DNA of 64,000 nucleotides from Coemansia sp. RSA 487 (lineage: Eukaryota; Kickxellomycota; Kickxellomycetes; Kickxellales; Kickxellaceae): NCBI GenBank assembly GCA_027577595.1, contig JANBRJ010000028.1:113934-177933 (forward strand). Reading direction: 5' to 3'. A model generated the notes under the pieces. That model had not been told where the DNA came from. It did no database searches and saw only the letters and a list, made by a program, of their open reading frames with translations. How positions within the stretch are numbered: the first letter of the stretch is position 1; every line of letters starts with the position of its first letter. Of the stretch, positions 1-64,000 are shown piece after piece. Made by a program: the position numbers and the translations under genes.

Positions 1-1062
1 TTGTGCCGCTGCAGCTATAGATGAGGATTTGAAGTGCTGTATGTTCTGCTTTGCACCAACAGAACCAACATCCGTTTTTACGCCTTCCTTTGCATCGTCT
101 GTAGCCATGCTGTCGCAGCTGGATACCGTGTTGAGCGCGTGGAACGACTTTCGTGACAGTGGGCTGGTAACAAGTGGGGAGTTTGTGGCCTTGGCTCGCG
201 ACCGCGCCGATCGCTGGGATTCCGTGTTGTCGTCAGCATCCAACGCATCCGAGGTGGGCTGATCAAGGCGATCGCGGATTGCCAAAGGAGATAGCTCGGT
301 CAATGCACGACTTCGACGAGAAGAAAGCGGCTTTGGCGGAAGCGGAGGCAAATCTCCGGAATTTGTAACCCGCCAGTCCGAAGCAGGGCTGGAAGAGGTG
401 CGAGTAGCATTTTTAGAAGGGCTACCATGCGTCCGTACCAGAACAGAGGCACGCCCACCTCTCGATGTCTCCGCAATGGGTACAGTTACATGTGCAGCAA
501 CAGGCGAACCGGTTACTGCTTTTAGAGGTGTGCAAGCTGGCGGACTGGATGGTCCGCTAAGTAGCAAGCTGTCCTGAGACGGGTTTACGGAGCGAGAAAA
601 AAGCTTGTTTACTTTGCCATGTAGTGCGGCGCTCGAGAGGCGTCTCAGCCGACGCACAAAGCCCATTCCTGCGGATTTTTGAGATGGGGGCTTTGAGTCG
701 CCGGAGATGGAGCCAGAGATGGACTTTGCAGAGTATGTGGACGCATTTTCTGGGGTGTGAATGCTTGGTGGTCGCAGGCCAAGATTTCCACTTGCTGCGC
801 GCTGGGCAGTTGGAGTCATGCGTAAGCTAACTTCTGACAAGGTTGCAATTCCGTACTGAGAGCTGGTGGAGCCGCCACTGTTGTTTCGACCGTTGTTTCG
901 ACCGTTGTTGTTGCTGTTGCCGTTGCTGTTGCTGTTGCTGTTGCTATCGTTGCTATTTCTCCCGATACCAGCGGTATGGACACTTTCTCGTAATTCGGAA
1001 CTGCTACTGCCTCGCGTGTTTGGCAGCGTCTCTTTATGTGTTGGGTTGTTAGATGCAGGCAT
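1..1062 (-). CDS. Partial Ser-rich protein of unknown function, cut by the left window edge
   Basis: On the minus strand one frame stays open from 1143 to base 1 without a stop, so the 3' end lies outside the window. I place the start at the ATG at 1062-1060. The frame continues upstream to a good 3' splice site (TTTTAG, exon from 1143), but I find no in-frame ATG there. The roughly 354 visible residues begin with a T/P-rich stretch. An S-N/G-N tract (bases 895-945), a basic stretch (VRRLRRLSSAALHGKVNKLF) and a long S/P/R-rich tail follow. I recognise no domain. Composition suggests a mostly disordered regulatory or scaffold protein with one basic helix, perhaps membrane- or RNA-contacting; this is inference. 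The tract AGC-AAC-AGC is what makes the opposite strand look like a run of CTG/TTG codons. Confidence 0.6.
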   Translation of the reverse strand, partial: MPASNNPTHKETLPNTRGSSSSELRESVHTAGIGRNSNDSNSNSNSNGNSNNNGRNNGRNNSGGSTSSQYGIATLSEVSLRMTPTAQRAASGNLGLRPPSIHTPENASTYSAKSISGSISGDSKPPSQKSAGMGFVRRLRRLSSAALHGKVNKLFSRSVNPSQDSLLLSGPSSPPACTPLKAVTGSPVAAHVTVPIAETSRGGRASVLVRTHGSPSKNATRTSSSPASDWRVTNSGDLPPLPPKPLSSRRSRALTELSPLAIRDRLDQPTSDALDADDNTESQRSARSRAKATNSPLVTSPLSRKSFHALNTVSSCDSMATDDAKEGVKTDVGSVGAKQNIQHFKSSSIAAAAQ

Positions 1063-1143
1063 TATTACTAACGCATGAGTCTCTTCTGTCTGTGTAATAG
1101 CAAAAGGAGTCTGTTTGCGCGGGAGGAGTACAGCAGTTGGTGT

Positions 1144-1526
1144 CTAAAACAAATACAAATTAGGGCTGCGTTGTGCAATAGTGCTAAATCGGGCTGTAAC
1201 TAAACAATAATGGTAGAACAGAACAAAACAAGTGTGGCTTTGGTTAGTGTTGATGGTTTTGTAGCAAGCAGAAAAAGAAGTAATTTGACAAAGGCATTTG
1301 AGGAAATAAAGATTAAACGATGTAATAGAGTATTGGCCAGAAAGACGCGCAAAGCAGGAGGGAACTGAGGGACACAGCCTTTGCGATCAGAACACAAGCA
1401 GATTCACCAGCATGGAAAGAGGTTCAGACATTGTACAAAGGCAAGTGTCCAAAAAGCTTTAGTTTATATTATTCCTTGGTGAGGTGCTGCATCTCGATCC
1501 TTTTCCTATTCGCAGCATAGACTTAC
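1144..1526 (-). other. Probable spliceosomal intron in the leader of the left-edge gene
   Basis: Read on the minus strand, ACAG|GTAAGT at 1530-1521 is a near-perfect fungal donor and ATTTGTATTTGTTTTAG ending at 1144 is a good acceptor. The 383-bp sequence between them has stops in all useful frames. The exon upstream (1527 to about 1657) is open in phase with the downstream exon but lacks an ATG, so the intron probably lies in the 5' UTR. RNA reads would decide this. Confidence 0.5.
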
Positions 1527-1659
1527 CTGTCTGCACCGATGCAAATCAAATCGGCTTAGCTTGACAGCGCCAGCTATTGAGTTCTGGGAAGCGAAGGGAG
1601 GGGATAACAAAGTGTCTTGATGCTGCTGGAGAGTTTTTTGTTCGTGTGTCAGCAGGCGC

Positions 1660-2884
1660 TAACGAGGCTTGCACCACGCAGAAAGGAAAACACGGTCCGT
1701 TTTTTTCACTTCCACACTCCAGAAGTGAAATAGAAAAGTAGGGTGTCTGTTACGCCTAGGTATTTTTCCAGCGCTTGGTTCCGTTGACTTTTGTGTATGA
1801 GACTGCGTGTATATATTATTAAGGTGCTGGTGTTTCCAGAGGGCTTTTGGAGAACAGCCACGCGACAAATGCCGTTGACGTAGCAATATCAAACAAGAAG
1901 TAAGAGACAAAAATATGACGTTGCTTGCTGCGTACTGGTCAAAGACACCGCGGAGTATGTGTCGTGTATAGCTTTCCAGAGTTGGCTTCAAAAGAGGTGC
2001 TTCGCAAGGGCGTCTTCGTCTGACTTTGTTCGTGGTTATCCAGCAGTGCTACGCAGGGACGAGTGGTCCAAAAGTATGATGCTTCAGAGGAAAGAAAGCA
2101 AACTAAATTATTGCCAAAACAGCGCGCAGTGCAAGAAACCTTTAAGCGCACAAGCAACAGAAAATGCAAAAACAAAATTGGAGCAGTTGAAATTCAAGAA
2201 AAAGAAAACAGAGAAAGAGAAGAGCAGCCAGATTTGGGGGAAGGGATTTTTTGGTTGCGCTCTCCGAATTCCACGAAAATGAAAAGCAGTAGTTGCATGC
2301 AAAGTGCTGGTTTGGACGCTGATTGGCTTGCTGCGTTTTCTGCTGTTTTTCCATCTTTTACTGAGGCTTAAAACCTTTGAATCAGCAGAGGCACATTGCG
2401 AGAAACCCCGAAGCTGTGAAGCTTGGAATGCAGCGAAAAGACTGCAAAAAGATCATTTCCCCAACCCTAAAGCGTCGGCTCCACCTGTGTGATCTGTTTT
2501 AATCCAAAGAGATCGTCTACTGGTTTTGCCTGCACATGCGCCATCATCACTGCTCCTGTTGTGTGCTGATCTGAGTTTAGCAAAAAGACACCCCAGCCAT
2601 TACTTTTCAAAAGCAGAAAAATTCCATACTGCCACGTGATCGATCTTTGCAAATCCCACTAATGCGGCCTTGGTTTGTTTTCGACCCACGCTGGCAGGTA
2701 GATCGCGTTGAACAAAGGGCTTCATGCTGCCACGATGCTTTGTATATGTCAAAGACAATAATTTCTCCCTCTCACCCACCATACTTTAATGTTGTAGCTA
2801 TTTTGAGATCGCCGTGTGCATTGACGACAGGAAACCGAACGCAAACGCCAGTAGCTTTCACCAGCTTCTTACATTTATTTACCT
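1660..2884. other. Intergenic region between the left-edge gene and MMM1
   Basis: This stretch separates a leftward and a rightward gene and so should hold two promoters. Short ORFs occur on both strands, but they are AT-biased, begin with non-ATG codons or are mutually overlapping, and none shows a domain or the GC-rich third positions of the neighbouring genes. I see no gene or RNA here. Confidence 0.5.
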
Positions 2885-4858
2885 ATGGAGGATCTGCAAA
2901 GTGAAGCAATATCCACGGCCATTCCGACGCTAGTTTCAGCAGCGACTGCTGCTGCCACCGCTAGTATTGCACAGATCGTGGCAGCAACAGCACAGCTGGA
3001 AACCGTCACTATTGCGTCGTCGCAAGGCGTTATAGCACAGTCGTCCGGGCTTAAGTTGGTAGGCATCACATCAATGATTCGGTACTTTTGGGCGTGGCAG
3101 CCGACGTTTATGCAAGGGTTTATCCTGGGCCAGCTCAGCATGCTTGTTCTTCTTGTGATGGCAATAAAGTATATTCTGTTCGAGGAGCCTATGGGCAAAA
3201 ACTCTGTCGATGCAGACAACGAAGCCGGCACTCAACCACATCACAACAACGCTGCAGCTGATGCATCAGGGACCACAAAGGGAATGGCCAAGGAAGACAC
3301 GGACCAAACAGTAGTTCAGGAAGGCGGGTTTGGCCTATCAAAGTTTACGTTTTTCTCGCGCAAGCAAAAAGAAACAAAGCCCTGCGACGCCGCCGAAGAG
3401 CTGACCAAGATGAAGAAGGAGGTTCTCTCGCGCACCGGGTACGATCTTGTAACGCATGCGTCCGAGTCGTGTGACTGGCTTACTGTCTTCCTGGCCCAGA
3501 TCATTGCAAAGCTCCGACAGGATGCCGAAAAGCACGGCAGGCTTGTGCGTGTGATCAGCGAGGCACTGAACGGCGAACTCCGCCCGTCAGTCATCGACAA
3601 CATTCGTATCACACAGTTCTCGCTGGGCTCGGACTTTCTGCGCATCACCAGCGCACGCATGGTTCCGTCGACAGGCTCGCTGGGTATGCACGCGGAGCTT
3701 GATCTCGAGCTCCACGACGAGCTGACACTTGGGTTCAACACGCGCATTCTGGTCAACTGGCCACGCAATCTCACGGCCGCGCTTCCTGTGTCGATGGTCG
3801 TTTCGCTGGTAAAGTTTGTTGGCACTGCAGTTATCGACTTTGATTGTACTTCTCAGGAGCCCTCGATTTCAGTGTCCATCCTGCCAAACTATGTGCTAGA
3901 GTTCGATATACAGACCCTCATTGGGAGCAAGGCCAAGGTTCAAAACCTGCCCATGCTTACCTCGGTCATTAGCAGGAAGCTTGAGGCGGCTTTTGCAAAG
4001 GAGTTGGTTATGCCGAACGAAAAGCGCATCAAGATCAAGCACCCGTTTACGCCAAAGACGGCTGCTGATGGCCCTGTAGCGGCCACATCTTCACCACCCG
4101 CACATCCCACTAAAACGGTCGCGCCTGTGCCGCCAACACAGCAGCCCTACACGACAAATGCGCAGCCACGGTCTCCTGCAATCGAAGCCAACCGGCCCAC
4201 ATCTCCAATTGTCCCATTTGTGGCCGAGCTCCCGCCGGACTACAACACGCAGCTCCCCCCGCCCCACCATCTGCGCAGCTCTACAAACTCTAGAGCTACA
4301 GTGACTGGTGCAAAAGCGGCAACACAGGGCCATGTTCATAGCTCAAGTCCCCTGCTGAACGTTCCAGCACGCATGTACACGCCTGAGGAGCCGGCACGTT
4401 TTGGTCTGCACCCATCTCGCCCGGTGCCTAACAACAGCCAACAGCAACAGCGCACTCTGTCTCCCGAGCCTGTAATCAACACCTCATCTCCACAGCTGCG
4501 TCCTATAATCGGCTTATCGTCGGGCACCTCGTTTGGCCCCGTCGTTACGAACCCGCGGATTATAAGTGCCTCTGGTGCACGGATGGCTGGTATGCACGGT
4601 TCGCCATTTCTCCATTCGCCGTCAGGGCTGGTGGCGTCACTGTCAGGGAGCCCGGCATATGCGTCGGCCCAAGGCAATAACGCTGCCACAGGCACTGTGC
4701 CTGCAGCAGCCTTTGCTTCTGCCAGCGGAAGTAGTGGTGGCGTGACCGGTTCAGCGTCAAACAGACACAATGACCTGGATTCTGACGACGATCTCAAGGT
4801 CAAAGATAGCGTCCGACAACGTGTCAATAGGGTTATCCGCACAGTCAACGAATCATGA
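2885..4858 (+). CDS. MMM1: Maintenance of mitochondrial morphology protein 1 (ERMES, ER subunit)
   Basis: Mmm1 anchors the ER-mitochondria encounter structure in the ER and moves phospholipids through its SMP domain, together with Mdm10, Mdm12 and Mdm34. The 657-residue product starts at an ATG and has an Ala-rich N-terminus (lumenal in this family). One transmembrane helix follows at about 79-98, led by the family signature FMQGFILGQLS. The SMP-LTD domain runs from about 190 to 393; it begins ESCDWLTVFLAQ and contains LVNWPRN and SILPNYVLEFD. A P/S/T/Q-rich tail of about 260 residues follows and ends in a short basic/acidic segment. Yeast and mould Mmm1 proteins are usually around 400-450 residues, so the tail is the unusual part. 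The gene converges with KCS1, 109 bp apart. Family assignment is secure; the function of the tail is unknown. Confidence 0.95.
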   Translation: MEDLQSEAISTAIPTLVSAATAAATASIAQIVAATAQLETVTIASSQGVIAQSSGLKLVGITSMIRYFWAWQPTFMQGFILGQLSMLVLLVMAIKYILFEEPMGKNSVDADNEAGTQPHHNNAAADASGTTKGMAKEDTDQTVVQEGGFGLSKFTFFSRKQKETKPCDAAEELTKMKKEVLSRTGYDLVTHASESCDWLTVFLAQIIAKLRQDAEKHGRLVRVISEALNGELRPSVIDNIRITQFSLGSDFLRITSARMVPSTGSLGMHAELDLELHDELTLGFNTRILVNWPRNLTAALPVSMVVSLVKFVGTAVIDFDCTSQEPSISVSILPNYVLEFDIQTLIGSKAKVQNLPMLTSVISRKLEAAFAKELVMPNEKRIKIKHPFTPKTAADGPVAATSSPPAHPTKTVAPVPPTQQPYTTNAQPRSPAIEANRPTSPIVPFVAELPPDYNTQLPPPHHLRSSTNSRATVTGAKAATQGHVHSSSPLLNVPARMYTPEEPARFGLHPSRPVPNNSQQQQRTLSPEPVINTSSPQLRPIIGLSSGTSFGPVVTNPRIISASGARMAGMHGSPFLHSPSGLVASLSGSPAYASAQGNNAATGTVPAAAFASASGSSGGVTGSASNRHNDLDSDDDLKVKDSVRQRVNRVIRTVNES

Positions 4859-4967
4859 CGGCATATACGATTTAGAAAATAAGATTCAGTAATCCGCTTT
4901 TGGCAGTCTAGTCTCGTTCAGTTCAGTTTTATTACTCGACAAAAAATGTATTAAAGAAATGCAATTT

Positions 4968-7900
4968 TTACATGTAGCGGTTGTCAAATAATTTCAATGC
5001 CACACCGACCTCTCCAGCCACTTGGATCACTGTTTGGTCATGGAGCAGACGCGCCTCGTCCGACGCATAGCGTCTCCAAATATCGGCAAACTCGCGCACC
5101 AGAGTGCGTATCCCGCGTAGATAGCCGTAATCTGGCCCGGCGCATTTTGGGTTGCATGGACAGACAGGGACAGGGTTGGTTTCGGTGACATGCGATGACG
5201 CTGGATCAACGTCGGTGCCTGCTTCTGCTAAGGCTGCTGGCTCGGATGCATCGGATTCTATGGCGAATGGCAGCCCCACTGCATCTGGCGGATAGGCTTC
5301 GTGACTCGAGGGATCTGGGCGCTCGAGCGTATGTTCAGAGTACACGTCTGGGTTGACGACAAAGCTGCAGTTGACAAAGTCGATGATCCGTAGGTCAATC
5401 TGCGCAGGTTTTGTCTGTCTTGCAGTGCAAACACGCTGCTTCTCGGCTCCTGCTCTTGCCTCACAATACTGACGCAAACTATTTACTGCTTGGGGCACAC
5501 TGATGCTATCCATGTCGTTTTCGACAGCGCGAGCCTCTTTATTGGTGCCAACAGCGGATATCGAAGCAGCGTACGGGCTTCCGCGCGGTGTACTCCATTC
5601 ATCATTATCCACAGCGCCAGAACCAGAGCCCAGTCTGCGCATCGACAGAGACGTCGCTCCAGCTCTATCATCGGTAAACGAATTCGACGGCGTCTTCAGG
5701 TCGTGTCCAAACGGCGTCTTTGGCGGTGTCTGCCCAAGCCAGCGGGTAACTCCGCTGCTGTCGAGCCTGGGTGCAATAGGCAGGACATCTGGAGCCGTGG
5801 GGCGACGTACCATAAAGCCTTCTCCAGATGGCTGCACTATCTCTGGTAGGGTCGGAGATTGTTCTGCTGCTGCTTGAATAGCAGAAAGCCCATCGTAGAC
5901 AAGCAGCAAGCTCGATCCAAAAAACCTAAACCCATGCATCTGCTCGACGGTGCGATAGAGGTTCTTCAGCTTCAACAGCAGACTCGGAATCAGATATGCC
6001 ATCACATTCTCGCCATTGTCCAAAAACTCTAAAAGCGATCTCTGAAATGTAAATTTGTTCAGCGAACGCCCGTAGTATTTGTCCTGGAAGAGGTAGCGGT
6101 TTCTGTCGGCCTTAAACACCTGTAGCCCGCACATACGCACGCCGAGCTCCTTGCTGGTTGTTGCCGCGCATTTTATAGTTTGCGAGACGACCTTTTTTGC
6201 CAGCGCATCGACACCATGCTGGCGCGTACCCATCTTGAGGTCTAGAATGCAGGGACGCCGCATCGACGCTGTCAGATCGGCCATAAGGATAAACTGGTGC
6301 GTGCTGCCGTCAACTGCGTCAGCGTCGGTTGGCATGCGCTTTCCACACTTTTTTTTCCACAGATTTTCAAAATCAGAACCTTCTCCAGACGCCTTTTGCG
6401 GTCCACAGTCCGCTTGTGCGGGATCGTCACCAAAGCCCGGAAGCGTCAGTGCATCGGGTGTCACTGGCAACCGTGTTGGTACAACTGGCGAAAATACAGC
6501 CGCGCCTCTAGTACGGCGTGCTGTATCAGCGCTGCTTTCTGGGCTATCTGCCGCGGCCTCATCGGGATACGAATTGTAGCGAAGTAGACTGCTGCTGCGG
6601 ACCTTGTTCCTTGGCGATAGCAGCTGGGACACACGCGCTGAACAGGTGCTACGAGCTGGCTTTTTGGGGCTGATAGATGCAGAGACAACGTCGTTAGTGG
6701 GCAAACTAATTGGATAGATATCAGTTTCCAGCCCAGACCGATTGATTGAAAACGACAGCGGGCTGTTCTCGGGCGATGTGCTGGTGGTGGAGCTTGTAGA
6801 TGCACCCGATGTGGAACTGTTGTAAATAGGGTTCATGCGCAAGGTCTCAAGGTCGTTCATTATAATGTGCTTTTCCGTATCAAGACTGTGCGCCTCCTCC
6901 TGTGTTTCACCAGAAAGTGCATTTGTCGAACTGGGTATCTGTGGCTTCCTGTACAGAGGATGCAGATCTGTAGACGAATGTCTGCGTCTAACAGGACCAT
7001 GTGCGTGCGCCCGCGCTTGCTGCCGAGCCCTAAACTTCAGAGCCCTGGGCGAAAGTGCCTCCGTTAGAATCCGCTCCTGCATTTCGCGCCACGCACCACT
7101 GAGATGCATCTTGCGTGCGCCAAAGCTCCCAGGAGCCGCCGTGCGCTGTGACCGGCCGCTGGGCGAGGGGACCAGCTGCCGGGCCAGACAGCTAGGCAGT
7201 ATATGTAGGTTTTGCTCTAGCACGACCTCAGGCACCGGATCGCCACCCTCGGCAGCCCTGCGATACGTGACATTCACAACACCCAAGCAACTTGGAACAA
7301 ACTTGTACAGGTCTCGGTGCAGATAGTCGACAGCCTCGTAAAAGCGACGCTCACGCTCGTTCATCGGCTTGCAGATTGCGCTACCAGAGAACTTTAGGAA
7401 AGGCGTATGGCCACCGACTTGATTGACAAATGGCGTCAGCGCCAACGACGGTGGTGTCACTACGCCGCCCTCGTGCCAGTACTGTGTAGAGGTGTTCCCA
7501 TCACCCGCACTGCTTCGCATGTTGTCAACATGCATTGTGCTGTTGCTGTTGCTGCTGATGTTGTGCTTGTCACTGAGACTCTGTGCGTCGCCTAGCCATG
7601 TTGGGCCAAAGACATCGCTATCGCCGTATTCCGATTCAAGACCAGAGCCACCATCTTCCTCCTGGCTGAAATATTCGTCAAAGTCTGATTCGTCCTTGAT
7701 ATCAAGCCAAACGCCAGGGGGTTCGCTGTGTGCATGCAGGTTGTGGGGCGACGCACTGCGAAGACGATGGTAAGCTCTGTTTTGAATAAGCTGGTGTTTT
7801 TTGGGAAGAGAGTCTGCCGCCGGCACAATATAAGCATCTGCAGGCCAAGCAGTAGAACCCGATGGCGACAGCGTCAGGGTACTGAACGAAAGCCGGCTAT

Positions 7901-8531
7901 CCAGATACTTGGTATGCACACCGATCCCTGTCTGATCATTTGCGCTTTCGATAAATTTGTTCTGTGGTGTTGGCTCCCTGTATCCATCAATGTGCTGATG
8001 CTGTTGCTGTTGCTGCGTTTCTACCAGCGAAGAGGGTTTTGGGAGAGAAACAGAGGCGATGGGTGTTTGAACAAAGTCAGCAACAGTGGTAGCCTCAAGA
8101 AAAGGCATGTGTTGGCGTTTGTTTGGTGAAGTGGATATGGGGGAAGACACGGGTGCCAATGGTGATTCCACTGACGACCGAATGCAAAGCGTATCTTTAT
8201 CCGCATCCACAGCTTTTGCAGAAAGGCCTGCATGGATATCCTCGACACAAGACTCTGTGCATACCTCACTGTCAGTGTCTCTGTGTAGGGTAGACACTGA
8301 TATTGGTGAGCCAGCAATGTCAGAACCAGGGCAAGCGGTTATCTTATGATGATTATGATTGCGATGATAATGGTGCCGATACCGCTGCCGATATTGGGCA
8401 GACGGAACGGATGCAGAGGATAGCCTGGGGACTGGTTGTGGGTGCGATGCTGGCCTGCTGTCTTGCAGAGCTTGTGGGTGCACACTTACTTGATCAGTTG
8501 AAGCCAGCTGAACACGGAACGAAGAGTGCAT
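4968..8531 (-). CDS. KCS1: Inositol hexakisphosphate/polyphosphate kinase, Kcs1-like
   Basis: This enzyme adds phosphate to InsP6 to make inositol pyrophosphates that control phosphate sensing, vacuoles and telomeres. The 1187-residue product starts at ATG 8531. The first ~740 residues are low-complexity (S/T/H/Q-rich, with an acidic patch and a phosphorylation-like SPLSF segment). The inositol-kinase fold follows. It carries the PxxxDxKxG signature as PCILDLKMG (about residue 755), then VRMCGLQVF, the long helix LLKLKNLYRTVEQ, FFGSSLLLVYDG and, near residue 1048, LRIIDFVNCSF, which supplies the metal-binding Asp. A region of ~170 residues between SSLLLVYDG and IDF is a disordered insert. A C-terminal element with clustered cysteines (VCPCNPKC) precedes GYLRGIRTLV. 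Kcs1 fits better than Arg82/Ipk2 because of the long N-terminus and size. Confidence 0.92.
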   Translation of the reverse strand: MHSSFRVQLASTDQVSVHPQALQDSRPASHPQPVPRLSSASVPSAQYRQRYRHHYHRNHNHHKITACPGSDIAGSPISVSTLHRDTDSEVCTESCVEDIHAGLSAKAVDADKDTLCIRSSVESPLAPVSSPISTSPNKRQHMPFLEATTVADFVQTPIASVSLPKPSSLVETQQQQQHQHIDGYREPTPQNKFIESANDQTGIGVHTKYLDSRLSFSTLTLSPSGSTAWPADAYIVPAADSLPKKHQLIQNRAYHRLRSASPHNLHAHSEPPGVWLDIKDESDFDEYFSQEEDGGSGLESEYGDSDVFGPTWLGDAQSLSDKHNISSNSNSTMHVDNMRSSAGDGNTSTQYWHEGGVVTPPSLALTPFVNQVGGHTPFLKFSGSAICKPMNERERRFYEAVDYLHRDLYKFVPSCLGVVNVTYRRAAEGGDPVPEVVLEQNLHILPSCLARQLVPSPSGRSQRTAAPGSFGARKMHLSGAWREMQERILTEALSPRALKFRARQQARAHAHGPVRRRHSSTDLHPLYRKPQIPSSTNALSGETQEEAHSLDTEKHIIMNDLETLRMNPIYNSSTSGASTSSTTSTSPENSPLSFSINRSGLETDIYPISLPTNDVVSASISPKKPARSTCSARVSQLLSPRNKVRSSSLLRYNSYPDEAAADSPESSADTARRTRGAAVFSPVVPTRLPVTPDALTLPGFGDDPAQADCGPQKASGEGSDFENLWKKKCGKRMPTDADAVDGSTHQFILMADLTASMRRPCILDLKMGTRQHGVDALAKKVVSQTIKCAATTSKELGVRMCGLQVFKADRNRYLFQDKYYGRSLNKFTFQRSLLEFLDNGENVMAYLIPSLLLKLKNLYRTVEQMHGFRFFGSSLLLVYDGLSAIQAAAEQSPTLPEIVQPSGEGFMVRRPTAPDVLPIAPRLDSSGVTRWLGQTPPKTPFGHDLKTPSNSFTDDRAGATSLSMRRLGSGSGAVDNDEWSTPRGSPYAASISAVGTNKEARAVENDMDSISVPQAVNSLRQYCEARAGAEKQRVCTARQTKPAQIDLRIIDFVNCSFVVNPDVYSEHTLERPDPSSHEAYPPDAVGLPFAIESDASEPAALAEAGTDVDPASSHVTETNPVPVCPCNPKCAGPDYGYLRGIRTLVREFADIWRRYASDEARLLHDQTVIQVAGEVGVALKLFDNRYM

Positions 8532-10751
8532 TGTGTGCGCATAATAAGGGCAAATAGTATTATGAATAAATAAATAAATAAAAGAGGAGTGTCGCAGCAG
8601 AAAAGTGGACGTAGCGAGCGAAAGAGCGAGAGAAAAAAAAGCTTACAAGCAATAAAGTAATTGAAAAAAATAAAAACTTTGCATCAAATATAACAGATGC
8701 AAACAGAAGAGAAAAAGGAAATGGGGAGGCAAAATCGATGGGGATGAAAATAGTTTTTTTATATTTTAGGAAGCAGCAAATAGAAAAAGAGTGCAGAGCA
8801 GTAGGCGACGGATGATTGGAAGACCATCCAAGCAAGAGTCAGGAAAGTTTGTGGGGCTCTTTGTCTTGCGGAACGTGTATACAAATGGATAAAATGACGT
8901 GCTCAATAGACGCAATTATAGCGATCGAGAATTATGAAAAATTTGTTTTGTTTTCCTGCTGCCGATGCTGCAGGGAGAGGACAAAAGACAATATGCCGAA
9001 AACTGGATAGCAGCAACTATTATGAAGAAAGGATATGGAGGAAATGGAAAATAACGGAGCAGAGCTGGCGCAAAGAAGTAGGGAAATAACGGAATGTATA
9101 TATAAGCCTTGTTTTATATTTCTGTGTCAGGACAAAATCCTTATTGCGTCAACCAAGAAACCGAAGAAAGAAGAAAAGGCAAGAGATTTGCAAAAAAAAG
9201 TATTTCCCCTGCATCACTTTGTAAATGCCTTCTGCTTTTATACACATGTTTTGTTTTTAGGGCCACAATCTCGTCAGTCTTGTGATTCACGAGATGACCA
9301 TCGTTGCCTCTCTTCTGCGGACACAGATCTGACGGTTTGTTAATGGTGGATGGGGCTCATAATGGCCCACAAAAATGATTTCGAAAACATCACTCGTTTA
9401 CAAATTGCTGTTGCAATGTCTGCAAAACCAACGCATGCGCTGCAATTGCAAGGAGCAAGTGGCTGTGAGAGATACAGGCCCGTGCTTGCTTTCGCTGCCC
9501 CTTATTTGCTCAAGCTGAATTCTGGATATGAAAAGGAAGCAGGATACGACAGCCACAACTCCAGTGCATTCTGCACCTGGGCTATTTGACTGGCTGCCTA
9601 CAAAAATAAATAATATCTGAAACAGTGTGGAAACCACCCCCCCCCCCCGAATATTGCTCCTGTTTTACTGATGAGCCATGATTATGTACAAAAAACTGTG
9701 TTTTGCCCTGTTTTTTTGTTTGGCCTGCTGCTGACGAAGAAATTGCACACGTGGAGTAATCCAGAGGTGCGCGCTCTACTCGAGTTTGCTATTTCTGAGT
9801 ATTTATTCAAACACGTAGATTGTATTTGGATCAAAATGATTCTAAGTTTTGCACAATTATATGTTCCTTTTTCTCAATATGTCCTTAAATGTACTGATTA
9901 ACTCCGTTTGTTGTCCTTGGAATATGAGGATAAAATGGCCGTGTGCCATTCTGCAAACAATGAATAGCATGTGTTGTCTTCTTTTACACAAATGTGCGTT
10001 TTTCAGATTTTCTTTCCACACGCATGCGTGTTAATTCAATTTTTCAATGTTGGATTGTAGATATACCACTTTTCGCAAATGCTTGACCTTTGTTTTGGCG
10101 TATCCGCAACAAAGAGTATGTAAAGAAGCAGTATGCACATGCTTACATCCAGATATTCTCATGACAAGCACACGTAAAAGGAACATTTGCAGTTAGTGCA
10201 ATTGAAGAATAGATGATGGCATTTGTCGATTGTTTGCCCCGAACATTCTCACATATTTTTCTGGTAATGACGCGAACAAGAGAAAGACTCCTGTTTCAGC
10301 TGATTAGTATTTTGGTCGCTGTCTTTAGGCAGGGCAGTTTGTATGAAAAGTCAGGTGTTTTCTTTCTGCTCACCATCTTTTCTCGTTTCAATTGTATAAA
10401 TAGCAAGCCTCCAACTCTCAGTGATTCTCGTTCTCTAGAACTAGAAGCTGTTTATGTCCTGCCTACCTGCCGCCATCTCATGATCCAAGCAAACGCAATC
10501 CATATCAAGATGTTTTAATTTTACGTTTGCCGGCCCTTATCTCTTGCGTATCACTCACATGCCAATTGCGATGCAATATGCACAGGCCATCTAAAGACTA
10601 AATGATTTAATAATCTGATTTGATCCGAAGGAAGATATTCTCCATTGACAAGCTCTTGAAAAGTTTGATTCCCACTTCTCAGCTTCTCTTCTTGCCAGAT
10701 CTTTGTTGCTTATTTTCACACCTTTACTTGCTCTCGTCTTCCTTATGCAAG
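8532..10751. other. Long AT-rich divergent intergenic region between KCS1 and SET5
   Basis: About 2.2 kb lies between the divergent KCS1 and SET5 genes. It contains an (ATAA)n microsatellite at about 8565-8583 just upstream of KCS1 and a 12-base C run at 9637-9648. The short ORFs of 60-100 codons have no recognisable domain and mostly lack ATG starts. I see no convincing gene or RNA. Confidence 0.5.
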
Positions 10752-10812
10752 GTGAGTAGGTGCTTTCTGACCCTTTATTTATTTGTTTGTCCACATCTCT
10801 TTCCATAAACAG
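10752..10812 (+). other. 61-bp intron in the SET5 leader
   Basis: GCAAG|GTGAGT at the 5' end, a TTCTGACC branch-like element and a pyrimidine-rich run ending ATAAACAG define a compact fungal intron. Splicing joins ...ATGCAAG to CCAGTTTAAGCAGATG. The upstream ATG (10745) would then read into a TGA after seven codons overlapping the true start, so the intron is in the 5' UTR and leaves a small upstream ORF. Confidence 0.6.
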
Positions 10813-10825
10813 CCAGTTTAAGCAG

Positions 10826-12049
10826 ATGAGCGAGCAAAGGACTGTAGCACCACCCGAAGACGAGCTCCGGGCTGCGATCGCTGCGATCAAAGACAAGGAG
10901 CCCGAGTTTGGTATCTCCAGGGTCTGTGCCGCCCTTCGAGCAAACAATACCACATGGCAGCTGAGCGAGAAACGTGTGCGCAAGCTCATGGGATCTCTGG
11001 GTCTTGTGCAAGCCAACGGAGAAGAAAAAAGCCAAATCGCCGTCCCAAAAAGCTCGATCGCGCCAGGCGATTTTGTCAACGCCTTAGCAAACGGTCAGAT
11101 CAAAGTCGAGTACATCGACAAAGTGAAGGGAAAGGGTGTTTTTGCTACCCGTGACTTTGACAAAGGTACAAATGTGTTTGAAGAGACGCCCTTTGCGTGG
11201 TATCCTCGTTGGGACACTGTCGGTATGAATTACTACAAGGGATCGAGCAGAGAGTGCCAGCTGTGCGCGCGCGACATCGAAAGAAGAAGCCGTGTTATCC
11301 GCCCTGTTAAATGTAGCCGCTGTGCAGCCTGCTTCTGCTCCAACCTGTGTAAAAAAGAAGCAGAGTCCAAGTTCCATCAGATCGAGTGCTCCAAGAACAA
11401 TCCCAACTTTGTGCATCTCGCCGATACGTGCTATGAGTTGGACTGGGGAGCACCGATGTGTTCCGCCCGAGCAATCGAGCGTGTGCTAATGGAGTTTGAG
11501 CAAGGGATCGAACAAGGGAAGCGTGCATGGGAGTCACTCAAGGCATTCACCACAATGCGTGTCGATGCCATGGATATGCGACGCAAGGGCGCTTCATGGT
11601 TCCTATATGAAGAGGAGTACGAAAAGAGATGGAAGGCGACATATGCACAAATGCAAGCCAGCCTCTGTCCCCCGCCACCTGCCTGTGGCTTAACACAGTT
11701 TGACAAGATCCCAAAGAAGATCCGCGACGAGATGTTCTCTTACGACGAATGGCTCAACCTTATTGGAAAATACAGCCTAAACGACCAAAATGGCGGGCTT
11801 TATCTGCTCCAAAGCTGCTTCAATCATAATTGCGATCCCAACTGTGTTGTGGTTCATCCTAATGATGGCATGTATCGTGCAATTATCCAGACTTTGCGAC
11901 CCATCAAGGCAGGCGAGGAGATGACAATCACCTATGTCAACCCACGCGATGGCGTCAGCGAGCGCAAGCAGGCACTCTATGACTGGTACATGTTTGATTG
12001 TCAGTGCAATCGGTGCAAAGACGAAGTAAATAGTCAGTCAGACAAATAA
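10826..12049 (+). CDS. SET5: SET and MYND domain lysine methyltransferase, Set5-like
   Basis: Set5-type enzymes methylate histone H4 lysines and act in gene silencing and stress responses. I start at ATG 10826 (407 residues), because the frame upstream is intron and begins with GTG. After an N-terminal helical region, the split SET domain opens with VKGKGVFATRDFDKGT (about residue 97). A zinc-binding MYND-like finger follows with CQLCARDIE and CSRCAACFCSNLC (about 144-190). The SET core has CFNHNCDPNC (about 332) and GEEMTITYVNPRDG (about 364). The post-SET cysteines CQCNRC lie near the end. All SAM-binding and pseudoknot residues appear present. The gene converges with PCP1, 132 bp apart. 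Assignment to Set5 rather than another SMYD protein rests on length and domain order. Confidence 0.85.
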   Translation: MSEQRTVAPPEDELRAAIAAIKDKEPEFGISRVCAALRANNTTWQLSEKRVRKLMGSLGLVQANGEEKSQIAVPKSSIAPGDFVNALANGQIKVEYIDKVKGKGVFATRDFDKGTNVFEETPFAWYPRWDTVGMNYYKGSSRECQLCARDIERRSRVIRPVKCSRCAACFCSNLCKKEAESKFHQIECSKNNPNFVHLADTCYELDWGAPMCSARAIERVLMEFEQGIEQGKRAWESLKAFTTMRVDAMDMRRKGASWFLYEEEYEKRWKATYAQMQASLCPPPPACGLTQFDKIPKKIRDEMFSYDEWLNLIGKYSLNDQNGGLYLLQSCFNHNCDPNCVVVHPNDGMYRAIIQTLRPIKAGEEMTITYVNPRDGVSERKQALYDWYMFDCQCNRCKDEVNSQSDK

Positions 12050-12181
12050 AAGCAGTTTTTGTCTATACGCTTGTAGCTATTTATTTTGCATAATTGAGTC
12101 TAAAGTGCCACGAATATAATATCAAAACACGCTCCTCTCTGATGATAGCGCAGGTCGTGCTAGTAGCATCTACTTATGTTG

Positions 12182-13405
12182 TCATTTTACACGCCTAGCT
12201 TCAGCAAATTGCACAAAACAGATCCAAACCTCTTTCCCCCACCACACATACGCAATTCCATATAAACCTCCCACAAAGTGCGCAACGTGGTTGAAGGACC
12301 TCCATCCACGTACAATTCCAACAAGATCACAAGCCATCAGTGCTGGGAACAGTGTGCTGATTGAGAACGGTACGAACGGGAGAAAGATAAGCCCAGTTTG
12401 GATGTTAGGATATAGGATCATAGTTGCGCCAACAACACCGTATATCGCTCCACTGGCTCCCAGCGATGGGAGCATAAGCGCCGGAAGAAGGGGCGCGAAA
12501 ACCTGGCTTGCCAAGCTTGAAAGCACACCTGCACTGAGATAAAATGCAATGAACTGTTCTGAACCCATAGCCCCAGCAACAGTGGTTCCGAAGGAGACCA
12601 GCGCAATATTATTGAACGCAAAGTGCAAAAAGTCCTTGTGGCTGAACGTGCTTGTAAGCATGGTATACGCGCGCCCGCTCCTCGGGTCGTGTAAAAAGCT
12701 CCTCGCCATTAGAGGCAGCAGCCGTGGGATGTGCCACATGCCAAAAACAACCGCATTGATCCCTACAAGAGTATACACGCATCTCTTGCTTTGCGAAAGA
12801 TGGTACCACTGGTCTGCAAACGAAATCGCGGTGCGCTTGAGCTCAAATGGCACCCAATGCGGTAGCCGTGCAATAAACCGGATCTTTTTTGCATGGGCAA
12901 TTCCATTTACTCTGTGTGATCTTCCGACTAGCGCCTGTACTTGGACATCATTCATCAGTTCCCAAACACGCTGATCTGAATCGACATCTCCTAATAATAT
13001 GCTACGGATTGAGCCCAAGATTGTCGATTTGTTGCCTATCTCCTCCATATGTTCAACAAATGCGTTTGAACATATATAGAATACGCCTGCAGAGAATGCA
13101 AACGCCCAGAGAGTAGGATTTAGCAAAGGAACTCTTTCATTGCCAGGGTCTTGGTTGTGGTGCTGCCACTCTTGCTTCTCCTGAAGTTGCCGATCTTGCT
13201 GTTCTTGGAGGGTATATCTGCTTTGCGGGCGGTTGTGGATATGAGCGGTTCGCTGCAGCGCTACTCGATTGTGTCCCAAACGCGAACCAAAAAAGACAGC
13301 TGCTTTTGCAAACGCCAATTTATTATTACTCACCAGCCCTTGCGAGCTATAGCCAGTGTATGACACTGTCAACGAGGCACGCGCTGTACTCCAAATACGA
13401 AACAT
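12182..13405 (-). CDS. PCP1: Mitochondrial inner-membrane rhomboid protease (Pcp1/PARL type)
   Basis: Pcp1 cleaves membrane-anchored substrates such as cytochrome c peroxidase and the dynamin Mgm1 in the inner mitochondrial membrane. The 407-residue product starts at ATG 13405; the frame further upstream opens only with TTG. The first ~60 residues are rich in R, S, A and lack acidic residues, as in a mitochondrial presequence. An isolated hydrophobic segment (FAFSAGVFYICSNAFVE) precedes the rhomboid core, giving the 1+6 helix layout of PARL. Catalytic Ser is in GASGAIYG (about 315) and catalytic His in HVAHFVGG (about 372). FSHKDFLHFAFNNIAL carries the conserved HxxxN residues. It diverges from ACL4 across 456 bp. 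Confidence 0.9.
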   Translation of the reverse strand: MFRIWSTARASLTVSYTGYSSQGLVSNNKLAFAKAAVFFGSRLGHNRVALQRTAHIHNRPQSRYTLQEQQDRQLQEKQEWQHHNQDPGNERVPLLNPTLWAFAFSAGVFYICSNAFVEHMEEIGNKSTILGSIRSILLGDVDSDQRVWELMNDVQVQALVGRSHRVNGIAHAKKIRFIARLPHWVPFELKRTAISFADQWYHLSQSKRCVYTLVGINAVVFGMWHIPRLLPLMARSFLHDPRSGRAYTMLTSTFSHKDFLHFAFNNIALVSFGTTVAGAMGSEQFIAFYLSAGVLSSLASQVFAPLLPALMLPSLGASGAIYGVVGATMILYPNIQTGLIFLPFVPFSISTLFPALMACDLVGIVRGWRSFNHVAHFVGGLYGIAYVWWGKEVWICFVQFAEARRVK

Positions 13406-13861
13406 CAATCCTTCTATATATGCCAACAGCAGCGATTAAACAATGTAGTTTTGCTTGGAGCAAAGAAAATTACAAAAGCACAAATATGAGCTAAAAAAAG
13501 CGAAAGTGTCAAATCGAATTCAAAGAATTCCAAAAAGATACTGCGATGAGATGACGCGCCCACAGATTGTTCAAGCTTAAACTTCTGGTGATCTGATCAA
13601 GTCGAAATTAAGCATGAAAAAATATGTTGCAAAAAAAATCTGTACCTACAAACGAATATTTTGCTTTATGTTTTTTTAGCTCTGTTCTTTTGAATTTATC
13701 ATTTTTCATGGTTGTTTTAAACTTGTGCTCCTGACTGTAGATATTATATTTGAACAGCTTCTTTGTTTGCCATTATATCGATCTATTTTCCCGCTTTTAT
13801 TGCGATACCCCGGTCTGCAAAAGATAGTTAAAATAACAACAGCCAACCAAACTCTGTTTCC
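13406..13861. promoter_or_regulatory. Shared divergent promoter region of PCP1 and ACL4
   Basis: A 456-bp AT-rich spacer separates the start codons of the two divergent genes. I see no TATA box at a convincing distance and no ORF with support. The assignment as promoter follows only from gene orientation. Confidence 0.4.
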
Positions 13862-14992
13862 ATGGGTCCGCGAAGGGGAAAGGCGGGCGCCAAGCTTGCC
13901 AAGAGAGGACACACTGCTGGCAAAAATGCAGCAGCAGAAGATCCATGCTCGATTGACAAACTTCTTACAAAAACACAGGAACTGATGGACGACAACAAGC
14001 ACGATCAGGCGCTGCAATATGTGGCTAAGGCTATTAATCTGGACGGCCAAAGCACACAGGCATTGCTCTTAGCAGCGATCATTCAGCTAGATATAGGAAA
14101 TATCGAGCCGGCGATCAGCTGCCTGCTTAAAAGCGTTGAAATAGAGCCAGACCGTGGATTCGAGAAATACATGTACCTTGGGCAGCTCATGATCGAACTA
14201 GAAGCTGTAAAGTACTTCCAACTAGGAGTGAACGCAATGCAACGCGATTTGGAAGAGCTCCCAGAAACCTCTAGCCAGGCTACTGTGCTCAAACGAAAAA
14301 TGGCAGAGGCATACGTTGCAATGACAGAAATTTATCTAACTGATTGCTGCTTTGAGGACGATGCTGAGAAGAAGTGCGAGGAATTCTTGGCAAACGGCTT
14401 GAAGGTTGATCCCGAATGTCCTGAAATTCATCAGACCATGGCATCTGTGCGGCTTAGCCAAAACCGACTAGACGATGCACGCGAATGTCTATGTAAGAGC
14501 ATGTCGCTATGGACGGAAAAGGACCAGAACGATACCAGCCAAATACCGTCATTCGAGACTCGATTGGCTCTGGTACGCCTACTGCTGGAGGTAGACGACA
14601 AGGACCAGGCGCTATCTATTTTGGAGCGGCTGCAAAAGGAGGATGATGAAAGCATCGACATGTGGTATCTTTATGGATGGACATACCATCTGCAAAGTGA
14701 GGAAGAGGAGACAACCAGCGACGGCGAAGAAAACGCAGATCTTTTGCGTTCGTCACGTGAATGCTTCAACCAAGTAATTAGGCTGGCAGGCATCCTTGAC
14801 TATGATAACGACGAACTTATTGGTCACGCCCGCGAGCTTGTTGCTGCTATCAACACCTCCTTGCCACCTTCTGCTGACGATGACGATGACGATATTAATG
14901 GCAATACAGCACGCGAAGATCAGGTAGATGATGTGGAGGACATGGGCTGGGAAGACGCTTCCAGCGATGAGGATGTGGATATGGGGTCGTAG
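13862..14992 (+). CDS. ACL4: TPR assembly chaperone of ribosomal protein uL4 (Acl4-like)
   Basis: Acl4 binds newly made RPL4 and escorts it to the nucleus for 60S assembly. The product is 376 residues from ATG 13862. A basic N-terminus (GPRRGKAGAKLAKRG) is followed by tandem TPR helices from about 34 to 330. Recognisable units include HDQALQYVAKAINLD, IEPAISCLLKSVEIEPD and EFLANGLKVDPECPEIHQTM. The C-terminus is strongly acidic (D-D-D runs, EDMGWEDASSDEDVDMGS), as in Acl4 proteins, where this tail faces the basic client. Another TPR protein is possible, but length, basic head and acidic tail together fit Acl4 best. Confidence 0.8.
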   Translation: MGPRRGKAGAKLAKRGHTAGKNAAAEDPCSIDKLLTKTQELMDDNKHDQALQYVAKAINLDGQSTQALLLAAIIQLDIGNIEPAISCLLKSVEIEPDRGFEKYMYLGQLMIELEAVKYFQLGVNAMQRDLEELPETSSQATVLKRKMAEAYVAMTEIYLTDCCFEDDAEKKCEEFLANGLKVDPECPEIHQTMASVRLSQNRLDDARECLCKSMSLWTEKDQNDTSQIPSFETRLALVRLLLEVDDKDQALSILERLQKEDDESIDMWYLYGWTYHLQSEEEETTSDGEENADLLRSSRECFNQVIRLAGILDYDNDELIGHARELVAAINTSLPPSADDDDDDINGNTAREDQVDDVEDMGWEDASSDEDVDMGS

Positions 14993-15396
14993 CTTTAACT
15001 AGAGCTTCAAGCAAAGTCCAGAAGAAATGTCTCGGAAACATGTTTGCCTTAATTAGCCAAGAACATATGCATATTTTGAAAACAATAATCGGCTCTATGA
15101 TACAAGAGGAAGAAGAGATCGATTTATTGGATTTTTGGTCCTCTTTTGCCTGTCCATTATTTCATTTCCTAAAATAAAAAGGCAACTACACACTTGGTGT
15201 CTCTGGAAACATTGAAAATATAAAGCTATATACTGGGAACTGATGATTTTCTTTGAGAATTGAATTGCCAGAAGTGCCACAACTAGTATGTAAAGTATGT
15301 GTATCAGAGACATTGCTTTGCATATTTAGAGAAGCGGGCAAGGTATAGCAAAATAATTTAATGAAACTAGAATGGAATGTAACCTACTTAAAAAGC
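14993..15396. other. Convergent 3' spacer, no gene seen
   Basis: About 400 bp of AT-rich sequence lies between the ACL4 stop and the stop of the next, leftward gene. It should contain both 3' UTRs. Only short unsupported ORFs are present. Confidence 0.5.
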
Positions 15397-15759
15397 CTAC
15401 TTTTGGATATATGCCAATAAGCTGAATACCGCTTTGTGCTTTCTGTCAACCTCATCGAGATCAGCGAGGGCATTGAGCAACATGTTTAGACTTTGAACCT
15501 CTTCATTGGTAGATATCCGAACCATGTCAAAGGAAATAGGGGAAAGCACTGAGTGAGCTTGATGTAAATGTTGTTTAGCACGGCTGAAGATGCCAGTGGA
15601 GGCCGAATATGGCTCAGACAAAGCAGCGTTGACTGACTCCAGCGACAGTTCGTTTTTCTTGCTTGGTTCTCTTTTCCCTGCTTGTTTTTCGCAAGCGTTC
15701 AGCACTCTTTCCACTGATCGACAAACAGCAAAAGAAAATATGCAAGCCCTTTGCTTCAT
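15397..15759 (-). CDS. Small helical protein of unknown function
   Basis: A single-frame model from ATG 15759 gives 120 residues. From about residue 40 it looks like a real protein, with balanced codons and amphipathic helices: EVQSLNMLLNALADLDEV near the C-terminus is a good coiled-coil candidate. The first ~15 residues (Cys/Phe-rich) look less natural. Upstream a donor CAG|GTAAGC at about 15825-15820 follows a short ATG-led stretch (MRIPERIAIKAAFWKQ), so a two-exon gene is possible, but no acceptor I tried keeps both frames open. The size and helices recall small subunits of lysosomal or kinetochore complexes; I cannot assign it. Confidence 0.45.
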   Translation of the reverse strand: MKQRACIFSFAVCRSVERVLNACEKQAGKREPSKKNELSLESVNAALSEPYSASTGIFSRAKQHLHQAHSVLSPISFDMVRISTNEEVQSLNMLLNALADLDEVDRKHKAVFSLLAYIQK

Positions 15760-15865
15760 ATTCCATGCTTTTTGTAAACCATAGAATATCGATATTCTGT
15801 GTTTCGCCCCTGCTTACCTGTTTCCAAAAGGCGGCTTTAATGGCGATTCTCTCTGGAATTCTCAT

Positions 15866-16704
15866 TCCAGGTGCTTACGTTCAAAACAAAGCAAGGGCAG
15901 CTGGGGAGCTAACCCAATGCTTTTTGTGTAAGCATTATTGCCGCTTGTTTTCCAAGTGAAAAGCAGCAGGTGAAAGCGATTTTTAAAAAAGCATTTATTA
16001 ACATACAAAGTATTTTTTAATAGAAAAAGACAGTGCACAGCGCTATAAACTGGACTATGTGTGTAGGAAAAGAAAGCTGTTTAATAGTTACAAAGAACAG
16101 CAACAGACACTGCTCATTGCTTAGCGTTTACCGAATATGTGGCTCGGTAGGTGTTTTGCTTGGTTTATGCCGCTGTTGAGCAAACGCTACTTAAATAACG
16201 ACTAGTCGAGCTATCGAGGCTGGGCAAATTTGCTTCTAATCAATATTCTAAATTACAAAATAAATACTATAAACACAAAATATCCAAACAAAGACCCAAA
16301 AGAGCCAGGTTAAAACACCAGGAGCCGTTACAAAAAACACACATTCATAAAACCCATGCCGTAAAGCAGGTCATTCCAAAATGCTCCAAAAACAGGTTCC
16401 GCCACGAACAATAGCTAAATCAAAACAGCATACTTTCCAAAGCCCACTTACTCTCATTCACTCATTCACTCACTCGCTCACGAAGCGGCCTTATTGCAGG
16501 TGCTTATTGCGGGCAAGGGTTGGTTCCTGAACAAAAGAAGCCAGAATGTATCCTTTGAAATGTTAATGTAAACAACCATTCACATATAAACCCAGTGCTT
16601 TCGCTTCATTTTTTCAAACATTTAATTTCCTCGTTGCTTTCTTTGAATACTGGTTTACCCTCTTATTCGTTGTAAGTTTAAAACTTAGTATATTCCCTTC
16701 AAAC
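15866..16704. other. AT-rich spacer with a short (CACT/CATT)n repeat
   Basis: No gene is seen. A degenerate tetranucleotide-like repeat (CTCATTCACTCATTCACTCA) occupies about 16451-16480. The region marks the left border of the decayed island. Confidence 0.45.
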
Positions 16705-18173
16705 ATGTCTGCTTTATTCCTTGTATTGGCCCTTGTCTTGGGCTCGTACCTCCCTGTACCTGCCATCCTGGCGTTTGTTGGGATTATAACCACCTTCTCT
16801 TTTGTTTTTTCTTCTGTTGCTGGCGATGTCATATTCGCCGCCGCAATGATGCCCGGAGCTTTCCCACTGCATCCGCATCAGAACCCAATCCCGCCACTGT
16901 CGAACCCGCCGCCGCAGTTGGGCCAGCTTTAGGACTTGCACTTGTAGCCTCTGCTGCGTTTGTTGTTGCTGCTGCTGCCTCTGCGCTTGTCCTTGCTGTT
17001 GCTGTTGCTATTGCAGCTGTGATTATTATTGCTGCAACTGTTGTAATCGTCATCATGGTTACCACCACTGCTCCTGACGCTGTTGCGCCTCCCTCGCTGG
17101 CCGCGCCTGGAACTTCCACTGGCGTTGCGCCTCTTCTTATAACTGCACCCGAAACTTTCGCTGTTGTTTCGCCTAGCACATCTTCTATCGCTGCGCCAGG
17201 AACTTCCGCCAACAATGTGCCTGCCTCACTAGCAGCGTCTGTTACTCCTGCTGCTGACGCTCTTGGAACCTCTGACGACGTTGCTCTTGAAACTACTGCC
17301 ACCGACGCATTTGTCTCTTTGGATGATGAAACCTCCAGCGAGCCTTTACTTAGCGAACTATACGAGCTAAACCAACATACAGAGGAGCAACTGGCTATGG
17401 AAAAGGCAGCCGTAGATGAGCTTCTCGGCGAACTCAAGATGATGGCCACTGTTGCAGATACGCTCGGAAACGACCTTTCCTTGGCCCGCGCAAACGTAGC
17501 TGAGGTGAGCTCTCGTGCCGACAGGGCTGAGAATCTGCTGCACGACCAACAGAAAGAGAACAAAAAACAGAGTCAGAAAATCGAAGCGCTTTCAGAACTC
17601 GTCCTTTCTTTAACTTCTTGTAGCAGCAGCAGTTTTCCATCACTAGCCAAATCACATATTTCAGACAAAGATAGCTCAGATAGCGATACAAGCGACAGAC
17701 AGGAGCAATATGACTCGACCGCATGACATGCAGAGCACGCGCGTATTGTTTCTGCAATTGGTGTTTTACACGCCGAATGCACGCTGACTCAGCCTAAGTC
17801 CGAGATGAGCCCCAGCATCAGGCGCGACCTTGCCATCGTCGAGAGTTACCTGAAGAGGACCACACACGCTGACTTTCTTGACATTTCTATCAGCAACAAG
17901 ATGGATGGCAGGAATATATTGGTACCACCGATGCTGCCTTCGCCCCCACTAGAAGAGTTGTTCTCGGATAGCGATACCAGTGATTCTAACGATTACGATT
18001 TGCCTACGTCGTCGTATGACATGCCACCGCAACAAAGTTGGATGGCTGAGCAAGAGGAGCGGCTGTCGAGAAGACGCAGCTCCTTGCTATATGCGGACCT
18101 GATCCGCCCATCGGCATGCTCATCTGCGCTTCCAGCAAGCGAGAAGGCCCTGGGAAAGCAGCCGACGTATTAG
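16705..18173 (+). pseudogene. Broken gene for a membrane/coiled-coil protein
   Basis: Three same-strand pieces read as one protein. Piece one begins at ATG 16705 with two hydrophobic segments (SALFLVLALVLGSYLPVP; AILAFVGIITTFSFVF) and ends at a stop at 16930. A second frame is open from about 16863. It has an Ala/Val/Ile-rich hydrophobic stretch, an A/P/T/S-rich region and a coiled coil (about 17340-17620, with AMEKAAVDELLGELKMM). It meets TGA at 17724-17726. The same frame then continues open to 18173 with an acidic/Ser segment. A frame change near 16850-16890 and one in-frame stop therefore interrupt it, and no consensus intron fits either place. I do not recognise the family. A sequencing error or an undetected intron is the alternative. 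Confidence 0.5.
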
Positions 18174-21009
18174 CGGTACCTGCAGCTGATGTAGCTACTT
18201 CAGGCGCTGTAGATCAATAGTAGCTACCATTTTAAGAAACACAAAGCTCTGCGGTAAGGCAGAAGACGCCGTTTCCTGCCACAACGCTTTGGTTGGTATA
18301 TTTTCATCTACTATCAACTTTTTTCTTTCATTTTTTCTCTTCTTCAATCGTTTGTTTCTTTTAGTTTCCTTTTCTTTCATCACTTTAAAAAATTCTCAAA
18401 ATCTTAACTTAGCATATTTATCTAGTCCGAATTTAAAAATATCAGCGCAATGTATCAGCTTCCACATGCGGATATACAGATAGCTATTTGGATCGACATC
18501 ATATGGAAAACGCAATATGATCATGACATGACATTGGAACTGGAAATTGTACACGATTTATCTTGTAACGAAATGCTGGCAATGATTATCACATGAAATT
18601 ACAAGTTTACAAGTTGTATGCTCTCTTTGAGCTATTTCGCTAAGATCGAGAAATAATTTCCTTATTTGTAGCTGTCATGCTCTCGCTTTTTTACCGTCGA
18701 ATAAAATCCCATTCAAATAAGCAACTTGATTGCCTTCAAATGTGAAATGATAGTAATTAAACATGCTATCGACATGAATGGTTGGTCAAATATATTGCAA
18801 GAGTGTATAAACGGTCTAGCATAAATGAGCTGAATATATAAATAAAAGATGTATAATGTCAAAAGCAGTCGTAAATAGTAAATGAAAAAGAGAAATGAAA
18901 ATATAGACTCAAAAATTGCTTACGCACAGTGTGACTACTTGGAAAAAGGGGATAACATAGGAACTAGCAATATGGATGCCTGCAGTGCCCTATCCCCAAT
19001 GAGAAGAAATAAAACAAGAATATTTACAGGCAGCCAGTGCACCCACCACTTTGTACGGGCCATTTTATTCGCAAGGGACCAGTTACGGACTTGATCGCTG
19101 TTCCCCAGCCGCCTGCCTCTGCCGACAACTACTACGGCACGGATATTCTTTATTCCATCCTCACACATGCTTCCGAGTAGCCACTCTTGGTCGGTATTCT
19201 GGCTGGTGGCAGTATCATCCCTGTCACCGCTTTCCGCATCTTCTCTACCACTATTTCGCCTACACGTAACAACGACGCCAACAGCACCCTCACCGCCTGT
19301 ATCCGCCGAAGATGCGCTTACTTCGCTAGGTCGCACTAACTTCTAAATTTATCGAGCAGTTTCAAGTATGCCTTGAGATATATGAAGCTTTGTATTGTTT
19401 CCTTTTTAGTTTTAGCTTTTGTTTTCAACATAGTTCTATTATAATTTCCTCTCCTTGTCTGAATACTGCTATCTCAGCGAATATATTTGTGCAGTGTCCA
19501 AGGTAAATAGTTTTATGTTGATTCAGGCTCCCCGATAAACAGTAAAAGAAACGGCGCCATGCTATGCTTGTCTAACAATAGCCTGTTCCTTTTCACCGCT
19601 TAACATTTATCATATCTGGCATTTTACAGCCCATGAACGGATGCCTGGTACATTAAAACGGTGCGAAAAAACAAGCGATGCTGACTCTATTTTCAAACAG
19701 TATGAATTTTTAACGACACCACATGCTCCAAAATAATCTTTAAACTTTGTCTCTTTTCAAACAAACAATATACACTTTCTCCAGTATTTTCCTCTAGTCT
19801 GTTAACAACCAAGAGAATAACGTTGGAGTTGAGCTCTTTCTCTCGATTGAGTATTCCGACTTGGAAATCTAAAAATTAAATGCGTATTCTTCTATTTGAA
19901 CACAGTCTTTTTGAAGATTTCAAACATAGACAGATACTGTGTGGAGCGCGCTGCCCTGTCGCTTTGCACGTCTTGATTTATTCAAGAAAAGTGTCTTTCT
20001 CGCTGTCGTTGCTTAATATAACAGACTTTCAAGGGAAATGTTCCATTATTCAAGAATCCCTCTATTCTAAAAAATAGGCTGTACTTGGTTTCGACTCTTT
20101 TCTATTTTCACTGACCAGCCAAGCCACTGGAATGAACAAAGTTTGGCTGTTCAAACGAAAAATGTAAAAGCCGGATTGGGCTTTATTCCTGAATAGAATA
20201 CAGACACATCCAGTAAAAAAGGTGACAGGGCTCGCTTCATTAATAGTGGAGAAAAGAAACGGCTTCCCCTTGCCACAACTCGATCTTTTGTGTTTCTTGA
20301 ACAAAATGTGGAAGAATTCACAAAGGAGCGTTCCGATTGTTTGTCCCTGGTACCTCCGGTGTTTCAAAATCTTCACTCTCCTCCAAATACTTCCCAGTGT
20401 CACAATGTAATGGGCAGTGAGAGAGTCGGCCATTTTTCTAAAATTCGAAATAAAACAAGTCTTTACACAATCTGATATTGATTTTGTGCTTACCGAGCGG
20501 GACAGAGGGAAAATAAAGACAGGACGTAAATTTGCAGGGTCCTGAAACACGCGTTTCCTGTGTTTGTGGAGCTCTAGATCTCTGGTATTGTTGGTTGGTT
20601 CAACTTCCCCGCACGCTTAACTGTTCTTTTGCAAATGGCTGCGAAGCGTGCTCCAGTTTACGCGTTGCGTGTGTCTTTTCTCTTTATTATTTCGCGTCTT
20701 TGGCTTTTGTACGCGATAAGAAGACATGTGATAGAAATTTCCTTTCATTTTCTCATGAAAGATAATTTGAAAAAACCAGCTTGCTGAGCTCCTGAGTTTT
20801 ACATGCATATATATTTCTTGTGAACATACATCACATTTCCAAAGGTTTCTCAAGCCCTACAAACAAAACTGCAGCACACGCTCTGAATAAATTCTTCCAA
20901 GTTAAAGCAAAATATTTCACAATCGTCGATCTAATCGATCCATTGGTTATAATTATCAAGGTGATGTGGGCTTCTCGGCCCAAGCACACAAGCAACATGG
21001 GCGAACAAA
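18174..21009. other. AT-rich gene-poor stretch with one GC-richer patch
   Basis: Most of this 2.8 kb is AT-rich with only short unsupported ORFs. A patch at 19095-19343 is noticeably richer in GC and open for 83 codons on the plus strand (ATG at 19167, rich in S, P, L, T); the minus strand is open too. It could be an exon remnant, but no domain is visible. I see no RNA gene. Confidence 0.4.
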
Positions 21010-23604
21010 ATGTATGGCAGAGCTTCTATGAGAAATAGACTCCCGGCGGACTCATGCTACGCTTATATGCAAAGCAAAAGCTCGAAAAAGAACATCACAC
21101 CCTTTCTTACAAGCGTCAACACAACAGCACGGCGTGAACTTGATGGCGTTTACGGCTCCCAAAATTCGCCGCGTACCATCTACGGCTCGAGTCCTCAGCA
21201 GAGCGCAAGCGGCTCACGCAGAACCGCATATACCACCACCGGCATCTACGTGGCGCGTGGCTCGCTTGACACACAACAGAATAGCATGCAAGTAGAAAAT
21301 CTGATGGCACCAAGCGCCGACCAGGCGGAGCTCAACCCTGCCACGGCTTGGAGATCATTGCTGGAAGCTTGGGCAGTAACATGCAGCATTTAGTGGAGGT
21401 GGTGCAGAAGTCGCCGCCACTGGGGTGTGTCAGCAGAAGCGCAAGGATGATGCACCCGCAGACTACAGCCAGCGCAATAGACCAGCTCATCTACCACGCG
21501 CCGTCTACTACGCACTGGCCGTCGATCTCTTCTGTGCTCTCTGCCAATTCCCATTTAATTAGTAGCTTGAACATTAGTGGTGGGCCCCACTTGCTTCCAC
21601 AACCTACGAAAACGCCCACCCCAGCACCATGCCACGCGAGCGCAACAGAAACGAGAGCATCTCGGGAGCTCCTCCTTCGCGTTGCTATTCGCACGCCGAG
21701 TTTGACACGCAGTTCAGCCGCCACTCCCCGGTCAGCAGCCTTGTCTCTCCCACGACACGCGCACAGAGGATAGAAAACATGCAGACATGCTATAGCCTAA
21801 ATGTTGCTACTCTGGGTACGGTTGGCGATACGTACGCACAGAGTGCGGCAGGAATTGGTTATATGCATGCTGGTTCATTTGCCATTTGTAACGTGTCTGC
21901 TGTTGAAAGGCAGTCATTTCAAGCGCAGCCCCAGCAGCAGGCACGGGGAAATGGACTTGCTACAGAAGCAGCAACGCGGCATATCCGGCCAGTCGCAAAT
22001 CGCTCTGCAGACGCGGGACCGGGCTTTGTAAACGCATCAGCACGAAAGACTCGGGGCCAGCTGGCTCGGGCAAAGAACGCCTCGAAGTCCATCCGTAGTA
22101 ACTGGTACCACAAGGAGGAGATGATGAGCAACAGCGACATAAAGGATCAGGAGTTTGTATCCAGCGACGAAGAGGTCTTTGACAGGGAAGGAAGGCGCTA
22201 TAGCGGCGACATGGTCGCGCAGCAAAAGCTGATCCAAAAACAGCAGTGAACGATATTCGACATCAAAATGCGGTATAAGATGCTGGCGAACGCAATGGAT
22301 TCGATAACAAAGGAGCCGTATGAGGCGCTGGTTGACGATTTTGGACGGACGTGCGCATCCAATCGCCGTGCGAACCGCGAAATAGGGCTTCTGCACGAAG
22401 AGATCCGGGAACTAAAGGAGTGCTGTGCGTATCTTGAGGCGGTTACTAATCTTCCACCAAGTGCACCGCCTCATAGAATGTCCGAGCAAGAGCACGCAGT
22501 GGTTGATGGTTTGAAGCAAGAGCTGGAGGATGCTCGTCGCGCACTAGAGATCGAGATATCCGTAACCAGACAGAAGTAAAGTATGCTGGATGAGCTCAAT
22601 TCGCGGAATGGCGATCTACAGAAGCAGCTAACGTGCATAGAGAGCAGCGCTGCTATGTGGCATCGCACCGCGATGGATTCAAACAACGCCAGTATAACCA
22701 GCTCAAACGCCAAGCACGGAGGAGAGGATAGCCGCGTTGTGCAGAACGAGCAAGCGGCCTATGGTTGTGACTCTGACGACCTGCTTGTCTACTGCACGCG
22801 GGCTGAAACAGGAACCACGACAAGCGAAACTCCCACTTCACGTACTCCTTCGGATGGTTCTACCGGCGCTGGGGACCACCGATGTCGCGTCTCGAGCGCG
22901 CATTCCCCAAAGCTCGATGCTCAGGAGAAGGCCAGACTTGAGAGCGCCATCGAAGTGGTCATGGCCGAAAAGGATCGACTTGACAGTAGCTTGAAGCAAT
23001 CGGAGGCCAGGTGCGTACATCTAGAGGACGAGCTGAAACAAACCAAGAAGCGAATGTGCAGCTCATTGACGAAAATGAGGGGCTCAAGGACGAGTGCGAT
23101 TCTCTGAGGCAGCAGCTTGATGATTCCCACAACGAGATACAAGCGCACACTGGAACTGCGCTTTCTGCTGTCAGCTCTCTTGACCTTGAGAGTGACGAGG
23201 ACATGGGTGACAGTGCTGTGCATTATGCAGAGATTGCGATGCTCAAGGTTGAGTGCAAGTACTCGAAACAGCACGCGCAGATACTTGAGGAGCATGTAGG
23301 CGGACTTACTGAGGAGCTGGAAAGGAGCCACGAGCAGCTTCGCCAACTGTGCCACGACATGGTGCGCCCGTACTTGCGTGAGGCAACTGTTGCGCCAACG
23401 ATGGCAGAATCGGTCTCTGAGAAAACACGCCAGTGGAGCGAGCTTAAGGTGGTGGTTCCGCCGGCAAACAGCAATGACAGAACCACGCCAACGAAAAGCA
23501 GCGAGGCTGGAAACAATTATCAATCGGGGCATGGGCGTTTTAGGTCTATCAATTCAAACGCAACCTTCTCCACCATCACCGCTTTTCAGATGATTAAATG
23601 CTAG
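21010..23604 (+). pseudogene. Coiled-coil protein gene broken by stops and frameshifts
   Basis: Consecutive plus-strand pieces in three frames make one continuous protein-like text. From ATG 21010 a Ser/Thr-rich region runs in frame to about 21340, then shifts. A second frame runs to about 21600 and shifts again to the frame containing 21629-23040. That frame is interrupted by TGA at 22247-22249 and TAA at 22577-22579, yet stays coherent across both. Near 23045 a one-base shift moves it to the frame that ends at 23604. Conserved-looking blocks include SSDEEVFDREGRRYSGDM, PYEALVDDFGRTCASNRR and long heptad regions such as HEEIRELKECCAYLEAV and DENEGLKDECDSLRQQL. It is a filament- or scaffold-like coiled coil; I cannot name the family. 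Multiple independent lesions argue for a true pseudogene. Confidence 0.65.
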
Positions 23605-23864
23605 TAGTTCTTTGAGATATAGATCGCGTATCAGCAACCTATCCAAAGACAGCTCCAGACCCGCTGGAGGCTCACACCAGTCACTGCCATTGTATTAGAT
23701 GGACTGGGATCTCTGCTTGAGCGAAACACATTAAACAAAAGTGGGCATATTGGCACCATATCCTTTTTTCTGTTCTTCGGTTTCATATTGTGCGCAGAAT
23801 ATCAGCATTTCTTCTATATATTTTTTTACTTTAGTTAATGTTGCTTCTGCTTGTTTTGGCCTTG

Positions 23865-24541
23865 CTACATCGCGAGATAGTCGACTGCTGAAATGTCAAA
23901 CCTTTTGCTGCCTGCGAGATCCGTCGCTTCGTGCTCTGCTGCTGATCGTGAGGCGAAAACAGGAGTATCGACAGAGTACACCTTCAAAAAATTTTTATCT
24001 TTCAGTCTCATTATAGCCATTTTAATGGCCTCATTGGATGTCAGCAGTTGAGGCAGACTGTGAAGCAAGCGCATTAATCTTTGACGCGAGATAGCATGGG
24101 CATGCAGACATATGGGCATATTTGCTAGGCACAGCGAGGGCAGAGCATCGGAGCTTGGATGCGGCTGTGTACCTTCAAAGGTGCCGCAATGACCTGGGAA
24201 AAACATGTCCCAGTCGGCGGAAGCATAGAGTATCATAGATGAACGGTACCCTTGCTCGGCCACATCGCGGAAAATGCGATGGTGCGTGTACCATTCGATG
24301 ATGTCTTCAAGTGACGGGATGTTGGGTGTTCGGTTCAGGGCGGCCATATGTGCTCTGAGCAGCGATTCGGGCGGCTGCATCATCAGGACAAGCTCGGCAG
24401 AGAGCCATAAGAGCTGCAAAAGCCTAACCATGCGCAAAAGCCTGCCTGGGTGGCCCAGGCTGTGAATGACGTAAATGTGATTGCAATCAAGGCAAGCGGT
24501 CTCCGGAAATCCGTAGTTTGGAAGGACAGGCAGGCGAATTC
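23865..24541 (-). pseudogene. Degenerate glycosyltransferase family 25-like gene
   Basis: Read leftward, the frame opens at a plausible acceptor (CTAAC branch at 24567-24563, ACACAG ending 24542) and runs to a stop at 23865. It carries GT25-like blocks in order: GFPETACLDCNHIYVIHSL (family INLxxRxxR region), a helix rich in L and R, PNIPSLEDIIEWYTHHRI, RDVAEQGYRSSMIL, then WDMFFPGHC, CLHAHAISRQRLMRLL, and a C-terminal AEHEATDL. GT25 enzymes transfer sugars in the secretory pathway and need an acidic EDD motif after the (S)xxIL strand. Here MIL is followed at once by YASADWDM, so the EDD and following residues are missing. The conserved RRxDR is also altered (LGHPGR). No intact first exon was found. 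I call it a pseudogene; the family call rests on motif order. Confidence 0.55.
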
Positions 24542-25111
24542 CTGTGTTTTTGTAGGGGTTCAGTTAGATTCTAGAGGTCGGCATGCGATTTTCATTGCTG
24601 CTCTGATTGAGCTTTTCATGCGGATGAACGCAAGAAGTGAAGAAAGCGGAATGATGGCCATCGATGTGGTGCAGCCGCCCGGTGTCTTCGATCTTGTCCA
24701 GCGTTTGCTTATTATCGTCAAGATCGTTGATGTATGGAGATGACATCGTAGTAGACGTTGCTGTATTTGCCATGCTAGTGATGGCTGCAGACGGGGAAGC
24801 CATAACATCAAACGACTGGATAAGACAGCACATACCGTTTATAACAAGGCAAATGACTAGGGAATATATAGCATATACGGTACATACGTGGTATGAAAAA
24901 ACTTTGCCGACATTATTCCGGATGCCACTGTAGGAATTGGACCTACAGTGAGGAAAGTATGTTTTTTTACTTGTACTTGTATATTTATTGTTTTCTTTAC
25001 ATGTTTACCGTAGCTCAGTGTCATGCCATGGGTAAAATCTGCAGAAACAGAAATAGTGCATTGCTGTCTTTCATTTTATAAAATAAATTAAAGTGAACTA
25101 GAGAAAATGAA
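24542..25111. other. Possible first-exon region of the GT25 remnant and spacer
   Basis: On the minus strand an ATG at 24833 starts an 89-codon ORF ending at 24564 (S/T/N-rich). It might be an old first exon of the GT25-like gene, but I find no consensus donor joining it. The remainder to 25111 is AT-rich and empty. Confidence 0.3.
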
Positions 25112-25710
25112 CTAATATTTAATGGCAAAACTTTTCTTGGCAATGGCCATCTTTATGAGTTTAGGCATACCTTTGATTAGTTTGTTGCCATCATTTATAT
25201 CGATGTTATTCCAGAGTTTGTGAAGGAGTGTTTTTGTATTGCTTTAGAGTTCTTGATTGACCAACGTTGAGCCGGAATGTGCTTTCATCGGCGGATATAA
25301 GTTCCTTCCACTGTTCGATGTTCCAATTGATATGGCTGTTGGCAAACTCTAGCTGTTCTTTTGCCTGTCTATCAGCAATAAATGGCTTCTTCCTTCCCAC
25401 CCCAGAAACAATGCCTTCTTTTTTCAGAATCTTCCCAACATACTGGCGAGAAATAGCGAGATCTAAATCAATTATGCTCTGGTTGTTTGTTATTCTCAGA
25501 TCCTTTATCGCCGTATTTACAATGCATCGTCTTGTATATTTATCGATCCTAGATATCCTGCCACTCTTTGATTTAGGCTCTATTGTCCCACATTCGTCTA
25601 AATGCTTGATCAAGGCTCGCACAGTTTGCCTACACAAGCCTAATTTTCACCTACTATACTAAGAGGGAAACCTTGATCTCTCTTGATAGCTTTCTTTCTG
25701 AAGTATAGCG
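25112..25710 (-). mobile_element. Internally deleted Tc1/mariner-type transposase remnant
   Basis: The piece 25637-25206 encodes the N-terminal helix-turn-helix DNA-binding region (LCRQTVRALIKHLDECG, YVGKILKKEGIV) and the strand with the first catalytic Asp (LISADESTFRL). A few further N-terminal residues occur in a shifted frame up to about 25710. Beyond the stop at 25206, another minus frame gives the typical C-terminal end of Tc1 transposases (KLIKGMPKLIKMAIAKKSF) with a stop at 25112. The middle, including the second Asp and the last acidic catalytic residue, is missing. The copy therefore cannot make an active enzyme. I did not find terminal inverted repeats or a TA duplication by eye. 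Confidence 0.75.
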
Positions 25711-26414
25711 GATAAGTCATAATTTATATAGATTACATGGATATAAACAAATAATAAGGGAAGACATGCAAAAGTCTTAGGATAATTCCAAAAACACTGT
25801 TACACAATAAAAAACCTTGATCACTGTTTTTGCAAGCATAATGCATGTGACTTTATGCTCTTAATCCAAAATGCCTTTCACAGAATCAGCGTGAGAGACT
25901 GTATTTATACAACCTCTTTAACGAATCCAAGATTTAGCTATATATAAAAATAGACCTATGTATGTGCTTTTGGTATCATTTGTGGTTCAGAGGAATGCAT
26001 TCCATGTGTATACAGTCAAAAAAAGACAAAGACCAATGTTGTCTATCACTTTCGTCACTTGTGCAGCACATGCATCCAACATGGTCTAAAAAGAGTGGTC
26101 CAAAAAGAGTTCAACCAAAATCCACAAACATAAATTACAAAAACATGTTGCATCTTTCCAGCCATTTTAGGGATCGACATGCCTCCCTTTTATAACCAAA
26201 ATACTCCCCCTTTTCTTTCCAATTAGATTTTTCGTTTACTTTTCAGGAAGCTAAAGCCCTTCTTTTCCGCTCACATCTCGTTCCTGGAACTTTTTTGCCT
26301 TTCTTTACTCCTGCCATATTCCTACTACATCTCTTCGCTAATATTTGCCATTATCACCATACTCGTTCTTTTGTAACTAAAGACATATTTAAACAACAGT
26401 AGCATTTCTCAATA
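25711..26414. other. AT-rich spacer and likely promoter of the Cys-rich secreted gene
   Basis: No gene is seen. The last ~200 bp before the start at 26415 are pyrimidine-rich (runs of C and T), as often found upstream of strongly expressed fungal genes. The context AATAATG surrounds the start codon. Confidence 0.4.
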
Positions 26415-27062
26415 ATGAAGTTTATCAACACTGCCTCTTCGCTTTTTATCGCCGCCTCAGCCGTTCTGGCCGCCGACTTGGCCGTGTGGAAAATCACTGA
26501 CCTAGATAAGGGTGAACGCACTAACCTATGCGGCCGCCAGATCCTGGCCTGTCAGAACAACTGCGGCGGTCCTGACCAGGCCCTCATGGCATTCTGTAAC
26601 GCGGATACCATGGGCTGGGGCTGTGGCTGCAAGAGCAACAAGCCAACATTCGAGGCCTGGGATTGGCCTGTGCCCGCAAGAGACTGCACTGGCTCGCTCG
26701 CAATCTGCCAGGAAAACTGCGGCTCCGAGGCCGGCGACCGTAACAAGTGCTTCGCCAACTGCACGGCGTCGCATAAGTGCAACACTGAAGATGCCCCGGT
26801 CTCTTACACCAACACCACCGATGTTAAGGTTACTCCTGCTTACGTTGGCCCTGCTGTCTCGTACAAGGGTGCCGATCTTGGCGACCTCAATGACGGCAAT
26901 GACCGCAGCAACATCGGTTCTAGCAGTTCCGAAGCGAACGAGGGCAAGGATAACGACAACAACTCCTCAACCGAGATCTCGTCTGACGCTGGCTCGCTGT
27001 TCAAGTCGGCTGGCATCACCCTGTTCGCCATTGCTGCTGCTGTTGGTGTGTCTGCCTTCTAG
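26415..27062 (+). CDS. Secreted Cys-rich protein with probable GPI anchor (DUF7707-like)
   Basis: The 215-residue product has a clear signal peptide (basic MKF, hydrophobic core, AxA-type cleavage near ASAVLAA). A compact domain with 12 cysteines follows at about 30-125. Cys spacing such as CGRQILACQNNC, CGCKSN and CQENCG resembles a small family of fungal cell-surface proteins, probably the one labelled DUF7707. After it come a D/N/S-rich linker, an S-S-D-A-G site and a C-terminal hydrophobic segment with no charged tail, as required for GPI attachment. It is likely displayed on the plasma membrane or wall. Two predicted N-glycosylation sites (NCT, NTT) lie in or after the Cys domain. Function is unknown. 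It converges with the FN3 gene 123 bp away. Confidence 0.75.
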   Translation: MKFINTASSLFIAASAVLAADLAVWKITDLDKGERTNLCGRQILACQNNCGGPDQALMAFCNADTMGWGCGCKSNKPTFEAWDWPVPARDCTGSLAICQENCGSEAGDRNKCFANCTASHKCNTEDAPVSYTNTTDVKVTPAYVGPAVSYKGADLGDLNDGNDRSNIGSSSSEANEGKDNDNNSSTEISSDAGSLFKSAGITLFAIAAAVGVSAF

Positions 27063-27185
27063 TGCCGCTCGTATTTATAGCAATAGCAAAGTTACCCTAA
27101 CGAATTTTTTCATGTTCTTTTGATGGCCACCATATCTTTATGTCACTTCAGGCAATGATTCTAAATTAAAAAAGTAAAACATTAG

Positions 27186-30100
27186 TTACTTTTTGCCATT
27201 GTCCTTGGTCGTCTGCCGTTCGTTTGAACTTATATCCCAAAACGAGCGTTTGTGGTAAAGTGACTCGCCAAACGACGACGGGTGTGAGATCTCACGAGAC
27301 ACGCGAGGTGGGTTGAGTGGCGAAAATGTGGCCGGCGGCATCTTGGGGGACGTTGGTGCGCCAACACCACGTCTTCTGTTTGGTGCTCCAATCGGCTCCA
27401 CATGCGGCCGCTGCTCACCAGCAGAGGAATGCGTGGCCATTGGGCGGTATTGTCCATGAAAGTCGCCCGAAAGTCGGAGCGGCTGCTGTTGCTGCTCTGC
27501 AGGCGTAGTGCTGTGCAAGGATATGGTTCCAAGCTCGCTTGATGTCAGGTCTCCGCAAGGCGATATGCACTGCTCAGTAACCACGCTATTTCTACCCGAT
27601 TCTCTGCCGCTTAGTGAGCCATGAGCAGCAGCAGTGCTTGTGGTCTTTCCAAAGGCGGCGTCCATGTCCGACATATTGTCTCTGGCACGAATATCAAGCG
27701 AGTTGAGCCGCAAGTGACGTGAGTTGTCTTCAGCCAGGTGCAGAGCTGTGCCTTGATTCAGGCTATCTGCAGACTCTGAAAACATCTGTCCCAATGCGTT
27801 ATGGCCATGAAGTGCAGGCATTCCATTTGCAAACATTGCATGCGAGACATCCGGAGACTGTCGCGACTGATTGAGGTCGTTCTGCAAGATCGAGGTGTTA
27901 TATCGGTCGTAAGCCTTGCGTCCAGGACGCTCCGGTGTCGGATACGCGAGGTCGGTGTCCTTCAAAATGCTCAGAGCGCTTGCTTCCGCAGTGTTTGTGG
28001 ATTGCGTGGTTGGTGAGACAATTTCATCTCTCCAAAATGGCACATGGCTCAGGTGGCTAGCAGGGCCGAGATGTCCAGACGAGGGGACGGCCATATGTCT
28101 GCCAAAGTCGGAGGTTATACCGCCAATAGAGCTTGACGATGGCACCACACCTACATCAAACGCGCTTGTGCTTCTGAAGCCAATCGATGAAGTAAGCCCT
28201 GAAGACACAGCAGCAGTTGCCGAGAGCATCGGGCTTCTGCGTCCCCAAAGAGAGTACATGTCGCTGAATTCAGCGCTATGCCTTGAGGCGGCAGAGCCCA
28301 CGGCCATTGATTCAAAGTTGGCTTGTGTTGCTGCGTGCTGAGAAGCAGGCTTGTAAGACGCAAGCGAGCCATTTGTCTGAGAGTTGTGTGCATTGCTTGC
28401 AAATGATGATGAGCGAATGTGCCTGCTACCAGAAGAGCTGACCGCATCGACGCTTCTTCTCCCAGAAAAATCGCCAAAAATACCACCATCTACAGCCAAG
28501 GGGCTATTGCTGACAGGCATCCAGCGCGAGGAAATCAAGGCGTTAGGGTAACCAAGCACTGACGAAGAGCTATTTCCGGCCACGCCTGCTATGTTTGCAC
28601 CACCAAGTCGATATGACGGCAGAAAGGCGGCCGATGGACGCGCCATCTCCATGCTGCTGCTGTTGCTGCGCAGCGGAGGCGCCGGCGGAGGAGGAAGTGG
28701 GGGCCGATGGTTGGACACTTTCATCTCTAGTTTTTGCCTTTCTGCTGTGGCCTCCTTGAGCTTTGGAATTAGCATATCTATTTCCTTTTGCAGCTCGCCC
28801 ATGTGTGCCTTCATCTCCTTTTGCGCGTCGACCTTTTGCTGTCTCTTTATTTCGGCATCCTTCACCTTGGCATCTAGAGAGGCGTTGCGCTTTTCCTGTG
28901 CTTTTAGCTCTGCACGCTTCGACTTGAGTTTGGTGGAGAGCTCTGAGTGCTGTGTAGAGAGATCATCCAGGCGCGACTTGGTCTTTTCGACCTCAGATTT
29001 TAGCGTGTTGATTGTCGATTTGAGCTCTGTCTGCATCTGGTCGTGATCCCGGCGCTCGCGCTCCATGATTGCTTCAAGAGACTTTGCATTGCGCTTATAC
29101 GTGGCAGCCTGCTTTTCCTGCTCCTGGATGCGATCCAATGCCTTCTGCTTCCGCGCACGAGCAGCCGCAATATCCTTCTCAAGTTGGAGCTTTCCCTTGT
29201 CCAGCTGACGTTTTTCTGCTTCTAGTTCGCGGATCTTTTCGCGCTGCTCAGATCTTGCACTTTCCTCTTCTTTACGACGCGCACGAAGCTCCGAGATCTC
29301 ATTATGTAACCGCGTGCGCTCCTGCTCTGCTCGTGCTTTCAGGGATGATATGTTGTCTTCCAGATCTTTGATCGTGCGCTGCGAGGCGTCTATTTCTTCG
29401 CGAAGGTTAGCAATGTCTATTGGCGAGTTATCTACCGATTCGTGTTTGCCAGTGGCATTACCTTCGCTCTTCGCGCCGTCGTCCTTTACAGCATGCGTAC
29501 TGACAAATATCGGTGGCGATGGTGCCCGTCCACGACTTGCGGATATTGCCCATACACGTATCTGATACATCGACGCGGGATTCAGCCCTTGGACTCTGGC
29601 ATGGCCATCTTCAGGCTTGCAGTCTCCGACAACATGCCCATCAACTTCAATCTCGTACCAAGATACGCATGCTTCTGGCAAAGACTTTCGATCGATTGTA
29701 AGGAATCCGCCAATGTTCAGCGTGGTTACGGTACTGGCTCCCAAATGACCAGATCCAGGGCTAGTAGTGGTGCTTGGCTGGATAAAAGGCTGTTCATGCC
29801 CGTGGGTCGGCTGGTGAGTAGACGCTATTGCGGTCAATGTAGATCCGGCACCTGCTGATGCCGATGAGCCAGAAAACGAGCCTTGTTTTGGAAGCGCACC
29901 ATCGATCGAGCCACCATGCAACAGCGAAATGCCAGCCGAAGATAATGAATCAAGCTCCGGCATAGCCAGACTGCTGTGTCCAGGCAGCTGCGACCAGCTA
30001 ATGGTTACGCTTGTGTCTGATATCTCTACAATGCTTAGTCGAGGGGGGAGTGGTGGAATAATGCCCAGCAGCAGACACATTGGGTCCAGCAAGCGCTCCA

Positions 30101-30773
30101 GCCTTTTCGAGTTTTGATAAGCGAGCCAGAGTATGCCAAACGAGGTGCAATAGGCGGCAATAGGTGCCTGGAGATAGTCGGGCAGAATTTCGCACCAAGG
30201 CGAATGCATCCTTGTCAGACTCATGAGCGCAGTGATTGCCCAACCCCTGGCATCCAGGCCATGTACGCCCCTAACTAGCAGCATGCACACAACAATCGTC
30301 GAGAATAGGGATGTGGCAGATAAAGGCAAGACGTAGAATACGGCCACATTGAGAATGGTCATCGACACTGTGAGAGCAGCGAAAAGAAGAATCGACACGC
30401 CAAAGGCATGTACAAATACTGAGAACGAGAAAAAGGTAAAGACAAGCCATTCTGCTGGCATGCGCAAGTCCATGATGTCAAAGAGAAAAACACCGAGCCA
30501 CGCTACAAACGCCGCAGTCGCACGGTGCCGGACGAAATACAGGAGAAGCTGGTCCCACCACATTTCTAGTATCCTTGCAACATCGCTTTCCTCTGCCGCG
30601 CTGCCTGTAGAAGAGTGGTGGGCGTGCTTTCTCTGGCCGCTTTCTAGGCTCCGCTTGGGTATGGGCTTTTGATCTGTGTTTGTCGCATTATATGACGAAG
30701 CTGAAGCTGCTGCTTCCTTTGATGTTGCCGCTGATGTTGCCGCTGATGCTGCCGTTTGCTTCCCAGACCTCAT
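27186..30773 (-). CDS. Membrane protein with split fibronectin type III domain and long coiled coil
   Basis: I start at ATG 30773 (1195 residues); the frame further upstream only opens with GTG. The order is: a short disordered head; hydrophobic helices at about 85-100, 110-145 and 155-168 plus a weaker one before 235; a fibronectin type III fold beginning PPRLSIVEISDTSVTISW (about 245) and ending YQIRVWAISASRGRAPSPP (about 420); a continuous coiled coil from about 440 to 690 rich in E, K, R, Q; then a ~500-residue S-rich disordered tail. The FN3 domain is interrupted after its second strand by a ~90-residue low-complexity insert. Similar membrane/FN3/coiled-coil proteins exist in filamentous fungi without an assigned role. 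Tethering at a membrane is inference. Confidence 0.7.
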   Translation of the reverse strand: MRSGKQTAASAATSAATSKEAAASASSYNATNTDQKPIPKRSLESGQRKHAHHSSTGSAAEESDVARILEMWWDQLLLYFVRHRATAAFVAWLGVFLFDIMDLRMPAEWLVFTFFSFSVFVHAFGVSILLFAALTVSMTILNVAVFYVLPLSATSLFSTIVVCMLLVRGVHGLDARGWAITALMSLTRMHSPWCEILPDYLQAPIAAYCTSFGILWLAYQNSKRLERLLDPMCLLLGIIPPLPPRLSIVEISDTSVTISWSQLPGHSSLAMPELDSLSSAGISLLHGGSIDGALPKQGSFSGSSASAGAGSTLTAIASTHQPTHGHEQPFIQPSTTTSPGSGHLGASTVTTLNIGGFLTIDRKSLPEACVSWYEIEVDGHVVGDCKPEDGHARVQGLNPASMYQIRVWAISASRGRAPSPPIFVSTHAVKDDGAKSEGNATGKHESVDNSPIDIANLREEIDASQRTIKDLEDNISSLKARAEQERTRLHNEISELRARRKEEESARSEQREKIRELEAEKRQLDKGKLQLEKDIAAARARKQKALDRIQEQEKQAATYKRNAKSLEAIMERERRDHDQMQTELKSTINTLKSEVEKTKSRLDDLSTQHSELSTKLKSKRAELKAQEKRNASLDAKVKDAEIKRQQKVDAQKEMKAHMGELQKEIDMLIPKLKEATAERQKLEMKVSNHRPPLPPPPAPPLRSNSSSMEMARPSAAFLPSYRLGGANIAGVAGNSSSSVLGYPNALISSRWMPVSNSPLAVDGGIFGDFSGRRSVDAVSSSGSRHIRSSSFASNAHNSQTNGSLASYKPASQHAATQANFESMAVGSAASRHSAEFSDMYSLWGRRSPMLSATAAVSSGLTSSIGFRSTSAFDVGVVPSSSSIGGITSDFGRHMAVPSSGHLGPASHLSHVPFWRDEIVSPTTQSTNTAEASALSILKDTDLAYPTPERPGRKAYDRYNTSILQNDLNQSRQSPDVSHAMFANGMPALHGHNALGQMFSESADSLNQGTALHLAEDNSRHLRLNSLDIRARDNMSDMDAAFGKTTSTAAAHGSLSGRESGRNSVVTEQCISPCGDLTSSELGTISLHSTTPAEQQQQPLRLSGDFHGQYRPMATHSSAGEQRPHVEPIGAPNRRRGVGAPTSPKMPPATFSPLNPPRVSREISHPSSFGESLYHKRSFWDISSNERQTTKDNGKK

Positions 30774-31380
30774 TCGAATATGTTCGCTAGGCAAAGCCAG
30801 AAACGGCACGCACGTCCTAGGGCAATGCCTGGATTATTGTTTTTTGTTTCGTAGGTACTCTTGTCGAGGGCTGCTGCGGCAGTAATAATAGTGAATATAT
30901 GCTAGTTCCTCTAAAGCGGCTAGGTATCGCTGGAAATCGAATATGTGTTATGGTGGTGAGCTTTCTCTTTAAAGTACTGTTTTGCTGCTGTTACGTGAAA
31001 TGAAGAGCAAAACATGAGAAAAGCGTCGTTGTAGGCTGTGGAATTAAAGACAGGACACAAAGACTTTGCAATAGTGGAACAAAAAATAAAATAAAACAGA
31101 CGAAAAAGAGAAAAGTGCAGGATGGTGTTGGCTGCACCTGAAGAGAAAAAGTGGCATTGCGGATTTAATGCAATTGTGCGAAAGCACACGTTGTCTGGTT
31201 AGCCACAAAACCAAAACTGGTGAAAATGCTAACATTGATCAGCTAGTTATCAAGCGTGCTTGTTGCTGGCTTTCTGCTTTCTGCTTTGAAAACATTTTTT
31301 CCCTTTTTTATCTCTGCACATTTGCACATGCTTCTGTCTCTTGTTCCTTCAAAATCCAAATCACCTAGATAAAGAAGCGA
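30774..31380. promoter_or_regulatory. Divergent promoter region of the FN3 gene and HEM14
   Basis: About 600 bp separates the two divergent starts. The minus strand has short ORFs without support. No clear regulatory motif could be assigned by eye. Confidence 0.35.
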
Positions 31381-32970
31381 ATGACGGCTGCAATTTCTGT
31401 TCTTGGCGGAGGGATAAGCGGGCTTAGCACAGCTTGGTATCTGTCCCAGCGGCTGCCACCAAATGTAAAAGTGCAGCTCATTGAAGGCTCGTCGCGGCTA
31501 GGCGGCTGGGTATGGTCCGAAGTGCGCCAGGCTGGAGGAGCATCGTTTCTCGCGGAAAAGGGCCCACGTACTCTGCGCACCGGAAACTCACGCGAGGCAC
31601 TAGCCGTTCTGGAGCTTGTGGATGACCTCGATCTGCGGTCGCAGGTTGTCACCGCATCAAAGCTGTCTGCAGCTGCGCGGAACCGATACATATACTACAA
31701 GGGGGAGCTCAACTGTATGCCAAGCGGCCTGGCATCGCTACTGACCGGCCTCCCACCCGCAGTACGATGCCTGCCTCGTGGGATCTGGCATGATCTGACG
31801 ACTCGAAAAAGCACCACACCTGCTGACAGCGCCGACGAGTCGATCCACAACTTTATAAGCCGTCGCTTTGGCGAGGATGTGGACGATAATCTGGCTTCGG
31901 CCGTAATGCATGGCATATATGCTGCTGATACGAAGGAGCTTAGCGCCCGTGCGCTTTTGTACCCGTTCTGGCTCGCTGACCATACCGGAGAGACAGGCGT
32001 CCTTCGGGGCCTGCGCAGAGTGGCAAAGCTATCGCGCGCCTATAACGCACGCTTCTCTGCCCGCGACAACAGAGAGAGGCTGGACAATGCGTACCGCCGC
32101 ACCCAAAACCCGGAATTCTGGGAGTCGATCGACGAGGCAAGCATGTACTCGTTCCGCAGTGGGATGCAGACGCTAACCGAGAGCTTGGCCAGCAAGCTTC
32201 GATCGCGCCCGAACGTGGAGATCATTGTTGGCCAGTCGGTATCAAAAATCCAACTAGGAGCAGGCGGAATGGCTGAGGTTGTGCTTGCAAACGGACAAAC
32301 ACTTTCAGCAAACCACATCGTCAATACATTGCCACTGCACCGTATTCAGGATATCTTTGGCGAGGCGTGCTCAAGCACCCTTGTGGAAAAAACGCCTTAT
32401 GCAAACGTGGCTGTGGTTAACGTCGCGTATCTTGCAAAGAAGGTCGAGCCAGTCGATGGATTTGGCTACCTTGTTCCGCGCGCCTCGGCTAGTGATTCCA
32501 AGGCACTGGGCGTTGTCTTTGACTCTTGTGCGCTGCCTGCCCAAGATGGCGACGCCGATATATCACGCCTAACTGTCATGCTTGGTGGATCGCGGTTCAG
32601 CAGCTTGTTTGGTGACCCCGACAGTGTATCTAACAGCACTCTGGAAGAGGCTGCTTTAGAAACTATTCGCACCCAGCTTGGAATCAAGATGGCTCCGGCA
32701 GATGTCGATGCAACGCTTGGTAGAAAGTGCATCCCCTCGTATACCGTTGGATATGTCGATAGACTCAAGAGCATGCACGAATGGGTAAAGAGTCAGCTTA
32801 ATGGTCGCATGAGTGTTGTTGGTGCCGCATATGGCGGCCCTGCAGTGCCCCAGTGCATTCTTCATGCACGCGATCTTGTGGACCACCACCTGAATTTGGA
32901 TGCTCTGGAAGCCCCACAAAATATCTCTGGTTTGGAAGAGATCATAGATGGTTTCGATTATAGGAAGTAA
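31381..32970 (+). CDS. HEM14: Protoporphyrinogen oxidase (oxygen-dependent, FAD)
   Basis: This enzyme oxidises protoporphyrinogen IX to protoporphyrin IX, the second-last step of haem synthesis, on the inner mitochondrial membrane. The 529-residue product begins directly with the FAD dinucleotide fold (ISVLGGGISGLSTAWYLSQ), then the glycine-rich IEGSSRLGGWVWSE and the family stretch EKGPRTLRTGNSREAL. C-terminal FAD contacts lie in MSVVGAAYGGPAVPQC. Length matches eukaryotic HemY/PPOX enzymes (about 480-540). There is no cleavable presequence, which is usual for this enzyme in several eukaryotes. I see no missing key residues. Confidence 0.92.
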   Translation: MTAAISVLGGGISGLSTAWYLSQRLPPNVKVQLIEGSSRLGGWVWSEVRQAGGASFLAEKGPRTLRTGNSREALAVLELVDDLDLRSQVVTASKLSAAARNRYIYYKGELNCMPSGLASLLTGLPPAVRCLPRGIWHDLTTRKSTTPADSADESIHNFISRRFGEDVDDNLASAVMHGIYAADTKELSARALLYPFWLADHTGETGVLRGLRRVAKLSRAYNARFSARDNRERLDNAYRRTQNPEFWESIDEASMYSFRSGMQTLTESLASKLRSRPNVEIIVGQSVSKIQLGAGGMAEVVLANGQTLSANHIVNTLPLHRIQDIFGEACSSTLVEKTPYANVAVVNVAYLAKKVEPVDGFGYLVPRASASDSKALGVVFDSCALPAQDGDADISRLTVMLGGSRFSSLFGDPDSVSNSTLEEAALETIRTQLGIKMAPADVDATLGRKCIPSYTVGYVDRLKSMHEWVKSQLNGRMSVVGAAYGGPAVPQCILHARDLVDHHLNLDALEAPQNISGLEEIIDGFDYRK

Positions 32971-34028
32971 TTTAATGTCACTAGGCTGTACAATGACCAT
33001 TCATGGACTTTTTTTGAAAGAGTTTATTTACACTGTATCGAAATTTAAGAACACTCCTTGTACCGACATCACTTGGAAATACTGGACAAAAAATGCCGAA
33101 ACAGGTTCACCTAAATATTCCTAAAGAGCATATCAATTGGTCATGGTGGAATTTAGTCAGCATTCAATACAACATATTCAACAGCTCCAGCACACAAGAT
33201 TACTTGGTCAGTTTGCAAAATATTGTATCTACACTGCATAGCGCACAAGGCCATATGCAATCAGTGTTAGCATGAAATATTTTTATTCATCATTCCAGCA
33301 GTGTTTCATTTTATAAAGCACCTTTAGTTTTGACGCATACCTTACCAAATAGTGCCTGCTGCCTGCTATAATTGCAAACAAGCGTCTATACACACAGTGC
33401 GATGGATGCTCGACAACTCAACTAAACCTAAAAACAGCAACAACCAGAAACTAAATAAACGTATATACAATGAGTACGCGCTGTCTTTGTAGTACATTAT
33501 ATTTTTCAAAACAGCAACAGGATGCACTTGGATCAGAAAAATGAGTTTGGCATAAATCCTTGCATAGTATCGACATTGAATAGTCTCCGCCTGGGGCGGC
33601 AAGGTTCATCATTCAAAGTGGTTTGAGTCCTGGACAATAAGAAAAATCGCTGAGAAAACCAGTCAGTCCATGTAAAATAAAAAACATACCTTCGCCTGAA
33701 AAGAATGCTAGAAAAGTAACAAAAGAATAAAGAAAGAAAAGCGAAAAGGACAAGCCAAAAGAAAAAAGGTTTGGTTTTCAGCATTGGTGAAAATTTTTCA
33801 TTCACAGCTTTGAGCTGGAAAAAAACCCTTGGCCTTTGCTGATCGGTTCAGTTTATCAGATATTACTGAGCCGTTTTGCTGATGATATCAGCTCTCTTGA
33901 ACGTGGAAATGAACCCCTATAGAGATTGGCAGAGACAGGTAATGCTCGCCTTTCTTTCGTTATAGAAAACATTTACAACTGACCTGTCTCGCATTTACAC
34001 TCTCACTATTATAAGCAGATAAACGCAA
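32971..34028. other. Spacer and NCA2 leader with a possible intron
   Basis: No gene is seen in the first ~950 bp, which is AT-rich. Just before NCA2 a donor-like ACAG|GTAATG at 33939, a CTGACCTG branch-like element and an acceptor CAG ending at 34018 suggest an 80-bp intron in the 5' UTR, ten bases before the start codon. Confidence 0.4.
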
Positions 34029-36098
34029 ATGAGCTTTGTCAGCGAGCACTACAGCACAGTGTTTCAGACACTGGTTGTTGACATTCAGAGCAGAAGCGGA
34101 GAAACCACGCCAAAGACCGAGTTACAAGCAGACACGGCTGGTTCAGCTGATAGCTCAGAGATTAGTAGCAGGCTTGCAAAGCGTGCTTTCGATCTTTCGA
34201 CCCAGCTTTTGGCTGCCCCAAATAGCACGCAGCAAGCTGGCGAAAGGTCATTCCAAAGCAGCAATGGCGGTTCTGAGAACGAAGATGAGAGCGACAGGAT
34301 CATGCAAAATAGCGATCATTCTCACCGACAACCAGGTGCTTTTGCTAGAAGCGTTTCATGCCCAACCCTGGATTCTGCTATTAGCGACCTTCAGCTTGTC
34401 GGGCTCTTTGCAAAGAACCAGGATATCGCTCTGATGTCACAGCAGGGGCAGCAAGACGCGCAGGTTGTCTTGGTAAGCTCTGTTGCTGCTATCCATGCGC
34501 ATACGATAAGCAGGCTTTTGGAATCGACACTCCCGCTATCTGTAGACATGGAGTACTGGAACGCTCAGGGAAGCAGCACGCTTTCTGTGGCACTGTATTT
34601 TATACAGTCGCTTCCTCGGCGCATGTATCTGTGGTTTGTGCAGACGATAAGTAATTTACATCACCAGCCTTCTAATGGTGGCCGCGATCTACCAACGCAG
34701 CTCTATTTAGCTATGCCAAAAACACTTTTGTTTCCAGATATTGGTGCAACAACCACCGGCTACCGTAGCTTTCGAAGGAAGCGCGCCAGGCTCGCATTGT
34801 TTAGAATCCCAGCAAAAGTCAACATCATGAGCCTTACGCGTCGTGAGATCCGCAGCAACCAGGCTCAGATAGCCGAATTCCAGGAAAGGCTAGCCATCAA
34901 CATTGGAATGCTGTCGCAGGTTTCTTTCAACTCAACCAATATGAACGCCCCAAATGCACGCCGCAAAACAAAGCCCGAGGCACTGCTTCAACAAGTGGAC
35001 ACGATTGTGTCGGAGCTAAATGTGGACGACAACGTTGCAGGGCTTTTAGACTGTAGCGATCTCGCCAGAATGGTGCAGGCAGCTGAGTCTTTAGCGTTGC
35101 AAGTGCACAGCATCCCATCTTTTGTGGAAAGATGCATTCAGAACCATCGCAGGCCGTCGCTGCTTAGTCGGTGTTGGCTGTCGGCTACTCTTGCCATTCT
35201 GGGCGCAAAATACTTGTCTTCTTATATCTACGGACATCAACAGGATCTCAAAGAGTGGATGTCCAGTGGACTGGTCACATTGCGGAACTATGTGATTCAG
35301 TACATCCTGCAGCCCTTGCGCAGTGGCTATGAGACAATCCGCTACGGAAAGCACACGTACAATGTAGTTACGCAAGAGTCGCTGAAATCCGACTTTAAGT
35401 CGCTTGAAAACATGGTTTTGACATTTGCTGGACACTTTGGGACCGTTGACCCTGCTGTGGTCAAGAAACGCGTTGAAAGTGGCGATTTGTCGGATGTAAT
35501 GCAGGTTTACGCCCAAGAGATGCAAAATCCATTCCGCAATGCGCTTTTTGGTGACCTTGTCCAAGCAATCCTCATACAGATCCAGAAAGTAAAAGTGGAT
35601 GTTGGTCAAACGATGGCAGCACTAGATAAGCTTCTCAAGTCCAATGAGCTGAACTTTTTGCTCTTGTCAACTGTTCCAGCAACACTTACAATTTACGCGG
35701 CAGCAAACTGGATATCAGGCAGCCTATCATGGCTGATTGGCGGTAAGAAGCGCAACACCATTACATCAATACAGCTGGTTGTTAGAGATATCGACAGATT
35801 GCTAAACAACAGTGCAACTTGGCCACAAAACCAGCCAGCCTCTGGCGCAGCAACCGCCAGTGCTGCTTCTCATGGCCGTCTTATTTGTCTTACCCATTAT
35901 CTCCGACACCATGCACAAAACATTCCAAACTCTGCAGCTTTGAGCAGAATGCGGACAGGAGCAGGCTGGTGCAATGTTTTGCCACACACGCGTACCTTAT
36001 TTATGGAAGATGTACGGGATATTGAAAGCGTGTTCCTGACCAGCGCCCAAAAACGGAATGTCATTGATCGAATGTATCGAACATTCCGTTTTTTGTGA
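34029..36098 (+). CDS. NCA2: Nuclear control of ATPase protein 2 (Nca2), mitochondrial membrane protein
   Basis: In yeast Nca2 is needed for correct levels of mitochondrially encoded ATP synthase subunits 6 and 8. The 689-residue product has a low-complexity N-terminal third. A helical region (RREIRSNQAQIAEFQERLA) follows, then the NCA2 domain: a hydrophobic segment near 380-400 (WLSATLAILGAKYLSSYIYG), QPLRSGYETIRYGK, ESLKSDFKSLENMVLTFA, and a second membrane segment near 545-570 (LLLSTVPATLTIYAAANWIS). The C-terminal part has RLICLTHYLRHHA and ends with RMYRTFRFL. Two transmembrane helices flanking a soluble domain agree with a mitochondrial membrane location. Length is similar to yeast Nca2 (616). 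Confidence 0.85.
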   Translation: MSFVSEHYSTVFQTLVVDIQSRSGETTPKTELQADTAGSADSSEISSRLAKRAFDLSTQLLAAPNSTQQAGERSFQSSNGGSENEDESDRIMQNSDHSHRQPGAFARSVSCPTLDSAISDLQLVGLFAKNQDIALMSQQGQQDAQVVLVSSVAAIHAHTISRLLESTLPLSVDMEYWNAQGSSTLSVALYFIQSLPRRMYLWFVQTISNLHHQPSNGGRDLPTQLYLAMPKTLLFPDIGATTTGYRSFRRKRARLALFRIPAKVNIMSLTRREIRSNQAQIAEFQERLAINIGMLSQVSFNSTNMNAPNARRKTKPEALLQQVDTIVSELNVDDNVAGLLDCSDLARMVQAAESLALQVHSIPSFVERCIQNHRRPSLLSRCWLSATLAILGAKYLSSYIYGHQQDLKEWMSSGLVTLRNYVIQYILQPLRSGYETIRYGKHTYNVVTQESLKSDFKSLENMVLTFAGHFGTVDPAVVKKRVESGDLSDVMQVYAQEMQNPFRNALFGDLVQAILIQIQKVKVDVGQTMAALDKLLKSNELNFLLLSTVPATLTIYAAANWISGSLSWLIGGKKRNTITSIQLVVRDIDRLLNNSATWPQNQPASGAATASAASHGRLICLTHYLRHHAQNIPNSAALSRMRTGAGWCNVLPHTRTLFMEDVRDIESVFLTSAQKRNVIDRMYRTFRFL

Positions 36099-36602
36099 GG
36101 AGAGGGACCTTGATATGCATATTTTATACAAGCCTTGCAGGATTTATAATTTTAAAGGTTTACTTTTGCAAAGTCCCTTTTTTCCATGACAGTATATCGC
36201 CGAAATGAAGCAAATGCCATCAGTATTGAGCGAGCAATGTGCATAAATCAGCCATTTTCGTTGATGCCTATTCACGCTTAAAATGAGGAAATAAAACTAA
36301 ATGCGCTGCTTCCTTTACGAGAAAATCAGGACAGGAACGAATGGGTATATCATTGTCGCTATACTGTCTCCATTGTTCGCCAATCTAACATTGTACATTT
36401 ACTGCCCTTAATTGTTTGGTTGATGCCATTGTGTTTAATTGTTTTGCTCAAGTGTAAAGCAAGCAATATAGCCTTGGGGTGGCTATGCTGGAACACGTCA
36501 AAAGGACAAAATATGTGGGCTCCTTTTCCACAGATACGTTTCTTACAAAAACCATTTATTTTATTCTCTACTTTTTTCGCAAGCGTTTATAGTTTAAATA
36601 TA
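36099..36602 (+). promoter_or_regulatory. Spacer upstream of the DUF229 gene, with an alternative in-frame start
   Basis: The frame of the next gene is open from 36420 and has ATG at 36423 and 36513. Residues encoded there are Cys/Leu-rich and unlike the rest. The ATG at 36603 follows an AT-rich TATAGTTTAAATATA and is my preferred start. Nothing else is seen. Confidence 0.4.
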
Positions 36603-38786
36603 ATGGAACAAAAACCACGCAGCACATTCCCTGCTACACACGCAGAGCTTTACGATATGCGTAATAGAGAGCTCGACTGGATGCTTGAACAGCAAGATAA
36701 TCGGAGAAACAAATACACTGGAGCTATAACCGTTGGAAAACTGCTAAAAGTACAATTCCTTGCCAGCATCCCAAAGACGGCTCTAATAGCTGTGTTGCTT
36801 ATCGCATTTATATGCTCGTATCTAGCATCTCTTCAGGGCGGCACACTTATCTATATCAATGAGCACCTTGGGATAATCGGCGCAGATCTACTCGTCTCGG
36901 TATCATCACTGACAGTCGTAACAATGCTATTGTACGCTAGCCGTATGCGTAGCGGAACTCGACGAGGCACGCTTATTCTTATTGTTTGTACGTTTGCAGC
37001 GCTTTACATGTACGACCATGGCGAGAGATTTGATGAGCATGGGTTTTATAACCTCTTGGTCTTCATGGCCATTTACATTCCGCTAAACATAGCCCTGGCA
37101 ACATTTTACATGCTGTGGGTAAACATTGACAACTTTCTGGTGTACTTCGCCGTCGCTTTTCTTGTTTGTGGTATTTCAATATGTGTGTTGTTACGTCACT
37201 ATCATCGTTTATACGACCATGGGCTGTTTGGAAAGCTCCAATTAATCCCTGGCGAGTGCAACTGGGTAGGACGAAACATTCCATTCGTTGACCTACTCCC
37301 AGCCGGAGCGCAAAACTTTTGGGCCGGCTCCAGGTATTGTAAGCCAGAGCCTCACCATATAAACGCGACCATCGACAGGCAGGGTGCCCTTCATATAAGC
37401 TGCTCTGATAGCAAATCCGATATATTTGTCGAGATACTGCCGGATACACGACAGTGGCCGTTGTGGCGAAAGGATATGTGGAATGTATACAACACGGAGA
37501 TTCTCAACGCTATAATCCGAATACCTTATATTTCAGCTCAGCCAGTTGTCTTGAACGAAACTACGCAAGCCGTTGTCGTGCGCTGTGGCTCTAGCAGCAC
37601 AATTGTCACGCGTGTCAGCCCATCAATAGACAAGCTTCCGCTGTACACACCGCCCAACGAAAGCGACACTCGCAAGAATATCCCTGCACACAAATCAGCA
37701 ACAGACTGGGTAGACGCTTCCGATGTTATAACCCAGAACCAGTTTAAGCGACCAAATGTCATATTTTTGATGCTAGACGCTGTCTCACGCAGGCAGTTCT
37801 ATCGACGTTTGCCCAAAAGTGCAAATGTTTTAAAGATGCTGCACCGCCCTGGAGCTAACCGATTGAGCGAACTCTATCGATACCACTCGACTGGATTTAG
37901 TACGGACAACAACACACGAGCGATGTACCTGGGAGAAATATTTCCTTCAAAGCCAAATCCTCTTCCAATCTGGGCGTACTACCGGGATCGTGGTTATGTG
38001 ACCGCTCGCATAGAAACCGGGTGTGACGACTGGGCTAAAGCGTATGTGGAAAGCTACTATACTTCCCAAAAGTACTCTGTCGGAAACCGAAGTCTGGACT
38101 ATGAGCTTTCGTCGCCATTCTGCATGCCAGAGTTTTACCCACGCACTGGCAATGCATTTGGAAACTTCAAAGGGCCATATTCAATTATTGCGCGCTGTCT
38201 TTACGGCAGATACGTTCACGATTGGGCATTTGACTATCTATACCAGCTAAGGAGCGAGTTAAGAAACCAAAAAGACAAGAGCCAACAGCGCTCAGGTCCG
38301 GATCGTCCATACATGATCACTGCAACGTTCTTGGAGGGGCATGAAGGCACGGGAGAAGTTCTTCGGACAGTGGATGATGCCCTGGCGGCATTTCTTGAAG
38401 ACATCAGGGACTCGGGCGAGCTCGAAGACACTGTTCTGATACTGGGGGCTGACCATGGGCTTCACATGGGCATAAACTTTGCCTTTCTTCAAAACGGACG
38501 GATCGAGCATCAGAATCCGTTCTTTATGATGTCTGTGCCCGAGCAGCTACACCAGTTTGCGGAAAACTACCAGCAACTTTACGGCACCGAAAAGACATCG
38601 CCATTTACAGCCAACGAACAACGTCTGACAACGCCATTTGAGACCTATCACACATTCCGGGCGCTTGCAGACTGGCCCAAAGTCAATGCCAGCAATTGGA
38701 ATCGGTCGCTCTTTGCTGTTCAAAAGGCAGGAAGGACATGCGAGGATGCTGGTATTGGCGCAAACTTTTGCATATGTAAAACATAG
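36603..38786 (+). CDS. Polytopic membrane protein with sulfatase/phosphatase-like DUF229 domain
   Basis: From ATG 36603 the product is 727 residues. The N-terminal ~230 residues hold about five to six transmembrane helices (TALIAVLLIAFICSYLA, LLVSVSSLTVVTMLLYA, TLILIVCTFAALYMY, and a long hydrophobic pair near 150-195). A lumenal or extracellular Cys-containing linker follows. An alkaline-phosphatase-superfamily fold starts near 382 with RPNVIFLMLDAVSRRQFYR, where the Asp and following Ser/Arg are candidate metal and nucleophile positions. GFSTDNNTRAMYLGE comes next, then the metal site LILGADHGLHMGI near 612. DUF229 proteins occur in animals and fungi and are related to sulfatases and phosphoethanolamine transferases. 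The substrate is unknown; a lipid- or glycan-head-group role is inference. Confidence 0.75.
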   Translation: MEQKPRSTFPATHAELYDMRNRELDWMLEQQDNRRNKYTGAITVGKLLKVQFLASIPKTALIAVLLIAFICSYLASLQGGTLIYINEHLGIIGADLLVSVSSLTVVTMLLYASRMRSGTRRGTLILIVCTFAALYMYDHGERFDEHGFYNLLVFMAIYIPLNIALATFYMLWVNIDNFLVYFAVAFLVCGISICVLLRHYHRLYDHGLFGKLQLIPGECNWVGRNIPFVDLLPAGAQNFWAGSRYCKPEPHHINATIDRQGALHISCSDSKSDIFVEILPDTRQWPLWRKDMWNVYNTEILNAIIRIPYISAQPVVLNETTQAVVVRCGSSSTIVTRVSPSIDKLPLYTPPNESDTRKNIPAHKSATDWVDASDVITQNQFKRPNVIFLMLDAVSRRQFYRRLPKSANVLKMLHRPGANRLSELYRYHSTGFSTDNNTRAMYLGEIFPSKPNPLPIWAYYRDRGYVTARIETGCDDWAKAYVESYYTSQKYSVGNRSLDYELSSPFCMPEFYPRTGNAFGNFKGPYSIIARCLYGRYVHDWAFDYLYQLRSELRNQKDKSQQRSGPDRPYMITATFLEGHEGTGEVLRTVDDALAAFLEDIRDSGELEDTVLILGADHGLHMGINFAFLQNGRIEHQNPFFMMSVPEQLHQFAENYQQLYGTEKTSPFTANEQRLTTPFETYHTFRALADWPKVNASNWNRSLFAVQKAGRTCEDAGIGANFCICKT

Positions 38787-39730
38787 ATGATAGCATTGTT
38801 TTGTCTTTTGCAGTTTTTAAATAGCACATCGATCTGGGTTTGTTGCTTAAAAGCGAATCGGCTTGCAGCTAGTTTTTGCTTTGTTTTCCGACAACCAAAA
38901 GTTACTCTGGCCATGTTTTGTTCAGCCTGGTTTTGTTTGGGTCTTGTGTCCATCTTTAAAGCTTGGCTCGAATGATCGCAGTTGTTCAGCAGATATTGTA
39001 TAAAAGTAATATTGAGAATAGCTGAATTAAAGCATTCGATTATGTCCTTGTTCAGTTAGCTAATTGTGCTAGTGTTGCTGAATGTAATAAAGGTATTGTA
39101 AACAGCAACATGCGCCTCAAAGGCATTGGTGGCAATTAAGTGGTCTGCGCACAAATTAAAAAATAAAGCTATTTTATAACTTTGTATTTAACCATGAAGA
39201 ACACACAAAGATGGTTTAGCCACAGTCAAACAACAACCGGCGTGGTGGACTGTACCGAGTCGCTAAAGTTAGATTCACTTGTCTTTTTTTCTTTACTTTA
39301 TCAGCCATGCAATGTAGGTGGATTATTCGCTAGTTCACAATGGTCTGTTTTTTTCTAGTTAACTAGACTTAGAGGAGCCGGAAAGTGAGAAAGTGAGAAA
39401 GTGAGAAAGCGAGAACACGAGAAAGCCAATGCGTTTGTTTGTTCCAATGAATGAATGCATGCATGAAATTGTTTTCTAAGATGATAATTGCGGACCACTT
39501 GAGCAGAATAATCGCAGACCGTTTTCCTTTCGGTCCAGACCGGTATAGTCTGTAGAATACACACGGGTTTATATAAATGGGAAGGCATTACCCGTATAAA
39601 CGCAGATTCGGTGAACTCGATAACATTTTTCTGCAATTCTAAATACTACCAAACCCTACAAGGTTCTTACTGCTAACGACTTTCCTTGACTCTCACTTTC
39701 CCTTGCCACTACTAGAAAAACAAAATAAGA
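38787..39730. other. Intergenic region with an 8-bp tandem repeat
   Basis: No gene is seen in about 940 bp. At 39381-39425 the unit GAAAGTGA is repeated about five times with decay (GAAAGCGA, GAACACGA). The region upstream of 39731 contains a CT-rich stretch that may be part of the promoter or leader of the receptor-like gene. Confidence 0.5.
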
Positions 39731-40960
39731 ATGTCGACCACACTACTTCGCAGAGGCGGCACAATGCCATCCCTGGATGACCCGTTCAAATCAATAGTAG
39801 AAAATCTCAGTATCACATCTGTAATAACGAGCGCAGCAGCAGTGGTTCTGGCATTACTCTGCCAAATGCGCTTTTGCTCTACACGCAACGACAAACTACG
39901 GTGCCGCGTAATAATTGCGCTTTCGATATCGGCAGTATGTCAATCGGTTGCGCAGCTTGTGCTGATGGGGCAGACCAAGCACCAAGCAGACTTTCTTGGG
40001 ATGCGGGTGCTTGTGTTTACAGCATCGTTCTGTACAGTGTTCAATAGCCTCCTGATAACAAGCGCCATGTCGGTGGACGCAGCCATACGCTACGGGCTCC
40101 GCAGCTTCCGACTGGCACAAAGACTGGGCAACTTTTACGAGATATTTTGCATTGTTTTAGCACTGGCCGTCAGCCAGCCCATCCTATACTTGTTTGGGCA
40201 GTTTGAGTGGACTGGAGATGCAATTGTTGTTGACGCCGACAAGACGCCGTTCACTGTGGCGATGTGGATGGTGGAGTCTGCGTGGGTGGCCCTGGCGATG
40301 GGTGTGTCGTTTGTAGCAACAGCGTTTGCGTTGTCGAAAGCGAGGAAAATAGCAAAAAACACAGGGGACAGGTCGAAAATGTCGATCGAGGCGGTTCTTG
40401 GCTCAGCGGCGAGCATCAGGGGCCGTATCGGCGTCTCGATACTCTACTTTGTGGCATTCTCGGGAAGTTCGGTCTGGAGACTAGTGTTCCGGGCTGGAGG
40501 CTCGCAGTCGCAATGGCTCCTGTCGGCATCGTGCATCAGCGAAGCACTGCAACCGATGATTATCCTCGCAGTATTTGTTGTTGATATGACGGCAAATATC
40601 ATTCCCGAACGGCGATTGGAGTGGCTGAGCGCATCCACTCTGTTCTCCGTTGACGCGGACGAGAAGAAAAAGTCGGGGATGTCAAGCAATTTCCGTCTTG
40701 AGAGCAAGAGCTTCACAGACTGGCGCCAGACGCAGTTTATCGAGTGGCAAAGTGGTAGTTCGAATCAGCAGCAGGCGAGTGAAAAAGGCATTCCGTCCGA
40801 CGAGGATATCAAGCTTTGGACACAGGAGATCAAGCGATGCCATCTCAAGTCGGAAAGCAGCTTCTATGAGGGCGACGACTACAGCGTGTCGGATCTGTCC
40901 TTCGATAACGTGCCGAGCCCCTACTCTGGACCTGTGATCTTGTACCCACTTACCAAATAA
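39731..40960 (+). CDS. Seven-transmembrane receptor-like protein (Git3/cAMP-receptor-like)
   Basis: The 409-residue product has seven hydrophobic helices in GPCR-like spacing: SVITSAAAVVLALLCQM, VIIALSISAVCQSVAQLVLM, VLVFTASFCTVFNSLLITS, EIFCIVLALAVSQPILYLFG, MWMVESAWVALAMGVSFVAT, VSILYFVAFSGSSVWRLVF and ISEALQPMIILAVFVVDM. A charged third internal loop (SKARKIAKNTGDRSKM) lies between helices five and six. The cytoplasmic tail of about 100 residues is rich in S, D, E and contains phosphorylation-like sites. Layout and a W-R-L pattern in helix six resemble fungal glucose/cAMP-type receptors, but similarity is weak by eye. No signal peptide is evident, as in most such receptors. Ligand and G protein are unknown. 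Confidence 0.6.
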   Translation: MSTTLLRRGGTMPSLDDPFKSIVENLSITSVITSAAAVVLALLCQMRFCSTRNDKLRCRVIIALSISAVCQSVAQLVLMGQTKHQADFLGMRVLVFTASFCTVFNSLLITSAMSVDAAIRYGLRSFRLAQRLGNFYEIFCIVLALAVSQPILYLFGQFEWTGDAIVVDADKTPFTVAMWMVESAWVALAMGVSFVATAFALSKARKIAKNTGDRSKMSIEAVLGSAASIRGRIGVSILYFVAFSGSSVWRLVFRAGGSQSQWLLSASCISEALQPMIILAVFVVDMTANIIPERRLEWLSASTLFSVDADEKKKSGMSSNFRLESKSFTDWRQTQFIEWQSGSSNQQQASEKGIPSDEDIKLWTQEIKRCHLKSESSFYEGDDYSVSDLSFDNVPSPYSGPVILYPLTK

Positions 40961-41346
40961 AGCGGATGAAATATTTTAGAACATTCAATATAATTTTTGT
41001 GAATATTGTCACGTGGGACTCATTAATTGAAGCTTTTGGCGGATGAGCCGAACCGAGATATTTGGAAAATTTTTGGCAGTGATCCGATTTTACATTTTTT
41101 TTACATGATCAGCTTTTTTCGGCTCAAAGTTCTTTTTTTTCTCTCTTGCTTTGTTAATTTGGTTCTTGTTTTTGCACATTGTGACTTTCTACTACACAGT
41201 ATACGGCGGGCACTGACAACACGAGTGCGATCCAGTTGATAACAGCAGCAGAAGCAGAAGCACATTGAAGGATAATATCTCTTCTTATTGTACCATATCC
41301 AGCACACAAAGCAACAAAAAGGGGAAAATCCCACACAAGATATAGA
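40961..41346 (+). promoter_or_regulatory. GAR1 upstream region
   Basis: The sequence is T-rich from about 41090 to 41180, then turns to a purine-rich leader ending AAGATATAGAATGTCG. No ORF with support is present. Confidence 0.35.
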
Positions 41347-42021
41347 ATGTCGCGAGGAGGATTTGGCGGACGCGGAGGAGGAGGCCGCGGAGGGTTTGGA
41401 GGTCGTGGTGGTGGGCGCGGCGGCGGACGCGGAGGATTTGGCGGCGGTGGCAGCTACGGGCCACCCGACAGCGTGCTGGAGGCAGGGTCGTTCATGCACT
41501 CGTGCGAGGGAGAGATGGTGTGCCAACTGACAAACGCCAAGGTGCCATACTTTAACGCGCCGATCTTCCTGGAGAACAAGACGCAGATCGGAAAGGTCGA
41601 CGAGATCCTAGGCCCTATTAACAAGGTGTTCTTTACCGTCAAGCTGCAGGAGGGTGTCGTATCGGACTCGTTCAAGGCGTCGGACAAGGTGTTCATTGCC
41701 CCCGACAGGCTGCTTCCGCTGGACAGGTTTCTACCCAAGCCAAAGCCCGTCGGCAAGGTCGCCAAGCGCAAACCCGCTGGTCCTGCAGGACGTGGCGGCG
41801 CCAGGGGCGGCCGCGGTGGAGCACGTGGTGGATTTGGAGGTGGGCGCGGCGGGGCGCGCGGCGGGTTTGGCGGGGGTCGCGGTGGAGGCTTTAGCGGCGG
41901 GCGTGGTGGAGGCCGAGGCGGAGGCTTTGGAGGCCGGGGCGGCGGATTCGGCGGAGGCCGTGGCGGCGGGTCGCGCGGTGGATTCGGCGGCGGTCGCGGT
42001 CGTGGACGCGGTGGGTACTAA
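41347..42021 (+). CDS. GAR1: H/ACA ribonucleoprotein subunit Gar1
   Basis: Gar1 is the nucleolar H/ACA snoRNP subunit that helps substrate RNA loading and release during pseudouridylation and rRNA processing. The 224-residue product has an N-terminal glycine/arginine-rich region (about 3-36). The conserved beta-barrel core follows (about 40-135: [71 protein letters not shown]). A basic linker ([13 protein letters not shown]) and a long C-terminal RGG region of about 75 residues complete it. This order matches fungal Gar1 closely. It converges with the next gene, 139 bp apart. The RGG tracts give the locus an extreme GC-rich, G-skewed composition. Confidence 0.97.
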
Positions 42022-42160
42022 TCAATGTCGCAAGATATCCTCTAGCGGCTCTTCCAGATCACACTGCTGCTTCCCCTGTCTTCATACTAGGGTTTCTTTT
42101 AGTTTTCTATTCTCTCATTCCATAAACTCGAAAAAGTACTTCAACAAAGCCCCATGGGCA

Positions 42161-42694
42161 TCAGCTAGTTTTCTTAGAGTCTTTCTCGCCCTTGCGATGC
42201 TTGACAGAGCCGTCGGGTTCCTCAGCTGGGTATCCGTCAGGCACTTCGGCCTGCAAGAACACAAGCCCGACAGCAATAAGCGACGCGCCGCTCCACCACC
42301 TCAGCGACAGAGCGTCACCGAACAGCTGCACACCCAGCACTGCAGTTGCCGCAAAGTTGCTGACGGTCTGGACCATCATCACACGTGCTGTTGAGTCGCC
42401 ATATCGCAAGGCCTTTGTGAAGAAAAGCCACATCAAAAAGTTGCACACACCAACGAACCCGACCATCAGCACTCGCGATACCATGTCAACTGTGCGTGGG
42501 CTGGCTGCTGGAAAGACCTCGTGGACCGCCATCGATACGCCGGCCGTTTGCTCGCCACTCACTACCGCCAGCTTGGCGCCTACACTGCCGAGACTGGCAC
42601 ACACACCGCCGACAAACGCAAAGAAGCTGGACGCCGTCGGCATGTGCTTGCTAGAGTGCTGGCGTGCAACATGGTCGGGGCGTGTCTTGGGCAT
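42161..42694 (-). CDS. TMEM42-family EamA-like membrane protein
   Basis: The 177-residue product starts at ATG 42694. Four hydrophobic helices are visible: SSFFAFVGGVCASLGSVGAK, MVSRVLMVGFVGVCNFLMWLFF, VMMVQTVSNFAATAVLGVQLFG and WWSGASLIAVGLVFLQ. This is half the size of a drug/metabolite transporter and matches the small TMEM42 group, which has four or five helices and may work as a dimer. The conserved FF(T)KALRYGDSTARVM loop lies between helices two and three. The tail is charged (KHRKGEKDSKKTS). Substrate is unknown. It is 247 bp downstream of the next gene on the same strand. Confidence 0.75.
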   Translation of the reverse strand: MPKTRPDHVARQHSSKHMPTASSFFAFVGGVCASLGSVGAKLAVVSGEQTAGVSMAVHEVFPAASPRTVDMVSRVLMVGFVGVCNFLMWLFFTKALRYGDSTARVMMVQTVSNFAATAVLGVQLFGDALSLRWWSGASLIAVGLVFLQAEVPDGYPAEEPDGSVKHRKGEKDSKKTS

Positions 42695-42941
42695 TTATTT
42701 ACTTGTGAATTGCAAAAGAGAAGAAAGCAGGTCTTGCAGAAGTGAAAGAATAAAAGAGCTTGAACGGAATATCAAAAAGAAGAGCTGAGAAATATCAATC
42801 AGCAAGATGCAAAAATCCCACACACATGCCCAGTTTTTGCCAAAGTTACCATTTTTCCAAATAAACAAAAACAAATATAAAGAATGCGAAGATTGTATAT
42901 TAGATGCCAAAGATGCGGATGGAGGAGAGAGGGTGGGAAAG

Positions 42942-45158
42942 CTAGAGGGCGCACACAGCCGATACAGTGGTGCTTTGCTCAGCCGAAACATCCCTGGCAG
43001 CAAGAGCAGGCGATCTGGCTGCAGGATCGGACTCTGCATCCGCATCGAGTTTGGCCTCATCATCTTCAGAGTCTTCGTCCTCTTCCAGGATGCTGTCGAA
43101 GCGCGACGTCGGGTGTGCTGCTGGCGTTGGCGGCAGCGCAATCGACGGCGCTGCTACTGCGCTCGGCTCAGCAGCAGTAGCCAGCGCTGCCGCTGCTTCA
43201 GACGGAGCAGCAGGTTTGGGAGCAGGCGCAGATCCAGATTCTGATGCTGAAAGCGGTGGTGTGGGAACAGCAGCATGGCTGTCTTTGGGAGCAGGCTTGG
43301 CGTTACTGAGCTTGCGCATCGACTCGATCATATCCTGGAGCCGCCGCATCGCCAGAGTTTCAGAGCCTATCTGGTCGCTCGCGCCAGTTCCAGCAGCCTT
43401 CTCGTCCACCGCACTCATCGGGGTTACAAGTGATGGTGCTGCTGGTGCTGCTGATGATGATGGTGATGCTGCTGCTGTTGCTGCTGTGGAAGGCGACGCA
43501 GAGGCATTTGCCCCAGCCGATGCAGCCTGATCCTCGGCGCTTGGCTTCTGGAACATGATCGCTGGGATGCGGATCGTGTTGTTTGGGTCGACCGCAAGCC
43601 CTGCGCTAGACACAGAAGCTCTGCGGGATGCAAAGTACCCGCCGTTCGCAAACGACGTCCCAGGCTGTCCAGTTGACCCGTTTGACGACGTCCGTGACAA
43701 CGACGGCATATGCGGTGCAAGCACGTTCCCTGGCCGCGACTGTGACATCGAGATGCGCAGACCGGCAGTGCTGCTGTGTGTCAACACTGACTGGCTGCGC
43801 CCACGCGTTCCTGCCGCTAGTCCTACAATTGGTGCGCTGAGCGGTGGATTGTACATTCCTGCATGGTCCAGACTCACCGATGTCGCCGATGACAGCCGCC
43901 GCATCGGGTTTGGCGCAGTGTGGCTCTGCTGACTCTGACTGTGGCTCTGGTAGCCGACATTCTGCATCTGCGGCGAGAACGATCTTGCAGTCGAACGGAG
44001 CTGTGTCGACGTCATCGAGCGCTGACGGAAGGAGGGTGGCGCAACATTGTAAGTAGGGTGTGCGGGCGGCGGCTGGTACGCGTAGGGCGCTGGAGCGGGC
44101 GATGTGACAGACCGCGAATTCGCGTGCAGATGCGATGCCTGCGAATAGTAGGTAGACTGCGGCGCAGGCGACATTGGGGAGCTCAGGCCAAGCGGCATGT
44201 GTCCGTCGCCGTACGATACAGGGAATCGGGCACGCGGCAGCCCAAAGTGGCCCATTGATGAGCGGCGCTGCTGCACGTTGCTTGGCAGGAAGCGCGGCGC
44301 CCCGGCGTGGAACGCTGGGTGCACAGGGGGGTACTGGTGGTCGGAGCTGCTGTGGTCGTCGTTTGGCTGCGACCCAAAGTACACGCGTGCGCGTCCGTTC
44401 TCGCCAGGCACAATCATCGCCCCCGACAGCGGCCCACCGGTGGAGCTCCTGATATACTGCGGCGGAGACATTGGTCTTGGCGACGCGCTCTGCGGCGCCG
44501 TTGCTTGCGACAACGACGACGATGCCCGCGAGGACGCTGCGGTCTCGTTGACTGCCGACGCGTCTGGGTGCTGTCTTGTGGAGTTCTGTGCCTTGCCTCG
44601 GTTCCTTTGTCCCGTGCCTTTCTTCCCGCTATTCTCCCGCGTGTTGGTCGTGGTGGGCTGTGCTGTATGGCGACGTCCGCCGCCGCCCCTTGCCGATTGT
44701 TTACTGGGCGTGGCATCCCCATTGGCAGAGTCTGCGGCAGCTTCTGGTACTGCTACTGCTGATACTGGATTCTTCTGTTTCTTTGGTCTTCTCTTTGTGG
44801 ATTTCTTGCGGGATGCCAGGGGATTGTTGCTGGTGTTGTTGGCTGCTGAGTCGGCATCGCTGGATGGTGCAGTAGCAGGTTGTGTGGCGGTGGCTGTGGC
44901 CTCCTTGCGCCTATCCTGCGCTTTCTTGCCATCATTGCCATTGCCATTGCCATTGTTGTTGCTGCTGCTGGCGGATCCTTCCTGTCCATCAGTCTTGTTT
45001 TGGCGGTTCTTCTTGTGCCGCCCTCCTTTTACTGACCTTTGCTTGGCATCGCGTACGTTGCTCCTGTCGTTGAATGACGCGTTTGCTGATAGAGCAGGCG
45101 AGGCTGCGCGCGAGTTACTTGCGCTAGCAAGAAGTGGGAATGGTTGAGGAGCAGCCAT
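42942..45158 (-). CDS. Large disordered Ser/Ala/Pro-rich protein, function unknown
   Basis: The frame is open for 738 residues from ATG 45158 and its third codon positions are GC-rich like the neighbours, so it is very probably real. The first ~190 residues contain two basic clusters (GGRHKKNRQNK and RKKSTKRRPKKQK) separated by an N/G tract, resembling nuclear-localisation or RNA-binding patches. The middle is Y/H/P/Q-rich with several short motifs (SGAMIVPGENGRARVYFGS; RRSSMGHFGLPRARFPVS). Near residue 600 a short helix LAMRRLQDMIESMRKLSN is the only structured element I can see. The end is A/P/S-rich with an acidic patch (LEEDEDSEDDEAKLD). I recognise no domain. A role in RNA granules or as a kinase substrate is only a guess. 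Confidence 0.65.
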   Translation of the reverse strand: MAAPQPFPLLASASNSRAASPALSANASFNDRSNVRDAKQRSVKGGRHKKNRQNKTDGQEGSASSSNNNGNGNGNDGKKAQDRRKEATATATQPATAPSSDADSAANNTSNNPLASRKKSTKRRPKKQKNPVSAVAVPEAAADSANGDATPSKQSARGGGGRRHTAQPTTTNTRENSGKKGTGQRNRGKAQNSTRQHPDASAVNETAASSRASSSLSQATAPQSASPRPMSPPQYIRSSTGGPLSGAMIVPGENGRARVYFGSQPNDDHSSSDHQYPPVHPAFHAGAPRFLPSNVQQRRSSMGHFGLPRARFPVSYGDGHMPLGLSSPMSPAPQSTYYSQASHLHANSRSVTSPAPAPYAYQPPPAHPTYNVAPPSFRQRSMTSTQLRSTARSFSPQMQNVGYQSHSQSQQSHTAPNPMRRLSSATSVSLDHAGMYNPPLSAPIVGLAAGTRGRSQSVLTHSSTAGLRISMSQSRPGNVLAPHMPSLSRTSSNGSTGQPGTSFANGGYFASRRASVSSAGLAVDPNNTIRIPAIMFQKPSAEDQAASAGANASASPSTAATAAASPSSSAAPAAPSLVTPMSAVDEKAAGTGASDQIGSETLAMRRLQDMIESMRKLSNAKPAPKDSHAAVPTPPLSASESGSAPAPKPAAPSEAAAALATAAEPSAVAAPSIALPPTPAAHPTSRFDSILEEDEDSEDDEAKLDADAESDPAARSPALAARDVSAEQSTTVSAVCAL

Positions 45159-46171
45159 TCTCGTAGTACAGCAGTGTCAAATGAGAGATAAAAAGCGATA
45201 AGGTTGGAAATAGCGGATACCTTGGAGGAAAAGATGTTGTGGGCTTTAGCTGGCGTGGGTGTTGGACATAAACTACGCAAGTAATAAAAGAGGATCGAGA
45301 GGGGGGATCTTGTTTAGTTTAGTGAAGTTTTGTTTGTTTGTCACTCGGTCAAAGCAAGGTGTGTATGCGTTGTCGATAGAAAGGTAAATCGGTGTGAATC
45401 GGCCAGGCCAACCGTTGAGCAAAAGCAGAATAGAGAGTAATAAGGGGAGTGTAGAAAACGTGAATAGAAAGAGAGGGGGGAACCAGTTAAAGTATAAAGG
45501 GCAAACAGTCCGCCACAGCAACAAAAGCTTGGAGAATAAACGATGCAGTGTTCTTTATTAGAACAAAATAAAAGATAAAAAAGAAGTTGAAGAAAAGAAA
45601 GGGCGCACAAAACTGAAAGCTGAGTTTGTGCTGCTTTTTTTCCAGCGCTTTCAAAAGACATGACGTTTTGGGAATCACAGGCACGAGTTTATTGCCTTTT
45701 TGTTTACTTTTTTCAAACCCATCATGCAATTTTATTTTCTGCAAATCCTGCGCATACTCTTTTTCGAATTCCCACTTGCGGAAGCGGAGGAGCTATGGCG
45801 AAAATCGAATCCCAAGAAGTGATTTTCATGAACTGCAGTGTCTTTCGGCTGAGGAATATGAAGACAACTTTTTTCTTGTCACCTGCACCGAGTCCAAATA
45901 AAGAACGCTGCAAGTGTTGCTTTTTGCAGACAGAATTGACTTTTTTTTTCTCCTTCAGCATCAGCCTGACAGACCGTTTCCCATGCTCAGCTGAATGGTC
46001 CAGCCACACAAAGTTAATTTTCGGTTTTTTGTTTACTTGTGAAATTTCTCAAAGATATGCTCATTGTGTAGCAGGTTGCCTCTTTTTGAATTCCTGGTTG
46101 TTTTTGAAAGAGGCGAATGATTGCAAGTGCAGAAAAAGCCACAGTAGCCCAGAAAACATGCATTTTAGGCG
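45159..46171. other. 1-kb spacer, no gene seen
   Basis: This holds the 5' region of the disordered-protein gene and the 3' end of the siderophore synthetase gene. Several 80-170-codon ORFs on both strands are AT-rich, Phe/Cys/Leu-rich and overlap each other, so I do not call them. Confidence 0.5.
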
Positions 46172-48145
46172 TTAGAGCTGCTCATACTCGCTCCGGTAGT
46201 GCAGCAGATTTGGCACGTTTGTGTACAAGTAGTCGCGGTACAGCCCGCCCAATTTCATAGCGATGAAGCTCTTGAGTCTAACGGTGCTGCTCTCCATCCA
46301 CGCCGCGTACAGCTCCGAGTCCGCAGGCGCCGCGCGCGCCAGCTCCTCGCGCACGATCGCCCAGCCGCTGCCCGAGTAGTGCAATCCCAGCGCACGGACC
46401 AAGCGGTTGATATGGCACTGGATCAGCGTGTGGTACGCCACATCATAGACCTCGTCCATCGTGCGCGCTGTCGTGCTGTTTCCCGGCAGCATGGGGAGCT
46501 CGTGCCCAGTCGACCTCCGGAACGTCTCTGGGTGCACCATGACTCCGCCAAAGTCACGGATGACAAACCCAAGGACTCGCCCAGATGCAACGTCAACGCG
46601 CACCAGCGTGTTCTGCTGGTGCGCCTCGAAAGCAAACCCGTGCGCCAGAATCGGAGGCAAAAACGCTGCAAACAGCAGCCGCACGTATGTGCGCAGAAAC
46701 GCTTGCGCCTTGTCTTCTGTGTCCAGCTCCCATTGCTCCTGAACGACGCTTGTCCCGTGCGCATTGCGCTCCGTCAGCGCTGCCGCCACAATCGCACGCT
46801 CCTCGCGTGTGCCGCAGAGCGCCTGCGTGTTGTGCCGCACAATGCATGCCAGGTACTTTGCCATCTCGTGGTCGCGCACGATTGCGCTGGCCGGCTCACC
46901 AGCAACAAGCAGCACATTCTGCCGTTCATCCTCCGCACCTCTGTCTAGTATCAGCGGCAATAGCGGCGTCAGACGCGGGCCAAGGTGTGCAGACCACGGG
47001 CTCACTGTGCGCAACGCTGACGATGTCTTGACACCCAGAGGAAGCTTTATATCAAGTCCGCTTCCCTCCAGCGCCTGCGGAGACACTGTGCGCAATGAAG
47101 CTTGTGCCTCTGCAGGCGCAGCAAACGGCAGCTCGCGTGCAAATGGGAAAAGCGTCTTGACTGCCGGCAAATGCAGCTCGTGTACAGGTACAACAACCTC
47201 GTTGTCCAGATCAACGCAGTCCAAAAGACGCTTGGCATCGCTAGACACGCTCTCGCTGCCCGATTGCTCCTGATCCATCTGAATGCTGTGCGCCGCCTCA
47301 AACAGTGGCATTAGAAGCGCATTGTAGTCACCAGCTGTGTCCGCCCGATCGCGCGACACTGCAACAAACCGCAGTTCTATGTGGTGCAGCTCCGCACTTG
47401 GCAGGAGCGGCTGCAATGGCGGCACTGCGTACCTGGACCGGTGCATCGGGTGTGTTGCATGGCCCTCGACGATCGACTGCTCCCACTCAATTGCCGACGA
47501 CTGCAGCGTCACCGCGGGCCGATCCTTGCGATACGCAAATGCATGCATCTGGTGCGTCATTGAGCTCTCCAGCTCATCACGGAGCCCACACACCACGTCC
47601 TGATCCAGCTTGTTCCACTCGGCCATCTGCTTCAGAAGCTCCAGCGGTGATGTCACTACCGTGCCCATCCACTTGCCTTGCTCCAGATCAACAGCGCTGG
47701 TACGCCACACCCATACGCCCAGATCTTCGGGATCCAGCATCCGCACATGTCGTACGTTGTTCCACCGCGAATCCGATGCCTCGTCGACTATTGGACGGTG
47801 CCGCAGCTGGAACACCAGCGACCCGGCAGACCATATCTCGCCGTTCGTCATCGGTGGGTAGCAGCACAGTGAGCTAGACACAAGGAGAAAGCTTGCATCC
47901 GGCGTCTCCGGGCAGCTGACGTACCATCCGCAGACAAGCTGCTCGTTCACCAAACATGTCAGCAACCGTGACATCGTTGCAAAGCAGGTGCGGTGATACA
48001 CGCCGTGATCTGTCTTTGGTAGGGCAAACGGACATGACTCGCATTCCCTCAGCGCTCTGACCAGTCCGGCAGGGACATTGAGCAATACCGTTTGCTGTTG
48101 TCTCCCCTCAACATCACCAGATAATACTGCTGTGATATTGCTCAT
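46172..48145 (-). CDS. NRPS-independent siderophore (NIS) synthetase, IucA/IucC family
   Basis: NIS synthetases adenylate a carboxylate such as citrate and join it to an amine or alcohol to make siderophores, for example rhizoferrin in Mucorales. The 657-residue product from ATG 48145 covers the full family. The N-terminal ATP-binding motif is VEGHATHPMHRSRYA (about 225-238), close to the family GHxxHPxxKxR. KLPLGVKTSSALRTVSP lies near 365-380. The C-terminal fold has HGFAFEAHQQNTLVRVD (about 500-515) and FVIRDFGG (about 533), which hold the catalytic His and acidic residues. The end carries the ferric-iron-reductase-like FIAMKLGGLYRDYLY. Cytosolic localisation is expected. No transporter or diamine enzyme is adjacent. 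Product could be rhizoferrin-like; this is inference. Presence in a fungus suggests ancient bacterial acquisition. Confidence 0.88.
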   Translation of the reverse strand: MSNITAVLSGDVEGRQQQTVLLNVPAGLVRALRECESCPFALPKTDHGVYHRTCFATMSRLLTCLVNEQLVCGWYVSCPETPDASFLLVSSSLCCYPPMTNGEIWSAGSLVFQLRHRPIVDEASDSRWNNVRHVRMLDPEDLGVWVWRTSAVDLEQGKWMGTVVTSPLELLKQMAEWNKLDQDVVCGLRDELESSMTHQMHAFAYRKDRPAVTLQSSAIEWEQSIVEGHATHPMHRSRYAVPPLQPLLPSAELHHIELRFVAVSRDRADTAGDYNALLMPLFEAAHSIQMDQEQSGSESVSSDAKRLLDCVDLDNEVVVPVHELHLPAVKTLFPFARELPFAAPAEAQASLRTVSPQALEGSGLDIKLPLGVKTSSALRTVSPWSAHLGPRLTPLLPLILDRGAEDERQNVLLVAGEPASAIVRDHEMAKYLACIVRHNTQALCGTREERAIVAAALTERNAHGTSVVQEQWELDTEDKAQAFLRTYVRLLFAAFLPPILAHGFAFEAHQQNTLVRVDVASGRVLGFVIRDFGGVMVHPETFRRSTGHELPMLPGNSTTARTMDEVYDVAYHTLIQCHINRLVRALGLHYSGSGWAIVREELARAAPADSELYAAWMESSTVRLKSFIAMKLGGLYRDYLYTNVPNLLHYRSEYEQL

Positions 48146-49600
48146 TTTGACGTATATAGTTGTAAACCCCCGGCGACGCTCTTACCACTCTTACCACCAC
48201 ATCCAGATCCCTGTGCTGCAGAATCTCTTCCCCCTTGATGTAATACAAAAGCAGTTGTATTGATTCGAGCAAGATGCACTAGGTGGTGTTTTGAAGCCGA
48301 TAAGAAGCAAATTGTGAGTTGGCAGCGTTGAAAGAAAAAAGAAAGAGAAAAAAGAAGGAAAGCACGAATGGTAATGCCAAGAAAGTCAGTCTTCCAGATA
48401 AAGGAAAAAAACCGTCCCTTTCTTTGATTTTCCGATGTTGACTACCGTTTGGGCATTTGATTTGCTCTTCTTTCCCTGCGTGTGCTAGTTTATTCGCCAG
48501 TAAAGAACTGTAAGGAAGACGCGATCTGGTACCACAATCTTTTTTTCACTTGATAAGAACAAACAGGACAGATTGAATACGAAGTTTTTTTTGGACATTT
48601 CGCTGCAAAAATTGATTTGTAATCAAAAGAAGCGCAGCCATATATTGCCTTTTGTGCATATCTGCATGCATTAATCTGAGTGTTAGATTCCCAAAGTCTA
48701 TGATCTCTGTTTATAGCTTTGATCTGGATTCTAAATTTTGCGGTCAGCAGAAAAGCGGTTGTGAATTTTTGGGATAAGGGGAGGAACGGATCTTCCGGAC
48801 CTGAGCCCAGCACGACAGCGGAATGATGTGGTGCTGATAACGATAACAGTGATCGCCAAACAAAACAGACCGACCCCCTACAACGGCTACGGCAGTCAAC
48901 CGACGAATAGCAGCGCAGGAACGCATGAGTTTAGTCGCAGGAAAAAAGGCACAACCAGATAAGAAAAAAAAAGTGTATGGTGCGGAAAGTTATTCTCCGA
49001 GCGTCATCATGAAGAGCCTGGCATTGTTCTTTGTGTTTCCAAATCTCCAAAAAAAAGAACAGCAGCAACAGATGTCTAACGAAAACAGAAACGGTATGGA
49101 TGACCTGTGGGAAAAGTGCGTGGGCAAGCAGCTGCCAAAATAATCTTACATGCGCATACAGCAAAATATTTGTTGAATGAGCAAGACTTTTCACTCTATC
49201 ATCTGCGCACGGGCACTCAAATGGAGACTGTCTGATAAAGCATAATTGAAAACTGCACTCAGCAATGGCAGGATTCTCCTCGTCACCACCCACCATCCTT
49301 TTTAAAAAACGCCTGGGAAAGTCCCTCCTTCTCCCTCTTTGTCTGGATTTCGCTCTTTCTTCCTTTTCTACTTCCAATCCTCCATTTTTCTTTCATCCTT
49401 TCTTTTTCTGCTACTATATTCATAAGAGCCCTTTACTATCTTTGCTTATTTTTCATACTTTACCTTTTTCTAGCTCCTCTGTACTGGTGCGCTGGCGTAA
49501 GAAGAAAAAAGGACACTCTAACAGAACACTCTCCCCAAGCTTTTAAGGTAACCTCGGCAGGAAAGGCCTCCACCTCCATTTCTTTTGTTATATTATCTGA
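48146..49600. promoter_or_regulatory. Divergent region between the siderophore synthetase and ZWF1
   Basis: About 1.45 kb contains both promoters. I see no clear HGATAR-type cluster that would mark an iron-responsive GATA factor site, though single GATAA/TTATC words occur. The last 300 bp before ZWF1 are pyrimidine-rich. An ATG-led 72-codon ORF at 48925-49143 (Lys/Gln-rich) has no further support. Confidence 0.4.
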
Positions 49601-51133
49601 ATGTCTCTGAGCTGCAGACTTGACGATGCTGCGACGCACGACGTGCTGACCACCATTGTGGTGTTTGGTGCGTCGGGTGATCTTGCCAAGAAGAAGACGT
49701 ACCCCGCTCTGTTCCACCTCTTCCAGCAGGGGCTGCTTCCCAAGCGCACCCGCATTCTCGGGTACGCACGCACACAGATGGCCCGCGACCAGTTCACCAG
49801 ACGGGTGACGTCGTTCTTCAAAAAGGATGACCCGCAGGCCGACATTGACAACTTTCTCAAGATATGCGAGTACGTCAGCGGCAAATACGATGTGGCGGAG
49901 GACTTTAAGCGGCTCCGGAGCGAGATCGACGCCAACGAAAAGGCGATGAACAAGCAGGACCGCGACGAGCGGGTGCACATCTACTACCTTGCGCTGCCGC
50001 CATCGGTGTTCGTGTCGGTAGGCACGCAGATCAAGGAAAACGTGTACGATGGGTCGTGCACGAACCGTGTGGTCATCGAAAAGCCCTTTGGCCACGATCT
50101 TGACTCGAGCCGCGTGCTGAGCGAGAAAATCGGCGCGCTGTTTGCCGAGGACGAGATATACCGCATCGACCACTATCTGGGCAAGGAGATGGTCAAGAAC
50201 ATTCTTGCGCTGCGGTTCGCCAACGTCTTTTACGAGACTGTGTGGAACCGCCATTACATTGACAACATCCAGATCACATTCAAGGAGCCGTTTGGCACCG
50301 AGGGCCGCGGCGGGTACTTTGATGAGTTTGGGATCATCCGCGACGTCATGCAGAACCACATGCTGCAGGTGCTGAGCATCGTGGCGATGAACCAGCCCAA
50401 GTCGCTGCGGTCGGAGGATATCCGCGACTGCAAGACACAGGTGCTCCAGCGGATCCTGCCGATCCAGCTCGAGGACACACTGCTTGGGCAGTATGTCCGC
50501 TCTGGCGACGGAAGCAAGCCTGGGTACAAGGACGACGACACCGTGCCCAAGGACTCGATTACGCCGACATATGCACAGTCGGTGCTGCATGTCGACAACA
50601 GCAGATGGCGCGGCGTGCCGTGGGTGCTAAAGGCTGGCAAGGCACTGGACGAGGCAAAGATGGCGATCCGCATCCAGTTCAAGGACATGCCGAACGCGCT
50701 GTTCCCCAACTTAGCGCGCAACGAGCTTGTCATCGAGGTCAGCCCGAAGGAGTCGGTGTACATCAAGACAATCGTCAAGGAGCCTGGTCTGTCGACAAAC
50801 CTGGCAATGTCCGAGCTCGACCTGTCGTACCACAAGCGCTACCAGGACATCAAGATCCCCGATGCATACGCGACGCTGATCCTCGATGTGCTCAACGGCG
50901 ACCACTCCAACTTTGTGCGCAGCGACGAGCTGGACGAGGCGTGGCGCATTTTTACGCCGCTGCTACACCATATCGACAAGGAGCAGGTGGTCCCGCTGCC
51001 TTACGAGTACGGGTCGCGTGGCCCCAAGGGCGTTGATGAGTTTCCTACCGAACGGGCTGGCTACAAGCGCACGGCACGAGAGTACCACTGGCAGCCAAAG
51101 TCCGCCATGTCTGGCGGCAGCGGCAAGCTGTGA
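49601..51133 (+). CDS. ZWF1: Glucose-6-phosphate 1-dehydrogenase
   Basis: This cytosolic enzyme oxidises glucose-6-phosphate with NADP+, the first step of the oxidative pentose phosphate pathway and a main NADPH source. The 510-residue product has the NADP-binding signature VVFGASGDLAKKKTYPALF (about 20-38). The substrate-binding and active-site motif RIDHYLGKEMV lies near 186, followed by FANVFYETVWNRHYIDNIQI. FKEPFGTEGRGGYFDEFGIIRD forms the core, and a conserved C-terminal WRIFTPLLHHID is present. Length equals the usual 490-515. The gene is very GC-rich in third positions, which fits high expression. No anomaly is visible. Confidence 0.97.
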   Translation: MSLSCRLDDAATHDVLTTIVVFGASGDLAKKKTYPALFHLFQQGLLPKRTRILGYARTQMARDQFTRRVTSFFKKDDPQADIDNFLKICEYVSGKYDVAEDFKRLRSEIDANEKAMNKQDRDERVHIYYLALPPSVFVSVGTQIKENVYDGSCTNRVVIEKPFGHDLDSSRVLSEKIGALFAEDEIYRIDHYLGKEMVKNILALRFANVFYETVWNRHYIDNIQITFKEPFGTEGRGGYFDEFGIIRDVMQNHMLQVLSIVAMNQPKSLRSEDIRDCKTQVLQRILPIQLEDTLLGQYVRSGDGSKPGYKDDDTVPKDSITPTYAQSVLHVDNSRWRGVPWVLKAGKALDEAKMAIRIQFKDMPNALFPNLARNELVIEVSPKESVYIKTIVKEPGLSTNLAMSELDLSYHKRYQDIKIPDAYATLILDVLNGDHSNFVRSDELDEAWRIFTPLLHHIDKEQVVPLPYEYGSRGPKGVDEFPTERAGYKRTAREYHWQPKSAMSGGSGKL

Positions 51134-52196
51134 GCACACAACCTCAAGCGGATCGAAGGCGATTTTTGGATCTATCTCTTCAGATCATTTCATTAAACCT
51201 CTTTTTCCTTTTATGTACTCATTAAATGGAATGTTCCGCTTCGTTCTGTTGCAGATTCATGGTGAAGGTTGGCAGAAGATGCTTCAGCTAAAGCAATACG
51301 CGTTCGTGTGCATGCAAATGCAAACCGGAAATTGTTCGTTAATTTATGTCTTGGGATGATCGTCATTTGTGGAAAAAAAAAATGAACCTGAAAATGTATG
51401 ATTCGCAGGTACATGGCCGAAAAGGGAAGTGTCCCTGAAAAAAATTCTAAAGGTGCGGATAACATAAAAGAAGAAAAAAAGGCGGAGTGTCAAACTGCAA
51501 TTGACAATGCACTCAATGGGCTCTTTTCATTCACAACTGCAATTAAACGATAATCATTCTATTGCTAATGCAACAAGGCGCAAGGATTTAATGGTGACAC
51601 TGGGACAAGTAAAAATAACATATTGTCAACATACATGCATGTCAGATGAAGAGTGACAAGAGCGCCGGCGGGTCGGTTGGATTGGGCGTTGGCCTCCACA
51701 GTCGCCTCTCTTTACTGTTTACATGTTTTGTTTTTCAATTGTTTGGAGCAACAACAACAAAAAAAAGGGCGAGACAGGGGCGCCAAGTTCTCCGGAAACA
51801 AAACTCGAAGCGCCCACACATGTTCTTATAAAAAGAAAACCACTTTGTTCGTCCGTTTCTCCACTTGTGCAGATTCTTGCAACCCTGTTTTTTTTCCTTC
51901 TATCATTCTTTTTAATTTAGGAGCGGCAGTAGTAGTGTTCTCTGTTTTTATTGTAGGAATCCTGCGTTCTTTCGCTTTATTTTTTGTTCCTTTTATCAAT
52001 CATTTCTTTTTCTTTTTTACTTTCTTATTTTCTCCGTTGCTGCGTCCACCGTCTTCGTTGCTGGTTGCTTCCTCCCCTTCCCCCATCCATAGATAGCCAA
52101 CTGGGTTTGAAAAGGAGTGCTGGCTGTTACACTCACCACTCCCTTATCACAATTCATTTCTATATCGCTGAATAACGAAGGAAAATCAGGAAAACG
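51134..52196 (+). other. Spacer and probable leader or first exon of the zinc-finger gene
   Basis: After ZWF1 the DNA is AT-rich. From ATG 51646 a short GC-rich stretch (MKSDKSAGGSVGLG) looks coding and could be a first exon. From 51720 to 52190 the sequence becomes T-rich with several acceptor-like sites (TTTTTATTGTAG; AAAATCAG), as expected for an intron or long leader. I could not find a consensus donor. Confidence 0.35.
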
Positions 52197-52883
52197 TTGT
52201 CGACACAGGTGCATCAGAACCGGGCGGCCAGCCAGGCCGATTCAGGAGGTGGGCCTATTAATACGGCCCCGTCCTCCTGGATACCCCCAGCCTCCTCGTC
52301 ATCGTCACCACCACAGGGCCCATCGTTATCAAAGTCTTCGTCGTCGCCATCGGTCCTGTCCGTTTCGCTGTCAAACTCATCTATAGCGTCGGTCGCCTCC
52401 CAGCAACGGCAGCACCAGCAGCACCAGCCGCTGTCGCCGTATCAGCAGGACAATTATAGGAAATCAACCAGCATTAGTCCGCAATCAGCAGCCGCAATGA
52501 GTGGTGCGTCAAGAAGACGTCAGAAGCAGCCACAATATCAAATGCACCAGCAGCCACATCAGCACGCACACCACCAGAACCAACAGCAACCATACCACCA
52601 CCACCAGCAGCAGCAACAGCAGCAGTACCAACAGTATCCACAGCAACACTACCAACATCAGCACCAACATGTTGCCAACACCTCCGCGCCATTACCTTCG
52701 CATCCTTGCAAGTGCTCCCAGTGCGATCCAAACTTTTATAGCATCCCCTTACATCTGTTGTTCAATGGCAAGGTTGACTATGTCTGCCGCGACTGCCAAT
52801 TCTCCACACTCTCCTACCAGTCGGTACAGGAGCACGAGAACACCACGGGACACCGACGTTGGTACAATTATCCGCAACAATAA
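52197..52883 (+). CDS. Q/H-rich protein with C-terminal zinc finger
   Basis: The frame is open from 52197 to 52883 (about 228 codons), but its first codon is TTG. Translation must begin upstream in another exon or at ATG 52497 (128 residues). The N-terminal part is S/P-rich, then strongly Q/H-rich with long CAG/CAC/CAA runs (about 52540-52670). The C-terminus has CKCSQCDP and a C2H2-like finger YVCRDCQFSTLSYQSVQEHE with His after GH (C-x2-C-x12-H-x5-H). Such architecture suggests a nucleic-acid-binding regulator. I cannot name it. The S/P-rich upstream codons look coding, which favours an upstream first exon over the internal ATG. Confidence 0.55.
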   Translation: MSTQVHQNRAASQADSGGGPINTAPSSWIPPASSSSSPPQGPSLSKSSSSPSVLSVSLSNSSIASVASQQRQHQQHQPLSPYQQDNYRKSTSISPQSAAAMSGASRRRQKQPQYQMHQQPHQHAHHQNQQQPYHHHQQQQQQQYQQYPQQHYQHQHQHVANTSAPLPSHPCKCSQCDPNFYSIPLHLLFNGKVDYVCRDCQFSTLSYQSVQEHENTTGHRRWYNYPQQ

Positions 52884-53018
52884 AGCCACAAATTAACAAC
52901 TATCTTTAATCTTTTTTATATCTTCAAAATCAACGAAGTTAGTGTAAGTTCAAAAATAGTGAACAAGAAAAACTAAATACTAAATAGAGGGGAGATGATT
53001 GCCCAAGAAGGTATTTTC

Positions 53019-56000
53019 TTACGCTTTTGGCTTGCTTGCCGCTGCCTGGTCGACCGACGTTGATGGCACCGCCAGCTCCGTAATCAGCTTGCAGCATACA
53101 TCAAAGAACGGAAAGATGTTCACAACACGCTCCTGCGACTGCCGGTTGGCGCCGCTTCCCGCACCAACGCCATCTGCAGTCAGCGACACATCAGTCCGCG
53201 CCAGCGACACGCGACCAACCACGCTCCCGGGCATGTAGCTACCTGGCGCACGGCCCTGGCTGCGCGGAGTCCCACCAACCATGTGGCTGCTGCCAAGTGA
53301 CCCACCGAGGCCTCCTCTTCCAAAGCTGCTGGCGCCAACAGCGCCATTACGTGCCCCGCTCATGTGATTGCTACTGCTCGGAATGTCCATTGCTCGGGTG
53401 GGCTGCAGGCTCATCGATCCCGGAATCGGAATCCCTGCACTTGGCATCGGCTGTTGCTGCTGCTGTTGCGGCAGGTGGAGCTTGTGGCCAGATGTGCCCG
53501 ATGCTATCGACATCGAGTCGCTCGATCCTCCCCCATATGTCTGGTGGCGGCCGTCCAGTGTATGGGACAGCGGTGAAGAATCGTCCTCATCCTCGCCACC
53601 CAGTTTGCGCTGTACTGTCTTCGCCGGAAGCGCATCGGGTTTTGGTAGCGCGTCCGACCTGTCGTTCGCGGCATTGACCGGCGAGCTGACCGTCACAGGC
53701 AGCTCTGCAGGCAGCTGGATCGGATAGTCAGAGTCCAAGAACTGGTCATCCAGGGATCTCGGCTCTGCCCCATCGCTGTCCACCGCCATGTGGCTGCCAT
53801 CACCCGACGATGGATACATGTTATGCGATCCCGCCATCCCAGACCGCATCGCCCCGGCCGCCGAAAACCGTCTCCGCGCCGCCTGGATAAACGGAGGCAG
53901 TGGCGAGATCAGCGTGTTCTCGCCGGCCCTGTATGTCGATGACCGTGAGGCATCGCCAAGCTCGTCGCCAGCGCGCGGCTGGGGAATCACAGCCTTAAAG
54001 TCAACAAGGTAGTTATCGCGCGAGTCCAGCTTGTAGAGTTGCAGATCGATTTTTATCTCCTTTTCTCCAGCGAGCTGCGCCAGTTCCGATCCAGTCGGTA
54101 TTACATACTTGGCTCGCAGGTGGTACGGATTAAAGTGCTTCCACGTCATCCTGAGCTGCCGCAGCGCCCTGTACACCTCCGCCATGACATCGGCCGGCGG
54201 CGAGCGTGACCGTATACCAAAGTGCCACCGTGTGCGTGTCAGCTTTGCCCGCTTCCGCATAACTGTAGGCTTGCGCTGTACATCAGAAGCATTATTGTCT
54301 GCAGCTGCATCGGCACTCGCGTCTTGCATCTGTACGTCCTCGCTATTATCGTTGGCTTCGACTGCATTTGCCAAAGGACTCGACAATGCAGCAGCAGCAC
54401 CAGTAGCCGGATTGCTGTTTCTTTGGCTGTTTTGCGCAGGCAATTCTTCCCCACTGCCACTGCCGCTGTCGTTGCGGTGGCTATAAGGATTTGTGCTGGT
54501 TGACGTTGCTTTGAGCGAGGCGTGTGCCAGACTAGCAATCGAGGACGATGCAGAATCGTTTGCCGATTTCGGCGTCCCAACTAAAGGTGGAAGAGATGCG
54601 CGGAAGTAGTTTGATGGCGTGTGGGACGGGCTTGAACTGGCGCTGTTTCCAGAAATGGCTGACGAACCAAGCTTGGAGATATCGGGGTTCACTGGCATCG
54701 GAATCGACTTTTGTCCTGTTTGTGTCTGCTGCCCAGGCGGCGCAGCCAATGGAGACGATACCCGAGGGGCAGCAGCAGCACCATCTATACCGGCTAGATT
54801 TGCATTAGGCCCGCGTAGCCGCATCTTGTACATTTGCGTTTCGAGTGTATGTCCAGGGGACCTGGGGAGACTTGAGCCCAGAATCGCAATGCTCGATTTC
54901 TCATGCTCGTCGTCGTCGTTGTCGGTTCCGTTGCCCTCCGCGCCAGGGCGGCCACTCATAAGAGGCAATGTTGCGGTGCCACCAGGAGTACCAGATATAC
55001 GGTCGCGAGCTTCGTGCATACTGCCCATATGGAACGCAGCTGGTGGCGAGGATGCCAGTGCAAAGTTGCGGATCCCTTGCTTGTTCGAGTTGCGGCTCTG
55101 CTCGAGCATGTGGCGGTTATCGAGCGTCAGCTGGTAAGCAACCTTTGCGGGGTTGGTGCCGCGCTGGCGCAGCTGAAGCACAAGCGACCGATGGTCCATA
55201 TCGAGCTGGCGCTCAAGCTCGCTGATTATAGACTCGTCCAGGCTGACTAGGCATTCAATGTCGGTGCTTTCGGGTAGCGGCTTCAGATACTCGGGAAGAT
55301 CGGTTGTGAACCACGAATGCTGCCGAACCTGCGCCAGGGTCATGCGCTTGAGAGGATCTACTTGTAGCAGTCCCGAGAGGACGGCGCGTGCGCCCTGCGA
55401 CAGATAGCCAGGCATTGTGAACACACCTGCAGTGATCTTTTTGAACAGCGCCGGGATGTGGTCGTCGTCAAAGGGCAGACGGCCACACATCATCACATAC
55501 AAGATCACACCGCACGACCAGGCATCGACCTCAGGACCCGCATATAGCTTTCCATTGATGACCTCTGGCGCGGCATAGTTGGGCGAGCCGCACGACGTCT
55601 GCAAAAACTCGCCGTCCTTCATGATGTTTGAAAGTCCGAAATCAGCAACCTTTACGTTGTCGTACGGGTCGAGCAGCACATTCTCCGGCTTGAGGTCGCG
55701 GTGCACAATGTTGCGGCGGTGGCAGTACTCAACCGCCGACACAATCTGCTGGAAAAAGCGACGTGCGTCTCTTTCGTTCATACGGCCGCGCTCGACGATG
55801 TAGTTGAACAGTTCGCCGCCGGCGTACTCAATAACCATGATGATATCCGTGGACGTTGTAATGACCTCGTACAGCTTGATGATGTGCGGATGGCGCAGCA
55901 TTTTGAGATACTGGATCTCCCGATTAACGCGCCCGATCATGTCCGAGTGAGCAAGCTTGCTCCGTCCGATGATCTTGAGGGCCACCTTGTGTCCGGTCTG

Positions 56001-56583
56001 CGAGTGTACAGCAACTACAGAAACCAAGACGTTTGGCGCAAATGCAATTAATTGTTAGTGTTAGCACTCATGCATTCTTCAACCGATGCAGCTTTTTGCT
56101 TCAAACTCCGCACTGGCTTGGGTTTTTCGTAGCACACAAGATACGCATTGAAAAACACTGCGGATGGTGGAATTAATCAGCCAATTCGACTCGGGCGATG
56201 TTTGTTGCACATGACACACATGAGCAAAACACATGCGCATTCACCCGGTATTTAAAATGCCGTCTTTTCATATGCCAGTGAAAATTCCCCTCAAGACAGT
56301 CCCACAAACGAAGGCAGCCATCGTGCACCTTCCCCATCCCCCACAAAAACCCAGTTTGAATATATGCACGGAGGCTGCTGTGGATATAATGGCAGGATGA
56401 GGATGTAGCTGACAGCTGTATGCGTGGTGTTGTGCGCCTTCACTAATAGTGTCTGCTGGGCACATGCTCTTTTTTGGCAGAGGTGCGGGTATTGTATGGA
56501 TACTTACGCTTAACCTTTCCAAAGGACCCGACGCCAACCGTCTGCAGCACCGTATAGCTTCCAATTTTCTGCTTCCCCGACAT
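53019..56583 (-). CDS. SNF1: SNF1/AMPK catalytic alpha subunit, two exons
   Basis: Snf1 is the energy-sensing Ser/Thr kinase that activates alternative-carbon metabolism. Exon 1 is 56583-56508, the intron is 56507-56015, and exon 2 is 56014-53019, giving 1023 residues. The join restores the glycine loop GVGSFGKVKLAVHS at residues 17-30. VALKII holds the ATP lysine (39), HRDLKPEN and DFG are intact, and the activation loop LQTSCGSPNYAAPEV has the Thr target of upstream kinases. After a UBA-like autoinhibitory region comes a ~330-residue S-rich linker. The C-terminal alpha domain starts WHFGIRSRSPPADVMAEVYR (about 620) with NYLVDFKAV (about 695). Its last helix (FDVCCKLITELAV) only appears at about 1000, so ~300 disordered residues interrupt it. 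Yeast Snf1 has 633 residues. Confidence 0.95.
56015..56507 (-). other. Intron within the SNF1 glycine-loop region
   Basis: On the minus strand GTTAAGC|GTAAGTATCC is the donor and TTTCTGTAG|TTGCTG the acceptor, 493 bp apart. The splice interrupts a codon after its first base and joins K-V-K to L-A-V. It is the only coding-region intron in this window that I can prove from the protein. It is long compared with the 61-bp SET5 leader intron. Confidence 0.9.
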
Positions 56584-57351
56584 GGCTCCGACGTGTTTCC
56601 TGCTGCTACCTTCCTTCGATAGTGACAGCCTTTTCAGAACTTTTTTTGGGCTAAACGCGTGAATTTTCGAATGCAAAGCCGTGGTGTGCTTGTCCAGCTC
56701 TTCGGTTTACACTATTCCAGTGTGCACAGGCGCACTTCCTATTCCTGCTGGCGAGCGGAGCAAAGGGCAGAATAAAAAACAGGTCGAATGGCTGCTTCCC
56801 TCCTGTCAAATGTGTAGGGCTTACAACTGAGAAGAGTAAAAATGGTATGAGGAATGGATAAAGAAAGGCAAGTTTGTGTTATAGGGAGTGTGTGTATAAA
56901 TATAACTGGCTCTCGAATTTGAAGAGCTTTGGCTAGAAAAGAAACAAGTATATCTGAAAGACACAAAGAGAAAAGAGAGAGAATAGTATATTCTTTTGAG
57001 AATCGAATACAGAAACCAAAGAAGGATTTTGATTTTGTCTTGGCTTTCTCCTCAAAAAGTTGTACATTTTTTAATGGCCAAGCACAGCGCACGCGCACAA
57101 GCCGTGGGTATCAGCAACTGGTTGGCCTTTTGTCTGACAGACCCAAGATTTTTCATTAGCGTCACGTGGATGCTGATGTGTGCGGATGGCGGATAATGTG
57201 GAAGCAATGATTTTGCTGTTGATCGCAGAGTCCGCGTCATACATGGCATCTCTTGTCTTTCTTCCATTTGGAACACATATCTGGCTGTCTCATTTTCTTT
57301 GCTCCAAACGTTTTGGCACTACTCCACTGACTTGTGGCTGCTGCTGTAGTG
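56584..57351. promoter_or_regulatory. Divergent region between SNF1 and the small helical gene
   Basis: About 770 bp is mostly AT-rich with no gene supported. Immediately before 57350 the sequence CTGACTTGTGGCTGCTGCTGTAG looks like an intron end, so an unseen upstream exon of the next gene may lie here (for example the ATG near 57183). Confidence 0.35.
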
Positions 57352-57600
57352 ATGGAGGGGATGTTTGAAGGCAGAGTGCGCGACGTTGCACAGAAGGTGT
57401 ACAATGCTGTTGCCGAGGACTCGAAAGCTATCGAAGCCCATAGCAACCATGCAACCATCCTTGTTGCGGAGCTCGACACGCAGATGCACGAGCTGTTAGA
57501 TGCCACAAGGGCTCTGGCAACCGCACGGACAAACTGCATATTCGACATTGGTATCCGTCGCAAACAGCAGAGCAAAGTCCCGCATGAGCCCATAGCCTAG
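57352..57600 (+). CDS. Small alpha-helical protein, unassigned
   Basis: From ATG 57352 the product is 82 residues. It is helical throughout with a heptad-like pattern (VRDVAQKVYNAVAEDSKAIE and VAELDTQMHELLDATRALA), so a coiled-coil subunit of a larger complex is likely. GC-rich third positions support it as a real exon. An acceptor-like CTGTAG ends two bases before the ATG, so the start may be in an upstream exon. The size and helices recall BLOC-1/BORC or kinetochore subunits; I cannot decide. Confidence 0.5.
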   Translation: MEGMFEGRVRDVAQKVYNAVAEDSKAIEAHSNHATILVAELDTQMHELLDATRALATARTNCIFDIGIRRKQQSKVPHEPIA

Positions 57601-57938
57601 CTGGCCAAAGAAAGAAGCAGTTGGATAGAGCGGGGAAAAGGGTTTCGACTCACAATATCAGGGTTTCCTTTCTTTCATTTGTTTTTCCTTCTTTTGTAAT
57701 TCGAATATTGACTTTCTTCACGTTTGCGCCATTGCGTACATTTCCACAGCTTCTTGTTTCCATCTTTTTCAATTCCATCTTTAAAGTTTAATTTTTTTTT
57801 TTTACTGGCCAATTGTCGTTTAACGTTTTCTATCTGGCAGTAGCCAATTTTCGAATACCCCCTTTTGTAAAGGAGTAACAAATCCAAGAAGAGGAAGGAG
57901 GTTCCTTATCTCTAGAGCCCTTGAGCACAATCTACATA
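57601..57938 (+). other. Spacer upstream of the VHS-GAT gene
   Basis: A T-rich region to about 57870 and a purine-rich leader (AAGAAGAGGAAGGAGG) precede the start. No gene is seen. Confidence 0.4.
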
Positions 57939-59528
57939 ATGTCGTTCAACATACACGCAGCGCTGGACGAAATGTTCAAACCGCCGTCACGGCTCCAGAC
58001 AATGATAGACCAGGCAGTGGGCAGCGAGCGCGCTAGTCCTGACCTAGTCCTCAATCTCGACGTCTGCGAGCTAGTGAATAAAAAGAAAGGAAACTACCCA
58101 CACGATGCGGTCTTTGCATTAATACCGTACATCAACGGACGGTCCAAAACCCAGGCTCTCCAGGCGCTTACACTGCTAGATAACCTGGTGAAGAACTGCG
58201 GGCACTCGGTCCATTACCAGGTGGCAAGCCGGGAGTTTCTGAACGACTTGTTCCGGCGGTTCCCCGAGTACCAGCCGTCCACGCCCAACCCCGTACACCA
58301 CCGTGTCCTGGAGATGCTGCAAGAGTGGCGAGTCACGCTTTGCCGCCACTCGCGGTACCGGGACGACCTCCAGCGGATCAACGACATGTACTCGCTGCTG
58401 CGTCGCAAAGGGTGGCGGTTCCCTGAAGTCGAGGACGAAAATGTCGCGGTCATGCTTGGGCCCAAGGACTCGCTCAGGTCGCGCGAAGAGCTTGAAAAGG
58501 AAGACCTCGAGGCAATGCAGGCCAAGCTGCAAGAGCTCTTGCGGAGGGCAACACCAAAGGACCTGCGTGAGGCCAACAAGCTCATGAAGGTCATTACCGG
58601 CTATGAGCAGTCGCCCAAAAGACACAATTACGAAAAGGAATGGGACGAGGAGCTGAAGGGCATCGAGCAGAAGGCTGGTCTGCTGGCTGAAATCATCCAG
58701 AACGCGACGCCAGGAACTAGGCTTGACGAGACGGCCAGGGACCTTTTCAACAAGTGCACGTCTGCACAGCTGCGGCTGCAGAGACTGATCTCCGAGCAAG
58801 ACGCCGACGATGATGCCGGCGATGATGCCGAAAATCAGGAGGTGGCCAGGCTCATCAGGCTCAACGACTATATAGTTGACGTCGTACAGGCGTTCAAGGA
58901 TGTTGAGCATGGGAGAACCCCTGAGATCAAAAGCACCCTGAATGGCAGCTCTGCTGGGGCAGAACCAACAGCAGGGGGAGCGGGACAAGCTGGTGATGGA
59001 GAGAATGAACTTATTGTCTGGGACGATGAGGGCGAAGATGGTGCCGGTAATAACGAAGGGACCGCCGCTTCTCAGCAGCCTACGCCGCTAAGCCCGCTGG
59101 ACGATCTTGTTGGTCTGGATTTCAAGGAACCAGCACCGAATGGGCCGATCTCGCTGTCCGCTGGCAGCAGCGCGGCAGGATCGCAGATTCTAAACACGCC
59201 AGGATTCTCAGCCCCTCTATCTGGTGCGACAGGCGTTTCGAGCAGTACAAGTCTGTCTGCGTACCAGCCCATGTCCAACCCTTCGCTACCGGCAAACGTG
59301 CATCAAGTGCGGATGAGCATGGCTTCAAATAAGGACAAGGACATCTTTGACTTTTCGGATCTTCTCTCGGCGGCAAAGAGCGCTAGCCGCATATCTGTAC
59401 CGCAGTCCAAATTCGATGAGAACGGCAGCAGCCCTGCTGATGATTCGCAGTCCAAGCCTAGCCCGCCCAAACTATCAGAACCAAGAAAGTCCAAGGATGC
59501 CACAGACTCATTGATTGACCTGATGTAA
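57939..59528 (+). CDS. VHS-GAT domain trafficking adaptor (GGA/Tom1/Lsb5-like)
   Basis: These adaptors bind ubiquitin, Arf and clathrin to sort cargo at the trans-Golgi or endosomes. I start at ATG 57939 (529 residues); the frame upstream starts with TTG. The VHS domain fills about 5-140 (SPDLVLNLDVCELVNKKKG, QALQALTLLDNLVKNCG, RFPEYQPSTPNPVHHRVLE). A linker with LEKEDLEAMQAKLQELLRRA leads to the GAT three-helix bundle at about 190-305 (LLAEIIQNATPG, LRLQRLISEQD, LNDYIVDVVQAF). The tail is acidic then S/P-rich, with DFSDLL and a final DSLIDLM resembling clathrin-box motifs. The gamma-ear expected at the end of true GGA proteins is not seen, so Tom1-like or Lsb5-like function is equally possible. 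Confidence 0.8.
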   Translation: MSFNIHAALDEMFKPPSRLQTMIDQAVGSERASPDLVLNLDVCELVNKKKGNYPHDAVFALIPYINGRSKTQALQALTLLDNLVKNCGHSVHYQVASREFLNDLFRRFPEYQPSTPNPVHHRVLEMLQEWRVTLCRHSRYRDDLQRINDMYSLLRRKGWRFPEVEDENVAVMLGPKDSLRSREELEKEDLEAMQAKLQELLRRATPKDLREANKLMKVITGYEQSPKRHNYEKEWDEELKGIEQKAGLLAEIIQNATPGTRLDETARDLFNKCTSAQLRLQRLISEQDADDDAGDDAENQEVARLIRLNDYIVDVVQAFKDVEHGRTPEIKSTLNGSSAGAEPTAGGAGQAGDGENELIVWDDEGEDGAGNNEGTAASQQPTPLSPLDDLVGLDFKEPAPNGPISLSAGSSAAGSQILNTPGFSAPLSGATGVSSSTSLSAYQPMSNPSLPANVHQVRMSMASNKDKDIFDFSDLLSAAKSASRISVPQSKFDENGSSPADDSQSKPSPPKLSEPRKSKDATDSLIDLM

Positions 59529-60275
59529 GCCTTCGCTTGTTTCGTCAGAAATGTAGCCATCCTCGCCCTGTTGCTTTCTTTTAGTACTTGAAACATCCAA
59601 ACTACATACACCAGCGACCAGAAATTACAATAATGTTTGGTATACAGTGAGGTATGTTGGTGACGTTGGAAGCATCCTAGTTAATATGGCTTTGAACGAT
59701 GCTTGCATTTCGTGTGGTTCATCTGTGGATTCAGTCTAGGCAGCTGACTCTGACAAGCGAGGCGACAGACAGTACATGTTGTTTTCGGCGCAACCCTGCA
59801 TAAGTAGAAAACCTCAGCATCTAGACCGGTATGCTTGTCTTTGGAGATATCCCACGGTATGGCCGCTGCAGAACGTCCTTTTCGTATTCGTTGGATTTGG
59901 TGAAGCAGTGCGTGCGGAGGATATAGAGTGGGATAAGCGGGACATAACTAGTGTCAATAACGGAACGAGTGAAGAGATAAACACATCGCAGCCATAGCCA
60001 CTGTGAGCGAGTCTTCACAAAATTGCACATAGCTCCAAATGCATTTCTCCTCCAAAACATCGGCATTGGATCGTACCCATTGTTAAGATCTTGGCTCATT
60101 TCGTCCCTGGAATATCGAGCGTTTGTAAAACCCAACTTGCTTGGGAGAGAGCGACCGGGGTGAAGAAGCTTGGGACAGGTGCTTTTTGGGAATTCTAGCA
60201 GCAGCGGCCAGAAGGTTTTTGCCTAGAGTCGATCCTGGGACGTTGACTCACACTTGACGACATATACACGTATGC
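59529..60275. other. Spacer after the VHS-GAT gene, no gene seen
   Basis: The sequence is of mixed composition and carries only short ORFs without support. It leads into the mobile-element debris that fills the rest of the window. Confidence 0.45.
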
Positions 60276-60380
60276 TGAGGGAGCTGGCTCTCCCGCCCAA
60301 CTATGCCCTAGGTTCCCTCAGTGTCTGGAGCTGGATTCGAACCTGCGCCCGCATGCAAGCACCATGCTCATGTCATCAGT
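60276..60380 (-). repeat. tRNA-derived fragment with perfect Pol III B box (possible SINE)
   Basis: Read on the minus strand, 60343-60333 is GGTTCGAATCC, an exact B box. It is the T loop of a tRNA-like 3' half. The anticodon arm GCATG-GTGCTTG-CATGC (60367-60351) is a perfect 5-bp stem with a 7-base loop, followed by a 4-base variable region, a T stem with one mismatch and seven bases where the acceptor strand should be. The D arm and 5' acceptor strand are not recognisable. Just downstream a 7-bp inverted repeat (60319-60313 with 60282-60276) follows. A functional tRNA is unlikely; a tRNA-derived SINE or retroelement remnant fits. Confidence 0.4.
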
Positions 60381-60689
60381 GAAATACAGTATTTTACAAA
60401 ACTAGTTGCGTCAAATGGTGAAAAGTTTGCGGTGGCGATAACATATTGAGTTCCAAGAAAAAGCTGCTTACGTCAGCTGGCGCTATATTTGCGCTTGAAA
60501 GCAAGAGGCGCAAACTGGGCTTTGTGGAGAAAACTGTTCGCTACACGCCTATTATTTCACACTAAAATGGATTGACTTCTCAATTTCTATCTGTACTTTC
60601 AATGCAATTAGTTAACATTGACCCTAACAAAACCTAGCAATCTGAAGAAACACCACTACTACCTTGAATAAGAACCCAACTGTAGTGCT

Positions 60690-61334
60690 GGCAGATATCA
60701 AGAAGGGTTTATGAAGCATTCAACGGCCTGGCCATATCAGTACCAGTGTTACGTTGGCATTTGGTTGGCAAATGCTGCTTAACACCAAAGAAGCTGGAAA
60801 AGCCCCCTGCAGAATGAAACTCTGACAGAGTAGTTGCATTGAGAAAGGAAAGGGTTGAGCAATGGGAGCAAATGGCCGATCTTGACTTTGCTGCAAACAG
60901 CGTTTTCATTGACGAGGCTGGATTCAACTTGCACATCCAAAAAAGCTTTGGTCGCTCATTGATAGGGAAACCAGCAAAGGGAACTGTGCCCACAGCAGCA
61001 GCCATTTCAATAACCATCATGGGTGCAGTGTTTAGCGCAGGTGTGGTTGATGTTTCATTGAGAAAGTCTCAAGCTGTTTCTGCTGCCATAAAGAGAAAAG
61101 CCAATAGCAACGAGCCCAGGATTGGTGGGCGTGTTGGCACACGGAAAGCACACTTTCTGGCCTACATCTCAAATGTAATCGATGTGCTGGATGCAAAGAA
61201 CATGAATGGCCACTACGTCATTAGCCATTCGAGACCTAATAGAAAGCAGATGATACAAGCGCCTATATCCGCCGCCACACTCACCCTTTCTAAATACCAT
61301 TGAGGAGCTTTGGTTCACAGTAGAATGGGGATGT
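60690..61334 (+). mobile_element. Decayed DDE-superfamily transposase (Tc1/pogo-like)
   Basis: Protein-like text runs on the plus strand through two frames. An N-terminal helix-turn-helix remnant begins near 60660 in a shifted frame, continues as ISVPVLRWHLVGKCCL, and is interrupted by TGA at 60815-60817. The same frame goes on with RKERVEQWEQMADLDFAANS, the first catalytic Asp in VFIDEAGFNLHIQKS, and GTRKAHFLAYISNVIDVLDA. The expected second Asp region reads HYVISHSRPNRK, without the usual MDNA(R/P)xH. The last acidic motif, PHSPFLNTIEELW, is in another frame at about 61276-61311. So at least one stop and two frame changes disable it. It abuts the gypsy remnant at about 61330. Confidence 0.75.
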
Positions 61335-63420
61335 TTCAACACGAATCGCTCGTTTCGGATCAAACTGTTTAATAATTGGTGCAGACGACAGCCGTTCCTT
61401 CAGCTCACTAAATGCCGATTCTGCTTTGTCATTCCAAACAAACCCCTTCGTCGCCAGCAATAACCCAAGAACTCAACTGAATCCTTCAAAATCTCACTTT
61501 TCTCCGGTTTCGTACGTAGATTGTTCTCCTGCAAACGCTGGAGCACTGCATCCCAATGTTTTGCATGTTCTTCAGCATCCCTTGGATAAATCAGAATATC
61601 ATCCAAGTACACGGTGCAACACTTGCCAACCAAATTGTGTAGTGCATGATTTATCGCTCATCGCAACACCGCCGGTGCATTGGCCAGCCCAAACGGCACA
61701 GCTGTGTACTTGTACGATTTCAATTTCGTTCGGAAACCCGTCTTCGGAGTGTCCTCAGCACGAATATGCACCTAGTTATATGCCCGAACAAGATTGATCT
61801 TCGAAAACATCTGCGCGCCATGTGTCTCATCAAGCAAGTTATTAATAAGTGGCATTGGAAGCGCATCCTTAATCGTACACTTGTTCAAGCTGCGATAATC
61901 AACGCATATGCACAGTGTGCCATCCTTCTTGCGCACAAACAACACTGGAGCAGCCCAAGGCAACGTGTAGACGTGCGAATGTAACCTTTCTTCAGAAATT
62001 CGCCTATCCGTTTCTCCATCTCAGCCATCTCTGCATGTGACAAACAATACGGCGCCCTGGCGACCGGTTCAGACCCCTCTGTCATATGGGTCTTCATTTC
62101 AGGACCGCCAGGCGCAGGTCGACTGACTGGTGGCTGCTCAAGTACCTGCTTATGCTTTGGGCACAGCATAGCTAACTGAACTTCGTGACTCGTCGCCAGT
62201 GCCGCAACAGACAGCTGAGACTTCAAACTGTCCTCAGGAAATCTCACGCAAATCCAGCCCATTGAGTCGATATCGTCGTCTGTCACTAACTTTGTTACTG
62301 TATTGACTGTAAGCAGTTTGACCGCGTTCTCTGCAACAGGCGCAGCCCGAACTGCTGTTCCCGAGATTTTCCAACGCTTATCTTTTTCAGTAATAAATAC
62401 AACGTTCTCCTCGCAACGGATAACGCTCTTGTGCTCTTTCAGCCAGCTGTTACCAAGCAGAATAGCAGCCGTCGCTGGAATCACCAAACAATAAGTATTA
62501 ATGCGCAAATTGCCACCGAAATAAATAGGCAATCTGCAATACTTTGTACAGTCATGACAGTGTGCGCCATCTGCCAAAACAGTCGGTATCGACGCGTCCA
62601 AACCATACAACTGCTCCACAGGTGGGATTTGTGCAGGTGTCCCATTCAACAGACTCGTTTTGGTAAACACAGCACAACCAAGGACTTGTCAGTCCTCACA
62701 ACCTTCGGCCAGTTGTTCAGATTACAACGAGATGTAGCTGTCTTCATCACATTGATTTCAATTGGCTCCCGCTGTATTGACTTTTCGGCTGCGAAGAAGC
62801 TTCTAGTCTTTGACACAACCACATCGAGGTTATACGGTGTATTAGTCTCTGCTTCAGCAGTGAACCAATTAGAAAGCTTGATCGGAAGCTTCGCAATAGA
62901 GATATCTGTTGCAAGCCTCTATCCGACATCGTATACGCCACGCTTGCATAGGATTTTATATTCCTCAAGGAAGGTTTCAGACTCGGCTAAATTCGTCGGC
63001 GGCTTCATCTGATAAATTCGAATACTAGCGTCCAACCAATGGATCACGTCGCAATATAGTGTGACTAGAAACTCTTAATGAACTCTACACCAGAATCTCG
63101 TGGCCATTCAAGGCGCACCAATTCTCGTACTCTGATGGCTTACCTATCGGAACTTTCATCAACGCGAACGACACCAATAGATTCTTCTCGATCCGGAACA
63201 ATTTAAAAGCATATTCAGCGTGTTGCAGCCATGGACCGATCAGAACAATCTTCTTGCTTACCCCATCCGGCTGCAACTCTCGGAGAGTTTTCAAAACATG
63301 GTTAATCTCTGTAGCCGACAACGAACTTGTAGTTTCAATAGTCACCATTATCATACACGTTGCGGCAACCAACACAACAGAACAATAACCACTAAACCAT
63401 TCAACATTAGAGAAAGCGAT
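61332..63420 (-). mobile_element. Decayed Ty3/gypsy retrotransposon (gag-PR-RT fragments)
   Basis: On the minus strand the order is gag-like, protease-like, then reverse transcriptase. A gag-like piece starts near 63340 (TIETTSSLSATEINHVL). A retropepsin-like fold lies in 62670-62350 (LPIYFGGNLRINTYCLVIP, AAILLGNSWLKEHK). YCLSHAEMAEMEKRIGEF leads to RT. After a frameshift near 61970 RT continues with APVLFVRKKDGTLCICVDYR, FSKINLVRAYN, a stop where Gln is expected, a second stop, and the catalytic CCTVYLDDILIY (near 61610). After EFLGY about 60 residues of RT are lost. The text then resumes with FVWNDKAESAFSELKERL and stops matching at about 61332. RNase H, integrase and a 3' LTR are absent. 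This is a dead, truncated copy. Confidence 0.85.
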
Positions 63421-63637
63421 TTGAATTAAACTATAATAGTATAAAAGTCGGTGGTGCTATCAAGTTTCATAAAGATTGTTAGTATTTTTCAAAACGGAAC
63501 TAAAGTTCCTCCGGGGTTTTCTTCCAACAAAAAATTGACTTTTATAGCCGTCAAAGCATTCTGATAATGATGATGGCTCGCAAATTGCTCGCCTAATCGT
63601 TATCACATGAGCCGCCATCGCAATATGATTGTCTATT
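63421..63637 (-). repeat. Probable 5' LTR (promoter end) of the gypsy remnant
   Basis: Immediately upstream of the gag-like region, the minus strand has CGGCTATAAAAGTCAATTTTTT around 63550-63535, a TATA box of LTR type, about 90 bases after the inverted repeat at 63621-63655. The LTR boundaries cannot be set because the element lacks its other end. Confidence rests on position and on the mirrored copy next to it. Confidence 0.4.
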
Positions 63638-63655
63638 GTCAGAACAATCATATTG
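63621..63655. repeat. 12-bp inverted repeat at the centre of two LTR-like promoters
   Basis: CAATATGATTGT at 63621-63632 is the exact reverse complement of ACAATCATATTG at 63644-63655, with 11 bases between. Each arm is followed outward by an LTR-like TATA region. A second palindrome (GGAAGCATA...TATGCTTCC, 63659-63681) lies beside it. Confidence 0.8.
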
Positions 63656-64000
63656 TTAGGAAGCATATATTGTATGCTTCCCAATTATCTAGTTCAATTG
63701 TTGTAGTGTTTGTACGGCTATAAAAGCCAGTTTTTTTTATGAAAATTAAAGACGAGGAGCTTTAGTTTTATCTGCTCTCTTGATATTCTTGTGAAAAGTG
63801 ATATATCAATATCACAAGTGTTCCCAAGCTAAAGAACGAAAAGAGAATGTGTGCCTGATTAGGAAAGGCAGCATGACATTGATGACTCAATGTTAGCCAA
63901 TGCTATATAACGACCAAAGGGCATTTGTTTTTCCTTTTCACTTTTGTTTCTCCTTGGCTTTCCTTTGACATTTTATTTCTACTAGTAACACCGAATACAC
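63644..64000 (+). repeat. Second LTR-like promoter in opposite orientation, running off the window
   Basis: The plus strand reads CGGCTATAAAAGCCAGTTTT at 63715-63734, nearly the same as the minus-strand TATA region of the neighbouring gypsy LTR (CGGCTATAAAAGTCAATTTT). It stands about the same distance from the shared inverted repeat. It suggests a second, related element oriented rightward and continuing beyond base 64000. No ORF follows within the window. Confidence 0.4.

Follow-up and report, generated by a model that had tools for sequence, protein, structure and literature searches.

A single uninterrupted open reading frame in the genome of Coemansia sp. RSA 487 was confirmed to encode an NIS siderophore synthetase containing both domains of the family. 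We consider it, with a probability of roughly 0.8, to be a native fungal enzyme that was inherited from older fungi, was duplicated, and makes a citrate-based, rhizoferrin-like siderophore, probably under iron repression. The gene lies in the window, by which we mean the whole 64,000-base stretch of DNA analyzed here (C28:113934-177933; the genome measures 17.8 Mb across 184 contigs). Its homology to AcsD and fungal Rfs predicts that the window enzyme binds both ATP and citrate, makes citryl-AMP, and transfers the citryl moiety to an amine; the outcome would be a siderophore based on citrate and similar to rhizoferrin. A duplication within Kickxellales would have given rise to two NIS copies, and iron would repress NIS expression with an Sre/Urbs1-type GATA factor as mediator. 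That the enzyme activates citrate and hands it on to an amine is expected from the family, and a rhizoferrin-like product is predicted by analogy, the Rhizopus delemar enzyme being described as favoring diamines (PMC7857480, in part). We infer activity, substrates, product, secretion, and iron regulation, and production of a carboxylate siderophore by this Coemansia would be the best inference from its genes. Coordinates of the features are collected in Table 1.

Table 1. Features of the NIS synthetase gene, its surroundings, and iron-related loci elsewhere in the genome. Plain coordinates refer to the window; other loci carry their own identifiers.
Feature	Coordinates	Strand	Basis
NIS siderophore synthetase, Kickxellaceae paralogue I (window copy), 657 aa, apparently single exon	46172..48145	-	ATG start, one open frame
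IucA_IucC domain, residues 218-458	46772..47494	-	PF04183, E 1.8e-28
FhuF-like domain, residues 482-621	46283..46702	-	PF06276, E 2.6e-17
GHATHPMH motif, residues 228-235	47441..47464	-	sequence and 15-row alignment
HQQN motif, residues 509-512	46610..46621	-	alignment
RDFGG motif, residues 530-534	46544..46558	-	alignment
Met536, 3' of the RDFGG codons	46538..46540	-	Lys or Arg in sister paralogue and most eukaryotes/bacteria
738-aa low-complexity ORF, neighbor	42942..45158	-	without Pfam match
Gap of 1,455 bases between NIS gene and G6PD, candidate iron-GATA control region	48146..49600	.	five CWGATAA sites
Five CWGATAA sites in the NIS/G6PD gap	48395, 48834, 48956, 49232, 49593		pattern scan
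Glucose-6-phosphate dehydrogenase (G6PD), divergent neighbor	49601..51133	+	PF02781 and PF00479
FTR1-type permease and multicopper oxidase, divergent	L089 5224-6019		common gap with one ATCAGATAA and another CAGATAA
Sre/Urbs1/Fep1-like GATA protein gene	L096, C17:9081-9818		two GATA fingers, CPGDGTCNGKGGGPSCDGCPAYN stretch between

In Pfam the IucA_IucC domain scored 100.1 bits (curated cut-off 25) and the FhuF-like domain 64.2 bits (curated cut-off 25.2); with the E-value of the former, a chance match is of no concern. No intron is indicated, since a 647-aa Coemansia relative aligns with the protein end to end. The initial annotation had described an intact, full-length IucA/IucC protein with intact HQQN and RDFGG motifs in its C-terminal part, and this description held. 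It had also named an N-terminal HxxHP-type motif; the motif is present as GHATHPMH, with G228, H229, H232, P233, M234, and H235 invariant across the 15-row alignment, and it lies mid-protein, where the IucA_IucC domain begins, rather than at the N-terminus. Alignment with AcsD matched its R305, E442, and H444 to R379, E507, and H509 of the window protein, and K563 was placed by eye from the motif at K625; the active-site roles of these four AcsD residues are taken from PMC3323832 (in part). A structural model of the window protein matches AcsD and has the NIS fold. Computation shows family, fold, and retained catalytic residues, and likewise the affinity to fungi, the existence of two paralogues, and the presence in the genome of a gene of the ornithine decarboxylase family, an Sre-like factor, and GATA sites. 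The acceptor-carboxylate residue of AcsD, R501, has no safe placement in the fungal proteins, and so no claim on the choice of amine is drawn from it. A PDB search returned AsbB as the sole match when the single window protein was the query, and 14 distinct sequences with a profile. Four Streptomyces loci (L028, L039, L063, and L067) were seen to carry two tandem NIS-type ORFs, the second of which contains a GWNR motif, as found around AcsD R501.

The IucA/IucC family is chiefly bacterial, which would favor contamination by bacterial DNA or recent acquisition of a bacterial gene by the Coemansia lineage; this explanation is highly improbable and was rejected on several grounds. The closest proteins come from Coemansia sp. 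IMI 209127 (80% identity) and Coemansia sp. RSA 1933 (77%), and the protein collection records the identical window protein on 5 contigs, the longest of 183,672 bases. G6PD adjoins the gene and an SNF1-like kinase lies close by, bearing out the earlier description of a gene set among ordinary fungal genes. Bacterial relatives found on scanning 84,980 prokaryote species share 24–34% identity over their best segments (best 80 of at least 310), and none of the 80 showed the near identity within a bacterial genus that had been named as the sign of contamination. When a plasmid-borne bacterial source was sought, none of the 47 records covered 80% of the query, identity being 25.6–30.9% among the 20 of 47 matches listed. 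Among 97 protein matches, 9 were nameless (one being the query) and 86 of the 88 named were fungal, the other 2 belonging to Fonticula and to Lithocolla, which we take to be a nucleariid; this search scored the 7,996 candidates with most words in common, so that distant bacterial proteins were bound to escape it. Bacteria were also separate from eukaryotes in two trees, a quick one built on 94 rows (72 proteins taken from a collection of 184, the genome's own paralogue, and 21 of 112 bacterial ORFs) and a careful one of 63 rows, both built without type A, B, and C reference enzymes. The quick tree placed the bacteria on one side (support 100, starred), and the careful tree gave 100/99 (starred) for the split between bacteria and eukaryotes and 99/98 (starred) for the fungi alone. 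An ancient gene transfer in which a bacterium, perhaps one carrying an FslA-like enzyme, was donor to an ancestor of fungi and nucleariids has about even odds. It is favored by the NCBIfam scores of the bacterial relatives, 9 of the 10 scanned being best to FslA (none of the 10 above its cut-off), and by the eukaryotic rows forming one side of the tree, with two nucleariid-type rows adjoining the fungi (separate in the quick tree, joined in the careful tree at just 66/25). It is weakened by the sampling, as the bacterial ORFs were found with two patterns derived from a mainly fungal alignment and other eukaryotes such as Dictyostelium (PMC3188802, in part) lie outside both trees. Moreover, the bacteria were set as the root and the tree program warned that long branches meet at the bacterial join, so that the trees give separation rather than the direction of transfer or its donor. 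Any bacterial transfer would be older than the sampled fungi, and there is no sign of a transfer into this lineage, although the initial annotation had suggested an old horizontal one. For NIS genes of Kickxellales and other early-diverging fungi, PMC8070225 cites Carroll and Moore (2018). Section 3.10 of PMC8070225 reports predicted NIS enzymes in Kickxellales, apparent vertical inheritance of NIS in early-diverging fungi, and an NIS in Fonticula as well, so that the headline surprise of the initial annotation is not new. Both trees agree with such inheritance, and the earlier statement that fungal NIS enzymes belong mainly to rhizoferrin-producing Mucoromycota proved too narrow; taken as a whole, the earlier interpretation is partly supported. 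The surprise is ordinary fungal biology: synthetases for citrate-type siderophores are common across early fungi and no bacterial intrusion.

The same genome encodes a second intact NIS synthetase (contig C137, locus L002 886-2826), which matches a protein recorded for Coemansia sp. RSA 1813 (Kickxellaceae) without any difference across 612 aligned columns. In the careful tree, the Kickxellaceae rows except Mycoemilia form two clades, clade I with the window copy (100/100, starred) and clade II with the second copy (100/99, starred); the two are sisters at 96/89 (starred), and at 91 (unstarred) in the quick tree. Five genera, Coemansia, Dipsacomyces, Martensiomyces, Linderina, and Kickxella, are common to both clades in the quick tree, and Mycoemilia (filed in Kickxellaceae) falls outside both together with Furculomyces and Smittium, which are presumably Harpellales; the duplication therefore seemingly predates most of Kickxellaceae. 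As a lead from these sequences, the window gene would be one of two old paralogues that split before much of the family radiated. Since the duplication followed the split from the sampled Mucorales in the careful tree, one-to-one orthology with Rfs does not hold. The two clades differ at residue 536, which is Met in all 15 clade I rows, Lys in all 15 clade II rows, and Lys or Arg in 39 of the 43 remaining eukaryotic rows and in 20 of the 21 from bacteria; the four eukaryotic exceptions have Met (Syncephalis), Thr (Mortierella), and, in additional copies of Phascolomyces and Zychaea, Glu and Asp. In a wider set, with the residue read by motif, clade I had Met in 14/16 (motif missing in 2/16), and clade II had Lys in 28/31 and Met in 1/31 (motif missing in 2/31). 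AcsD has Lys at the equivalent position in a printed alignment, and no mention of this K469 was found in the available part of PMC3323832. The window copy is thus without a near-universal basic residue, which counts against the main reading, and Met536 may be regarded, as a lead, as a candidate specificity residue. A tentative alternative, which we consider rather unlikely, is that clade I changed function after duplication, taking another amine or acid partner or another step, and that the ordinary synthetase of rhizoferrin type is the one in clade II. The fixation of Met536 speaks for it, as do 10 positions nearly fixed for different residues between the clades, a longer clade I stem (0.49 vs 0.28 in the careful tree), and the smaller number of clade I proteins (16, against 31 for clade II, among 184 by best BLAST match), although these counts mirror sampling and include many partial records. 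Against it, clade I keeps every catalytic residue for which a position was assigned, and a non-basic residue 536 also occurs in the four exceptions above and in one clade II protein. It is similarly doubtful, though conceivable, that Kickxellaceae hold two functionally distinct NIS synthetases, both in an Sre-type iron regulon, with clade I, which lost the basic residue, making a citrate siderophore that is different, asymmetric, or modified; if true, a carboxylate siderophore system would stand under the kind of GATA factor that governs hydroxamate siderophores in Dikarya. Two Kickxellaceae paralogues, residue 536, and GATA control receive no mention in section 3.10 of PMC8070225.

Farther neighbors in the window include a VHS/GAT protein and NCA2, as identified by Pfam. 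Pfam scans of 20 window ORFs revealed neither a siderophore transporter nor any decarboxylase or reductase domain, and likewise no MFS or PLP-decarboxylase domain, and this lack of a gene cluster counts against the main reading. Rfam (gathering threshold) and tRNA scans gave no match across the window. A fragment of a Tc3-type transposase helix-turn-helix (PF01498) at window positions 25206-25646 is perhaps a piece of a decayed element. In the genome as a whole, a single gene matched the ornithine/DAP/arginine decarboxylase family strongly; the best NCBIfam match of this gene, among bacterial models, was lysA, below the cut-off, which counts against the main reading and makes ornithine decarboxylase a reading rather than a result. 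Putrescine synthesis in this Coemansia would be likely on this basis. For the hydroxamate route, the ornithine hydroxylase family PF13434 had three genome matches (31.7, 25.6, and 23.4 bits; cut-off 21.3) and also matched in 12 of 14 control genomes; the match at L003 was best to trimethylamine monooxygenase, and the one at L004 resembled other flavoproteins weakly, with every score under the cut-off of its model. With these three matches above the PF13434 cut-off, a hydroxamate route through a putative ornithine hydroxylase is possible, which counts against the main reading. The sole NRPS condensation match (PF00668), above cut-off together with its frame neighbors, belongs to a frame identified as Lys2 by TIGR03443 (E 1.8e-183, part of the frame). 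Because these searches of the genome proceeded exon by exon, they do not prove that hydroxamate genes are absent. Among the matches listed from the open-licence literature, no report on Kickxellales siderophore chemistry was found.

The gap between the NIS gene and G6PD holds 5 of the 15 CWGATAA sites of the window, with a shuffle mean of 0.37 and none of 300 shuffles reaching 5; six GATA patterns were tried and CWGATAA was emphasized for the window after looking, so that neither this result nor the Poisson value is a clean test. A sixth site lies just within the NIS ORF, and a reversed control pattern gave at most 2 sites in any span of the gap's size. Across the whole window CWGATAA is not enriched (15 vs 14.4 expected), which counts against GATA control, and the full ATCWGATAA is absent from the gap and occurs twice in the window, neither time near the NIS gene. 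Other loci of the genome contain 34 CWGATAA sites in 93 kb, a rate above that of the rest of the window, several of these loci having been chosen for such sites. Genome-wide, ATCWGATAA occurs 299 times vs 159 for the backwards pattern. Upstream of the clade II copy, two ATCAGATAA sites are located ~205–265 bases before the ORF (L088 8364-8425), where HGATAR (4 sites, reached by 28% of shuffles) and WGATAR (count reached by 15% of shuffles) are not enriched, which likewise counts against GATA control. SreA-type factors have two fingers with an interjacent Cys-rich region, and ATCWGATAA is over-represented upstream of their targets (PMC2610380, in part). The protein encoded at L096 has this arrangement, and the one FTR1 gene found in the genome shares its ATCAGATAA-containing gap with the multicopper oxidase gene. 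ATCWGATAA was absent from the decarboxylase locus and from the 3.1 kb of the Sre-like gene itself, the latter counting against GATA control. Three further loci were chosen because more than one of the first 100 ATCWGATAA sites listed, out of 299, fell in each of them. At one of these (L091), two ATCAGATAA sites (4471-4647) lie just upstream of a 529-aa DUF1636 ORF (4696-6285), possibly a further iron-regulated gene; at the other two, no iron gene was recognized by eye. Separately, ATCAGATAA was observed at L102 859 (C1:313151) directly before the ORF of a second two-finger GATA protein without the typical Cys-rich stretch. The concentration of GATA sites upstream of both NIS copies is a sequence-level lead, and NIS expression is probably iron-repressed via an Sre/Urbs1-type GATA factor.

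A small follow-up would be worthwhile for the paralogue pair, for residue 536, and for the lead on iron and GATA sites. Their value is that of a testable old paralogue pair in which one residue is a candidate for setting specificity and the iron switch proposed here resembles that of Dikarya. Among known systems, the fungal Rfs of Rhizopus delemar and rfs of Mucor lusitanicus share the two-domain NIS architecture of the window protein, and Mucorales Rfs-type proteins fall with it in the fungal clade that excludes the sampled bacteria; this comparison rests on homologues (P0105 is filed as R. delemar), none confirmed as the characterized enzyme. A Sporodiniella member of the Rfs group is 36% identical to the window protein. 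Like the window gene, fungal Rfs is a single-gene locus, and the NIS genes already described from Kickxellales and further early-diverging fungi are of the same kind (both PMC8070225, in part). In contrast to Rfs, the window gene is duplicated in Kickxellaceae and encodes Met instead of Lys/Arg at residue 536. The type A' NIS group includes basidiomycete enzymes and Rfs (PMC10700112, in part). Bacterial FslA/FigA-type rhizoferrin synthetases are the best NCBIfam match of the window protein, as of most bacterial neighbors scanned, although its score against FslA (NF041038) is 73.5 bits, far below the cut-off of 1000, identity to the bacterial relatives is as low as given above, and the window differs in having no MFS or PLP-decarboxylase domain in the 20 ORFs scanned. 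AcsD, the achromobactin enzyme of Dickeya, is 18% identical to the window protein and couples citrate to L-serine (PMC3323832, in part). Compared with the SreA/Urbs1/Fep1 systems, in which targets carry the longer site, the window gap contains the shorter CWGATAA core only, and the sites described here are known by occurrence count; the likeness lies in the genome's own two-finger GATA factor and in the two ATCAGATAA sites upstream of paralogue II.
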